Part shown: one piece after another, positions 1-64,000 of the stretch
Position numbering within the stretch: the stretch's first letter is position 1
How the letters are laid out: the number at the start of each line of letters is the position of its first letter
Source of the DNA: Tubiluchus corallicola
Lineage: Eukaryota; Priapulida; Priapulimorpha; Priapulimorphida; Tubiluchidae
Assembly (NCBI GenBank): GCA_030141605.1
Contig: JAQGDQ010000672.1
Coordinates: 1 to 64,000, forward strand
DNA length: 64,000 nucleotides
Reading direction: 5' to 3'
Made by a program: the position numbers and the translations under genes
The notes under the pieces: model-generated
Database searches by the model: none
Told to the model about the DNA's origin: nothing
What the model saw: the letters and a program-made list of their open reading frames with translations, nothing else

Positions 1-154
1 AGTATCTTCTTCATTATGCAGTTTTAAGATTAGACTTACACAGGCTAACTATATTAACAGTGTGGCCGCTTGCTGAAGCTGATGATTTTATACGGAGAAG
101 AAAATTAAACTCACATTTCTTATCTATCAAAAACTGCCGCAAGAAGCCTTCGCA

Positions 155-372
155 CAGTTCCAGCAATTGACGATGATCATGAAAAGGTCAAAGGTTAAGC
201 GTTGCATTTTTGTAACAGTTAAGAGTACCAGACAATGCATTTGTGTACACTTAAGAATGCTTCGCAGGCCAGGTTGATGTAATAGTAACAGTTTTAACAG
301 CTAGTTAGAACCTTAACTAGTTCATTTTTTCTTGTTCCCATGCAAGAACCTGCTAGTAAACCACTCTACGGT
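155..372 (-). repeat. Dispersed repeat, inverted partner of 61620-61810
   Basis: On the minus strand this stretch resembles the plus strand of 61620-61810: both share an AACAAGAAAAAATGAAC-like segment, a GTGTACAC block and a GACCTTTTCACGATCATC-like block in the same order. No coding potential is seen. It probably belongs to an old interspersed element of about 200 bp. The ends were not defined. Confidence 0.55.
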
Positions 373-571
373 TAATACAGAATTAAGTAAAGTCCATGTA
401 AAACAAGTAAAGTGACTGCATTGATGCAGCAGACGGCTTTGGTTTGCCCGCTTGTCACATGATGGTTGTAGTAAAGAAGCGTTGCTGTTGTACACTTAAC
501 CTTTGACCTACAGCAACTGTGCATGCGCACAACGAAACTGTGAAAATGGTTATTTGACAACAAAAACTTAC

Positions 572-874
572 ACGCGGAAGAGAAACCTAGAACGGAATCG
601 GCTCCGTGGCACTCTTCCTCCTTGTCGCAGCTAATCTGGCAGCTCATGGAACGGTTTGCGTACGGCAGAGCATTGGAGCATAAACACTTTTGCGGGTAAG
701 GCCAGTGCATTTGGCCAGTATACTCTCCATACAATCCATAGTAAAGGTAGCCCCTATCTGTGCACGTGGTGTCACACAGATGTAAAAACGGTCCGGGAAT
801 CAGGAACCAAGAGAAAGGATAGTATACATCGGGATCGTAATAAGCGAAACAACCACGGTACGATGGATGGTAAC
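572..874 (-). CDS. WSC-domain exon (third of three seen), partial gene
   Basis: Internal exon of 303 nt (101 codons) read on the minus strand. A TTTTCTAG acceptor lies just above 874 and a GTAAGT donor just below 572, and both junctions are phase 1. The translation has the cysteine pattern of a WSC carbohydrate-binding domain: YRGCFAYYDPD near the start, then LCDTTCTDRGY, KCLCSNALPYANRSMSC, and CHGADSVLGFS at the end. WSC domains occur in secreted or membrane-anchored glycan-binding proteins. The two other WSC exons of the same phase lie at 1889-2215 and 4407-4715. This copy is the most divergent. The remainder of the gene would continue to the left of the window. Confidence 0.7.
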
Positions 875-1111
875 CTAGAAAATTGGCAAGTTGCCAAGGT
901 GTGAAATTTTTTTCGAATAATATTTTCTGAACTATAAAAGTTACCGTTTATATGTATCATATTACAAATAGTGAGTGAAACGGGATACTCTATAGAATAC
1001 CTAGCCGTTTATGGAGTGTCAAAACAAACCAGATAAGGTATCTAAAATAGTTCCTTCTACATTCTTCCTAGGCGTTTCATGGAGTGTCAAAACAGTCTAA
1101 AAAATTAACTA

Positions 1112-1563
1112 CAGTCAACCTCGGGTATAAGGGAGACTTATAACGGATTTTTCGTAACGTTTTTTCTATGTGAAAATCTTCATACATAACGTACTCGTAT
1201 ATAAGTAACTTTCGGTTATAAGGGACGATATCTTCAGTCCAGCGTAATAGAAACCCAGGTAAATTATCTCTCATATAAGGGACCCTATGATCAAAATGAA
1301 ATTGATCGATTTTTAACCTCAATTTTTCGCAAACTCAGCCGTCGAACAGCTCGGTTTCCACGGTCACATACATCTCGTATCACTGAAGGAGCTTCCTACA
1401 TACCGTTTGTACTGAATGTGTAGCAATATTCCATAAAAATATGAGTAACAGTACGGGTCTAGATACATCCTCGTTCTGACTCAACTTCGACTATAAGGGA
1501 CATCGGATATAAAGGACGTTTTTTTCCGGTCCCGAGGTTGTCCCTTATATCCGCTGTTGACCG
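1112..1563. mobile_element. Pogo/Tigger-like MITE with TA target duplication
   Basis: The 452-bp element starts CAGTCAACCTCGGGTATAAG and ends with the inverted counterpart (TTATATCCGCTGTTGACCG), flanked on both sides by TA (1110-1111 and 1564-1565). Subterminal motifs of the TATAAGGGAC type recur inside in both orientations. No transposase frame is present, so it is non-autonomous. The TA duplication and CAGT-type termini are typical of Tc1/mariner (pogo branch) MITEs. It sits in the intron between two WSC exons. Confidence 0.7.
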
Positions 1564-1888
1564 TACGTCCAAAGTTTTCCCATTACTGACCCGTTTGAGC
1601 ATCCGGGTGATTTCATGTGTTTTAGCAATTTTGCAGCATTTGTAGTAAATGCGGAGCAAAATTATTAGCGTGAATGAATATTCCGGTTGCCTAATGCAGA
1701 GCGACACTAACCTGTTTCACACCTGAATGGGACAAGCCCGTTCAGAAGTTGATTTGTCATGATCGTTGTTAATTAGGTGTTACATATTTTTGCCCAGTAC
1801 CGAACAAAGGGGCGTGCATACAGGGTTTTATGTAAAATGGTTTTGATTTAACTGCGCTCAATTCAGCCTTAATTTATACTACATTTAC

Positions 1889-2215
1889 CTCCAGTATCAT
1901 ACAGCGCAAATGTATCATTGTCATTGGTATCACCACATAGCCCCGTGTTGCCGTCCGAACATTTTAAACATGCTGTTGAATCACCAAAAGCATGCACCCC
2001 ACCACCAAATGATTCGTCACAGTGACAGGTACTAGATTCGCTATCCGTCTGATTCACAAATGCAAAATATCCCGTGGAATCGTCTTCAGCACTGCGCCTT
2101 CTGCACTCATAAAGACAGTCATAAGCAGAAGTGATCTTTGTGATGGTGTGCTTGATGTCCGGTGCTACGTCAAATGACCAGCATCCTACAAACTCGGGAG
2201 GCTCATCGTTCCAAA
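1889..2215 (-). CDS. WSC-domain exon (second of three seen), partial gene
   Basis: Internal exon of 327 nt (109 codons) on the minus strand, with acceptor TATTTGCAG above 2215 and donor GTAAAT below 1889. Phase is 1 at both ends, like its two sister exons. It encodes one WSC domain: FVGCWSFDV, then YDCLYECRRR, FVNQTDSESSTCHCDES, CLKCSDGNTGLCGD and a closing FALYDTGG. The paired cysteines and the terminal (A/S)xYDTGG are shared with the exon at 4407-4715. The likely product is an extracellular, possibly glycan-binding multi-WSC protein. First and last exons were not found, so the full protein cannot be named. Confidence 0.8.
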
Positions 2216-2315
2216 CTGCAAATAGAAAAGACATAATTCGTCTCATCGTAATAGTAAAACCTGAGCAAAAAACAACGACTACAACCTTAAGATTTAAAAC
2301 CACAGCATTTTAAGC

Positions 2316-4330
2316 TGCAGAGACATTATTAGTACTCTACTGAGAACAACAATATTCTAAGTTGCAGGTTTTGTTTTTGGTTTGTGTTTTGTCTCTATTG
2401 AGAACAACAACATTCTAAGCTCAAGGACATTATTAGTACTCTATTGAGAACAACAACATTCTAAGCTGCAGAGACATTATTAGTACTGTATTGAGAACAA
2501 AAACATTCTAAGTTGCAGGGACATTATTAGTACTCTACTGAGAACAACAATATTCTAAGTTGCAGGGACATTATTAGTACTCTATTGAGAACAACAACAT
2601 TCTAAGCTGCAGAGACATTATTAGTACTCCATTGAGAACAACAACATTCTAAGCTTCAAGGACATTATTAGTACTCTATTGAGAACAACAACATTCTAAG
2701 CTGCAGAGACATGATTAGTACTCTATTGAGAACAACAACATTCTAAGTTGCAGAGACATTATTAGTACTCTACTGAGAACAACAACATTCTAAGCTGCAG
2801 AAACATTATTAGTATTCTATTGAGAACAACAACATCTAAGTTGCAGGGACATTATTAGTACTCTATGAGAACAAAACATTCTAAGTGCAGACATTATTAG
2901 TACTCTATTGAGACAACAACATTCTAAGTTGCAGGGACATTATTAGTACTCTATTGAGAACAAAACATTCTAAGTGCAGGGACATTATTATTACTTATTG
3001 AGAACAACAACATTCTAAGTTGCAGAGACATTATTAGTATCTATTGAGACAAACATTCTAAGTGCAGGACATTATTAGTACTCTATGAGAACAACAACAT
3101 TCTAAGTGCAGAGACATTATTAGTACTTATGAGACAACAACATTCTAAGTGCAGAGACATTATTAGTTGGTTTGTGGGTTTTGTACTCTATTGAGAACAA
3201 CAACATTCTAAGCTGCAGAGACATTATTAGTACTCTATTGAGAACAACAACATTCTAAGCTGCAGAGACATTATTAGTACTCTATTGAGAACAACAACAT
3301 TCTAAGCTGCAGAGACATTATTAGTACTCTACTGAGAACAAAAACATTCTAAGCTGCAGAGACATTATTAGTACTCTATTGAGAACAACAACATTCTAAG
3401 CTTCAAGGCATATTATACTTATGAGAACAACAACATTCTAAGTGCAGAGACATATTATATCTATGAGAACAAAACATTCTAAGTGCAGGACATTATTAGT
3501 ACTCTATTGAGAACAACAACATTCTAAGCTGCAGAGACATTATTAGTACTCTATGGTTTGTTGGGACATTATTAGTACTCTATTGAGAACAAAAACATTC
3601 TAAGCTTCAAGGACATTATTAGTACTCTATTGATTTGTACAGGGACATTATTAGTACTCTATTGAGAACAACAACATTCTAAGCTGCAGAGACATGATTA
3701 TTACTTTATTGAGAACAACAACATTCTAAGTTGCAGAGACATTATTAGTACTCTACTGAGAACAAAAACATTCTAAGCTACAGGGACATTATTAGTACTC
3801 TATTGAGAACAACAACATTCTAAGCTGCAGAGACATGATTATTACTTTATTGAGAACAACAACATTCTAAGTTGCAGAGACATTATTAAGACATTATTAT
3901 CTCTATTGAGAACAACAACATTCTATAGAGACATGATTATACTTGGTGTTGGGTTTTTGTTTGTGGTTTTTTACTCTATTGAGAACAACAACATTCTAAG
4001 TTGCAGAGACATGATTAGTACTCTATCGAGAACAACAACATTCTAAGTTGCAGGGACATTATTATTACTCTACTGAGAACAACAACATTCTAAGTTGCAG
4101 AGACATTATTAGTACTCTATTGAGTACAACAACATTCTAAGTTGCAGGGACATTATTAGTACTCTACTGAGAACAACAACATTCTAAGTTGCAGAGACAT
4201 TATTAGTACTCTATTGAGAACAACAACATTCTAAGTTGCAGGGACATTATTAGTACTCTATTGAGAACAAAAACATTCTAAGCTGCAGAGACATTATTAG
4301 TACTCTAGTGAGAACAACAATATTCTAAGT
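2316..4330. repeat. 47-bp minisatellite, about 40 copies
   Basis: Tandem array with a unit of about 47 bp built around GAGAACAACAACATTCTAAG, GCAGAGACATTATTAG and TACTCTA. It lies in the intron between the WSC exons at 4407-4715 and 1889-2215. Most units are near-identical. Between roughly 2850-3150 and 3400-3480 many units lose single bases, and GT-rich interruptions (around 2369-2392, 3167-3183, 3553-3560 and 3953-3972) break the array. These look more like long-read consensus errors than biology. Confidence 0.9.
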
Positions 4331-4406
4331 TGATTCATAAAAATACGATGCAGAACACAGCTACGAATTCTGCACCTTCGAAAGCACAAAATGTCGGAAC
4401 ACTTAC

Positions 4407-4715
4407 CACCGGTATCGTATATAGAACTTGTCGGAACAGAAGCATTTCCACAAAACATGCCATCAGCAGAATCCGTATTGCAAGCAGGGCAGGTGCTGTT
4501 GTAGCTTCCGTATCTTCCGTATGAATTGCCACAAGCACAGAGAAATCCCGTGCTGGGATCGTGAGTTATGCTAGTAAACGGGAATTCTTCACTCTCACAC
4601 TTGGTGATGCATTCGCGGGGATCTTCGGCTTGCTCTGTGTCAAGATTCGAACTTGTTATACTGACGTTGCCCTTAAAGCAACCAACATACTCAAAACGCT
4701 CAGAAATGTTTTCAC
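4407..4715 (-). CDS. WSC-domain exon (first of three seen), partial gene
   Basis: Internal exon of 309 nt (103 codons) on the minus strand, with acceptor TTTTCAG above 4715 and donor GTAAGT below 4407, phase 1 at both ends. It encodes a clear WSC domain: FEYVGCFKGNVS, then PRECITKCESEEF, GFLCACGNSYGRYGS, CPACNTDSADGMFCGN and TSSIYDTGG. Members of this family are secreted or type I membrane proteins that bind polysaccharide or act in surface sensing. Because all three WSC exons are symmetrical (1-1), they look like products of exon duplication. No signal peptide exon was recognised up to about 7 kb. Confidence 0.8.
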
Positions 4716-4799
4716 CTGAAAACCAATAAGGATAACAAGAACTATAATAAAAACAAAGATAGTAAAACTGACAATCGTGAACTAATCAGACGGTTTTTA

Positions 4800-4870
4800 A
4801 TAAATCTAATAATAATCATAATCATAATCTTTTTTATTTATCTTGCAATACACATACACTTATACTACAA
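4800..4870 (-). mobile_element. Possible LINE 3' tail
   Basis: On the minus strand this ends in a GATTATGATTATTATT simple repeat after a TTGCAAGATAAATAAAA stretch. The layout is like the other LINE 3' ends in the window. No linked coding remnant was seen next to it. Confidence 0.3.
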
Positions 4871-5075
4871 ATAATTTGAAAAAAGAATTGTGAAGAAAAG
4901 ACAGCAAAAGATAAATTGGTCATCTAATCTAGAGCCGCTACTTTTTTGGAACTCCTTTTCCTATTCGTTTCCTTTTTATTGTGCATCTAAATCTTCCATA
5001 CGGTCAAAATTGGTCATTGGTACAATCTGGTCAACCATGGTCGGTCATTGGTCAAAATTACTAGAATGACAGCTT

Positions 5076-5309
5076 ATGGGAACAGCTACGCAATTGCCAG
5101 ACTGGCAAACGAAGCTGTTCCACTTTCTTGACACATTTAATTTCTTAAACGTTGCAGGTAAATTTAACGAGATTCTGTGCATCATAGCACAGGAAGTTAA
5201 CCCACTTTGTCGGTGTGGCGACGAAGAACAAAACACTGGGCATCTGCTCTACAAGTGCCAGCTAGTGTATAACTTAAGAAGACAGGTTTGGGGAAAAAAG
5301 ATCTAAATT
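5076..5309 (+). pseudogene. LINE reverse-transcriptase C-terminal remnant
   Basis: A short open stretch ends in PLCRCGDEEQNTGHLLYKC and then QLVYNLRRQVW. The C-x-C-x8-H-x4-C spacing followed by aromatic/basic residues is the C-terminal zinc-knuckle region typical of Jockey/CR1-type non-LTR reverse transcriptases. Upstream polymerase motifs are absent, so it is a dead 5'-truncated fragment. It lies to the right of the WSC exon at 4407-4715. Confidence 0.55.
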
Positions 5310-5940
5310 GAATTTATATAGTTACAAATCAGGAAACTACTCAAGCCTTTGTAAATTTATTGCACGGTAACTTTTTGTTAGTAATTTTCGCATTTATAAC
5401 TAACTTATATAAAATAATATTTTAAAATGTATTTTTCTAATTTTTAACTGCACAAAAGAATTTAGGTATTACTTCATTTCAAAAATTCCTGAAAAACCTT
5501 TGCAATGCATAGTAAACTCATACTTCTACACCAGTAACACTATACCTATAAGTTAATAGGTTCAGTCAGTTAATGGGGTCAAAACATGTATTTCTATTAT
5601 TCCGCTCTGGCAATTATGTCTCGTCAAACATAAGCAGATATGCGCCTATTACCTAATATTCAGGAGTTACAAATAGAAAAACGTTGCTTTACCTTTCGTA
5701 CTAATAAAAAACGACAAACCACCCAGAAACACTACAATGTATGCATTGCAAACCATTACTGACGTATTAATAAGTAGTTATTATTCGTTCTGAACAGTAA
5801 GCGAAAAGTTTTTCAGAACAAAAAGTTATGGAATCCATTGTTAGGAAAAACCAAGTAGTTCAGCAGCAAGTGTTCTAGAATCTATTGACCTGGATGCTAT
5901 TATACCGATCTTTTGATTTTCTTCCCAGAATTACGCTTCT
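5310..5940. other. AT-rich stretch, nothing recognised
   Basis: No coding pattern, tandem repeat or terminal inverted repeat was found in these 630 bases. Confidence 0.5.
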
Positions 5941-5943
5941 TAA

Positions 5944-6492
5944 AGAAAAATCGGACGACTGATCAGACTCAATCTTATTTTAATTTATTCTCCAAAGTGT
6001 AAATTTTCTTTCCTATAAAAGTTAGTAATTGTTTCTTATATTTGAATAATTAGCTTAGAAAATTAATTAATGGCAACCGAACTCAGCTATTGTTTACGTC
6101 AGAAAGTAACCACAGTTTGTGCAATGGCAGAAGTCTTCCCTTGCGCGTCAAGTATCTTTGCGTAAGTGTTACATTGCTGCTTAAACGCATGATGTCACGA
6201 AAATGAGCTCTACGTCATATGACATTACAAACTAACACTGCAGTTCATGATCAGGGTTATCACGGTACCCCCTTCTATTTGTCAGCCACATGCATGTGAC
6301 AAAAAGACGCCGTTACCAATCTTAGTAGATTCACTGAGCAGCGCGTAACTTTGAAAGTTTAACGAAATTTGAGTATCCCAGGTAATTATTATTTAACCAA
6401 AGGTTTGATTTAGAAAAAAGCTATTGTAGTTTTCAATATTTTAGAGCATTCTTTATTCTGAACTAATGTTTACACAATCGTACGGTTTTCCT
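5944..6492. mobile_element. TTAA-flanked MITE, family B, copy 1
   Basis: Non-coding 549-bp element with terminal inverted repeats: AGAAAAATCGGACGACTG at the left, and the inverted form of AGGAAAACCGTACGATTG at the right. TTAA occurs on both sides (5940-5943 and 6493-6496). Copies with the same internal order lie at 8728-9259 and, inverted, at 52024-52566. The TTAA flanks suggest mobilisation by a piggyBac-type transposase, but the termini are not typical piggyBac ends. Confidence 0.7.
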
Positions 6493-6739
6493 TTAATAAT
6501 AACTGAGATTACCGTTTCATTCGATATTCCAGAAAATATTCAAAAAGCCAGAGATCCGTAAAACGAACAGATATGCAGCTTTAGTATCAGATGTTGAAAA
6601 ACTTTTTGAAAATTTTGAGCTGCCGTTTTTGTTCAATTTGAGATGAACAGTCGCGGTTTTACTTCTGCTGACAATGTGATATGCTTAAAATACAAACGGT
6701 GTCATTTCAAAGGAAAATTACATGTGAAACGCGAATTAT

Positions 6740-7375
6740 ATAATAATAATAATAAATCTTTATTAAAGAAATGAATATATATACACAAAGGTGCCTCTTT
6801 TTGCAGGCTCAAATCAACAAATTACATTTTCACATAACAAATCTTTTAAATCCAGTTTCACAGTATGTACAACGAATAACATTTTATACTTAAATTAGAT
6901 ATAATTTCAAACGAATCACAAGTATTATACAAACAAATTAACTTTATACAACTACATAATTTATTTTTGTATACTGGAGCGGGCCTAAATTAACAATTAC
7001 TTAGTATAAAGTTGTCTCTGATCAGGTTAGTGAAAGCCATTATTAAATTTTTATCAGATTGAAGCATAATATTACGTGTATAATTTGCATCAGCTTATTA
7101 CATCTGAATAAAATGTGCTGAGGAGTTTGCTCTTCTTCAAATGCGAAGAGACTTAACAAAACTTGCCGTCATCTCATCATATGCAGTTTTATGTTCGAAA
7201 TTTTCGCCAGCTGAAAAACCTGTAAATTGTAATCTATGATGAAAAAATGGACTTTTCGAAGGGACGTATATAAAAACCAAATAAGATCGAAGTTTTCTGA
7301 CGCTGATGAGATACATGGGCAGTTTACCCACATCCTACGGTGTACACTATTAGCTCCACACAATAATTACTTACT
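6740..7375 (-). mobile_element. Truncated LINE 3' end
   Basis: On the minus strand, 7160-7065 reads SLFAFEEEQTPQHILFRCNK, the C-terminal zinc-knuckle end of a non-LTR reverse transcriptase. It is followed by about 330 bp of 3' UTR that ends in an AATAAAGATTTATTATTATT tail near 6740. Frames upstream are broken, so it is a relic. The tail of short tandem repeats is typical of CR1/L2/RTE-like insertions. Confidence 0.6.
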
Positions 7376-7378
7376 TTT

Positions 7379-7881
7379 CAGGGATGAGAATGACAAATTG
7401 TAAAAAACTCTGAAACAGGTCGGGGGTTTTGGGGCCACCTAGGCCCCCAATGGAGTTCAAGGGGAGCCAGAAACAAGTTGCAATTTTGTGACCATAGAGA
7501 ACCTATAAGTGGGCTTAAAATATCAGTTAAATTGTTTCATGCATAATTTAAAATACCCAACTATCAAGGATACATGACACCTAATTGACTCAAATATGTA
7601 CTGGCCGCTGCTATGCAAAAGTATATAAAAACTGTCTGCAATTGACTTAAATAACTCTGCACAATTGATTCTATATTTTTATACATAGAGATATACACGT
7701 GGTTACACTGATGTACGTGATGTAAGCAAAGTGACGGCCTGCCAACTAGCGGTCAGCTTGTGAAATAATGTACTGGGTCCGTAAAAATTTCCTCAACGAA
7801 TTTACGCGATTTACAAAAATGGCACTACTGGTTTTCCAAAAACTCGGAATTCCGCATATCTGCGGAAAATTCTCATCCCTG
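7379..7881. mobile_element. MITE with CAGGGATGAGAAT terminal inverted repeats, copy 1
   Basis: The element begins CAGGGATGAGAATGAC and ends ATTCTCATCCCTG, a perfect 13-bp inverted terminus. Internal sequence is non-coding and closely matches 41278-41766 (shared GCAATTTTGTGACCA, AAAGTATATAAAAACTGTC and GATATACACGTGGTTACACT). CAGGG termini suggest a hAT-type element. An exact 8-bp target duplication was not found here. Confidence 0.75.
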
Positions 7882-7961
7882 ACCTTTAAGACATGGAAGC
7901 TAACTCTAACATGCTAAAAACGAAAACCGGACACTGGTGAGTAAAAATACATGGTGTACGC

Positions 7962-8443
7962 CAGGGGTGTGCAAATTGCGGCCCGCCGAGAGAATTTGTG
8001 CGGCCCGCGAAGAGATTTGTCAACCTAATGAAAGTGCGGTCTGGGCGATAATTGAGTGTATCCAGCTGAAGTTCATGCCACGCTCCCAAAGATAGTGCGG
8101 GTAGTTTTTTCTACTAGATCGGATGCCATTAACCCTTTACAAGACGGTTGTAGCTTAATGTCACTGTACTACACAGACTGTGTGATACACATTACTAATA
8201 TGCATTGTAATGAAATTACCACTATCTGTCCTGAAAGTAGAAATATATGGTTTGTAACATAAATTTTAATAACTTCCAAAATGGTTTCTTGAGTGTAGTA
8301 GTAATGATGTACGCAGGTCGGATGCAAAAAAATCGTTATTAGGTCCTACTGTACTTGGCTCCTTGATCAAACTGCCTGTGGCCCGCAGGAATTGCGGGAA
8401 AGTTTAATGTGGCCCGGCTAGTCAGATAATTTACACACCCCTG
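7962..8443. mobile_element. hAT-type MITE with 8-bp target duplication
   Basis: The 482-bp element starts CAGGGGTGTGCAAATTGCGG and ends TAATTTACACACCCCTG. The flanks are GTGTACGC (7954-7961) and GCGTACGC (8444-8451), matching at 7 of 8 positions. CAGGGGTG termini plus an 8-bp duplication are the hallmark of hAT elements. No transposase coding is present. The GCGGCCCGC subterminal block is repeated near both ends. Confidence 0.85.
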
Positions 8444-8727
8444 GCGTACGCATTGTTTTAGAAAATATCAGGTCAAGAACTAGAAAGAATTAAGCTCTAA
8501 AAGTCCCCATGCATGTGTTCATCACAAGTACTGAGGTATCTTTGGAAATTTTTTCACTTAAATTTGAGATGGTCACCTGGAAACTTATTAAAGATGTAGT
8601 TGAATTGACACAGAGAGACCTAGGAGTACATGGTCCATTTGAACTGATTCTGGTCATTAGAGGAGCTTTACATCAACATTCCAACGTCTGTGCATCTGTA
8701 GTGTAAATAATAATCAAAACCCATTAA

Positions 8728-9259
8728 AAGAAAACTGGACGATTGATTATATGCAATATCATTTTAATTTACTGAACAAAATATTTGTTTTCGCTACAAG
8801 AATTAGTAATTGTTTCTACGTTTTGAATATTTACCTTGGAAAGTTAATTAGCGGCCACCGAACACAGCTATTGCTCACATCACAAACTAACCACTGTTTG
8901 TGCAATGGTACACATCTTCCCTGCGTGTCAAGCAGACTTGAGTAAGCGAAGATTGTTAAAAGACGCTGACGTGACATCACGAAATGAGCTCTACGTCACA
9001 GATGAACGCTGCAATTCATGATCATGCCTATTATGGTAGCAAGCCTATTTGCCGGCCACGCGAATGTGATAAAAAGGCACCATTGCCCGTCTTAGTGGAT
9101 TCGCTGAGCTGCATGTAGCTTTGAAAGTTTAACAAAATTTAATTATCCGAGGTAATTATTATTTAATCTAAGCTTTGATTTAAAAAAAAGCTGTTGTAGT
9201 TTTCAATATTTCAGCATTCTTTATTTAAAACTAATGTCTACACAATCGTCCAGTTTTCT
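8728..9259. mobile_element. TTAA-flanked MITE, family B, copy 2
   Basis: Starts AAGAAAACTGGACGATTG and ends CAATCGTCCAGTTTTCT, with TTAA on each side (8724-8727, 9260-9263). The interior aligns in order with 5944-6492, including a GTTTGTGCAATGG block, the CACGAAATGAGCTCTACGTCA block and the TTCGCTGAG block. No coding capacity. Confidence 0.75.
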
Positions 9260-9263
9260 TTAA

Positions 9264-12049
9264 AGCTGTTGTGCACATGCGGCTATGAGCACGTGTCTGA
9301 GATAACACACTGTATGCTATCATCTGCTGCTAGGTAGAAAAGTACTGTCTCTGAACACAGTAACAATTGCCACGTGATTAACGTATACTGTCATATTCTT
9401 GGATGTGATAAAGTGTAAACTTAGCATGTGTGTTTAAAACATAATAATGGAAGCCTAAGCTTTGTGAAGTGTAAGTGAACTACAACAGCTTAATTTTTCA
9501 CAATTGTCTCTCCATGAGAAAGTTGCAGTCAAGAAAAGAGGCCGTTCAACACCCGATCTTCAAATATAACTACAACATTGAAATTACATATGTTTGTTAC
9601 ATTTTACACAGTATTAAAACAGTGGCTAAAAATTTTCTGAAACAGCACCCCCACTAATTTTAACTACGAACCGCCACTTATGTCAAGGAGAGCTCAGGTG
9701 TTTATGATAAGTTCGTTCAATAGATAACAGGTTCCTTCAAAGTGTTAGACCAGTTTTTTAGTGTTTCCATCGGGTACCCGGCTACAAGAGTAATTACCCG
9801 CATTGTTTATTGCCCGAGCTTAATATTTCTACCTTGTTACAACAATAACAATGCAGGCATTATTTGTAATACGGTATCATCGTTAGAAAATTTAAAATTT
9901 AAGTATCACCAGTTGTCTGCTGTGCACTTCTATAGAAAATACCTCCTAGCAAACTACTAATTGCTGTGTTGGCAGTACACCAAGTTAACAGCCTGTAGGG
10001 AGATGGCAGGCAACACCATTCTTGCTGTAGGGGTGACTTACAAAAAACGAATCGTGATTTCTTTGCCAAGAGGTTCGTTATCCAAATTAAGTTGTTTATT
10101 AACCTTTAAAAACCTGTTTCAGGATACAAACAAAGTTACAAATAAATGGACTGTTAAGTTTGACAGCACATAAAAATTATAATATTGATAATTTTATTCA
10201 CCTAATCCCTAGTGTTGTAGTGTTTAGTAGTGTTTAGATTGGTACATAGTCTGACGCAGCTAACTCATAGACGATACGTGCAATTAACTAATTAAGAAGT
10301 AATATAGCAAACTCTGTCAAATGCACTGTGTGGGGAAACACTAATTTTTGTGACTTACACATCGCACCTCATGTTATCAGGCTTTCAGGGTGAAATAACA
10401 ATGCAGTTAGTTAAAATGCACCAATGGTTGTTTTTACTTGTGAACATAAATAATTATAATTTCTTCCCTGCTGCTGAATCTTGACAATCGGGTACTCGGG
10501 TATCTGGTATAAGGAAACTCCGGTACCTTGGATCTTCTCTGCAAAAATATATTGGAGCAAATAGATGTTTTATGTTCTATATGTACACGAGTCTGATTTT
10601 TGCTACCCGTGTAAACGTAAGCAAATTTGCATAACAGCTTAAACAGTTTTCGGGAGAACTGCACAGTATCACATCCTTTTTAATGCCGTTCGAGTGGAAA
10701 CTACGGGAAACTTGGATCTTTCCTACTTTTTTCCTTGGAATAGTGAGCCTCTTGCCATCAAGCATAGATAGTACAACTACCAGTTGACTCATCAACAGCA
10801 ACCAGTATATTTCGTAATTATTGTTCAGCAGGATGATACTAATAGCAATAATGATAAAATAACCATAAAAATAATTTTATGTAAAGTAAAGTGTTGACCC
10901 AAACGACAATACTATATATGGTTATTAGTATTAACAGTATAAAGTTGTTACAGTACACGAATTGCACAAGATATACAAGTACTACTAGTCACGTAAAAAT
11001 ATTAAAAAGGTAACTTTTGGGGGCGAGGACCTCTCTTGATTAATAGTACTAGCCCCAGCTAAACAGTAAAATGCTCGAAATCTGAGTGACGACATTCCTA
11101 ATTGATAGCAAAACAGGTACAGAGGCTCCCGTTCGCTAACAGTGCGATGACATACTATAACCTACATATTACAAAGAAATCAAATTTAAGGTGTAATTAA
11201 TCAAATTTATTATAATTGGAAATAAAATTAAACGCAAGTTAAGCGCAGATAACACAATATTAACTTTTTCGGCCACAATATATGCGACCACGTGCACATT
11301 TTGATTTTTTTTTCTGCATATTGCTGCACCTCACCAGCCACAACCAATCAAAAATACGTTTAAGAAGTGCATCGCGCACGACCAACGTACTTCAGGTATT
11401 AACAGTAAAAAATAATTACTTTATTAATTACTTTTCCACGAGCGCTGACGCCATGAAACAATCAGCCTCGTTCCGCTGCTGCCGCATAATAAACGCCGTT
11501 CATTGTTGAAGCTTTCATAAAAACAAAAAAAAATTATCAATGGTCAGTTGAAATGATTTTTTTTGTGTAAAGTTTCTATAAAGTTTTTCATTTTCGGGCG
11601 CAAACTGCAAATAAAATAATGTATTTACTGCATAACATACTGTCAGCCTTTGACAAAGCATACCTGCAAGCCATATTTTCGATCTTCCCAAGCATTCAAA
11701 GACTAAAATAGATATGCATTAATGTGTTAGGCAATTAACCTCTCCTTACCATTTTTCCGAATTACTTGCAAACATTTTTTTGTTTCAATTTTTTGGTTTT
11801 GCATGGTAAATGTTTCAAACAGATACAGAAATCCTTTGTAGTGTGTCAAGTTTGCATCTGTGCATTAAGTCAGATTTGTATATAAAATTGACACAAACTG
11901 TACAGTGTACACTGCATATCATTGGTTCTAATCCAGGCTAAAGCAAGTTTTTTTGTATCTTTCTTACTTAGAAAATTTGCTTCTTAAAGTTTAATAGTTG
12001 GAGGTCAATAGTCTGCCATTTCATTTTTTCTGATAGTTGGATATTAATA
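9264..12049. other. Intergenic stretch without recognised genes
   Basis: Short open stretches exist but none shows a domain, splice context or codon pattern that I can support. The sequence is AT-rich and single copy as far as I can see. Confidence 0.5.
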
Positions 12050-12053
12050 TTAA

Positions 12054-13404
12054 AGTAAAATCGGACACAGTGTTAAACTGTAGGTCAAAACAACCTATTC
12101 TTTAAAAAATTGAAAAACACACCATTGCTTTAAAGAATGAGCTTGCATGAAAAAATTATTACCACACAAATGCAGCTTTGCATTTGTGCCCGTAGTTCTT
12201 TGCTGTTACATGCATTTTGCCATTCGCTAGTTAGGTGAGCACTAGCACCTACATTTCAGAGTGTTGCACAAAAAACAGGTGGTGTAACTCTTAGTTCAGA
12301 TGTGTTGGTTTGTGACGTACTACACACATTCGACAGTTCTTCCATGAGTACAGTGGTAAATTTGAAATTTTATCTTAAAACTTGCCTAGTTTTATTACAA
12401 CACTAAATCTCTTACAATTACAGTAGTATTGTACTTTCAATTTTCGCTTTTGCAAACATGTGTAACATGCTCATGTAATATTTTTGCTATTGAAAATTAT
12501 GTTAGTTTGTGATGTCATCAATAGTTGGGCTTGCCCGCCATTAATTAAGATTTTAATCTATTATTTAATTATCGCAAAAGCTTATGCAGTATTATTGGTG
12601 TTAAAATGTACTTTTTGTTGGACTTGAAAACTGGGTAGCATATGTGTGCTTGCATAGCAAAATCATCCACAAGTTATTTACATGTGTTGAATGTCGATTC
12701 ATGAGGATCATTTTGATACCAAGTTCATCACTCTGTGTTCTTTCTAAGCAGAGATAATCCACGTTGAAGTTGAGGTGCAGGCTTATGCAATGAAAAACAT
12801 AATTTTGAGAAAATCGCTGTTAAAGTTAGTCATTGTTTTTTGTCGCCATTCTACAAAACACTTAGCAACTGTACAAAATGTGGTTGATGTGGATTTTGCA
12901 AGAACGTATTAAAATTATGTTTAAATCCAGTAGTTGGCTCTTCCTGGCGAAGATTTGAGCTTGTGAACAGAAAAACCCAAAACAAAATGACTGCTTCCAC
13001 GAGCTATTATCGGAGTTTCGTTGATCTGTAGCATGATATCATAAACATTGATATTCTCTTCTTTTTTTAAACTTGAAAAGAATTACTAATATTTAAGCCG
13101 AAATTATAGTAACAATTTTGCTATTTTCTGGTAATTTTATTTTCGTTCTCTAGTTAAAAATTAGAAAATTTTATGTATAGAAAAACAAGCAAATGAAGTA
13201 CCTGACATTTTCCTGATAATTTGATGTTAGAATATAAAAGTCCAAAATATTTAGCATTTGTTTTTATAAAAAACAAAAAAACTGACAATTGACCAAAATT
13301 TTGGTGCATTCTACTTTGAAGTGTCATAACGTAGTTTTAACTATGTCGACTTATGGATGGTTTTGGTTTGCAAGCACGCTTATGAAAAATCATCCTGTCT
13401 TCCC
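12054..13404. mobile_element. TTAA-flanked MITE, family A, copy 1, interrupted by a nested element
   Basis: The outer element is flanked by TTAA (12050-12053 and 13405-13408). Its left part (to about 12644) and its last 25 bases (13380-13404) align with uninterrupted copies at 60129-60730 and, inverted, 42695-43300. The shared 3' end is GAAAAATCATCCTGTCTTC. The 735 bp between them is a second element. No coding potential. Confidence 0.75.
12645..13379. mobile_element. Nested MITE, family C, copy 1
   Basis: Termini are TGTGCTTGCATAGCAAAA at the left and TTTTGGTTTGCAAGCACGC at the right, imperfect inverted repeats. The insertion splits the family A element; flanks ATATG (12640-12644) and TTATG (13380-13384) look like a 5-bp target duplication when compared with the empty site at 60700 (TATACGAAAAATC). 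A related copy lies at 14299-14823. Confidence 0.75.
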
Positions 13405-13439
13405 TTAAATATTTCAAAACAAACTTCACAATAAAAGAT

Positions 13440-13922
13440 TATCTCTGCCTATGTGTATAATCCAATTGCATCTGATATTAATTACACAGACTCAACTTTC
13501 ATCTGCCCCCGCCACTGACTCCATACAACGATTAAAAATGAAAATTTTTTAAAAGAATTATGTAATGTAATACGTGTTATGTTAGTTTTGTAATGTCAAA
13601 TGTATAAATAGTGTAAATGTAATGAGTGAAATTTATGTAATGTAAAGCATGTTTCTGTTAATTTTGTCATGTCAAATGTATATATAGTGTAAAATATGTC
13701 ATGTAAAATTTAATGTACTTTTGTAATATTGTTTTGTAAAAATATTTTAATATGGTGTTTGTAAACATGTTCATTTATTGTATATAGTTTTGCACTTTAG
13801 TTTTTTTTTAGTATGCACTGGACGCATTTGTCTTGAACAGTGTTGTTATTTTAACATTAGCGCTGAGGCTTACTCAATTTTATTATAATGAGTGAACCAT
13901 TTTAATGACAAATAAAGAATGA

Positions 13923-13948
<26 letters not shown>
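13440..13948 (+). mobile_element. Truncated CR1/L2-like LINE 3' end
   Basis: The plus strand carries the last few codons of a LINE ORF (NYTDSTFICPRH then stop) and a 3' UTR that closely matches the minus strand of 46226-45850, including the TGTAATGTAA-rich part and AATGACAAATAAAGAATG. It ends in a (TA)n microsatellite at 13921-13950. The insertion is 5'-truncated. Confidence 0.7.
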
Positions 13949-13956
<8 letters not shown>

Positions 13957-14298
13957 TCAGAAAAACGAGGAAATTTAAATTGTGAAATACAAATGCCTTA
14001 ATAAAACAATGAGCAAGAATCTGCCAGCAAAATACACAAAAGTTACAGTCATTTAAGTAAAAAGCTTTCTTATTACACATTTAATAGAAAATAGTATTTT
14101 ATCGATTTACACATTTCTAGACAAGAATTCAACATATTCACTAAGGACTTTCACCAATATATAGCCTAATATGAAGCTGTTGCTTAGCATTGAACTCATT
14201 GTAAACTAGGCTCCACGTTTTCTTAAATCTTTTCACCAGTTGGGGTCCAGCAATGATTTTTCATAAATGATCTAGGAAAATAAAATTAACAACAATTG

Positions 14299-14823
14299 TG
14301 TGCTTACACAGCAAAATCGTCCAAAAGTTGGCAGTTCGGCTTTTCTAGTTATTCAAAAAATCCTGAATCTCCATTTCATGAGGATCATTTTGATACCAAG
14401 TTCATCACTCTGTGTTAATTCTAAGCTGAGATAATCCACGTTGAAGTTGAGGTGCAGGCTGCACACTGAAAAACACAATCTTGAGAAAATTGATGTCAAA
14501 GTCAGCCATTGTTTTTTGTTCCACTTCTATAAAATGCTTAGCAAGCGCACAAATGTTGGTTGCTATGGACTTTGCAAGAACACATTGAAGTTACATTTAA
14601 ATCCAATAGATGGTTCTTCCAGACGAAGATTTGGACTTAGCAACACAAAAAACCCCAACCAAAGTGACCGTATATTTATTTATAAAGCCACCAATATTTT
14701 TAGCATTTTTTAATAAAAACCAAAAAATTAACATTCAACCAAATTTTGGTGCATTTTACTTTGAAGCGTCATAACATAGTTTCAACTATGCCAACTTATG
14801 GCAGGTTTTGGCTTACAAGCACA
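14299..14823. mobile_element. MITE, family C, copy 2
   Basis: Termini TGTGCTTACACAGCAAAA and TTTTGGCTTACAAGCACA, with an interior that follows 12645-13379 in order (shared CATGAGGATCATTTTGATAC and GAGATAATCCACGTTGAAGT blocks). It ends 80 bp from the stop codon of the zinc-finger gene and so lies in or next to its 3' UTR. Confidence 0.7.
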
Positions 14824-14902
14824 CATTTAAAATGCACCTCACTTGTGCAAATAATTTTCTCTTGACTTAGACAATAAGCAAGCGAAAAAGGAATTTAAAG
14901 CC

Positions 14903-16060
14903 TCATTCGCTACATTTAAATGGATTTTTGCCAGTATGGTAACGAGTTTTTTGAGCGGACGTATCACAGCAAGTGACGTCAGATTCCCTACATTTTGAAA
15001 GCCTCTGACAGATGTGAATAGTTTTGTGACGACTTAGGTGAAAGGGACGCGAAAAAGCAGCTCCACATTCATTACACTTAAAAGGTTTTTCACCGGTGTG
15101 CGTCCTGGAATGTGTGTTTAGAGATGACCGCCTCGAAAAACTGCCTCCGCATAGATTACAAATAAACGGCTTTTCTCCAGTATGGATTCTCTTATGAGAG
15201 TTTAATGTAGACACCTGGGCAAAAGCAGCTCTGCATTCATCACATTTAAAAGGTTTTTCACCAGTATGAATTCTCTTATGCCTCTTCAATTTGCCTGCTT
15301 CGGAAAAAGTGGCTTCACAGCTGTTACACTCGTAAGGTTTCTCACCAGTGTGCATTCTTTTGTGTACACAAAGGTCACCAATCCGAGCAAATGCAGCGCC
15401 ACATTCACTACATATAAAAGATTTTTCACCAGTGTGAATTATCTTATGCCTATTTAACTTAGAACTCGCAGCAAACGCAGCCTCACATTGATTGCACTTA
15501 AATGGTTTTTCACCAGTGTGTGTTCTGATATGAACCCTTAGAGTCGACATCCTTGAAAAAGTATCTCCACATTCATTACAAAGAAATGGCTTCTCGCCTG
15601 TGTGTATTCTCTTATGCATGTTTAGCGTGTAGGACCGGGCAAAAGAGGCTTTACAGTCATTGCAATTAAAAGGTTTCTCACCAGTGTGAGTTTTTACGTG
15701 TCCAAGCAAATGACTCTTGGAACTGAACATCGACTCACAGTGCCCACATTTATAATCCCTTGCAGGTGTTGCCGCAGGAGGGAGGTAAGCGTTTCGACAA
15801 CCTTGCTCCGCAGACTCCTCAGAATCTTCGGTTTTAATGCCATTATCTGCTGCAGACGAAGAATTTTCATCGTGCGGATTTGTTTGTGTTTGTTGACTTT
15901 TCCCGGCATTAACTTCACAGTCGAATAACCCTGGCTCAGTTTTCATAGCAGGTTTAGCATGATTGTTATCAGTCACTTCGTCACCACAAATTTCAGAATC
16001 CACGGAAGAGAAAAATTCACACTTCATTTGATTATAACCCATTAAAACTTGATGATCCAT
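14903..16060 (-). CDS. C2H2 zinc-finger protein, nine intact fingers
   Basis: 385-codon frame; ATG at 16060 with an in-frame TAA 24 nt upstream, so this start is reasonable unless a 5' exon exists. Residues 1-102 are acidic and Ser/Thr-rich and hold an IKTE and an MKTE motif that fit the SUMO-site pattern. Residues about 103-349 hold nine C-x2-C-x12-H-x3-H fingers joined by TGEKPF-type linkers, as in DNA-binding transcription factors of animals. A tenth finger is decayed (KCRESDVTCC, then KTRYHTGKNPFKC), and the frame ends at CSE followed by TGA, exactly where the second zinc cysteine (TGC) would stand. No KRAB, BTB or SCAN domain is seen. DNA target unknown. Confidence 0.85.
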   Translation of the reverse strand: MDHQVLMGYNQMKCEFFSSVDSEICGDEVTDNNHAKPAMKTEPGLFDCEVNAGKSQQTQTNPHDENSSSAADNGIKTEDSEESAEQGCRNAYLPPAATPARDYKCGHCESMFSSKSHLLGHVKTHTGEKPFNCNDCKASFARSYTLNMHKRIHTGEKPFLCNECGDTFSRMSTLRVHIRTHTGEKPFKCNQCEAAFAASSKLNRHKIIHTGEKSFICSECGAAFARIGDLCVHKRMHTGEKPYECNSCEATFSEAGKLKRHKRIHTGEKPFKCDECRAAFAQVSTLNSHKRIHTGEKPFICNLCGGSFSRRSSLNTHSRTHTGEKPFKCNECGAAFSRPFHLSRHKTIHICQRLSKCRESDVTCCDTSAQKTRYHTGKNPFKCSE

Positions 16061-18640
16061 AAGTACATAACGATTTTGTACTTATCCTGTAGCTTTAGGT
16101 CTTTCACAAGAGAGAATGTGGCTTAGACAATCTGAAACTACAAAAGTATTATTTCACACACTATTATAAAATTAACATGTCAACAAAAGTCTAGCAGTGT
16201 GCCGTATCGTTGCTCATATTACTCATATCGTTGCCACGGTCATCATTCTCCAATAATCAATATAATTATCATCTCCATCATCATCATTACCATTGTCATT
16301 ACGACTGATGTCGTCATCACCTCATTTGCCGTTGCCATAATAAAGACCACATAAGCAATTAACTCGTTCAGGAGTGCCCGGGTTCATGAAAATCTGAAAA
16401 ACTCTCAATAAGCAGCGATTTCATTACATTTGAAAATTTTCGTAAATTTCTACTCCTCACACAATGGACTTTCATTCAAAATGATACATGAAATGCATTA
16501 GCTTCCTTTAGACAAATTAAAAATCGATTTTTGGCAAAAAGCTTTCAGTAACTACGCTGTTTGCACTGTAACAAAGTAGGGTATCACTTGTGCGAAATCG
16601 GCTAATGCAAAAAATTTCAACTATCCAGACACAACACTCTGATATACATTGGCCTTGAGTCTACTCTATTTTTAAAGAGAAATTCCTATTAAAATATGAA
16701 ATGATAGTAGAAAATGCTCCTTGGCTGATGGGTTGGTTTTTCCTGGAATAGAACACAACAGAACACTGCACAGCTTGGGCTGTAGAAAGCAGGTGATCAA
16801 TAAAATAGTGTGTATATCTGACTAAGCTACTCAATAGGCTACGTTACAGTGCCTAAAAAGGGCATGTTTTCCTTAATTTTATCCAATTAAATCACTGAAA
16901 TGCGGCATAAACTAAAGCCTATGAAGACAGAACTGATGTGTAGTATTTAACCCTTTCACTAAGGAAGGCGGCACACTGTCGCTTACGTTTTCGTGTAAGA
17001 GACAGAAGGCAGAAGACTACCACCCAATTTCAGCACTAAACACAGTCACTCGAGTTTGTTTCTTTTGCTGCTACAGCCGTTCAACATTGTAAAAAAGTTT
17101 AACAGCCGTGTGATTGGGGTTGCCCGGCAACAAGTAACGCTAATCAGCATCTGAAGCCAGGTGCATTCCATAATATTGTATTACATGGTACGTCCTCACG
17201 CAAAATCGCTTGTTGCTGAAACGTATGTTTAGAGGCTTGTTGTGCATTTTTCTTATAAAATGATTCTATAAAACGGAATAGTACTATGACTTCTGTGAAA
17301 AGTCATAGAATCAAGACTGAACGACTAAAACGGGCATAGCATTGTCCAGTTTTTTCCTGGATTACTGCTGTGTTTACCTGCCTTGAGGGCAGACTTCGGC
17401 ACTATTACACTTTCGCACCTCCTAGTTTTTTCTGGCCTATTGTTTGTTTTCACGCCTGTAGGCCAGAAAGCAGACCAACAGGCATAATATACACCATATT
17501 CCATAATATTATTGGTTTATAGGCCTTACAATTCCAGATTAAAGTCATACATTACTTACCATCACCAACATGCAAATAGTATAGACGTACTAATGCAGTA
17601 ATGGGCGCAATTATGATGATAATATTAAGACTTAATTTCCTGCTAGTTAGCATATTCTTGCAAACGATGGTGACAAGCCATTGGCATATAGCTGTCCTTT
17701 ATTTTTATCTATACGTTTACCTGTCTTTACCATTTTGGTGTCAATGCCTGTTTATGAAAATTCTTCATATAAATCACTTTGGCAACACGGGAAATCTGGA
17801 GTAGTAATTTCGCTGAGAACGTACGCCCAGCTTGTTGTGCGCGAGAGCCTTCTGTTTTTTCAAGCACAATGTTGATGTATAAGTTGTAGAGCTAATTCTG
17901 TTTTGGAGGACAATTTTTGTTTTAAAGTTTTTGAAAAAATGTTTTGTTTTGTAACAAATTTTAGCGTTAAATTAAATCAATTTGCATGGTATCATTTGCC
18001 ACATAATCACCTCAAATTTGATTGATTTTCAGAGGATATGAAAAAATACAATAAACAATCAAGAACATGAAACCATCCAGCTTTATATATGTTGGAGTTT
18101 GAGTTTGCCAAATAAATTATGCTCCTTCACAAGATTTGTTACAGCTTCTTTTATGACAGGACTGGACCCTAGTTCGTTTTCAATATAAACCTTTGAGATG
18201 AAATATTGAACAGGCAAAGGTGTCACAGTGACAGTCAAATGCATGTACTGTCACTTTGATCCAAAATGTTTTACCTTGGTTATCGACGTTTTTCAGACTG
18301 CGTTTTTTCCAGTGTTGTTTGGAAATGCGCATTAATTTTGTCAAATTGTGTTACTTAAAACAACAAAATTAATTCATCCTTCAAACAAACTGTTTTATTC
18401 TCAAATACGGAAATTCAACAGAATTGATCGTAATTATAATTCTCCCCTTTAACTTTAATTTAAATTGTGTTTGTACAAAAATAAAATTTATAGCATTTCC
18501 TGGATCAGCAATAGATAGAATAAAGATAGATAGATAAAGGGTATTTTACATTTTTGTATTTTTTTATATTTGCTGTGTTGTTTTGTAATTTATACACTTA
18601 AGTGTGCAAATAACAAGAATTATATTGGTGGTAATGAACC
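16061..18640. other. Intergenic stretch without recognised genes
   Basis: Includes a short CAT/ATC-rich imperfect repeat near 16240-16320. No coding pattern I can support. Confidence 0.5.
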
Positions 18641-18644
18641 ACAG

Positions 18645-18940
18645 ACAGTTGATTGATACAGTTTCTGCTAATACATCACAGACACTTGTAACCAAACTGT
18701 GTTTATTAATGACTTGACATATACTACCTTTTATTACAAACAATTAACGTTGATACAGTTTCTGCTAATACACCACATACTACCTTTTATACACTAAAAA
18801 CAATAAACTCGGGAATTTTATGAATTTTGCACGCATTCTTTCGTTGATACAGTTTTTGTTATACACCACAGACACAGTTTCTGCTAATACACCACAGACA
18901 CTTGTAACCATACTGTGTTTATTAATGACTTGACATCGCT
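18645..18940. repeat. Imperfect repeats around TTGATACAGTTTCTGCTAATA
   Basis: The phrase GATACAGTTTCTGCTAATAC with ACACCACAGACACTTGTAACC occurs at about 18655, 18752 and 18870, separated by partly repeated sequence. It forms the left shoulder of the 44-bp array that follows. Confidence 0.6.
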
Positions 18941-18999
18941 TGAAGAGATGTGTGGTCAGTCTACCCTTTATTGCTCTTCCATTTATTATACATTCATGC

Positions 19000-19517
19000 A
19001 TGCGAACAGGAAACCTGTCCAAGCTGAAAGATATACAACCATGCATGCAAATAGGAAACTGTCCAAGCTGAAAGATATACAACCATGCATGCAAACAGGA
19101 AACTGTCCAAGCTGAAAGATATACAACCATGCATGCAAACAGGAAACTGTCCAAGCTGAAAGATATACAACCATGCATGCAAACAGGAAACTGTCCAAGC
19201 TGAAAGATATACAATCATGCATGCAAACAGGAAACTGTCCAAGCTGAAAGATATACAACCATGCATACAAACAGGAAACTGTCCAAGCTGAAAGATATAC
19301 AACCATGCATGCAAACAGGAAAACTGTCCAAGCTGAAAGATATACATCCATGCATGCAAACAGGAAAACTGTCCAAGCTGAAAGATATACATCCATGCAT
19401 GCAAACAGGAAAACTGTCCAGGCTGAAAGATATACAACCATGTATGCAAACAGGAAAACTGTCCAAGCTGAAAGATATACAACCATGCATGCAAACAGAA
19501 AACTGTCCAAGCTGAAA
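19000..19517. repeat. 44/45-bp minisatellite, about 12 copies
   Basis: The unit contains ACCATGCATGCAAACAGGAA and CTGTCCAAGCTGAAAGATAT. Early units are 44 bp; later ones (from about 19320) are 45 bp with one extra A. Several frames on both strands are open only because the unit lacks stop codons in them; this is not evidence of coding. Confidence 0.9.
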
Positions 19518-19848
19518 ACATAATTGTAACAAGGCACTGATTTTTTAAATGCAAAATAATTTATTTACAAAATCGAAATTATGCTATTTATAAGTGCGAA
19601 TAAACGAAAGGCATTTTAAATCTAAACAAACGTGAAATAAACAGTCAAATAAATCTAGATAACAACAACAGAATATTTACTAACAAAAATGAAAACCTAC
19701 TAGTGAATAAAAACCTTAATGAGTAAATTAGTAGTATTTTATTTTTTTATGAAATTATTTTCTTTTTCTTGAACGCTGCACAGGGGAGGCAACGTCAACC
19801 CTAAATACCGGGACTCATCGGAATACAAACGCATGTCCATACTGCTAT

Positions 19849-19852
<4 letters not shown>

Positions 19853-19919
<67 letters not shown>

Positions 19920-19956
19920 GAGAGAGAGAGGAGAGAGAGGAGAGAGAAGAGAGACG
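19853..19956. repeat. (GA)n microsatellite
   Basis: Nearly pure AG dinucleotide repeat with a few interruptions at its right end. Confidence 0.95.
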
Positions 19957-20224
19957 TAAAACCTGAAGATGTCAGACCCAATTTTTACACGCACAGTGAG
20001 TATATATTCATGTGGACAAACACTCCGATTGCTAAACTATTTACTCAAAGACTCGTTAACTTAGTGTTAACGAGCCTTTTATTAAATAATTTAACAACCA
20101 ATAAACGAGTTTACTCAGCATGAATAAAGCAAAGACAAAAATAGAATAGGAGATTGACAATAACATAATCATAGTATTTCAAGAAAACGAGAATGAAGTC
20201 ATATATTAACAAAAGTTTATATTA

Positions 20225-20662
20225 TATGCATTGTTATGACTTGAAAGCATGGCTCGGTATACTGGACGACAGTGAGATGGAGGAACTAAGGGCAGCCCGG
20301 CGCATCCATCAAGAACAAACGGTTCGCCAGCGCCGGGCTGAGGCCATCGATTAGGTCTCCTACGAGTATGTGCCAACTAAGTCTGATGACGAAAATGAGA
20401 ATTAGACCTTGAATGGAGAACTGATCGTGGAAGAAACTCAATGAAGAGACTAATCCTGTGAAATGAGGCTGCTGACATTAAAATTAAATAATAACTAATG
20501 TGGCATTCATTGAATGTAGCTTTGTGTATGTGTGGTGAGACTAGTAGACGGGGGGAAGGAGGGCCTGGGTGGCTGTATGGGGCGTGGCCACCAGGAAGAC
20601 GTCGGCGTTATGCAAAGCGCAACTGTCCGCGGGAGCAAGAGGAACCACGAGTTCTAACATGA
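20225..20662 (+). pseudogene. Decayed coding-like island of unknown origin
   Basis: GC-richer than its surroundings. One plus frame from about 20240 reads AWLGILDDSEMEELRAARR followed by QEQTVRQRRAEAID, a charged helical segment, then TAG, then VSYEYVPTKSDDENEN and a second TAG. A second open segment near 20546-20660 is Arg/Pro/Gly-rich (WPPGRRRRYAKRNCPREQ). This looks like old coding sequence, possibly from a transposon or lost gene. No family was recognised. Confidence 0.35.
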
Positions 20663-20984
20663 ATTACGATGAGATATTCTGATGATATTCTGATGATGTT
20701 TTGATGATGTTTTTCCACCTCCGGAGCATGCAATCTACCGGGATTTGGATCAGCTAACCAAACCGTAACTACAGTCGTTTATGTACAAGTTTTTTTTTTA
20801 ATACTCACGTGCACTAAAAAGGTTATAGCCCTGCTTACAAAAAGAAAACATAGACAATAACCATTATTTATTTTGAATTGTAGAAAAATTTGAAAAATTA
20901 ATACTGTCTTATTTCCGCAGTGAAAACAGAAACTGCTTACAGAATGTTCAAGATTTACTTAGGGTTGTTACTGTTACTGTTACT

Positions 20985-20998
20985 ATAATTATTATTAA

Positions 20999-21073
<75 letters not shown>

Positions 21074-21138
21074 TATTATTATTATCAGTAGTAGTAGTAC
21101 TAGTAGTAGTAGTATTTATATTATTATTATTATTATTA

Positions 21139-21233
<95 letters not shown>

Positions 21234-21234
21234 T
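20985..21234. repeat. (ATT)n microsatellite
   Basis: About 250 bp of TTA/TTATTA trinucleotide repeat, interrupted by a short (GTA)n segment at about 21088-21115. The open frame of asparagine codons on the minus strand is a by-product of the repeat. Confidence 0.95.
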
Positions 21235-21982
21235 GTGTCTTCTTGTTTTTTTAATAACTTGTTATAATTTGAACTGCTTGCATTCATGCGCTATTGATAT
21301 ATATTGAGACATATTGACTAGAAATAAGTATAAACATAGATATAAACGTATAGGCCTATAAGCATAAACATTTGAATTCTTAGACACACTTGTCAGTCTC
21401 TATCTTATATAATTAGGAAACAACTTGTTTTACTTAGCTAGAAATCACTCCTTCTTCTCTCCTTTTTGAAAAACATCCTTCCGCACGTCTGCGAACTACT
21501 CCAAAGTTTAAAATTCATCGTGACTGTGTTGTTTGTAGTTACATATTTATGATGCAACTATAACTATTTTGTAAAAAACTATCATAACATTTTGTTAGTA
21601 AGTTTGTTTGTCTGTCACATTTGTGAAATAAAAACCGAAATGCTAGAAAGTGGATTGCCAACCATCTACAGTTTGGTTTTTCAGTTCACTTCTGAATACT
21701 TCACTGCCAGCACGTCTACAATTCTATATTTCGAAAACAGACGGAGCCAAAAAGAACTTGTTCAGCAATCCGTGCATCTAGTCAACCTTGTTAAATGATT
21801 ATCATCCTTTGTCTAACAGCAATTCTTTGTCTAACTATTCTTTATCTAGCAGCAAGAACTAATTCATAACTACACGTAAAATGCAGGTGAAAGATGCCAG
21901 ATAGCTTACTTGGAGAACAGAACAGCAGCTAAAGAGTTGCAAAATGAGCACAAGAAAGCTAGTTTTTCAATTCAGTTTAAAT

Positions 21983-21988
21983 TTTATT
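21983..21988 (-). promoter_or_regulatory. Candidate polyadenylation signal (AATAAA)
   Basis: AATAAA on the minus strand about 105 nt downstream of the stop codon of the large gene at 22094-28273; the spacing suits its 3' end. Confidence 0.5.
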
Positions 21989-22093
21989 GATTTATAAGTC
22001 AAAGTCGTGACTGTTTTCAATGCTGACGTCATTGCATGAACGCAACAATGGTGGACGACGTGGTATAGATGGGTAACCAACTCATTGATTAAT

Positions 22094-25000
22094 TCACCGT
22101 GATAATTCATGCAAATTTCTGGCAGTGGGCGTCTTCACTTCTACCACATCTACATCTAAAACCTTGGGCTTCTGTCTAGGTTGCCGATTGTTCACAGCAC
22201 AGGAAATGTTGTACAGAAGCCTCAGTGTATCAAGAGGAACTGTCAAGCCGCTAAGCTTCCCTGGCAACGAGTGAAAGTCAGCACGTTCCAATTGATCCTG
22301 ATGATACTTTCTAGGATTAATTCTGTGGAAGGTATCGTCCCGGCGCCAATACAGTCTCTCCATCAATATACAGAGACTCGCAAACGTCTTAAAGTCGATC
22401 GTGCTGTTTGGCAGAATCCCGATTAGATGAGCAGCCTTCTCCCAGGGCATGCTCCGCAGGACGTCCAGATACACTTCCTCAAGAGCCAACTTCACCAGCT
22501 TCTCTGACAAAGTTCCTAATTTTGCATCTTTAAATTTTGCAAAGCATTTGTACAGTTGAGCCTCTTTATGAGGGACAATTTTGCAATACTTCTTGACATA
22601 TTCCATTGGATTCAGAGATTCAAGTTCCCGAAGATCCATTGGCAACGTAAATCGGCTGGCATTTTGTTTCCAAGGTATTTCTTCCATGAGATACCGATTT
22701 AGTTCAATTCTTGAAGTTTTCTTACGTGCCCCCCGAAGAAGAGGGTCTCTGACCGACATCACTCTCTGCACGTGACTTCTGAAAGTTTTTTTAGAAAACT
22801 CTTCCAGTTTCTTTTGAATCAGCAATCGCGCTTTCTCTCTAGCTGCATCAGTGATGACCACTGGTCCCAGGTCAGCCAATTCTTCTTCAAAGAAATTCAT
22901 GACGCTGGTCTCGGCCATTTCAGACAAGATCAAGTCACGCAAGAATTCGTTTAGAACCTCTTCCATTAGCTGTTCTTTCATGCTCTCCGACCGTGCATGA
23001 AGAGCAGCAGAATCTATGCGTGGCACAAATACGAACGATTTAGATATTTCACTTGGTTTTTTCGACAACTCGCTTGATAATTTTGATAATTCGCTGCATG
23101 GTTTGCTTGAAACATAACTAGCGTATGGTGATGGTATCCAGGAAGGAGTTGGAAGTGATACAGTATCACGAGTAAGTGTCTTTTGCAACATCGGTTCATC
23201 AGCTGGCATACTCAATCTTCCATGCATTCTTTCTCTTGGCACAATACTTCGTTTCCACTCACCAGCTGCGACGTCTGTGACTTTTTCCTTGCGTACAGCT
23301 TCTTCAGATTTGGAAAGACTTACAGCAGCTGTCGGGTCAGAATATCCTCTAGGTAATAGAAAACTTTCGCTATCTCGTGCAGTTTTGAGTCTAATTGATT
23401 TGTCAGAGAAAGTCTTCAGAATTTTCGTACTTTTGCGGTCCATAAGAGTTTTGAAATCGATCGACTTTTCAGGAAAAATTCTACCTTTAGAAAACTCTGC
23501 ACCTATTTGGTCCAAAGCAGGTTTAGAAGTGATTTCTTCTTCAGTCAGTAATTGTGCAGGTGACAGTTTCTCCCTGACTCCTAAGTCCGGCAAATGTTCA
23601 TGCACATCAATGTCTCTATCCAATACTGCCTTTTCTCTTGATTCGATGCCAGGTCCTAATTCAACACCAGGAAGAGGTTTTTCTACCTTGTCCTTTTCTC
23701 TTAATTCAACACCAGTAAGAGGTTTTTCTACCTGGTCCTTTTCTCTTAATTCAACACCAGGAAGAGGTTTTTCTACCTGGTTCTTTTCTCTTAATTCAAC
23801 ATCAGGAAGAGGTTTTTCTACTTTGTCATTTTCTCTTGATTCAAGACCAGGAAGAGGTTTTTCTTCTTTGTCCTTTTCTCTTGATTCAACACCAGGAAGA
23901 GGTTTTTCTACTTTGTCTTTTTCTCTTGATTCAACACCAGGAAGAGGTTTTTCTACTTTGTCTTTTTCCATTGATTCAACACCAGGAAGAGGTTGTTCTA
24001 CTTTGCCTTTTTCTCTTGATTCAACACCAGGAAGAGGTTTTTCTACTTTGTCTTTTTCTCTTGATTCAACACCAGGAAGAGGTTTTTCTACTTTGTCTTT
24101 TTTTGCTACCTGGTAAAAGTCACGGTGCGATGCTAAATCTCTGTCAAGTTTACTTGGCTCTGAAATTGATACTGGTATCGTCTGTTCTTTTAACCACACT
24201 GAATCTTTCGGCAGGATTAGAGAGGCTTGTTCACCTGCTAATGCATCTTCAGCAACAGCTTTAGCAGGTCTTGATTCTTGTTCTTCCAAAGCTTTTATCA
24301 ATTTGTCCATTTGTTCAGGAGAGAGAGAAACTCCCGATACCACAGTAACACGTCCATACAGTTTTTTGAGCGTGTCAGTGTCTTCAGTAGCACCAGCACA
24401 AGTTTCAATGAAATCTTCAACTGGCATATGCAAAACGTGACCTGAAGGTGTGAGAATACCACCAGATGCAGTTTTTTGCAATTTTAAGGCAGCAGCCATA
24501 CATTCTCTATCAGATCCAGAATAAGTTTTAAGAAGATCATCAGCATACATTTCTTTTAACTCAGCAGCTGTTGGTATGAAATCTCTTATGGTGGGTGTAT
24601 AAATTTTCTCAAGATCTACACTTGAGGGAAGTAAGTGAGATGGACGAGGTGATGGAGTCTTTAGTGGATGATAACGCAAGTGCTTTCTGTCTTTCGTTGT
24701 TACGTAGGGTTTTAGGATGGTCCCAGATTGAGATATGAGATCCTGTTTAGGAATGGGCCCTTGACCTTTTTCTGGGAGAGGTTCTTCACCAGCTGGAGCA
24801 CTTATTTGCTCTTTCGTAATTTTTGTTGTCGGTTTTTCTTTAGTAACATCCGAGAAGAATTCTTCTTTCTTCCTACCTGGAAGACCCAAAAGGTCTTCTG
24901 TAGATCCTTCTAGTTTTGGCATAGCCTTCCACTTACTACTTAGGCGGTGCAAATGAGCTTCATGGACTTTTAGCGTAGGTCCTTTTGGCTTTTTATGAAT

Positions 25001-28000
25001 TTGCAAATGCTTATCGCGTTTTTTAGTTTTTGAAGTTGGTTTCACAACTTTCCGAGAAGGTCTGTGTGGAGAAGTTTCCAGTTTAGAAACTGCTTGAGAA
25101 GGAAGATGTGGAGAAACTTCAGGTTTTGTAACTGTTCGAGAAGGAAGGTGTGGAGAGGCTTTTCCAATGGCTAGAGAAGAAAGGTGAGGGGGAGGCTTTG
25201 GAGAAACATCGGTTCGATATTTTCCAATTTCTGGTAAAACTTCTTTTTCCTTCTCCTTCCTCCCTGGAAGCCCCAAATCAGTTTCCACAGACCTTTCTGG
25301 TTTTCGAATAGGCTTCCATTTACTGCTTGCACGATGCATGTGGACTTCTTTAGTTTTTAGGGAAGCTTTTCTTGCCTTTTCAAGATTTGGCAATTGTGGT
25401 TGATCTTTCTCAGCTTCTTCAAGAGCCTCTTGCTTCTCACCATCTGGTGGCAAAATGTCTTTTTCCTTCTGTGTTCTTTGACGAATTGGGGAGTACTTGT
25501 GATCTTTCTTAATTCTTGGAAGATGTTCTGATTTTTTGATAACTGGCGAAACCACTTCTTCAGTTTCAAAAACCTTTTCTGCGACCAATTCTTCAGTCTC
25601 TAAAGCTTTTTGTGGAACAATTTCTTCCGTCTTTAAAACCCTTTGTGGGCCTTCAACAGCTGGCAAATGTATGAGATCTTTTTGTATTTCTGGGAGAGAA
25701 GTCTGTTTCCTGATTAGTGGTGCAATTAGCTTTTTAGTCTTTGGGATGGGTCCCGAACATGACTTCCGAAGAAAGGGCAATCTAGTTCCAATTTTCTCAC
25801 TTTCTTGATTGGGTTCTTGTTTATAATCTGACGGAGAAACTGAGGCTGGAAAAGTTATGAGCTTTTGCAGACTTTCTGTGACACTAGGAGGCCCAACTGA
25901 AAAAGGCGCATAGTCTTCCTCACTTCCTGGAAACACTTGCTGCTGCTCAGAATCTTGAGTACTTATGAGAGGTTCAACATCTTTCGAGTAATCTTCTTGA
26001 ACTGAAAGTCCTGCAAAACTTTCTTCACTAGCTGGAGGACCTAGCCACTCTTTTTCGGTTTCCTGGTAATACTCCAGCTTATCACCTGGATAACTTTCCT
26101 CATCAGATTCAACAGGAGTAGTTTTTCTTTGATCCACCTTTGTTATAGAATGTCTCCTGATGAACTCGTCGAATGACATTTCCTTCATATGTACATCCTC
26201 AGCTATTTTTCTTACAAATGTCGTAGTGAGCGCTTGGCAGAATTTATCTCGTGGTACTCGTAAAATTTGTCCTTCAACGCAGATAAGAGTCAATTTTCTT
26301 TTAACTGGAATAACCCTTTTTGGACGAGGTGCCTGACGTTTGGGGAAAGGGTAATGTTTATGCACAAGTAGTGGTTTACACAAGAGAATATGTTTATGTG
26401 GTAGTTCTCTTCGTCGAGGAGGAACTTGCTGTTTACTTTGAAGAACTTTCTGCTGTCTTGCTTGCCATGCAGTTGACTTTTCAAAACGTGGTCGAAGTCC
26501 AAGTTTCTCTGCAGTCTTTAACTCTAGGCGAGGTATAAACCCAGTTTGCTGGGTGATTTCTAGTATAAGGTTTGCTATAATGTCAGCTTGCTGTGTGGAG
26601 GGCAGATTCAGATGTGGTAAAAGACTCACCCATTGAGCCAAATCTAGATCAATTTGTGGCACAAGGCCAGCAAGTTGTGCAACAGCCAGGTCAATTTTTG
26701 GTGCAAGTCCAGCTTGTTGTACAACTGCTAGATCGAGTTGTGGTGCAAGTCCAGTGTTTTGGGCAGCAGCCAAGTCAATTTCTGGCACGAGACCAGCTTG
26801 CTGTGCAGCAACAAATTCGACTGGAGGAACAAGTCCCGCTTGCTGTGCGGAAATCAGGGTAACCTGAGGCACAAGTCCAACTCGTTGTGCCACAGCCAGA
26901 TCAATTTTTGGTACAAAATCAGCGTCCAATGCTGCGGCTAGACTGACTCTTGGCACCAGTCCAGCTTGCTGTGCAGAAGCAAGACTAATTTGTGACACAA
27001 GTTCAGCTTGAGTCTTGCTTGGCAAAAGTTTAGCTTGTTCTGCAGCATGCAGATCCAGATGAGGCAAAAGACCGGCTTGCTGTGCGTCAACCAAGTCAAT
27101 TTCTGGCACCAAGTTGGCTTCTTGTGCTGCAGCCAAGTCAGTTCGTGGCACCAGTCCGAGTTGCTCTGCAGCAGACAGGTCAATTTCTGGCACCAAGTTG
27201 GCTTCTTGTGCTGCAGCCAAGTCAGTTCGTGGCACCAGTCCGAGTTGCTCTGCAGCAGACAGGTCAATTTCTGGCACCAAGTTGGCTTCTTGTGCTGCAG
27301 CCAAGTCAGTTCGTGGCACCAGTCCGAGTTGCTCTGCAGCAGACAGGTCAATTTCTGGCACCAAGTTGGCTTCTTGTGCTGCAGCCAAGTCAGTTCGTGG
27401 CACCAGTCCGAGTTGCTCTGCAGCAGACAGGTCAATTTGCGGCACAAGTTCAGCTTGCAATACGGCAGCTAGATCAATCTGTGGGACAAGTCCAGCTAGT
27501 TGTGCTTCAACTAGATCGATTTCCGGTATAAGGCCACATTGCTGTGCAGCAGCTAAATCTATTTGAGGTATAAGTCCAGCCTGCAATGCTGCAGTCACAT
27601 CAATTCGCGGCACAAGTCCGGCTTGCTGTGCAACACCCAGATCAATTTTAGGGACAAGTCCAGCTCGCTGTGCAGTCGCCAGGTCAATTATAGGCACAAG
27701 TCCAGTTTGCTGTGCAGTTGCCACATCAATTCTTTGTTCGGACTGGTAAATACTTGGGAGACCTGTAATAGAACTGTAGACCTGTTTCCATGAATATAAC
27801 CATTCGCCACGAAGGTAATAGTGCAGATTATAATCAAAGCACCTGGCATGCCCATCGAGCAAGCAGATATTTTTCAGCCAACGTTGATATGGTGATTTTT
27901 GTAATAAATTGCGTAATGGTGGTGCAGTTCTTGGTTGTATTGTGCGCCTTTGTATAACATGTTCAGGTTGCTTAGAATCAGATAATGTTTTTGGCCTTAG

Positions 28001-28273
28001 GCAGCCCTTCCTGATAAGACTGTAATATTTTCCTCGTCTACGCACAAAACTGCGACGTATAGAGTAATGAGCTGGTTTTTTGAAGTTTGTCTGTATAACT
28101 AAGTTTGGCAGCTCTCTTCCTTTGGCAGCTTCAGGAAGCTGTGACAATGGTTTTACAGGAGCCAATCTCTCTTCTGGAGACCTGCCTCTTGTACACTTCA
28201 CCGTCTTGTTCGCCTTTTGCTGCTGCTTCTCATCCTGTTGATCAATAGCCTTCCTTTTGCGCCATTTTGCCAT
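22094..28273 (-). CDS. Large uncharacterised repeat protein, 2059 residues
   Basis: One uninterrupted 6.2-kb frame. The N-terminus is basic (KWRKRK, lysine/glutamine-rich). Residues about 181-604 consist of some thirty 14-residue repeats with consensus IDLAxAQxAGLVPx. Residues about 610-1390 are charged and low complexity, with repeated segments such as HLPSR and VHxHRxSSKWKxxxK. Residues about 1388-1544 hold ten or so 15-residue repeats of the type EKDKVEKPLPGVESR. The C-terminus (about 1740-2050) looks folded: EF-hand-like helices with poor calcium loops around residues 1900-1990 (FAKFKDAKLGTLSEKL, then IDFKTFASLCILMERLYWRR). No signal peptide or membrane segment. The family was not recognised; a structural or cytoskeletal role is only a guess. 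Such a long intact frame with repeat-coded variation is very likely a real gene. Confidence 0.85.
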   Translation of the reverse strand: MAKWRKRKAIDQQDEKQQQKANKTVKCTRGRSPEERLAPVKPLSQLPEAAKGRELPNLVIQTNFKKPAHYSIRRSFVRRRGKYYSLIRKGCLRPKTLSDSKQPEHVIQRRTIQPRTAPPLRNLLQKSPYQRWLKNICLLDGHARCFDYNLHYYLRGEWLYSWKQVYSSITGLPSIYQSEQRIDVATAQQTGLVPIIDLATAQRAGLVPKIDLGVAQQAGLVPRIDVTAALQAGLIPQIDLAAAQQCGLIPEIDLVEAQLAGLVPQIDLAAVLQAELVPQIDLSAAEQLGLVPRTDLAAAQEANLVPEIDLSAAEQLGLVPRTDLAAAQEANLVPEIDLSAAEQLGLVPRTDLAAAQEANLVPEIDLSAAEQLGLVPRTDLAAAQEANLVPEIDLVDAQQAGLLPHLDLHAAEQAKLLPSKTQAELVSQISLASAQQAGLVPRVSLAAALDADFVPKIDLAVAQRVGLVPQVTLISAQQAGLVPPVEFVAAQQAGLVPEIDLAAAQNTGLAPQLDLAVVQQAGLAPKIDLAVAQLAGLVPQIDLDLAQWVSLLPHLNLPSTQQADIIANLILEITQQTGFIPRLELKTAEKLGLRPRFEKSTAWQARQQKVLQSKQQVPPRRRELPHKHILLCKPLLVHKHYPFPKRQAPRPKRVIPVKRKLTLICVEGQILRVPRDKFCQALTTTFVRKIAEDVHMKEMSFDEFIRRHSITKVDQRKTTPVESDEESYPGDKLEYYQETEKEWLGPPASEESFAGLSVQEDYSKDVEPLISTQDSEQQQVFPGSEEDYAPFSVGPPSVTESLQKLITFPASVSPSDYKQEPNQESEKIGTRLPFLRKSCSGPIPKTKKLIAPLIRKQTSLPEIQKDLIHLPAVEGPQRVLKTEEIVPQKALETEELVAEKVFETEEVVSPVIKKSEHLPRIKKDHKYSPIRQRTQKEKDILPPDGEKQEALEEAEKDQPQLPNLEKARKASLKTKEVHMHRASSKWKPIRKPERSVETDLGLPGRKEKEKEVLPEIGKYRTDVSPKPPPHLSSLAIGKASPHLPSRTVTKPEVSPHLPSQAVSKLETSPHRPSRKVVKPTSKTKKRDKHLQIHKKPKGPTLKVHEAHLHRLSSKWKAMPKLEGSTEDLLGLPGRKKEEFFSDVTKEKPTTKITKEQISAPAGEEPLPEKGQGPIPKQDLISQSGTILKPYVTTKDRKHLRYHPLKTPSPRPSHLLPSSVDLEKIYTPTIRDFIPTAAELKEMYADDLLKTYSGSDRECMAAALKLQKTASGGILTPSGHVLHMPVEDFIETCAGATEDTDTLKKLYGRVTVVSGVSLSPEQMDKLIKALEEQESRPAKAVAEDALAGEQASLILPKDSVWLKEQTIPVSISEPSKLDRDLASHRDFYQVAKKDKVEKPLPGVESREKDKVEKPLPGVESREKGKVEQPLPGVESMEKDKVEKPLPGVESREKDKVEKPLPGVESREKDKEEKPLPGLESRENDKVEKPLPDVELREKNQVEKPLPGVELREKDQVEKPLTGVELREKDKVEKPLPGVELGPGIESREKAVLDRDIDVHEHLPDLGVREKLSPAQLLTEEEITSKPALDQIGAEFSKGRIFPEKSIDFKTLMDRKSTKILKTFSDKSIRLKTARDSESFLLPRGYSDPTAAVSLSKSEEAVRKEKVTDVAAGEWKRSIVPRERMHGRLSMPADEPMLQKTLTRDTVSLPTPSWIPSPYASYVSSKPCSELSKLSSELSKKPSEISKSFVFVPRIDSAALHARSESMKEQLMEEVLNEFLRDLILSEMAETSVMNFFEEELADLGPVVITDAAREKARLLIQKKLEEFSKKTFRSHVQRVMSVRDPLLRGARKKTSRIELNRYLMEEIPWKQNASRFTLPMDLRELESLNPMEYVKKYCKIVPHKEAQLYKCFAKFKDAKLGTLSEKLVKLALEEVYLDVLRSMPWEKAAHLIGILPNSTIDFKTFASLCILMERLYWRRDDTFHRINPRKYHQDQLERADFHSLPGKLSGLTVPLDTLRLLYNISCAVNNRQPRQKPKVLDVDVVEVKTPTARNLHELSR
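23640..24110 (-). repeat. 45-bp in-frame coding repeat, about 10 copies
   Basis: Each 45-bp unit codes 15 residues of the large protein (DKVEKPLPGVESREK type). Being a multiple of three, copy-number change keeps the frame. Units at the outer side differ (VELREK, PLTGV), while the central ones are near-identical. Confidence 0.9.
27090..27440 (-). repeat. 84-bp in-frame coding repeat, four near-identical copies
   Basis: Four 84-bp units, each coding a pair of 14-residue repeats (IDLSAAEQLGLVPR and TDLAAAQEANLVPE), are almost identical at DNA level. The flanking 14-residue repeats have diverged. This marks a recent expansion inside the older array. Confidence 0.9.
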
Positions 28274-28424
28274 TTCTGATCTCTGCTGCGTACCAGAAAA
28301 TCAAATTTATTTGAAACTTCTGATATCGTCATGACAACACTTTAACATAGAAACAGTAAAACAAAATTTCTGAATGACACAAAATATTGTATGTCTGATG
28401 AGAAACCATCCACAGCGATGAATG

Positions 28425-28455
28425 AAAGAATAAATGAATGAATGAATGAATGAAT
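28425..28455. repeat. (AATG)n microsatellite
   Basis: Short tetranucleotide repeat about 160 bp upstream of the large gene's start codon. Confidence 0.8.
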
Positions 28456-28739
28456 GCGTACAATTTTTGAGTAAGGATGTGTGGTAAGTTAAAACTCATT
28501 AAAAAAAGAAAATCAAAATACTAATCCTTTCTTAAACGAATGAACCTTTCTACAGACTTTATACCGGTATCATTTTAACAGTTTATATTGAAATTATTTT
28601 GGATACTTTCAAATTTCAAATTTTAAGTGAGTGGTCTGTGTATGTGTATAATATGATGGAGCTGTATGTTTTACAGTCTCCCGTCTTCAACATTTGCAGC
28701 AGTTTTTTACTAAAATCACGAAAGCTAGAAACAGTGCTG

Positions 28740-29776
28740 AAAACGAAAATACAAAATTATGAAAGGTAGGGACAATGCTGGAAACGAAAATACAAAATTA
28801 TGAAAGGTAGGGACAATGCTGGAAACGAAAATACAAAATTATGAAAGGTAGGGACAATGCTGGAAACGAAAATACAAATCATGAAAGGTAGGGACAATGC
28901 TGAAAACGAAAATACAAAATTATGAAAGGTAGGGACAATGCTGGAAAGGAAAATACAAATCATGAAAGGTAGGGACAATGCTGGAAAGGAAAATACAAAT
29001 CATGAAAGGTAGGGACAATGCTGGAAAGGAAAATACAAATCATGAAAGGTAGGGACATGCTGGAAAGGAAAATACAAATCATGAAAGGTAGGGACAATGC
29101 TGGAAACGAAAATACAAATCATGAAATGCAGAAATAGTGCTGGAAACGAAAATACAAATCATGAAAGGTAGGGACAATGCTGGAAATGAAAATACAAATC
29201 ATGAAATGCAGAAATAGTGCTGGAAACGAAAATACAAATCATGAAAGGTAGGGACAATGCTGGAAAGGAAAATACAAATCATGAAAGGCAGGGACAATGC
29301 TAGAAACGAAAATACAAATCATGAAAGGTAGGGACAATGCTGGAAAGGAAAATACAAATCATGAAAGGTAGGGACAATGCTGGAAAGGAAAATACAAATC
29401 ATGAAAGGTAGGGACAATGCTGGAAAGGAAAATACAAATCATGAAAGGTAGGGACAATGCTGGAAACGAAAATACAAATCATGAAATGCAGAAATAGTGC
29501 TGGAAACGAAAATACAAATCATGAAAGGTAGGGACAATGCTGGAAACGAAAATACAAATCATGAAATGCAGAAATAGTGCTGGAAACAAAAATACAAATC
29601 ATGAAAGGTAGGGACAATGCTGGAAAGGAAAATACAAATCATGAAAGGTAGGGACAATGCTAGAAACGAAAATACAAATCATGAAAGGTAGGGACAATGC
29701 TGGAAACGAAAATACAAATCATGAAAGGTAGGGGACAATGCTGGAAACGAAAATATAAATCATGAAAGGTAGGGAC
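28740..29776. repeat. 40-bp minisatellite with variant units, about 26 copies
   Basis: The unit of about 40 bp is built on CATGAAAGGTAGGGACAATG and CTGGAAAGGAAAATACAAAT. A second unit type carrying ATGCAGAAATAGTGCTGG appears at about 29122, 29202, 29482 and 29562, giving a higher-order pattern. The array starts about 470 bp upstream of the large gene's ATG. Confidence 0.9.
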
Positions 29777-32190
29777 AATTTTATTTTTTAATTCTGCTTT
29801 CTTCTGTTTTAAGTACAATAAGCAACATTATTATAGCAAACAGAAAAAGTATCTTTATATGCAGCTTATCTTTTACTCATTTTGCTTAAACACTCACTTT
29901 CACGTAAAGCTGAACATGCTGCTGTCAGTCAACCATTTGATTGTCATATTGCATTGTAGCGCCGCCTACTGGGAAAAAATTGTAGTACTTTAATAACATA
30001 ACTTGTACTAAAATTGAAATGATTTACAATTGCTTATGCTCACTGTGCCACCTGTTGCCAAATGTACCAGGGGCCGAGACCATAGACTCTAAATATCTGA
30101 GGCGGTAATAAGTTAAATTGGTTGAAATGATTATAATAACTACGGCAAAATAATTAATAATAATTCATGGTTTTTGTTTAATAACAAGCAACTTTAATCC
30201 AAAAAACTTTTGAAACATGTTGAAACTGATAAATCTTCCAATTATGATGTCATTATTGTTGCTTACAGTTCATTCCAGAGTGTTAGTTTTAGTGACAAAT
30301 ATCCTATAATTGTAAAAAAACATCATTTGTTAATAGCTGTCACTATCATTGTTACAACGAACCTGTAATTTACTTAGAAAGCGACACAATTTTTAGTTGA
30401 ACAAGCTTACGCGCCTTGAAACAAATTAGCAATCTATCATGCCACATTAAACATGTAGTGAAGCACCATATGAAGAATTAGCAAGAAGTCCAGCTTTGTG
30501 CATTTGTTGTTGCTGCCATCATTTTCTGTTGAATTGCAATAAACATTGATCTCTCCATCTGCTATTCAGATTTTGACAGCTCATTGAGACAAAATAGTCA
30601 CACATGTTTTTTGTATAAAAATTATCTTATTCGATCATTAATCTAGTGGTATATAAAAATTTATGTTCAGACAAAAGTAAGCAGAAACCCACGGTCGTGT
30701 TTACGTCTGACTATACCTGGTCAGGTGTGGTAAACTCATGTCAATACTTGTAGACTATTACGCTCAAGCATGACTAACCAATGTGCACGACACTAGCAAC
30801 TAATTTGAAATTTCGTGACTCTGGTTTTTGAGTTACTTAATGCTACAACTTGAGCGGTAAAGCCATTTGCATTAATTTTCACATTTCGGCTCCTGTTTCG
30901 GTTGATGTTTTTTATTTTTTTATGCTTTTACATCTACACCTTTGTCTCGGCCCATACATTGCAGGTGTCTATCCTACAGATTTCATCATTCTAGACTTCT
31001 CCATTTCGCAGAATTAAAATAAAAAGTTGTTGCCTAGTAACTGATAAAAGATACGTGTCAAAGATTCTCCTAGATTTTTCAGATCTAGCACTTTTAGGTT
31101 ATTGTTCCAATTTTTTTATCATCTTTATTACAGCTTTATCCTAAAAATAAGTTTACCATTAGAAATAGTAAATTAGTTAGGCCTTTTTTTATTATTTATT
31201 ATTGCCAATTTCACGATTGTTTTGATTACAATTATTACCAAAAAAATCATTAGACAGCCAATATTTTTTTATTTAATTAAACTGTTTTATTGACGGATTA
31301 ACAAGTGACCAAACAGAAATAATCAGCTTCCTGCAACTTTTAAAGGCATTACAAATGTTAACGCAACACACAGTAACTCAAAGCAAAATTAAAAAGAACG
31401 CAAAGCAATAATTTCTTTAAACGATAAGGTGGACAACCAATTTAAAAACGGTTTGAAAAAAGATTACTGCTGGTTGCAGTTAACAAAAAGTTACAGTTAA
31501 GAAATTCGCATTCAACGTTTTCTAATTACACGATTTAGCCTAGATAATTATAATCTATATAGCATCAACAATGTCTACATATGTACAATAATTATAAAAA
31601 TATTATAATAAGTTATGTTACATTTGCTAAAAGTGTTTCAAATACAAAACGGCAGACGTATTTCCGACATGCTAAAATTGCTACACAACCGATAACAGCA
31701 GAACAAAAAATAAAGTCTTACCCACCATTACATGAAGATGCAGTAACTAAAACAGTTACTCTACCATTACACGAAGCAGCAGTAACTAAAACAGTTACTC
31801 TACAGAGCAATACTTACACATAGCAAAATTTATTAAATTTTGAAGCTAAATAATAGCTACGAAACATTTAAAACCTTCTAGGACATGCTTGGCACTACAA
31901 ACGAAAACGAGAGATGCGGGAAATCTTTGAAAGTAAAAGACCGAAAAGCATTTGTGAAGAGAGTCGTGCAAGTTTGCAATAACCATACTTGACGAATATT
32001 TTTACGAAAAACTTGTCGTGTTTATCTAACAGGCAACAAAAAGGTTTACAATAACACACAGATAACAAAGAATTTGCACATTGCACACTCTAAACATAAA
32101 TGACGCGTGATCTCTCATATTTGCAGGAAGATTCATGAATGAGTGGTAGACAAAACCTCTTAAATTACAATCGATGTACAGGAAAGTGAC
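29777..32190. other. Intergenic stretch, no recognised gene
   Basis: AT-rich. The only structure noted is a short duplication at about 31724-31803, where GCAGTAACTAAAACAGTTAC occurs twice, each copy holding the inverted pair GTAACT/AGTTAC. No coding pattern I can support. Confidence 0.5.
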
Positions 32191-32194
32191 AGTA

Positions 32195-32615
32195 CAGTAG
32201 GCGCCGCTTAATAGACTCACTTTGGCAAGGAAGTGTTTTGGTCCAATTAACCGACTGAGTCAATTACCGACAGTTTTTGAGTCAATTATGAGGAGTTATT
32301 TCAGTCAATTATCTGCAGGTTTGAGTCAATTATGAGGAGTTATTTGAGCCAATTATCAGTAGTTTTTGAGTCAATTATCAGTAGTTTTTGAGTCAATTGT
32401 GAGGAGTTATTCGAGTCAATTATTGGCAGTTTTTGAGTCATTTGTAAGCAGTTATTCGAGTCAGTTACTGGCAGTTTTTGAGTCAATTATGAGGAGTTAT
32501 TTCAGTCAATTACCGACAATTTTTATACACATCTGAAAAGAGTCGACCAGCACCAGGTGTTTTTGAGTCAATAAAGTGACCGAGTCTATTAACCGTGAGT
32601 CTAATAAACCTACTG
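32195..32615. mobile_element. Pogo-type MITE with an internal minisatellite
   Basis: Bounded by CAGTAGGCGCCGCTTAATAG at the left and TAATAAACCTACTG at the right, with TA on both sides (32193-32194, 32616-32617). The terminal AATAGACTC blocks are inverted copies. Most of the interior is a tandem array of GAGTCAATTATGAGGAGTTA-like units about 20-22 bp apart. The CAGT...ACTG ends and TA duplication fit pogo/Tigger-type elements. Confidence 0.75.
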
Positions 32616-33267
32616 TACTAAAACAAACAGCAGATGCTTGCACAATTCACAGAACAACTTTGAATGCACTGAATATAAAATCAGTCTAAAATTTTTCCCA
32701 AGATAAAAAATTAAAAATGCAAGACTTTCAGCACGGGGGCATAAAAGTGAAAAAGGAAAAAAAACTGCAACGAAAAGAAATGAATGGTTTCCAAACATGG
32801 TAAAACTGAACTTATTCTCTTGTATTGTTAAAAATGGGCAAGCTCCAAAAAATAGTGAAGGCATTCAGTTAATGAAATTTTAAAAATTAGACGAGCTTGT
32901 TATCACATGTACAAAACGGGAATTATTTTAATGAAAATTCAAATATCAAGATTAAAGGATGAAAAAGGGATTATTCCAACAAATTCAATAACAAAAATGT
33001 AGCTGAAAAGAAGATGCAGATTCTTCGTCTTACAGTGAAAGAGTGCAGCAAAACGGGGTGCTCGAAAATGATGCAAAAACACGTGTTTACAAAGTAAGAA
33101 ATTCTAGATACATAGCATAAACTACGGAAAACTGTTTGGAAAATGAAATGCAACCCCGAAGGTAACCGATTCTTGCGTCATTCTGGTATTCCAGCATCTA
33201 CTAGGGAGGTCCTATCGCTATAAGGCAAACCGCGGGTCACCACCGCTCTCGATCACGCACGCACCGA

Positions 33268-33292
33268 CTACGACGACGACGACGACGACGAA
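33268..33292. repeat. (ACG)n microsatellite in wee1 3' region
   Basis: Run of ACG triplets just downstream of the wee1 stop codon; probably in the 3' UTR. Confidence 0.8.
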
Positions 33293-33299
33293 TACGACA

Positions 33300-33420
33300 T
33301 CAGAATGACGTTAGGCTCATGCTCCGATTCACCTTCCTGCCGACTACGCGAGACTGTCGCTCTATGGGCTGCGTTACCGCCACGCCTCTCACGTACAACG
33401 CCTCGGCTTGCTTCAGCTGC
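33300..33420 (-). CDS. wee1: wee1 last coding exon
   Basis: Acceptor TTTTTGCAG above 33420; the split codon AG|G joins from the exon at 36142. It encodes QLKQAEALYVRGVAVTQ, then VVGRKVNRSMSLTSF and a TGA stop. The basic KKMNRS-like ending is conserved at the Wee1 C-terminus. Confidence 0.9.
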
Positions 33421-34164
33421 CTGCAAAAAAATGCTCGTATAAAAGCTTCATCGATGCAGGTTAAGATTTCACAAAAAGGTGGCACATAACAAACAGTCAT
33501 TAAAAAATCAATAATAACTAGCAAAGGCCACGCAAAAATTTTGCATATAAATGCACCTATAATCAATAATACGCAAACATCCTACACAGTCCTCACACAT
33601 AACGCAAAACCAGCAGCAGCAGCTTTTACTGAATTAAAGTTATAGGCAGAGTATAATTGATGACGTCAGAACAATGCCTTTGCGTCAGCAGTTTTCTAAG
33701 CGAAAATTTCCAAAAATAGAACATCTAATTAACTCGTCGGCACTCCTCTTGGTGGACATGTACTAAAATATAGCCCACATTATCGTGTAGCCCCGTTCTT
33801 CCTCTTTCTAAAGAGCCATATATCTCCTTCCAAGAGTCCCACCAGGCGCTGCTATAAAGTTTTTTCCGCATGCTGTTTGATCAAAATTTTGAAAAAATCG
33901 CGAGTTGGGTCCGGGAAAACGCCCGTCACTGGACGCTGTGGCCCTCTCGCAATACACCTATGGTGCCGTCGTCGAAGCTGTAGCCTCGAAAGGTTTCATA
34001 AAAAACGGTGCAGTACAAATGTGCTGATACGCATACGCTACAAAGTACAAAATCAAATCAAAATATGGTAGAAAAACCGGATAATCGCAAATATAATGTG
34101 ATCTTTAAAAAATCATGATTTTCGTTTTGGACAAATAACAGATCTAATTAAACCAGCCAACCGT

Positions 34165-34615
34165 TTTATGTCCAGACGAGAGTTAAAGCACAAGAAAACC
34201 CTCCACTTACATAAAGCTCAAAAATTCGTCTCCTAATTTTATACCACTCACATACCATCTTTTTGCATACAGGGCTTGCGTCGGCAGTAACGCTGCATAA
34301 AACGTTTAAACTAAAACCCACGATGACCGTTAGGCGCAGCCGTTTTGACGACAGGTCGTTTGAAACAAGTTTAGATAACACTGAATAAAGTTTGAAAAAT
34401 AATTCGTAGCATATCGTTGCTAACTAACTGAAATTTTAAATTACTGTATCTTGTCAATAAGATTAAAAATACGTTTTTTGGCTTGTGAGTGGTGCACCCT
34501 GGAGGGTGAGTCAGCGACATCTTACCAATTGGCATAAATATTTTAAACAATTATATCTAGTTACATGTCTTTCCAGCAGGTAAGCGAAATAATACTATGT
34601 AATATAGATTTACAC
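34165..34615. repeat. Dispersed intron repeat, copy 1
   Basis: Aligns in order with 36330-36740: shared AAAGCACAAGAAAAC, GCAGTAACGCTG, GTGAAACAAGTTTGG-like, CTTGTCAATAA and GTGGTGCAC blocks. A partial relative is seen at 38755-38900. Ends and class unknown; non-coding. Confidence 0.6.
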
Positions 34616-35084
34616 AGAAACTATTTTGGGACATAATTTAACATTGCTTTTCCTCCTCCCCTGATTTATGTTTGCGTAGGCGACGTCATGTGATGGCGAC
34701 GTCGAAACAGTATTGCAGGAGATTTTAAATAAAAACAAACAAAAATTCATTTCCACACGAATATGATATACGCATGAAATTGCAGTAAAGTAGTACAATT
34801 TTTCAAGGCGATACTTCAGGTGCCCCTTTTCTTGTCCTTTAACAGCACCCCCTTCCAGTCGTAGAATCTCTTATTAAACGACTTAACACTCAACTGCATT
34901 TCATTGTGATTTGATCAACATGTTAAAGCACATCAGCGTTAATTTTCACTGCCTCTTTAGGAACACCCTGTACAATGTACTTCAAGTTAAAGTACTAGAT
35001 TTGTGAAAAATTAATGTGAACAACAGATTTTCAGCCACTGAAGGTACTCCACACATCAGAAGCCATGGAATTCGCCACTGCAGC

Positions 35085-35985
35085 CGAAGCCAGATAAAAA
35101 AGTCACAAGAAAAGTCACAGATAAAAAAGTCACAAGAAAAGTCACAGATAAAAAGGTCACAGAAAAAAGACACAAGAAAAGTCATAGATGAAAAAGTCAC
35201 AAGAAAAAACATACAAGAAAAGTCACAGGTAAAAAGTCACAGGAAAAAAGTCAGCAGAAAGGTCACAGGTAAAAAAGTCACAGGAAAAAAGTCAGCAGAA
35301 AGGTCACAGGTAAAAAAGTCACAGGAAAAGCCACAGGTAAAAAAGTCACAGGAAAAAAGTCAGCAGAAAGGTCACAGGTAAAAAAGTCAGCAGAAAGGTC
35401 ACAGGTAAAAAAGTCACAGGAAAAGTCACAGGTAAAAAAGTCAGCAGAAAGGTCACAGGTAAAAAAGTCACAGGAAAAGTCACAGGTAAAAAAGTCAGCA
35501 GAAAGGTCACAGGTAAAAAAGTCACAGGAAAAGTCACAGGTAAAAAAGTCAGCAGAAAAGTCACAGGTAAAAAAGTCAGCAGAAAAGTCATAGATGAAAA
35601 AGTCACAAGAAAAAACATACAAGAAAGGTCACAGGTAAAAAAGTCACAGGAAAAAAGTCAGCAGAAAGGTCACAGGTAAAAAAGTCACAGGAAAAGTCAC
35701 AGGTAAAAAAGTCACAGGAAAAAAGTCAGCAGAAAGGTCACAGGTAAAAAAGTCACAGGAAAAAAGTCAGCAGAAAGGTCACAGGTAAAAAAGTCACAGG
35801 TAAAAAAGTCAGCAGAAAGGTCACAGGTAAAAAAGTCACAGGAAAAGTCACAGGTAAAAAAGTCAGCAGAAAAGTCACAGGTAAAAAAGTCACAGGAAAC
35901 AAGATACAAGAAGCCACAGGTAAAAAGTCACAAGAAAAGTCACAGGAAACAACATACAAGAAAAGTCACAGGAAACAGGAAAACG
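35085..35985. repeat. 13-15-bp minisatellite of GTCACAGG(T)AAAA units
   Basis: About 900 bp of short units of three kinds (GTCACAGGTAAAAAA, GTCACAGGAAAA, GTCAGCAGAAAG) in a shuffled order. It lies in the wee1 intron between 36142 and 33420. Open frames here are repeat artefacts. Confidence 0.9.
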
Positions 35986-36141
35986 AAGAGTTTTTTCCTG
36001 TGACTTTATTACGGGTCACCTTGTAACCCCCCCCAAAGCTTCCCGTTTCTGAAAAGACCGTATATCGTGGATTTCCTTAACCCTAACACACTAACACCAT
36101 TTACGGTAAAAAGCAATTAGCTCTGACACCACTACACCTAC

Positions 36142-36287
36142 CTGGCCAATAACTGGTTCTTAAATCGTTCTGCGTTCAGTTCCTTCCTCAATTGCGCTTT
36201 CGACTTCTCCGCGTTTGGGCAGAGTACGGGATGGTAACACAGGACGGCGGCAGACGGTCGACAAGACGCGTCAGGCTGTATCATAGA
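36142..36287 (-). CDS. wee1: wee1 exon, end of kinase domain
   Basis: 146 nt, phase 0 in and phase 2 out, between acceptor TTTTTAG and donor GTAGGT. It encodes SMIQPDASCRPSAAVL, the kinase subdomain XI with its invariant Arg, and then KAQLRKELNAERFKNQLLA, the conserved helical segment that follows the Wee1 kinase domain. Confidence 0.9.
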
Positions 36288-36329
36288 CTAAAAACAAAAT
36301 AAAGTGCATCATGATTCTGTGAATTGTTG

Positions 36330-36740
36330 AAGCACAAGAAAACATCCTTCATAAATAAAATTTAAAATATTTCTCTTTATATTTTACATTACTTATATGC
36401 TGTCTTATTGCATGGAGAGCTTGCATTAGCAGTAACGCTGTATAAAAATTGAAAATTTAAACTCCGTCCGGTGCAGCCATTTTAACGGCAGTCGTGTGAA
36501 ACAAGTTTGGATTCCAATGCTTAAAATTTGGGAAAATAATCATAGCATTTGTATCGCACTCTTCCCTAGGTAAGCAAAATTGTAAATTACTTGTCAATAA
36601 AATAAATAATGTGTTTTTTTGGTGAATCAGTGGTGCACACTGGGAAGGCGACGTAGTGCCGTGATACCAGGTGGCACAAACAATTTCAAGTTTCTTTTCC
36701 AGTTACATAAGTGCTTTAAACAGGTAATGCTAAGTAACAA
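36330..36740. repeat. Dispersed intron repeat, copy 2
   Basis: Partner of 34165-34615 in the neighbouring part of the same gene; the two copies are in the same orientation and clearly diverged. Confidence 0.6.
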
Positions 36741-37276
36741 AGTCTCGGCATTCACGTATAAACCAAAAAAGTCGTAAATTTAAACTTTTGAAATATTACT
36801 GTTCAAGAATTAGTCGGAATTTCAGCCTGGCAGACTTTATTAACCTTTTTCGTTATGTTTAAAATAGGTTAATTTTGATAACTCCCTCATATTCACCTGA
36901 CGTCAGGTATGATGTCACAATTAATCATACTCAGGTCAGGGGTGAAGTCTTTTCACACTTGTTAAAACTTTGATGTCAAATATGGAGAAAAATCGCGCAA
37001 AAATTTGCCTCGTTTTATGTTTCACCGATTATCGTGAATTCTTTGGCGTATAATTTAAAATTCGGTTTCCTCGTATTCTGCGCGAGTTTTTGACGTTTCA
37101 TTGTCAAAAGTGCTGAAGACATTTTAAACATTTAGCTCAAGAGATTGTCTTGAATATGTGAACCTCCATGCACAATATTAACAACACAAAAAAATTACTA
37201 GGCAGCTACAGTGACATCTCTACAAAGTACCGAAGGACAACAGATCATCTCTATAATCAATTTTAGCAGTTTCTGG

Positions 37277-37314
37277 ATAAAATTTATATATATATATAAA
37301 TTTTATACAGAAAC

Positions 37315-37357
<43 letters not shown>

Positions 37358-37425
37358 ATTTGTGGCTACAGTACCGACAATGGCACCATATACATATATA
37401 TATATATATATTTATGTATATATAC
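37277..37425. repeat. (TA)n microsatellites with an inverted AAATTTTATA arm
   Basis: Several TA runs; AATTTATATATATATATAAATT around 37280 is nearly self-complementary. Confidence 0.85.
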
Positions 37426-37666
37426 TTTGCAAAAAAAAGAAAAAAATGGCCATTTTTGGAGGTTTTTCGCCCCCGTTCCTCCCGGTGGGCCCGATTCGAA
37501 AAATAAACCCCCAATGGCATGACACTAGATCGAGACCTTTCGTCTGATGTATACATCGCCGCAAATGGTGGCGCCGTAGAGCCGCTGTAGCCTCGAATCT
37601 TATATATATATATATTAAGCCCATACCACCAAAATTAATATATACGATTTAAGATTGGGCACTTAC

Positions 37667-37774
37667 CTTTAACAAGTTTTGAAACTTTTCCGAATAGACT
37701 GGCAAGTATGGCAACTCCCCACTCCTTATACGATGCCACTCAGGTCCATTTTTTGGCAACGAACACCCGCTAGC
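37667..37774 (-). CDS. wee1: wee1 exon, kinase C-lobe
   Basis: 108 nt, phase 0 at both ends, between acceptor TTTTTTCAG and donor GTAAGT. It encodes ASGCSLPKNGPEWHRIRSGE, PYLPVYSEKF and QNLLK, matching the Wee1 segment of the LPRNGDQWHEIRQGRLPRIP type in vertebrates. Confidence 0.9.
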
Positions 37775-38149
37775 CTGAAAAAAGAATTCGGCGGAACTTA
37801 GAAAGACAAAACGAACTTCGTTTATAAATGCAATCAGCGCAAAATTTCTAACAAAACCCTTGAGCGCTTCTAAGAAATGCGCCACTTCTATAAACGTTTC
37901 ATTTCTTACATTTTTTTAGTTTGGACATAAATTAAACTAAATTGTCTGAAATTAAATTAGCAATTTCATCATACAGTTCACATATTTGTATAAAAATTAA
38001 CATTAGAAAAAACTAAATTCTTTCAACTATGAAGAAGTTTTAAAGCTAATTGCTAAGACACTGATAAATCAAGTAGAATTACAGGTAAGTTTCCTAAACT
38101 TTATTTTATAAATTTTATACTGATACTATACATTGCTCTCATCTCTCAC

Positions 38150-38216
38150 TCTTCTCTCGTCTCTCTCTCTCTCTCTTCTCTCTCCTCTCACCTCTCTCTC
38201 TCTCTCGAGGTGGGGA
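38150..38216. repeat. (CT)n microsatellite
   Basis: CTCTCT-rich run inside the wee1 intron, with small interruptions. Confidence 0.9.
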
Positions 38217-38365
38217 CACCTCACGAGAAAGGATGCAAATTTTCTACAGATAAATATCAAATTGGTAGCTTTATGACAATCTTGTGATTTAGGTGAACAT
38301 TGTATACGTTTTACAGTAAAGTGATTGCAAATTTCTACATATGAACAACCATCATCGATACTAAC

Positions 38366-38625
38366 CGCTTCAAATATGGTTAAACCTAGAGCAAATATGT
38401 CCGCCTTTGGCAAGTGGACGAAATCCTCCTGTAAGATTTCATTCGGCATGTAGCGACAATCCCCCTCCTCGACCCGGGGATTCGTCGACGACGTCACGTG
38501 ACCGAGATCACCAATTTTGTACACTACTCCTCCAAGGTCATCGTCGTCGTCGTCGACATCATCCATCACGCTGTCGTCGTGGTCGTTCTGGCTCGGTTTC
38601 TTGTTATGGACAATAAAGACGTTTC
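38366..38625 (-). CDS. wee1: wee1 exon, activation segment
   Basis: 260 nt, phase 1 in (completing the Gly of KPGN) and phase 0 out. It encodes [13 protein letters not shown], an acidic Asp-rich insert ([10 protein letters not shown]), [11 protein letters not shown] with the DLG motif typical of Wee1/Myt1, [14 protein letters not shown] (the Wee1 EGD signature) and [14 protein letters not shown]. Acceptor TTCTTGACAG, donor GTTAGT. Confidence 0.92.
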
Positions 38626-39044
38626 CTGTCAAGAAAAAGTGCCGAATCTAGAGACCGAAACGTAGCTTACAGACACTAAATCTACAAATTACAAGATCAG
38701 ACGCGTAAAAATGAAGCGTGAGGGCGCTACGTTCAAAAAATACAACAAACAATGCATGATTGTTAAAGGACAAGGCAACTCTTTACGTGCGTGAAGCTGA
38801 AAAAATTGTCTTGAAATTTTTATGTCACTTACGTGCTGCCCTATTGCATACGGAGTTTCCTAGTTGTAATTGAACATTTTAATTAGGTGCTGCCATCTAT
38901 GAACTAATCCTGTTACTCTACCAGCTACTTACCCCCAGTATAATTGTACGGTGCATTCACTGGATCTCTCCCTACTATTAAGTAATAGTGAAGCCTGTCT
39001 GCATAAGTCACCTATACCTACATATACTGACTGGTTTTGCTCTC

Positions 39045-39300
39045 CAGTCACTCTCTAACTCTCAGTGTTCAATGCAGGACACTCTCACTCTCAGTGTTCA
39101 GTGCAGGACACTCTCACTCTCAGTGTTCAGTGCAGGACACTCTCACTCTCAGTGTTCAGTGCAGGACACTCTCACTCTCAGTGTTCAGTGCAGGACACTC
39201 TCACTCTCTAACTCTCAGTGTTCAGTGCAGGACACTCTCACTCTCTAACTCTCAGTGTTCAGTGCAGGACACTCTCACTCTCAGTGTTCAATGCAGCAGC
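39045..39300. repeat. 29-bp minisatellite, about 8 copies
   Basis: The unit contains CAGTGTTCAGTGCAGGACAC then TCTCACTCT. Two units carry an extra CTCTAA. It lies in the wee1 intron between the exons at 38625 and 40991. Confidence 0.9.
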
Positions 39301-39520
39301 CATGCTACTCATGTGTCTTTAGTTAATAAACACTTTTCTGTTTGTGCAGTGCAAATATGTATTATACATTTTTTATTCTTGTTCTACAAGTGAGTGATCT
39401 ACAACGTTCAACATGACTTTAACAATTTTAATATTGTAGTATGCTTGTAGAAAAACTGACCAAAGCACTTTGTCGTAAATTTTGTTTTTTAGTTTGTGAT
39501 CTATGGATCGTCACGATCCG

Positions 39521-41040
39521 TACTTCAAGTCCTACCTGGTTTTACATCAAGATGGACTAGATTCATTGAATGAATGTACTTCAAGTCCTACCTGGTTTTA
39601 TATCAAGATGGACTAGATTCATTGAGTGAATGTACTTCAAGTCCTACCTGGTTTTACATCAAGATGGACTAGATTCATTGAATGAATGTACTTCAAGTCC
39701 TACCTGGTTTTATATCAAGATGGACTAGATTCATTCAGTGAATGTACTTCAAGCCCTACCTGGTTTTACATCAAGATGGACTAGATTCATTGCATGAATG
39801 TATTTCAAGTCCTACCTGGTTTTACATCAAGATGGACTAGATTCATTGAGTGAATGTACTTCAAATCCTACCTGGTTTTACATCAAGATGGACTAGATTC
39901 ATTGAATGAATGTACTTCAAGCCCTACCTGGTTTTATATCAAGATGGACTAGATTCATTGAATGAATGTACTTCAAGTCCTACCTGGTTTTACATCAAGA
40001 TGGAATAGATTCATTGAATGAATGTACTTCAAGTCCTACCTGGTTTTATATCAAGATGGACTAGATTCATTGAATGAATGTACTTCAAGTCCTACCTGGT
40101 TTTACATCAAGATGGACTAGATTCATTGAGTGAATGTACTTCAAATCCTACCTGGTTTTACATCAAGATGGACTAGATTCATTGCATGAATGTACTTCAA
40201 GTCCTACCTGGTTTTACATCAAGATGGACTAGATTCATTGAGTGAATGTACTTCAAATCCTACCTGGTTTTACATCAAGATGGAATAGATTCATTGAGTG
40301 AATGTACTTCAAATCCTACCTGGTTTTACATCAAGATGGACTAGATTCATTGAGTGAATGTACTTCAAGTCCTATCTGGTTTTACATCAAGATGGAATAG
40401 ATTCATTGAATGAATGTATTTCAAGTCCTACCTGGTTTTACATCAAGATGGAATAGATTCATTGAATGAATGTACTTCAAGTCCTACCTGGTTTTATATC
40501 AAGATGGAATAGATTCATTGAGTGAATGTACTTCAAGTCCTACCTGGTTTTACATCAAGATGGACTAGATTCATTGAGTGAATGTACTTCAAATCCTACC
40601 TGGTTTTACATCAAGATGGAATAGATTCATTGAATGAATGTACTTCAAGTCCACCTGGTTTTATATCAAGATGGACTAGATTCATTGAATGAACATACTT
40701 CAAGTCCTACCTGGTTTTATATCAAGATGGACTAGATTCATTGAATGAACATACTTCAAGTCCTACCTGGTTTTATATCAAGATGGACTAGATTCATTGC
40801 ATGAATGTACTTCAAGTCCTACCTGGTTTTATATCAAGATGGACTAGATTCATTGAATGAATGTACTTCAAGCCCTACCTGGTTTTACATCAAGATGGAC
40901 TAGATTCATTGCATGAATGTACTTCAAGCCCTACCTGGTTTTATATCAAGATGGACTAGATTCATTGCATGAATGTACTTCAAGTCCTACCTGGTTTTAT
41001 GTCAAGATGGACTAGATTCATTGAATGAATGTACTTCAAG
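39521..41040 (-). repeat. 56-bp minisatellite made of the wee1 exon end plus its splice donor, about 27 copies
   Basis: On the wee1 (minus) strand each unit is 50 nt of coding-type sequence (L-K-Y-I-H-S-M-N-L-V-H-L-D-I-K-P plus one G) followed by GTAGGA. The right-most unit, 41040-40985, is the real end of the exon at 40991-41137 and the first six intron bases. The other copies run head to tail into the intron as far as 39521. Units differ by a few substitutions (ATA/ACA, GTC/TTC, TCA/TGC). See the first finding. Confidence 0.95.
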
Positions 41041-41137
41041 CCCTGAGCAAGCTGCATTGTGATCACCTTTAGCTGATGTTCTGGGAAGGTTTTCTTCGTC
41101 CTGACATTGTCGGCTATCACATCTTGGAGGCTGCCAC
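40991..41137 (-). CDS. wee1: wee1 exon, up to the catalytic loop
   Basis: 147 nt, phase 1 to phase 1, between acceptor TTTTTCTCAG and donor GTAGGA. It encodes GSLQDVIADNVRTKK, then LKVITMQLAQGLKYIHSM and NLVHLDIKPG, the catalytic loop with the HxDIKPxN motif of Wee1. The last codon completes as GGA with the exon at 38625, giving LDIKPGNVFIV. Its last 50 nt are the founder of the 56-bp array that fills the next part of the intron. Confidence 0.92.
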
Positions 41138-41277
41138 CTGAGAAAAACATGTCAGGTGTATAAGCAAAAACTGAAGATCAAGACGAATTATGAATTTATT
41201 CCACAGCAACACAAAAACATACATACAAATTGATATTACATTGAAAAAAAATAAACTAAGCGAGTTACTGTAAGGAG

Positions 41278-41766
41278 CAGGGATGAGATTGCAAAAAACT
41301 CTGAAAAAACCGGGGGTTTGGGGGCCGCGAAGCCCCCTTGGAGCCAGCAACAAATTGCAATTTTGTGACCACAGAGAGCCTCTAAGTGGACTTAAAATAT
41401 CAATTACCTTGTTTCATGCATAATTTAAAATACCCAACTATCAAGGATGCATGATACCTAATTGTCTCAAAAACGCCTAAAAGTACTGGCCGCTCCTATG
41501 CAAAAGTATATAAAAACTGTCTGCAATTGACTAAAATAACTATGCACAATTGATTCTATATTTTTATACGTAGAGATATACACGTGGTTACACTGATGTA
41601 CGTGATGTAAACAAAGTGACGGCCTGCCAACTAGCAGTCAGCTTGTGAAATAATGTACTGGGTCCGTAAAAATTTTCTCAATGAATTTACGCGATTTACA
41701 AAAATGGCACTACTGGTCTTCCAGAAACACGGAATTCCGCGTATCTGCAGAAAATTCTCATCCCCA
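41278..41766. mobile_element. MITE with CAGGGATGAGATT terminus, copy 2
   Basis: Matches 7379-7881 throughout, with fewer bases near the left G-rich segment. The right terminus has decayed (CTCATCCCCA). AAGGAG occurs just outside both ends and may be part of the target duplication. It is inserted in a wee1 intron, 140 bp upstream (in gene sense) of the exon at 41137. Confidence 0.75.
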
Positions 41767-42519
41767 AAGGAGGAGGAAGGAGCATTGAGCTTTCGAGTCC
41801 TCCTCCAGATAAGTAAAACAATTGACAATTAACATTACATTTTCATCAGTTATAACGTACATTAGAACAAAATAACTTTTGTTAGTAACTTAAGGTCAGG
41901 ATGAGTAAAATTGTCAGTTAATTATCCCATTGTAGTAGGTAATTCTTTGATGTTTTTTAAATTGATAAAGATTAAGAGTTTTCATTTCACGCGGAATTGA
42001 TGACCATATTTTAATAGCATTATATTTTGATGACTGTTTCAATGCCATTAAAATATGGTCAGACAACATTCATGGTCAGACAACAGGTCACGATTCATTT
42101 GTTATGTGTTTGATTCATCATTCAATGATAAACAATCTGAAAATTAAGATTACAAAAATTACTATTAACCATGCAAATCACCCCTAAATTATTTTAGACA
42201 CTAAATTAACAACAAAAAAGCTGATCTAATTAGTTTGTAATTACAATTGTAATATAGAATATGTCGCAAAACTGGTGTTGTCACGGCAGTGAATTTCTAA
42301 ACCAAAAGTTCTGAGTTCAAGTCTAACCGTAGGACAAGCTTTCTTAAAATTTCTTTCTTTTTATTAATTTTAGTACAGAAATAAAAATTAATTTGGCATG
42401 TCGTATAATTAACGCTAATTGCTATGATTTTCAGGTGCGATTTAACCCAAACCAATACGCTTCTCTGTTATACCAATCAAATACGGGCTGTTGTTTTTCA
42501 GTAAATATAAACGACTTAC

Positions 42520-42641
42520 CATTACAGTATTCATTCTGAATGAGCATGTGGTCGTCTTCCGCCCAGGCTGAGTAGTAACGCACTACGTGCCGGTGCTTCC
42601 CCAAGACAGCGTGAGCGTACACTTCATTTAGCGCATTCTGC
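42520..42641 (-). CDS. wee1: wee1 exon, kinase N-lobe, part 2
   Basis: 122 nt, phase 2 in and phase 1 out, between acceptor CACATTGCAG and donor GTAAGT. It encodes [33 protein letters not shown] and IQNEYCNG. The [17 protein letters not shown] stretch is a near-invariant Wee1 signature. Confidence 0.93.
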
Positions 42642-42694
42642 CTGCAATGTGGAAACAAAAAACGTTAAACACGTGGGATTTTATTACGGAGCAA

Positions 42695-43300
42695 ATATGA
42701 TGATTTTTCATATACTACTCCACTTTCAAATCCGATAAAAAGCCATCCATTTTAACACAACTGATACTGCAAGTGTTTCTGATAATTAAATAATATATTA
42801 CAAACTTAATTAACGGCCTTGCGAGCCCAACTATTGATGACGTCACAAATTAACACAATTTTCAACAGAAAAAATATTCCACAAGCGTGTTGCACGTGTT
42901 TGCAAAAGCAAAACTGAAGTACAGTGCCACTGTAAGATATTCAGTGTGTTGTACTAAAACTAGACAAGTTTTAAGATAAAAATTCAAACTTCAAATTTTT
43001 CCGCTGTGCTCACGCATGAGCTGACGAACGTGTGTAGTTCGTCACAAACTATCACATCTGAACTGTGAGGTACAACACCTGTTTTTTAAGCAACGTGTTT
43101 CTGAAATGCAGGCACTAGTGCCCGTCTAACTAGCGAACGACGAAATGCATGTGAATGCAAAGAACTAGTGATGCGAAAATGAAATTGTGTTTGTGTCATA
43201 ATAAATCAGTCATTCTGGAAAAAATAGTCTACTTCCTTTCAATATTTTAAAGAGTAGATTGTTTTGACGTACAGTTTAAGATTGGGTCTGGCTTTACTGT
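42695..43300. mobile_element. TTAA-type MITE, family A, inverted copy
   Basis: Inverted relative of 60129-60730 and of the outer element at 12054-13404 (shared GATGACGTCACAAATT, CTAACTAGCGAACGACGAAA and CACGCATGAGCTG blocks). Both TTAA flanks have decayed. Located in a wee1 intron. Confidence 0.65.
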
Positions 43301-43469
43301 AAGCAATTTCAAAACTAGTTGACAATATTTCTGACGTGGTCAGAAACTGAAGATTTTGCCAACAATAGTTGTAAAATTCAGCCCTAAAAATGAAAAGACG
43401 ACAGCTTTTTTTGAAAGTGCTCATTTTCTTTTATTGAATTGCTTGAATACGAGGAAAGTGCATTTCTTT

Positions 43470-43545
43470 TCTTCAATCAATCAATTTATTTCACTCCAGC
43501 AATACATATGCAATACATCAACATACAATATTATTATAAAGTAAT
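43470..43545 (-). mobile_element. LINE 3' tail only
   Basis: About 65 bp matching 50038-50102 and 46747-46815 (minus strand: GTATGTTGATGTATTG, GGAGTGAAATAAATTGATTG). A severely 5'-truncated insertion in a wee1 intron. Confidence 0.6.
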
Positions 43546-43628
43546 GTTTAGGATTTCGCAATGAAACCTCAGCATTTAACTGTTCAGCCCATCACCCACG
43601 GGTCAAAGGTCAACAATCTCCCACTTAC

Positions 43629-43798
43629 TCATAGATGCTGCCAGCAACAGGCTTGACGGAACGTTTGATGGCATACGTGCACCCATCCAGCCGGTTGATG
43701 CATTTAAACACGCTACCGAATTCTCCCTTCCCGATTCGACACACTTCCAGAAATTCTTCATTGTAACGGGAAATGTTATTCTCTCGTAAGGCTATCTT
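43629..43798 (-). CDS. wee1: wee1 exon, start of kinase domain
   Basis: 170 nt, phase 0 in and phase 2 out, between acceptor TTTTTGCAG and donor GTAAGT. It encodes KIALRENNISRYNEEF, then LEVCRIGKGEFGSVFKC (glycine-rich loop) and DGCTYAIKRSVKPVAGS with the ATP-binding lysine in AIK. It joins in frame to QNALNEV of the next exon. Confidence 0.92.
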
Positions 43799-43860
43799 CT
43801 GCAAAAACAAAATTAGATGAATTACGAACTTGAAACAAATACAGGTGGTCATCAACTTAC

Positions 43861-43922
43861 GGCCATAGTCAATTCTGGTTGATTGGCCGTAACAGGAACT
43901 GGACGCAAGTTGGACACGAATA
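43861..43922 (-). CDS. Candidate wee1 linker exon
   Basis: A GTAAGT donor at 43860-43855 and the acceptor at 43799 would define a compact 62-nt intron with a T-rich 3' end. The frame that enters the kinase exon in phase 0 is open back to 43921 and reads VFVSNLRPVPVTANQP then ELTMA. The only upstream AG that keeps it open (43923-43924) has a poor pyrimidine tract and would need a phase-1 upstream exon. The exact start is therefore doubtful. Confidence 0.3.
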
Positions 43923-44633
43923 CTCAAGGACTGCGCCCCGACGTGTCGTGACGCTAAAGTTGTCACTGGGGTGTTTTGGTGAGAGTCAACAACCGACATT
44001 GGCAGGTTTATTAGACTATTTTTGTAGTTGCGATGTTCATGTTAAACAGATGAAATCACTGGATGAAAGCATGGTTTAACTTTGCGATCTGTATTTTACT
44101 CAAAATCATAGTCTCATAGTCAATCCACATATACCCGAAAATGGTAAACATAATCAACAGTAGCAAACAAAAGTCAAAGTAAATCCACCAGCCAATATAT
44201 CATGGCACCTGAGTCAAAACGTTATTATAACCACACAACTGTTTAAGCCTATTGCTTGTCCTCTAATCTTGCTACCAAGTGTGAAAAACTACTACCTTCT
44301 CAGAGAAGCCCAGTAACCCAGTTCCAACCAAACATATAGCAGTAGCAAGTACATACATATATTGGAAACTTTCAAGTGTACAAACAGATGTCAGCACTGT
44401 CTTAGTGGTAATGAAAAACTAAAGTTTAACACTACAAATCAAAATTAATAATAAACTGTAAATTAAATGCTCGAATCTGCGACAACATGTCAGATGTTCC
44501 GTGCACATGACACGAAGTATGTAAGTGCCGTGAAAGCGGATAGCAATTTTAAATTAATTTGTTAAAAGAAATAATAGCAAGAAGATGTAAGTCATAATTA
44601 GTTTCATGCAATGAATTAATTAAGTTGAATCGG

Positions 44634-44711
44634 TCAAACAGCCCTAAAGTGCATAATCGGTCAAACAGTCCTAAAGTGCACAATCGGTCAAACAGTCCTA
44701 AAGTGCATAAG
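44634..44711. repeat. 29-bp tandem repeat, three copies
   Basis: AATCGGTCAAACAGTCCTAA followed by AGTGCATA, repeated three times with little change. Confidence 0.85.
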
Positions 44712-45018
44712 TTAAATCATTATAGGCAGAATGACTAGACACCGAAGACACGCATTACGCACAATGGAAAATGCTGATGGCTCTCTCTCCCTCTCAGAGC
44801 GCACGTTTTTCTTACTGCTTCACTTTTTTCGTAGATGGCAAGACAGTTGCCTAAACAGTTTTCCCCCGGGCTTCTTATCTACGGAATTCTCTAACCGGAA
44901 AATGCTACCGGTAATCGTTTTAGACTTTTGCATTATTGCACGCAATTATTTTTCAGGCTGTTTGTTGAATTATTCCACTTTCTAAGCCTAGTTCTAAACT
45001 ATATGAGGTAACAGGACA

Positions 45019-45019
45019 A

Positions 45020-45105
<86 letters not shown>

Positions 45106-45107
45106 TG
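45019..45107. repeat. (TA)n(CA)n(TA)n compound microsatellite
   Basis: TA run, then ACACAC run, then TA runs. Confidence 0.95.
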
Positions 45108-45849
45108 TCACTTATATACACATGCTATGGTTGTGCAAAAATTTCCTTACGAATTGTAAACATACTATCAACATTTTCATGTACAGACTACGAACGTTGC
45201 CTTGAAAATCAGTAAATATCTAAAGAATATTTCCGAATTGTAGCGAAGCGTGTCATAGTTGGACATGTGCCGAGCAAGCATAGCAACAGGGATGAAAATT
45301 GAACATTTTAAACAACAATTGAATGGACCACAATACCTGACCAGCAGGGTAAGCAATTACGCAGGCTTAAGCCGTCAAAATTCCATTAAAGTTTATCCAT
45401 CTGTAACAGACCGTTGGTCGAACCAGGAAAGTGGTGACCAGTAGAGAAACAGAAACCACGATCAACAATTTCTGCTGACAAACATGTTTACGCATGTTTG
45501 GAATGCCAGCTTGTAGTAAACAACAGCAAACAACATTACTCAACAAGTGTTAAGGGTCAAACAAACAAACAATGACCCGCTGCCACGCCGGGGATATGAA
45601 TCAACACCAGCTGTACGCACGGCAGCCGTTGCCTGAACTGTGCAAATATTGACAGCAGGTCCAAAGTTTAGAAATCTCGACAAAACGCTGAAATTCGTCT
45701 AGTCAGTGAGTAGGGCTGTCTCTATGCGGCAGCTGAGTCATGCCACAATGCAAATTCCACGCGTTGAGAAGGAAGGGGGTCAAGACACCCCCATATCGTC
45801 AACACTATTTGCACGAGTTTAATGTAGTACAGCTCAGAAGCGTTAGCAT

Positions 45850-46567
45850 ACATATATATATATATATATATATACATACATACATATTAATTCTTTATTT
45901 GTCATTAAAATGGTCCACTCATTATAAAAAAATTGAGTAATCCTCAGCATAATGTTAAGATAACAACACTGTTCTAGACAAATGCGTCCAGTGCATACTA
46001 AAAAAACTAAAGTGCAAAGCTAAGGCCTAATTATATACAATAAATGAACATATTTACAAATACCATATTAAAATATTTTTACAAAACAATATTACAAAAG
46101 TGTATTAAATTTTACATGACATATTTTACACTATATATACATCTGACATTACAAAACTAACATAACATGTATTACATTACATAATTTTTTTTAAAAAATT
46201 TTACATTTTTAATCATTTTATGGAGTCAGGGGCGGGGGTGGATGAAAGTTGAGTCTGTGTAATTAGTAGCAGATGCACAATGTGGAAGTTGAAACCTGTT
46301 ATATTGATATTGTTTTAATTTCTTTTTAAAGTGGTGGAGAGATTCTATTTGTTTTATTTCACTGGGTAGTAAGTTCCATAAATGTATGGCCTGTTTTGAT
46401 ATAGAGTTATTTCCAAATTTATTGTTTACTGTATGTAGAGTGAGTGTACATACCTTGCAGGGGTGAAAAACTAACTCTTCTTCTTCATCGCTCATTAGTA
46501 CGTCATCATAGCTTCTGAAATAGTAATCAAAAATTAAGTTAATTACCTGCCAAGCAGTGATGGGCAA
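45850..46567 (-). mobile_element. Truncated CR1/L2-like LINE 3' end
   Basis: The minus-strand frame 46567-46226 ends with NNKFGNNSISKQAIHLWNLL, then SEIKQIESLHHFKKKLKQ, the C-terminal module typical of CR1/L2-type ORF2 proteins. It is followed by a 375-bp 3' UTR ending in a (TA)n tail at 45850-45880. The 3' UTR matches 13440-13948. Inserted in the largest wee1 intron, in the gene's orientation. Confidence 0.75.
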
Positions 46568-46746
46568 TTAATAGATTAATTGAATTAATCGAGATTACAA
46601 CCACGTAGAAATCGATATAATTGGCGTTTGAACAGTAATTTATTTAATCCAGAGTAAAATATACGTGTTACACACTGACCAAAAGGCAGAGTTTTAGCAC
46701 AAATAAACGGAATCTTTGCATTTTTCTTCGTTTTTCTCACCTTACA

Positions 46747-47060
46747 CAATCAATCAATCAATCAATTTATTTCACGCCAGCAATAGATATAAAATACATC
46801 AACATACAATATTATGTATATAATTTGACACTGTACAGTATATAATTTGATTGATCAGTTTACTTCAGCTGAAAGTCATATACAAATACATTAAAATTTA
46901 AACTATAACACACAATGTTAAAAATCACATTAAATTAGATACAAGAATAAAAAATACATACAAAGCAAAAGTTATCGTATAAAGAATAAGATTGAATGTT
47001 GTATAAAGAGTGAATGTGCAGAGAAAAATGCAGGAGCAGCACTAAATTAAGATTTTTAAG
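46747..47060 (-). mobile_element. LINE 3' UTR fragment
   Basis: Shares its terminal 65 bp, including the (ATTG)n tail, with 43470-43545 and 50038-50102. No coding part is kept. Confidence 0.55.
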
Positions 47061-47079
47061 GCATACCGAGTGGAAATGA

Positions 47080-47400
47080 CAAAATTACATAGACACATGC
47101 AAGCCAGAAGAGGTTAAAGATATATTGAAAATAAGACTGAATATGATTAAAGTTAAAGGGAACTACAAGAATGAGTTTAAGGATCAGTTATTATGCCCAG
47201 TGTGTGAGGAAGATGATGACACTACTGAACATATGCTTAGATGTTACAGATATTGAGAATGGAAATTTTTTTTGAACTCAGATGTATTAATGAACAGTGA
47301 AAAGGAAGGATTGCTAGAAATTAGAAATCTAGCGAACGAATGCATGGAATACAGGATAAAGATAAATAAAGACATTAAACTTGGAAAAGACAACTAAAAG
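47080..47400 (+). pseudogene. LINE reverse-transcriptase C-terminal remnant
   Basis: On the plus strand, 47110-47255 reads VKDILKIRLNMIKVKGNYKN, then LLCPVCEEDDDTTEHMLRC. This CxxC-x9-H-x4-C-type knuckle ends many non-LTR reverse transcriptases. A stop follows soon after. It lies antisense within a wee1 intron. Confidence 0.6.
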
Positions 47401-48164
47401 ATCAGCGTTATAGAAGAATAGACTTTGCACCCTATAAAGGTGCCCGCCTCTGATAGGTGGAGAGAGTCGAGTATCGCAATCGTTATGTAATTGAACCTTA
47501 CTGTTGTAACATAATATCTAAGAAAAATTACCGAGCGAAAATAATCTCAATTAACCTAAACAACCCATCCATTAAACTCCATTGGTTTACTGAGTCCAAA
47601 ATTACTGATGACCGCAAAAAAGAACCGAAGCATCAAGACTGCAAACTTACTTATCGCAAAAACTGCAATCTTATCCGTCGAAGCAATAAAATCGACATAA
47701 TGGAGAATTAAACATGGCCGAACAGCACGAATCTTCAAAATTTAATCGGGTAAATTCCGAAAACAAATTTGAGTGATTTCTCAACCGTGTGGAAAAGTGC
47801 CACGACTTTCTGATTTTCGTGAAGCAGTTGTTTACGAATTGCACTGACTGAAATGCTAACAACAACAACAACAACAACTAAACAGGTGAGAATTGAAATT
47901 TCCAAGAACATGAATCACCTCCAACACCTGGTGACAAGCAGGGCACTTGAATGCAATTCCATTCATTCCCAACACTCAGACCCATTACCACCCACCTGTG
48001 GAGTTCGTGGTCTAACCTCCACCCCCATTGTCTCACACCTCCTACGACTGCTCGCTCGGACAATAGTGACATCATGCTCAAAACAACACCACAGCTTACT
48101 GGACAGATAATGGACAGAAGTAATCAAGAGATACCACCATCCGTGACCTACTAAACGGTAATCA

Positions 48165-48425
48165 GACAGGTTCACATGTCACTTATAATGGGGCAGTAGC
48201 CATGACAGTCATTAATAAACATTCTTACCTCAGTGAAAACAAATAGGAACATGTGTGTTCGATTAACCAGGTATTTGGGAAAAACAAACCCTCAATCAGA
48301 CAGATTGACATCTCACTTATAATGGGGCAGTAGCTATGACAGTCATTAATAAACATTCTTACCTTAGTGAAAACCACGGGGGAACACGTGTGTACGATTA
48401 ACCAGGTATTTGGGGAAAACAAAAC
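48165..48425. repeat. Two-copy tandem duplication, about 128 bp
   Basis: AATGGGGCAGTAGC, GACAGTCATTAATAAACATT and GATTAACCAGGTATTTGG occur twice in the same order with few differences. Confidence 0.85.
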
Positions 48426-48834
48426 CCTGGATGTCTAATTAAAAAAAAGTCATTAATGACATTCGACGGGGGGTTTAGGCGTGACAAAGTCACACAATGT
48501 TGTGTCAATTGTAGAGAAAATTCTAACAAAAACAGCTGACTGTCTGCAGCAGGAAGACATTAATTGGTAAAGATGTGTAAGATTTCACACGTCTTTTAAT
48601 CTACCAAATTCACATGGTGTTATTTCACGTAACGCATTGGGGAAAAACGACTCGCATTGTGGTAAGACATTAATGGTTAAAGCACAAAAGATCTGTTAAA
48701 GAAACAGACGCCAAGAAAGCGGCACCCGAACGTGGGAAAATGGAAAATTCCCAACGCGGAAAAACGGTTATCCAAGAGTTACACAAACCGCTACAAAACG
48801 TCGCCTACAGCGTGACGCGGGAACAGTTATTAAA

Positions 48835-49490
48835 AAAAAGCAGCGGTGCCTTAATTAAATCAACAAAAATCGCTACATCTTAACACACAACGTTAAAGAG
48901 AAACAGTTGCTAACACGACACAAACGATTGTTGACTTTCAAGGTAATTAAGGCGTCATTAGAAACAGCAGTGGTACCTTCTTAATTAAATCAATAAAAAT
49001 CGTTACATCTTAGCCCCATAAGGTTAAAGAGAAACAGTTGCTAACACGACACAAACGATTGTTGACTTTCAAGGTAATTACGGCGTCATTAGAAACAGCA
49101 GCGGTACCTTAATTAAATCAACAAAAATCGCTACATCTCAACACACAAAGTTAAAGAGAAACAGTTGCTAACACGACACAAACGATTGTTGACTTTCAAG
49201 GTAATTAAAGCGGTATTAGAAACAGCAGCGGTACCTTCTTAATTAAATCAATAAAAATCGTTACATCTTAGCCCCATAAGGTTAAAGAGAAACAGTTGCT
49301 AACACGACACAAACGATTGTAGACCTTCAAGATAATTAAGGCGTAACGTTATATTAGAAACAGCAGCGGTACCTTCTCATTTAAATCAACAAAATTGCTA
49401 CATTTTAGCCCCACAAGGTTAAAGAGAAACAGTTGCTAACACGACACAAACGATTGTTGACTTTCAAGGTAATTAAGGCGTAACGTTACA
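48835..49490. repeat. 127-138-bp tandem repeat, about five copies
   Basis: Units contain GAAACAGCAGCGGTACCTT, AATCGCTACATCTTA, AAAGAGAAACAGTTGCTAAC and GATTGTTGACTTTCAAGG. Unit starts near 48961, 49092, 49219 and 49357 show spacing of 131, 127 and 138 bp. Confidence 0.9.
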
Positions 49491-50037
49491 AGAACGAACA
49501 ACATTTTTAACAACTTTGCAAGGTCGCGCCCATTCGAGAGGAAATGTTTTTTTTGAGTTTTTGACGGCAGTAAAAATATTGGTGACGCTAAGCGAAAGAA
49601 TACAGCACGAGTCAAGCGAAGCGTTCCCGGGGTGTTTAAAGCGATTTAAGTTTCGCGCCATTTTAAAATCTTGTTTTCCTAATGGGTGTAAACTGACACA
49701 AGGGGGTCACTGTGTTAGAAACCGGTAATCTTGCGTGGTATTTGTGTCAAATCACCGACGGAAAACAAGGACGGAGAGTTATCTACAAGAGTAACAATGA
49801 TCAGGAAGTTTGCAAACTCGCCTGCGTAAGCCATTCTCTCATAGAGCACCGCCTTCACAGAACGGGCCACTCATTGCAGAATGTAGCAACTCAAAAGCCT
49901 TTACAAGTGAACAGTTTTACAAGCGAGGTATAAAATCGAATTTGCAAGACCGGATTTCCGCGTACGCGTGGTAAATTAAAGTTGAACGTAATTCTGGATA
50001 AAGCTGGAACAGGAAAAGTTATGCTTGGTATAGCTCT

Positions 50038-50932
50038 TCAATCAATCAATTTATTTCACTCCAGCAATACACATACAATACATCAACATACAATATTATT
50101 GAAACAAAAAGAAACAGTATAGGTAAAGAAAACGTTGATCAAGTCAAATTAACCAAATAAAAGAGTTGCTGTATGACACCTTGAAAGCTTGGCTTGTTAA
50201 GGTGGCACAAATGAGTGAATGAAAGATGGTTAGGATTAGTAGACATGATGGAATGGAAAAAAATAGTAAGATTAGGGATAGGAAGAAGGAAAAGAGGAGA
50301 AGAAACGACCATAGCGTATGTTTAATTTACATAGAGGTATATTAAAATAGCATTATAATTGATTGGAGGCCATATATTGCGACTGCATGAGACATGGAAC
50401 CATTAAAATTGTATTATAAGTATGAATCAAAAATGGTCCTTTTCAAGTACTTTTTGAAACTATAAACAGTTTTGTGTATTTTTACTTGGGCACTTATTTT
50501 ATTCCAGTTATTGGGGGCTGTGAATTTAATAAAGTGCCTAGCACTATTAGTGAAATGAAACACTCTTAAATGAAATCACATTAATAAAAGCGCTTAATGT
50601 ACCCCCAAGTCACATTAATTAAAACACTGATTTCACATGGAAATCTAAAATATTATTAAGATAATTTGTAATATATACATTATTTTGTAAAAGACGTAAG
50701 ATCATTTGTAGCAAGTTTCGGTTAGCTTACTATTAAAAACAGACAGACTGGATGAACTGACAATGTCACAACTGAGGTTATTCCATATACTACAAATTTT
50801 GTTTGAAAAATCGTATTTATACAAGTACAATCTAGAATAATTGACAAAAAGTTGATAATTTTGTTCTCGTAAAAGTGTGGTGGGAGTAAAAGTGAAGAAA
50901 TGGTCAAAATTTAAATCTGCCAGCTTATGCAT
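50038..50932 (-). mobile_element. Truncated LINE 3' end
   Basis: Minus-strand frame 50932-50702 reads KYDFSNKICSIWNNLSCD, then SSSLSVFNSKLTE, the C-terminal module of CR1/L2-like ORF2. About 660 bp of 3' UTR follows, ending in an ATTGATTGA tail. The terminal 65 bp recur at 43470 and 46747. Confidence 0.7.
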
Positions 50933-52023
50933 GATCTTATATATTATATACCATTTTTAAATCAAAAATAATGCGCCTCATTTCGAGTGGCTGCAAACTA
51001 GTTTTAACTAATCTGCTCATATGCAGAATGTGTCCCTAATGGCACCAATCAAAGGCCTATAAAAGGCCTGCAGGTAAAATAACACCAAACCCTTTCAATG
51101 CACTGTGTCGTGGACTAGTTACGGGGACCAAACTGGTGCTCAGTGCTCTGGGAGATGCCTCACAACAGACCGGTGTCTTGGACCAAACTGGTGCTCAGTA
51201 CTCTAGGAGATGCCTCACAACAGACTTGTAAATATTTACAAGACAAATCACACAGTCAGTGCAATCAAAAATCACGTTTTTTATTTCAAGCAGATTTCTG
51301 GTGTTTAGAACAATTTCAAGCTAGTAACCGAATGGCGGCCATTTTACCTTGCAAAACATACCATGTAAATGAACTTATCGTTGATAACAATGCGCACAGA
51401 GGCACTGAATTTGAAAAAAACTTGAAAAATCACGCACGAACTACATCACAAATAAGACTATTGATAATTTAACCCCCCCCCCACCTCCCAAAAAAACCTG
51501 TTGTTCACTCATCGATGTCTTAAATCGGTAATCAGAAAAAGTGAAATAAGGATTTGCGGAAGTGAATTAAAAGCACAAAGAAAGAGAATGAACAACAACC
51601 GATTTTAAAAGTTTTAAATAATTAAAACTCAAGTCGTTACCCCAAACGGCAAGTGTAAAAGTTAAGAAACAAAAATGTCAGATTTCAAATGAAGACCAAA
51701 CCTGTATTTGTGCTCAAAACAAGTTTTTGCAGCAAACAAACAAATTGGCAGCCTTTCATTCACAAAGCAAACATAAAAATGTCCTTAATTTACACAGGCC
51801 TACTCATAAAATACTGATATTAATTATTGTTATTAATTAACGCTATACACGCTACTTTAGGCTAATTTAATAATCAGCTAGAAGAATTTTTATTACCCTG
51901 TTGAAAAGTTGGTAATCTTCAGGTGAGAAACTAAAAATTTTTAACCTTTCTGAGCACTGTGTATTATTCATATTCATACTCATATTCAAGCCGCTAGTCA
52001 GCATTCTAGTTTTGCATTTTTAA

Positions 52024-52566
52024 AAGAAAACCGGATGATTGTGCAAACACGAGTTCGGAATAAAGAATGCTCTAAAATATTGAAAACTACAATGGCTTTT
52101 TTAAAATCAAAGCTTAGATTAAATAATAATTACCTCGGATAATCGAGTTTTGTTAAACTTTCAAAGCTACACCTGGCTCAGCGAATCTACTAAGATTGGC
52201 AACAACACCTTTTTGTCACATCCGCGTGGAAGAAAAATAGAAGGCACTACATTGATAACCATGATCATGAACTGCTGTGTTAGTTTCTGACGTCATATGA
52301 TGTAGAACCCATTTTTCGTGACATCACGCGTTTAAGCAGATGTGTCAAACTTATGCAAACTTGTTTGACGCACAAGAGAAGATGCCTGCCATTGCACAAA
52401 CTGTGGTTAGTTTCTGATGTAAGCATTAACTGTGTTCAGTCACTGTTAACTTTTAAGCTAATTATTCAAATATAAGAAACAATTCGTAACTTTTAGAGGC
52501 AAGAAAATGTACATGTTGGACAGTAAATTAAAACGAGATTGTGTCCAAAAAATCGTCCGGTTTTCC
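52024..52566. mobile_element. TTAA-type MITE, family B, inverted copy 3
   Basis: Ends AAGAAAACCGGATGATTG and ATCGTCCGGTTTTCCT. TTAA at the left (52020-52023), decayed to TTGA at the right. The interior is the inverted equivalent of 5944-6492. It is in a wee1 intron just downstream of the exon at 52749. Confidence 0.75.
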
Positions 52567-52748
52567 TTGAAAAATACAGAGAGTTCAAAGAATTCCAAGA
52601 ATGCTAAGCATCTTAAGTACCTGCCCACATTTTAACCGGTCGTAAATTTTACATTCAAGGCAGTAATGCCAACTGAACAATTTCCGCCAGGTTTATCATG
52701 TAATAAAATATCTATAAAAATTAAAATATTTATATATATACAACTTAC

Positions 52749-53096
52749 CTGTTAATATCTAAAGGACGACTTCGCTTGCTACCTGCATGCGGCGAAGGGC
52801 CATTAATTTCCGGAGTGAAAGGGTTAACATTTGCTAGCAGACGATCCTCCGACCTCCTCTCCGGTTTCTCTCGTTTTGTGGACGCCCTCCGTAGTAGAGA
52901 TTTGGGAGTGTGGGGGGTGTCGAAAAGTCGTAGAGCGCGTAGCTTGCGGTGTGGCGGGGTTCCACCCACCGATTTGCCGTTCGGGCTGTTGCCGAGGTTG
53001 CCTTCGTCGCTATTTCGTCCGCTGTCCTCCCCATCAGCATCAATACAAGCATCTGTGGTGAGCAACGAGGTATTCCTTTGCCGAAATTTGCTGCAT
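52749..53096 (-). CDS. wee1: wee1 exon 2, Wee-box
   Basis: 348 nt, phase 2 in and phase 2 out, between acceptor TATTTTTAG and donor GTAAGT. The N-terminal regulatory region includes the Wee-box RALRLFDTPHTPKSLL at about residues 142-157 and the NVNPFTPE motif conserved in animal Wee1. It also holds SP/TP sites suited to Cdk phosphorylation (GNSPNG, GGTPPH, DTPHTPK). It does not join in frame to the kinase exon at 43798. Confidence 0.9.
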
Positions 53097-53439
53097 CTAA
53101 AAATATAAAGGCACCGATATTAATTATGATATCATACACGGAGCAAAAATTCACTAACTTAAAATCAGTGATAAACATTTTAATGTAATATACACTTCAT
53201 CTTAGTAAATTGTACTAGATTTTAGTTGCATAAATAAAGACATAAATTCAATTTCACGTAATTATAGACTTGATTATTAGTATATAATAAGTATTACAAG
53301 TATAATTGATTTATATGTACTTATTAGTTTTCTTTTTGATCAGTTTAAATTTTCCATTTTGCTTGCTAATTTAAATTTTCTCTTCTCATAGCCAAATTTA
53401 TTTACTGTTTCTAAATTCAAACTCATTTGAACTTGCTGC

Positions 53440-53690
53440 CTCATTTATTTTTTTTTATTTTGTTAATTTGCTGATTATTCTCATTTGTACATGCCTGACT
53501 TGACAGGTCACTTAATTCTCTTCAGTTTGGATAGGGGTGGTTGACTCGGTGACCCTTGATCTTTTCGCCACCCCGTCTCTTTTCCGTCTTTATTTTAGTT
53601 TTGAGCTTTTGTTTATGTTTATTTTTATTTTGTAACATTCAGAGACAAATTTTTTATACTAACTAACTTACTAACTAAAGTAATTTGAAA
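53440..53690 (+). mobile_element. Probable LINE 3' UTR with (ACTAA)n tail
   Basis: A region with TTTCGCCACCCCGTCTC and T-rich sequence ends in ACTAACTAACTTACTAACTA, the layout of a non-LTR 3' end. No coding part is kept. In wee1 intron 1. Confidence 0.4.
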
Positions 53691-54357
53691 GCACTAAAGT
53701 TTTTTAATTCACTAAATTACAAAAAAGTCTGCATAATTTATGAATTTAATCATATTAAAATTTACAAAATTCGATAATTTAAGTTTAATTATAATACTGC
53801 AATACCCACAAACACGTAACATCCACCATTAATAAATTTTATAATCTTCAAAATTAAAAATATTCATATTTCATTGTATTCTTGATTAGGGCTGATTCAT
53901 TGGATGGTTACTTTTGGTTCCCAATTACTTTTACTAATAGTCACTAATAAAATTATTAAACAGCTGCTCGGAACACGTTCAGCAATTTATTTTACGTACA
54001 ACTGAGCTAGTATTTATATGGGCAATTCTACAAAAAACGTTATAATTTTGTAAAAAACCTGGCCTAAAAATAATAAAATTAATTATACTGAAAAGTACGG
54101 ATATTACTTTAATTAGTATTATTAGCCGCAGTAATTTACGATAGCCAGAATTTATTGTCTAAAACTTCAAAAGTAATTAAGTTAATTATAATGAAACGTA
54201 CAGTTATCACTTTAATTATTTTTAAGTTAATGAGCAATCAGTATGCGTAGTTCATCCTAGCAACCAGAGCATACGTCAGTAATACTAACTATAGTAACGG
54301 TGTAGCCTACTGTACTTACAAAGTAATTTAAATGCTAAGATTTCACAATTTCCCTAC

Positions 54358-54623
54358 CGTGCAGAAAGCCTTGATTTTCTTGGACTTTTAATAAACGAGA
54401 AGTTTCTAGATACGTTGTTATGTCTGTCATTTTCTAAGTATTCCATAGATGTATCCAAATCTGTCCCGGAACTGATTGAAAACGCTGTATCATTGGGTCC
54501 ATCTTGGAAACCAGGGTCTGCGTCTTCTTCCTCATCGGAAAAGCTCAACCTTTGGACGATCTCATCTTCTTCGTAACCATCAGAACCCAAGTGAAATTCA
54601 TCTTGTCGTCTGAATAAAGACAT
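54358..54623 (-). CDS. wee1: wee1 first coding exon
   Basis: ATG at 54623 gives MSLFRRQDEFHLGSDGYEED, then an acidic segment VQRLSFSDEEEDADPGF, as expected for the N-terminal regulatory region with possible degron-type and casein kinase sites. Donor GTAGGG leaves a CG|A split Arg codon that joins the exon at 53096. An ATG 39 nt upstream in frame (54662) is possible, but the conserved-looking sequence starts at 54623. Confidence 0.8.
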
Positions 54624-55285
54624 GATGCACTTGTTGAAAGTACTTCGTGCAACTAGTAGCACACCGTGTAGGTATAAATCGACTAAACGTAATCAAACAC
54701 ACAGCGATAAACATTGCTAAACCACGCCGCAATCTTTTTAACGTGGCGCGACCGTTGGTCACATGATAGTAGGCAACCAATCGCGGCGTAGTTGCTGACG
54801 TCAGTATTTACTTTACGAGGCGCTTCGTAAAACTGGTTTTGTCGGATATTTCTAGCCGGCTTAGCATGTTTACGTTGTTATTGTTTCAGATTTACAAAAG
54901 CAGTAATCGAGATTTCTACTTAGATCATTACTGTAGCTAAAGGTGGCTGCGCTAATAAAAGAACTTTAGCGAATAAGTCAAAACTTTAGAAAATAAATGA
55001 TGACAACTTATAAAATTACTATGTACCTAGTTTTACGACAACACGCGGGAAAATTTGGCGGGAACGTGGCTCTTCGCGTGGCTTGTGACGCTATAGTGTT
55101 TGCGTGGGAGCACGTATGAAATCCAGGGCCGAATTACAGCGTCTCACTTTCGCCCGTCCCAGTTATATATTTTAATTATATACGTATTGCACTAAGAGTG
55201 CCACTGTGCAACCCAGAAATACACCGTTTTATAGTAATGCAACTAACTACAGTATGTCTTAAGAAATCGACATAATGTTGATTAT
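54624..55285. other. wee1 5' flank
   Basis: Presumed promoter and 5' UTR of the minus-strand wee1 gene. No TATA box or other firm element was identified. Confidence 0.4.
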
Positions 55286-55289
55286 GTTG

Positions 55290-55704
55290 TGTTCATTCTA
55301 GACTTCCAAAAAATATTTTGCCTTTCAAGTCTGGAATTCTCTACCATTACAGGTTAAACAAATCAGCATTATCCCTATCAGCATTTAAAACAAAATTAAA
55401 ATCACTAATATCAACCAGATATGAAATACCATCACACCAGTACGACAACATACACACTAATTCAGAATTTATATATCCACGGCCATGTTAATTACATCAT
55501 ACTTTTTCATTTTTTTGTGCATAGTTGTAAATATGTTTGATTTTATTCGTCGTTACTTTCCATTACTGCATAGTAGTTTAGATTGCACTGACGCATTTGC
55601 CTTTAGCAGTGTAAGTTTTTATTAACTAACACTGATCGATCATCTTTGTAAAGTTTTTATCAGTGATTAGCAATGTATTTTAATGGCGAATAAAGATTAT
55701 TATA
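55290..55704 (+). mobile_element. Truncated CR1/L2-like LINE 3' end
   Basis: The plus strand reads AFQVWNSLPLQ, then (after a one-base frame slip) LNKSALSLSAFKTKLKSL and NSEFIYPRPC before a stop near 55490. The 3' UTR resembles that of 13440-13948 in layout and ends at the (CT)n run. Confidence 0.7.
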
Positions 55705-55734
55705 TATCTCTCTCTATCTCTCTCTCTCTCTCTG

Positions 55735-55789
<55 letters not shown>

Positions 55790-55905
55790 AACTCCCTCCC
55801 TCTTTCTCTCTCCCCCCCTCTCTCTCTCTGTCTCTCTTACTCTTTCTATCTCCCATTTTGCGCGCTCTCTCTCTCTTTCTTTCTCTTTCTCCCTCTTCCT
55901 CCCAC
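55705..55905. repeat. (CT)n microsatellite
   Basis: Long TCTCTC run with CCCT and TTTC interruptions; any open frame in it is repeat-driven. Confidence 0.95.
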
Positions 55906-55909
55906 CTTC

Positions 55910-56970
55910 CCTATTGTACAATACCAATTTAAAGCTGCTGATTTTTTAGAAACTGTCCTTTGCATATTTTCTTGCATACAACTGTGGTACGCTAACGCAT
56001 CGCAAACAGTTAAAAACAGTTATAGACTCATTTAAAAGAAAAGTCGTCCATGTTACGTACGAATAAAACTCTCGAAATCAAATGTGCATCTAATGATGGA
56101 CCTTTAGAGGTTTTTTCTCAATGTATTTTTGGGCTAATCGCTTGCAAATAACTCTATAAACCAGCTCATTTCGCCGTGGTACCGGTCTTGCTGTTTATGT
56201 AATACAAAACTCTATTCACTTTCTCATTGCATGGTAAAACCAATGCTTACTAACTTTTTACAAAAATCTGGATCCTGTGATATCCACAAACACACTTCTG
56301 TTAATAACTACTTTATTACAATCATTTCGGAAGCACTAAGTGCGTTCGCGCATTATTAATCATCTGTAGATGGATTTATTTGCATTTTACATTGTTTCAG
56401 CTTTGGGCAAAATATTTTTCTTGTTGCTGTTGTTTTGTGGTATGCTGTTGGTAGTGTGGGGTTGGGGGGGGGGTGTTAATATTGTGACGTCACAGATTGA
56501 ACACCAGTGCAAACTAATCGTTGACTGACTTGAAAGAACCGACGGAACCATCCGAATCATAGTATGTTACAAGGCCTGCGCATTTTCCTAATGGGTGTTC
56601 TTAATATTTTTCTCAAAATTTCTTAATAATTTTCTCAACGGACTTGTTCGGTTTTGCTCGGAACACAGAGTGTCGAATTCCATACATGTTGTGACGGAAA
56701 CGCGAAAAGAATTTCCTTCATAGCATATGGTGTTCTCAGAAATCTTTATTTCTGTATATAAAAAATGAAAATAATAAATTTGACTGCTTTTGCTGCTTGC
56801 AAACGTATGAAATTATTATAATTTAAGACAATAAAAATAAATATTACTCTATAACAACTTAATACATCCTTGGAACGTCATTCTAGTTTACAGCAAATCT
56901 GGTAAAGACGCTACAAATAATTACTTGAAAATTTATCTAAACATTATTTAACGTTTAGTGATACTTCTGT
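55910..56970. other. Stretch without recognised gene
   Basis: AT-rich, with a G-run at about 56460-56473. No exon could be supported. Confidence 0.4.
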
Positions 56971-56973
56971 AAG

Positions 56974-58160
56974 CGTGTTTATTGAGGTTCAACCTATTTT
57001 ACAACTTCACAGGTAAAATTACAGGTAAGTTCACATAGGTGCTGCCACCTACATGTTAAGACCAAAAACGTGTTTATTGAGGTTCAACCTAATTTACAAC
57101 TTCACAGGTAAAATTACAGGTAAGTTCACATAGGTGCTGCCACCTACATGTTAAGACCAGAAACGTGTTTATTGAGGTTCAACCTAATTTACAACTTCAC
57201 AGGTAAAATTACAGGTAAGTTCACATAGGTGCTGCCACCTACATGTTAAGACCAGAAACGTGTTTATTGAGGTTCAACCTAATTTACAACTTCACAAGTA
57301 AAATTGCAGGTAAGTTCACATAGGTGCTGCCACCTACATGTTAAGACCAGAAACGTGTTTATTGAGGTTCAACCTAATTTACAACTTTACAGGTAAAATT
57401 ACAGGTAAGTTCACATAGGTGCTGCCACCTACATGTTAAGACCAGAAACGTGTTTATTGAGGTTCAACCTAATTTACAACTTCACAAGTAAAATTGCAGG
57501 TAAGTTCACATAGGTACTGCCACCTACATGTTAAGACCAGAAACGTGTTTATTGAGGTTCAACCTAATTTACAACTTCACAGGTAAAATTACAGGTAAGT
57601 TCACATAGGTGCTGCCACCTACATGTTAAGACCAGAAACGTGTTTATTGAGGTTCAACCTAATTTACAACTTCACAAGTAAAATTGCAGGTAAGTTCACA
57701 TAGGTGCTGCCACCTACATGTTAAGACCAGAAACGTGTTTATTGAGGTTCAACCTAATTTACAACTTCACAGGTAAAATTACAGGTAAGTTCACATAGGT
57801 GCTGCCACCTACATGTTAAGACCAGAAACGTGTTTATTGAGGTTCAACCTAATTTACAACTTCACAAGTAAAATTGCAGGTAAGTTGTAGTTCACATAGG
57901 TGCTGCCACCTACATGTTAAGACCAGAAACGTGTTTATTGAGGTTCAACCTAATTTACAACTTCACAAGTAAAATTGCAGGTAAGTTCACATAGGTGCTG
58001 CCACCTACATGTTAAGACCAGAAACGTGTTTATTGAGGTTCAACCTAATTTACAACTTCACAGGTAAAATTACAGGTAAGTTCACATAGGTGCTGCCATC
58101 TAAATGTTAAGACCAGAAACGTGTTTGTTGAGGTTCAACCTAATTTACAACTTCAACTAC
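56974..58160. repeat. 95-bp minisatellite with splice-site-like motifs, about 12 copies
   Basis: Units hold GTGTTTATTGAGGTTCAACC, TTTACAACTTCACAGGTAAA, ATTACAGGTAAGTTCACATA and GGTGCTGCCACCTACATG. Units alternate between variants (CACAGGTAAAATTACAG and CACAAGTAAAATTGCAG). Every unit carries a consensus donor CAG|GTAAGT on the plus strand. Confidence 0.95.
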
Positions 58161-58169
58161 AACTTACAA

Positions 58170-59415
58170 CTGGTGCCATAGAGTATGCTGCCAGTTGCTA
58201 AGACTCCAGTTGTTCTCAGATGCATGCATCCCAAGCCTGTAGATACACTTGGAACTGGAGGCATAGAGTATGCTGCCAGTTGCCAAGACTCCAGTTGTTC
58301 TCAGTTGCTTTGCATCGAAAGCCTGCAGATACACTTGGAACTGGTGGCATAGAGTATGCTGCCAGTTGCCAAGACTCCAGTTGTTGTCAGTTGCTTTGCA
58401 TCGAAAGCCTGCAGATACACTTGGAACTGGTGGCATAGAGTATGCTGCCAGTTGCCAAGACTCCAGTTGTTCTCAGTTGCTTTGCATCGCAAACCTTGAG
58501 ATACACTTGGAACGTGTGCCATAGAGTATGCTGCCAGTTGCCAAGACTCCAGTTGTTCTCAGTTTGCTTTGCATCGCAAGCCTGGAGATACACTTGGAAC
58601 TGGTGGCATAGAGTATGCTGCCAGTTGCCAAGACTCCAGTTGTTCTCAGTTGCATTGCATCGAAAGCCTGCAGATACACTTGGAACTGGTGGCATAGAGT
58701 ATGCTGCCAGTTGCCAAGACTCCAGTTGTTCTCAGTTGCTTTGCATCCCAAGCCTGCAGATACACTTGGAACTGGTGGCATAGAGTACGCTGCCAGTTGC
58801 CAAGACTCCAGTTGTTCTCAGTTGCTTTGCATCGCAAGCCTGCAGATACACTTGGAACTGGTGGCATAGAGTATGCTGCCAGTTGCCAAGACTCCAGTTG
58901 TTCTCAGTTGCTTTGCATCGCAAGCCTGCAGATACACTTGGAACTGGTGCCATAGAGTATGCTGCCAGTTGCCAAGACTCCAGTTGTTCTCAGTTGCTTT
59001 GCATCGCAAGCCTGTAGATACACTTGGAACTGGTGCCATAACGTATGCTGCCAGTTGCTAAGACTCCAGTTGCTCTCAGTTGCTTTGCATTGCAAGCCTG
59101 CAGATACACTTGGAACTGGTGCCATAGAGTATGCTGCCAGTTGCCAAGACTCCAGTTGTTCTCAGTTGCTTTGCATCCCAAGCCTGCAGATACACTTGGA
59201 ACTGGTGCCATAGAGTATGCTGCCAGTTGCCAAGACTCCAGTTGTTCTCAGTTGCTTTGCATCGCAAGTCTGAAGATACACTTGGAACTGGTGCCATAGA
59301 GTATGCTGCCAGTTGTTCTCAGTTGCTTTGCATTGCAAGCCTGCAGATACAGTTGAAACTGGTGTCATAGAGTATGCTGCCAGTTGTTCTCAGTTGCTTT
59401 GCATCACAAGGTCGA
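58170..59415. repeat. 86-bp minisatellite, about 14 copies
   Basis: Units hold TAGAGTATGCTGCCAGTTGC, CAAGACTCCAGTTGTTCTCA and CTGCAGATACACTTGGAACT. The last two units are shortened. It abuts the 95-bp array. Long open frames on both strands arise because 86 is not a multiple of three and the unit has few stops; they are not gene evidence. Confidence 0.95.
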
Positions 59416-59674
59416 TCTAAGCCTGCTTTAAGCTAGTCTTTATTCTGTAAGATGCAATCAGGTTAATTAATCAGTCAAAGCAGACAGGCAGTTATTGGTT
59501 TCTACTGAGTCGAGTTAGTATACATGCTATTTATCTTTCACACCGTCTAGATCCATTACGAGACTGTGTAGGTTGTGTTCGTGCTCATTAATTTCATAAA
59601 TGCTAACATTAATCTACAAGCAGCAAGTCTTAACATGATTTTTATGTAGCTCACACATGTATCCTGTTTTTCAG

Positions 59675-59751
59675 AATACGATGGTAGAGTTTGGACTGAC
59701 GTACCAGGTCCTGGTAGAACTATGGCTGCGCTCTGGAACCCGCTGTCTTAA
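59675..59751 (+). CDS. Possible terminal exon, unknown gene
   Basis: After an acceptor-like CCTGTTTTTCAG, one frame reads EYDGRVWTDVPGPGRTM then AALWNPLS and a stop. The strong pyrimidine tract and the non-repetitive, balanced peptide suggest a last exon. No family was recognised and no matching upstream exon was found across the minisatellites, so this is weak. Confidence 0.25.
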
Positions 59752-59754
59752 ATT

Positions 59755-59885
59755 TGTTATTTGAAATGTCTATTTTATTCTAAGTTTTTATTATTTAAAA
59801 TGCCTATGTTATTCTAAGTTTTTGTTATTTAAAATGTTTAGTTTATTCTAAGTTTTTGTTATTTAAAATGTCTTTTGCTTAGTTA
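59755..59885. repeat. 37-bp tandem repeat, about 3.5 copies
   Basis: Units of TTATTTAAAATGTCTATTTT and ATTCTAAGTTTTTG type, AT-rich. Confidence 0.8.
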
Positions 59886-60128
59886 TTGAAGAGTGTGCTA
59901 CGATTGCTCTGTTAGTTTTTCCAATTTTACCAATGTTATCCAAACTTGTTTTAAACGAGTTACCGTCAAAATGGTTGCGCTTAACGGTTTTTGCGAGAGT
60001 TTTAATTTACAAGTTTCATGCAGCGTTACTGCTGGTGCAAGCCCAGTGTGCAATAACATAATATATAAGTGATATAAAATTTCGAGACGATTTTTTAAGC
60101 TTTCTGTAAAGGGTTTTCTTGTGCTTAA

Positions 60129-60730
60129 AGGAAAACTAGACCAAATCTTAAACTATAAGTCAAAACAATCTACTCTTTAAAATATTGAAAGAAAACATCT
60201 ATATTCAAGAATGACTTACGTGAAAGAATTATTACCACACAAACAAAATTTCACGTTCGCGCCACTAGTTCTTCGCTGTTACGTGCATTTCGTCATTTGC
60301 TAGTTAGACGGGCACTAGCGCGTGCATTCCGGAAACACATTACACAAAAACAGGTGCTGTACCACTCAGCTAAGATGTATTAGTTTGTGACGTAGTGCGC
60401 ACGTTCGCCAGCTCATGTGTGAGCACAGCGGTATATTTGAAATTTTATCTTAAAGCTTGCCTAGTTTTAGTACAAAACGCTGATTCTCTTGCAGTAGCAC
60501 TGTTCTTCAATCTTCACTTGCGAAACACTGACAACACGCTCGTGGAATAGTTTTGTTGCTGAAAATTGTGTTCGTTTGTGATGTCATCAATAGTTGGGCT
60601 CGCCCGCCGTCAACTAAGATGTTAATTTATTATTTAACTATCGCATTTTGCAGTATTATTGGTGTCAAAAAGGTGTACTTTTTACCGTACTTAGAAATGG
60701 AGTAGTATACGAAAAATCATCCTGTCTTCG
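60129..60730. mobile_element. TTAA-type MITE, family A, uninterrupted copy
   Basis: Starts AGGAAAACTAGACC after TTAA (60125-60128) and ends GAAAAATCATCCTGTCTTCG; the right TTAA has changed to TTTA. It gives the empty-site reference for the nested insertion at 12645-13379. It lies about 110 bp upstream of the sulfotransferase-like exon. Confidence 0.7.
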
Positions 60731-60840
60731 TTTATAGTATGCAGCAGTCCCTCAACACGTCACAGACAGGTAAACAGTCAAGAAACTAAAGGGCACTAGA
60801 CATTTTTCACCTGAAAATCTTGTGTTTTTAACATTGGTAG

Positions 60841-60946
60841 GATTGGAGACTGGAAAAACTGCTATTCAGAGGAGCTAAGCAAAATAGCCGACATGCTGTA
60901 TGAGCAGAACTTTGGTGGAACAGGACTGCAGCATGAATTTGAGTAA
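60841..60946 (+). CDS. Sulfotransferase-like last exon
   Basis: After TTTTTAACATTGGTAG the frame reads IGDWKNCYSEELSKIADML, then YEQNFGGTGLQHEFE and TAA. The start matches the C-terminal part of the RKGxxGDWKN motif by which cytosolic sulfotransferases (SULT family) bind the PAPS cofactor, and the length of the tail to the stop suits that family. The RKG half would lie at the end of an upstream exon, which I could not find between the repeats at 55-60 kb. It could be a live gene with distant exons or an orphan exon left by rearrangement. Confidence 0.55.
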
Positions 60947-61060
60947 GAGTATCGAACAATGGAAGCTGCGAAATGGCAATATTTATTTGACACTGTGATG
61001 TAAAAACTATAGAGATACTTTTATAAGTTACTTGTAAACTTATAGTCTATTTGCACGTTA

Positions 61061-61066
61061 AATAAA
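61061..61066 (+). promoter_or_regulatory. Candidate polyadenylation signal (AATAAA)
   Basis: AATAAA 115 nt downstream of the stop of the sulfotransferase-like exon on the same strand. Confidence 0.45.
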
Positions 61067-61619
61067 TTTAGTTTAAAAAAAACTAGACTTGAACAAGAAA
61101 ATTATCAAAGTGAGAGTAGAGAGTATCGTGTCTAGTAGTAAGGCATAGCCATAGGTAACTAAAAAAAATCGTTATTAGTACAGATATGAACGCTAGCACA
61201 CCACAAGCAGATATCGATGCCAGTGCTATATAATGTGTTTTGCTCAATATGTTTTATTTATTTGATTCTATGGAAATGTGTTTCATTATACGGCAAAAAG
61301 ACAATAAATTTCATGGACATTATTGCCTACCGGTTTCGAAAACTGTTCATTATCAACGCATCTAAAACAATGCACAGTTTTGTTCGAAAATGGTCGGTAA
61401 TAAATTGCATTGTGACGTAGTTACGTTCATCTGCCAAATATGGATAATTCAATAAACTTTATACTGAACTTTCATCTCTTGTCAATTTACATATGATTTT
61501 TGTGTTAGGATTATCCTGAATGAATATTTTAGAACATTGAATAACGCAAAACATCAGTTCAGTACCTTCAGTTTTTTTTACGTGGACTTCACTTGATTAT
61601 GCAGTAGTCTGTGTGCAGA

Positions 61620-61810
61620 CTGATCCACTAGCAGGATCTTGCCTGGGAACAAGAAAAATGAACTAGGTAAGGTTCTAGCTAGCTGTTCAAACTGTTACTA
61701 TTACAACAGCATGGGCTGCGTATTGCAACAGGCATTGTCAAGTGTACACAAATGCGTTGTCTGCAACACTTAAACTTTGACCTTTTCACGATCATCATCA
61801 ATTGCAGGGC
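61620..61810 (+). repeat. Dispersed repeat, inverted partner of 155-372
   Basis: Shares GGAACAAGAAAAATGAACTA, GTGTACACAAATGCG and TTGACCTTTTCACGATCATC-like blocks with the minus strand of 155-372. Confidence 0.55.
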
Positions 61811-62453
61811 ACAGTGAAAAGGCTTATTGGTGATAGGTAGCAACTGAGGTGCTGAGTTGCTTATTGATTTGTCAACAGTATTAATATTATCATTAATTAA
61901 TAAAACTTATTAATAAAAGAAGGTTTATTTATGTGCCCTATTAAGTTTTCTCTTAATGTACAAAGCAGTTCAATTCCTTTAACTTTATTTGCCAACAGTC
62001 TATCACTTTCTTCAGTTTCATCAGGTCTGCTTATTTATTACCTATTTGGCTTTTGTAAATACATAATTAGTGCTTAAGTTATTTTCTTTACTGCTCTGCT
62101 TATTCACCGCTTATGTGGCTTCTGTTAACTACTTAACTATCTGCCTATAGGCTAACATACTACAGGCTAACATAAATAGAGCTTAGAGGCTCTGCCTATA
62201 TGAATTGGTTATATGTTTGTAAATTTACCACTGATGATGACAGCAGCAGCCTGTCGAAATGTTTAGCATGGTTTTAACTTTTTATTGCAAAAGCTTTAAT
62301 AAAGTTGTGTTGTTTTTAACTGTAAATGTTTTTAAGTGCCTGTAATAAAAATTGACTCAAATAGTTTTTTTGTTATAATTTTTTTTAGATATATTCCCGA
62401 ATTCTTTCGACATAAAACAAGATTAAAACATTATTAACCAAATTTAACCGCAT
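61811..62453. other. 3' flank of the LRR gene
   Basis: Non-coding. On the minus strand an AATAAA at 62281-62286 lies about 170 nt after the LRR gene's stop and could be its polyadenylation signal. Confidence 0.45.
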
Positions 62454-62968
62454 TTAAAAACCATATACTATACCAATAGCAATACCAATACCAATGCCAA
62501 TACCAATAACAATACCAATAGCAGTACTAATAGTAGTTGTGCTCACTGTAGGTGGCTCACTAGTTGTGCTCACTGTAGATCGTTCACTGGTTGTACTCAC
62601 TGTAGGTGGTTCACTAGTTGTGCTCACTGTAGATGGCTCACTAGTTGTGCTGACTGTAGATGGCTCACTAGTTGTGATCACTGTAGATGGTTCACTGGTT
62701 GTGCTGACTGTAGATGGCTCACTAGTTGTGCTCACTGTAGATGGTTCACTAGTTGTGCTCACTGTAGATGGCTCATTAGTTGTGCTCAGTGTAGATGGCT
62801 CAGTGGTTTGGTTTGTTACGCCGTAGCAATACTCAAAATCCTCCCTGGTAGGCCTGACTATTCGACCTGTCTCTGGTTGTTCGCATTCTATGTAGTAGTA
62901 TTTGTGGTCTCTCCTCCATGGCTTGTTGAAAGCCCAACTTATGTCACAGTTGCATTTTATCTTACTCT
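62454..62968 (-). CDS. LRR surface protein, last exon: LRR C-cap, Ser/Thr stalk, hydrophobic anchor
   Basis: Acceptor TTTTTGTAG above 62968; phase 1 in. It begins with a cysteine-rich LRR C-terminal cap (KCNCDISWAFNKPWRRDHKY, then IECEQPETGRIVRP and DFEYCYG). There follows a mucin-like stalk of about eleven 9-residue repeats (STTSEPSTV), likely O-glycosylated. It ends with a hydrophobic Ile/Gly segment (TAIGIVIGIGIGIGIAIG) and the last residues IVYGF. Nothing follows the hydrophobic part, so a GPI-attachment signal or a tail with no cytoplasmic domain is likely. It joins in frame to the LRR exon at 63739. Confidence 0.75.
62520..62815 (-). repeat. 27-bp in-frame coding repeat, about 11 copies
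   Basis: Each 27-bp unit codes nine residues of the Ser/Thr stalk, so repeat number sets stalk length without changing the frame. Unit variants (EPPT, ERST, NEPST) are scattered. Confidence 0.9.
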
Positions 62969-63424
62969 CTACAAAAATAACAAAAAAGAAACACGATTAT
63001 ATTAGTTGAAAACTAACACTTTGAATAACTGCACTTCAGGCTGTGAACATTGGATTATTTATTTATTAAAACATGATCATAAAATGAAATATTTACTATA
63101 TATCTAACAAAAATGAAAATGTAATACATCCCTTTCAACTTTCTCAATTTTGTCTTCTCAGTTTTTATTGAACTAGGAAACATTAACACAATACCACTGT
63201 GGACGTATTGTTTGTAAATTATTATGTTCTTTACTAAACGTGATAAATTTTTGATAGTACTTATGGTTTGTTTATTAAAATTTGATACTACAAAGTGTCG
63301 TTACTACTCATTGCATATTATATTTGCTGCTTACATTTTAGTTTATGATGCAGAATCTACATTTGATAATAATCCGGTAGTGTTATGATCAAACGTTATG
63401 ATGAAAATGCTTTTAATTATTATA

Positions 63425-63480
63425 CATTACTACATATATATACTACACATATTACTATATATATATATATATATATATGC
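63425..63480. repeat. (TA)n microsatellite
   Basis: TATATA run with short AT-rich flanks, inside the LRR gene intron. Confidence 0.9.
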
Positions 63481-63738
63481 AATGGAATTAATACAATGGA
63501 ACTTATTTATAGTTATATATTGTATATTACAATATTACTTATTAATATATTATATATTACAATAAATAAGTCAATGTAAATCGTGATATTAAATAATTAA
63601 TTCTCTTCCCAGTATTAGGATGTAATTTTTAATTTTCTGGATAGGTAAACTGTTGATGATAAACTTGTACAACTGACCACATTCACTTCCAACTTGCAAC
63701 TTGTTTATTAGTAATCAAAATTTATAATTTTTACTCAC

Positions 63739-64000
63739 CTAGCAAGCGAATTTTCACCTGATTATTACTGATTGTTTTGCTGTTCAGTCTGGGTTCTTTG
63801 AGTGTTTCTATCGACGTCCCAGAGATGTCAATCATGTACAGATTTGGACTTTGTGTAAAAGACAAATGTCCTGTAACTGATGTCAGCTTCTGACAGTCCC
63901 AAATGTAGAAGTTCTCCAGGCTTTTCATTGTTTCAAACGCTTTTGAGTCAATTGTCTCTAGAGCTCTGAGCTGAGATAGAGTTAGGCCTTTGACGTCAGC
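63739..64000 (-). CDS. LRR surface protein, leucine-rich-repeat exon, runs off the window
   Basis: Donor GTGAGT below 63739. The frame is open to the window edge. It reads VKGLTLSQLRALETIDSKAF, then MKSLENFYIWDCQKLTSV and NLYMIDISGTSIETL, at least three leucine-rich repeats of the extracellular LxxLxIxxxxxLxxI type, ending NNQVKIRLLE just before the cysteine cap in the next exon. Such proteins act in cell adhesion or recognition. The N-terminal part lies to the right of the window. Confidence 0.75.

Follow-up and report, generated by a model that had tools for sequence, protein, structure and literature searches.

How does a gene keep its protein intact when one of its exon-intron junctions, splice donor included, has been copied many times over into the intron that follows? 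This question is raised by a 56-bp tandem array on the minus strand of the window (the whole stretch of 64,000 nucleotides of contig JAQGDQ010000672.1 from the priapulid Tubiluchus corallicola that was analysed), in a gene that the first-pass annotation had called wee1.

The identity of the gene was borne out. Five exons, all with AG acceptor and GT donor, were spliced into an open frame of 268 aa, the kinase domain, which matched human Wee1 with 345 bits (E=1.5e-102) and Myt1 with 116 bits, and which is nearer to Wee1 than to Myt1 or other kinases. The best match in the protein database was the wee1-like kinase of Priapulus caudatus (73% identical). Two more exons, collinear to the C-terminus, were found in tblastn with the Priapulus caudatus wee1-like protein (P0001). 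The frame is intact and spliceable across the intron with the array and on to the C-terminus, five exons being translated and the two C-terminal ones added by collinearity with P0001. A DNA search of the 343.5-Mb genome with the exon next to the array scored at least one place, the wee1 locus.

All exons lie on the minus strand. An upstream exon at 46454–46514 (SYDDVLMSDEEEELVFHPCK) was placed by eye against P0001, with its boundaries set by eye from AG and GT. The exons at 43629–43797, with the glycine-rich loop GKGEFGSV, and at 42520–42641 come from the spliced frame and tblastn. The exon of 147 nt at 40991–41137, assigned from the frame and the match to human Wee1, encodes ...GLKYIHSMNLVHLDIKPG with the catalytic loop. 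It is followed by the exon at 38366–38625 (...KIGDLGHV...; spliced frame, human Wee1 match and tblastn) and by that at 37667–37774 (spliced frame and tblastn). The exon at 36141–36287 (SMIQPDASCRPSA...) starts at an AG and takes its end from tblastn. The last coding part, 33300–33420, was started by eye at TTTTTTGCAG, where tblastn extended to 33449, and ends in the conserved ...VGRKVNRSMSLTSF and a stop. An open frame at 54354–54692 on the same strand (MSLFRRQDEFHLGSDGYEEDEIVQRLSFSDEEE...), without Pfam match, may by eye be an N-terminal exon of wee1.

The array lies in the intron at 38626–40990 (2365 nt, phase 1, from the spliced frame) and joins exon 40991–41137 at its donor; a real exon-intron junction of wee1 has been amplified, as the first-pass annotation had held. 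TRF placed the array at 39520–41044, with period 56, 27.2 copies and 95% matches. A unit repeats the final 50 nt of the exon and ends in GTAGGN. In the phase chosen earlier, the first one comprises these 50 nt in the exon itself and GTAGGA, the latter being the 5′ splice site at 40985–40990 (CAG|GTAGGA). The statement that the array starts exactly at the junction did not hold, as the TRF array overlaps the exon by 54 nt and the phase of the unit is arbitrary; the first repeat copy is the last 50–54 nt of the exon. Cut in phase, the array shows, after the exon copy, 25 units of 56 bp and one of 55, or 26 in all, and then an incomplete last unit. The donor CAG|GT, and with it a donor consensus in the unit, is kept in 25 of the 26 intron-side units. 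The remaining unit reads CAG|ATAGG; in another, which is among the 25, the donor is damaged by the loss of a base (CAG|GTGGAC). A second minisatellite, with a 29-bp unit in about 8 copies (TRF), lies in the same intron at 39053–39296, minus strand; the donor motif was looked for in it and none was found.

Which of these donors has to be used can be predicted from the frame. The donor at 40990 appears to be the right one by frame and homology, as the spliced frame is open and the match to human Wee1 runs across the junction; by the same evidence, the own donor of the exon would be the first unit of the array. Reading through this donor gives KPGRT and a stop, as claimed earlier and confirmed by the frame. 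When each of the 25 later donors was joined to the next exons, the identical end GLKYIHSMNLVHLDIKPGRT-stop (...HLDIKPGRT-stop) was obtained every time. An intact kinase is thus predicted to need the first donor, and this dependence, the main inference of the first-pass annotation, is sound on the evidence of frame and homology. A coding role of the array itself was rejected because stops fill all three gene-strand frames (50–51 in each). Gain of the intron by tandem AG|GT duplication would leave copies of the duplicated segment at both intron ends, and the 3′ end (TTTTTCTTGACAG|GAAAC at 38626) is no repeat copy.

The alignment of the units with the exon, proposed earlier as a check, was carried out. 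It agrees with the unit as exon end plus GTAGGN and shows that every one of the 26 intron-side units departs from the exon copy, the closest at 1 of 56 positions. Exon and units differ by 1 to 6 bases (mean 3.8), and the units among themselves by 2.9. There are 12 variable columns across the 26 units and 18 distinct units. Distances between units showed no clear rise with lag, and hence no gradient of homogenisation (2.7 at lag 1; 3.2, 3.5, 2.9 and 3.4 at lags 9–12). At one Asp codon the exon has GAC and all 26 units have GAT. Gene conversion from array to exon, which had been suggested to rewrite codons of the catalytic loop, was therefore rejected as a recent event: the difference is synonymous and would not be preserved by selection at the protein level, which makes recent conversion across this site unlikely. 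Together with the distances, the fixed difference indicates that the units mixed among themselves while the exon site was not recently exchanged with them.

The first-pass annotation knew of no described case of a catalytic-loop exon edge turned into a minisatellite. A minisatellite with multiple splice donors in human IFI6 was reportedly described by Turri, Cuin and Porter in 1995. IFI6 reportedly resembles the wee1 array in that units each carry a donor and adjoin an exon whose own donor is the first. The two differ in the unit, which is 12 bp long and almost only donor in IFI6 and in wee1 56 bp long with 50 nt of conserved coding sequence, and in that later donors would truncate the wee1 product. 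Minisatellites of this type would be expected to be polymorphic in copy number; the wee1 array was seen at one locus of one assembly. Introns born from tandem duplication of splice-site segments were reportedly described by Zhuo et al. in 2007, and a tandem duplication that copies a splice-site segment is reportedly what these cases and that of a potato RdRp have in common with wee1. In them a coding duplication becomes an intron, whereas the wee1 intron already existed and received amplified copies of its own boundary. For the potato RdRp, an intron from tandem splice-site duplication is reported (PMC4974935). For human IFI6 (6-16, G1P3), downstream repeat units are reported to serve as donors (PMC4526556), whereas in wee1 any use of later donors is putative. 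Internal tandem repeats at exon-intron boundaries in human segmental duplications were described by De Grassi and Ciccarelli in 2009 (PMC2812944). These also cross exon-intron boundaries and may form new introns or alternative splice forms; their differences in repeat number lie between paralogs and have transcript support, whereas wee1 is one gene locus known from genome sequence alone. Titles and abstract openings in the literature yielded no splice-donor minisatellite of wee1 or of a kinase. Within that search the wee1 case is undescribed, but it is less singular than claimed, given IFI6 and the further cases in the same genome described below. The wee1 array thus belongs to a kind that has been described before, though seemingly seldom. 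Two features appear to be new: how much conserved coding sequence each unit holds, and that such arrays recur within one genome.

Triples of the donor CAGGTARG with gaps of 15–45 were found at 878 places genome-wide, and the reversed control at 146. The 5′ flank was read for all six donor arrays among the matches listed, in contig order: two begin at an exon supported by homology, one at an open frame, and three have an unsupported flank. Together with wee1, the starting locus, there are three homology-supported exon-seeded cases. In contig C5, perfect-donor triples with 33-bp units lie between 114037 and the first donor, at 115594, and the array begins at the donor of an 82-nt PDCL3-like exon. 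This exon and the next one (L024) gave a 76-aa query, of which residues 2–76 match phosducin-like protein 3 (PDCL3; E=1.8e-20); the first exon alone matches the same protein at chance level (E=5.7). The unit is about 26 nt of the exon end, with mismatches, plus GTAAGTG. In contig C53, an array of 24-bp units at 178068–178364 starts at an exon ...SFETQLMQ|GTAAGT and holds about 11 nt of the exon end in its unit. The exon, without PDB or Pfam match, matches over 65 aa the protein P0121, the translation of a 1262-bp contig and not a proven transcript (58/65 identical, E=9e-27); P0121 continues ...LMQ|DDPPP where the genome has the donor.

The third array (C58, 50-bp unit) follows directly on an open frame of 58 aa, which reaches to the first donor and of which about 22 nt recur in the unit. 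This frame had no match in Pfam, NCBIfam or the protein database; its sole matches were weak ones to filamin (E=0.024). No exon is seen in the 5′ flanks of the arrays in C7 and at C53:2257, and none with support in that of C23. The flank of the C53:2257 array (L021) resembles by eye window positions 14435–14713 and is therefore probably an interspersed repeat. The wee1 array is less singular than had been held, since at least two other genes carry exon-end donor arrays; in this genome, it seems, repeat arrays can arise from splice donors time and again.

The strength of the donor effect was estimated from counts of triples, which are not counts of arrays and which include dispersed families; satellites of such families inflate the donor count. 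For CAGGTAAG with gaps of 24–45 there were 361+211=572 triples, against 59 for the reversed control. The motif CAGTAAGG, which is matched in dinucleotides but lacks AGGT, gave 45 triples, in 15 arrays. With gaps of 28–40 the counts were 274 and 39 (reversed), and with gaps of 46–75, which include multiples of shorter units, 654 and 73. A narrower donor search, with gaps of 15–23, yielded 169 triples and 21 for the reversed control; 15-bp satellites account for a large share. The acceptor-like TTTYNCAGG with gaps of 22–44 gave 171 triples against 136 reversed. Outside arrays, CAGGTAAG occurred 5 times and CAGTAAGG 2 times in 142 kb. In a Poisson estimate that rests on contig numbers and not on bases, and is a guide only, 5 donor arrays in C1–C105 compare with 0.67 expected from the 15 control arrays (P 0.0006), or with 1.7 expected when motif frequency is allowed for (P 0.03). 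The first control motif, CAAGGTAG (92 matches, 14 arrays), is itself donor-like (AAG|GTAG) and was therefore replaced by CAGTAAGG. The 5′ flank was read for 10 of its 14 arrays, and in one, in C480 (L029), an open frame runs to the array; by eye this frame is FN3-like (EKPVVQSQSTDYFTITWKEAHYKAR, 48 aa) and ends near a 33-bp array with AAG|GTAG units, a possible further case. A coding-potential score from codon use was dropped as too weak, because it gave wee1 a value of 4.2 when the 90th percentile of 494 AGGT sites was 7.4.

Within the window a donor is present per unit in 3 of 16 arrays, and the wee1 array is the only one that adjoins a recognised exon. At 28713–29779 a 40-bp array of 26.6 copies has 21 donor motifs (AAAG|GTAGGG) on the plus strand, with a 76-aa open frame to the first motif. 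Two minisatellites lie nearly back to back at 56974–58155 (95 bp) and 58168–59410 (86 bp); the former has 12 donor motifs on the plus strand and no open frame of more than 17 codons before the first. The 2068-aa open frame at 22094–28300 (minus strand), with no Pfam match at E 0.01, contains in-frame repeats of 42/84 and 45 bp, periods divisible by three.

Could these numbers arise otherwise? The excess might come from a few dispersed satellite families with CAGGTAAG, the three exon-seeded cases being unconnected accidents in a genome rich in minisatellites. Satellites of 15 bp resembling GTAAGTTTGGTACAG by eye do carry CAGGTAAG on at least four contigs, and a 44-bp step common to arrays on four contigs hints at another dispersed family. 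Tandem arrays (period at least 10, at least 4 copies) make up 17.4% of the window and 0–10% of nine other stretches (one shares 4 kb with the window), and the donor motif was found in 0 of 11 arrays of those stretches (one of them a window array seen twice). These data fit such an origin, but 2 of the 6 donor arrays among the matches listed start at homology-supported exon ends and the excess is specific to donors, and we consider it a rather unlikely account. The dispersed satellites close to GTAAGTTTGGTACAG, of 15 or 30 bp and with a consensus donor in many units, lie in at least C507, C557, C676 and C823. That the wee1 array was made or lengthened by the assembler is hardly credible: the contig is one of 115 kb in an assembly of 2344 contigs, which would fit an artefact, but the variable columns and distinct units among the 26, and the unique sequence on both sides of the array, argue against it.

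Two further readings would give the repeated donors a task. The tract could be functional, its 25 extra U1-binding sites competing with the true donor or shielding the intron from early polyadenylation, and be selected to tune wee1, as had been suggested. Besides the retention of CAG|GT and the genome-wide excess of donor arrays, its six donor columns in wee1 contain 2 minority cells in 156, against 46 in 1300 elsewhere. Of four other arrays, three have a donor motif that varies less than the remaining sequence (per site 0.000 vs 0.043 in 6 units, 0.011 vs 0.034 in 11 and 0.000 vs 0.071 in 4), and all 42 units of the four keep GT. In the largest, C5 (21 units), however, the donor changes more (0.042) than the rest (0.017). 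Taken column by column, the donor in wee1 shows no greater constancy than the rest (2/6 vary vs 10/50), two units are damaged, and young homogenised arrays keep every column anyway. Because the four arrays were picked by a search for perfect donors, which favours conserved ones, selection of this kind is held to be improbable. The array might instead be a ladder of recursive splice sites, the intron being removed in steps of 56 nt at the CAG|GT of each unit, and each splice from the true donor to the AG of a unit restoring the same junction of exon and donor. The 26 junctions AAACCAG|RT are in register one unit apart and, given how the units are built, the exon end would be the same after any excision within the array. 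But the repeated AG has no preceding pyrimidine tract, an intron of 56 nt is very short, and acceptor-like arrays show almost no excess; we regard recursive splicing as very improbable.

The explanation that we favour, and think probable, is that these arrays are tolerated minisatellites spanning a donor, whose copies all fall in the intron as the first donor is used. In wee1, a tandem duplication would have joined the last 50 nt of the exon and the first six intron bases to themselves, as the structure of the unit suggests, and slippage or unequal exchange may then have grown the array to 26 intron-side units. After a duplication across an exon-intron boundary, the added copies would lie downstream of the true donor. 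Provided that this donor is used, every further copy would be intron and the protein would stay the same, so that arrays could grow, and the wee1 array would persist for this reason. A repeat across an acceptor or inside an exon would be expected to alter the mRNA, copies of an acceptor providing extra AGs and exon starts before the exon. Such a filter of tolerance would explain the at least two other donor-seeded genes, and the excess of tandem donor motifs as against hardly any of tandem acceptor-like motifs. Choice among duplicated equal donors does not always fall on the upstream one, so that a certain amount of splicing from the second or third unit is likely, giving a truncated frame and probably decay. 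As judged from the frame, leaky use of later donors would lead to a premature stop and to lower wee1 output, with no new protein.

The wider proposal that 5′ splice sites of this lineage are recurrent birthplaces of minisatellites, in dozens of genes and with acceptors not affected, so that introns begin with ladders of decoy donors of which the first must be chosen reliably, is possible and put forward tentatively. With 25 near-identical competing donors and a full kinase that is required, wee1 is a natural case in which to test how the spliceosome picks one of several equal 5′ splice sites. Should arrays seeded at donors, but not those seeded at acceptors, prove to recur across the genome, they would directly measure which duplications of splice sites can be tolerated and would offer a way for introns to grow.
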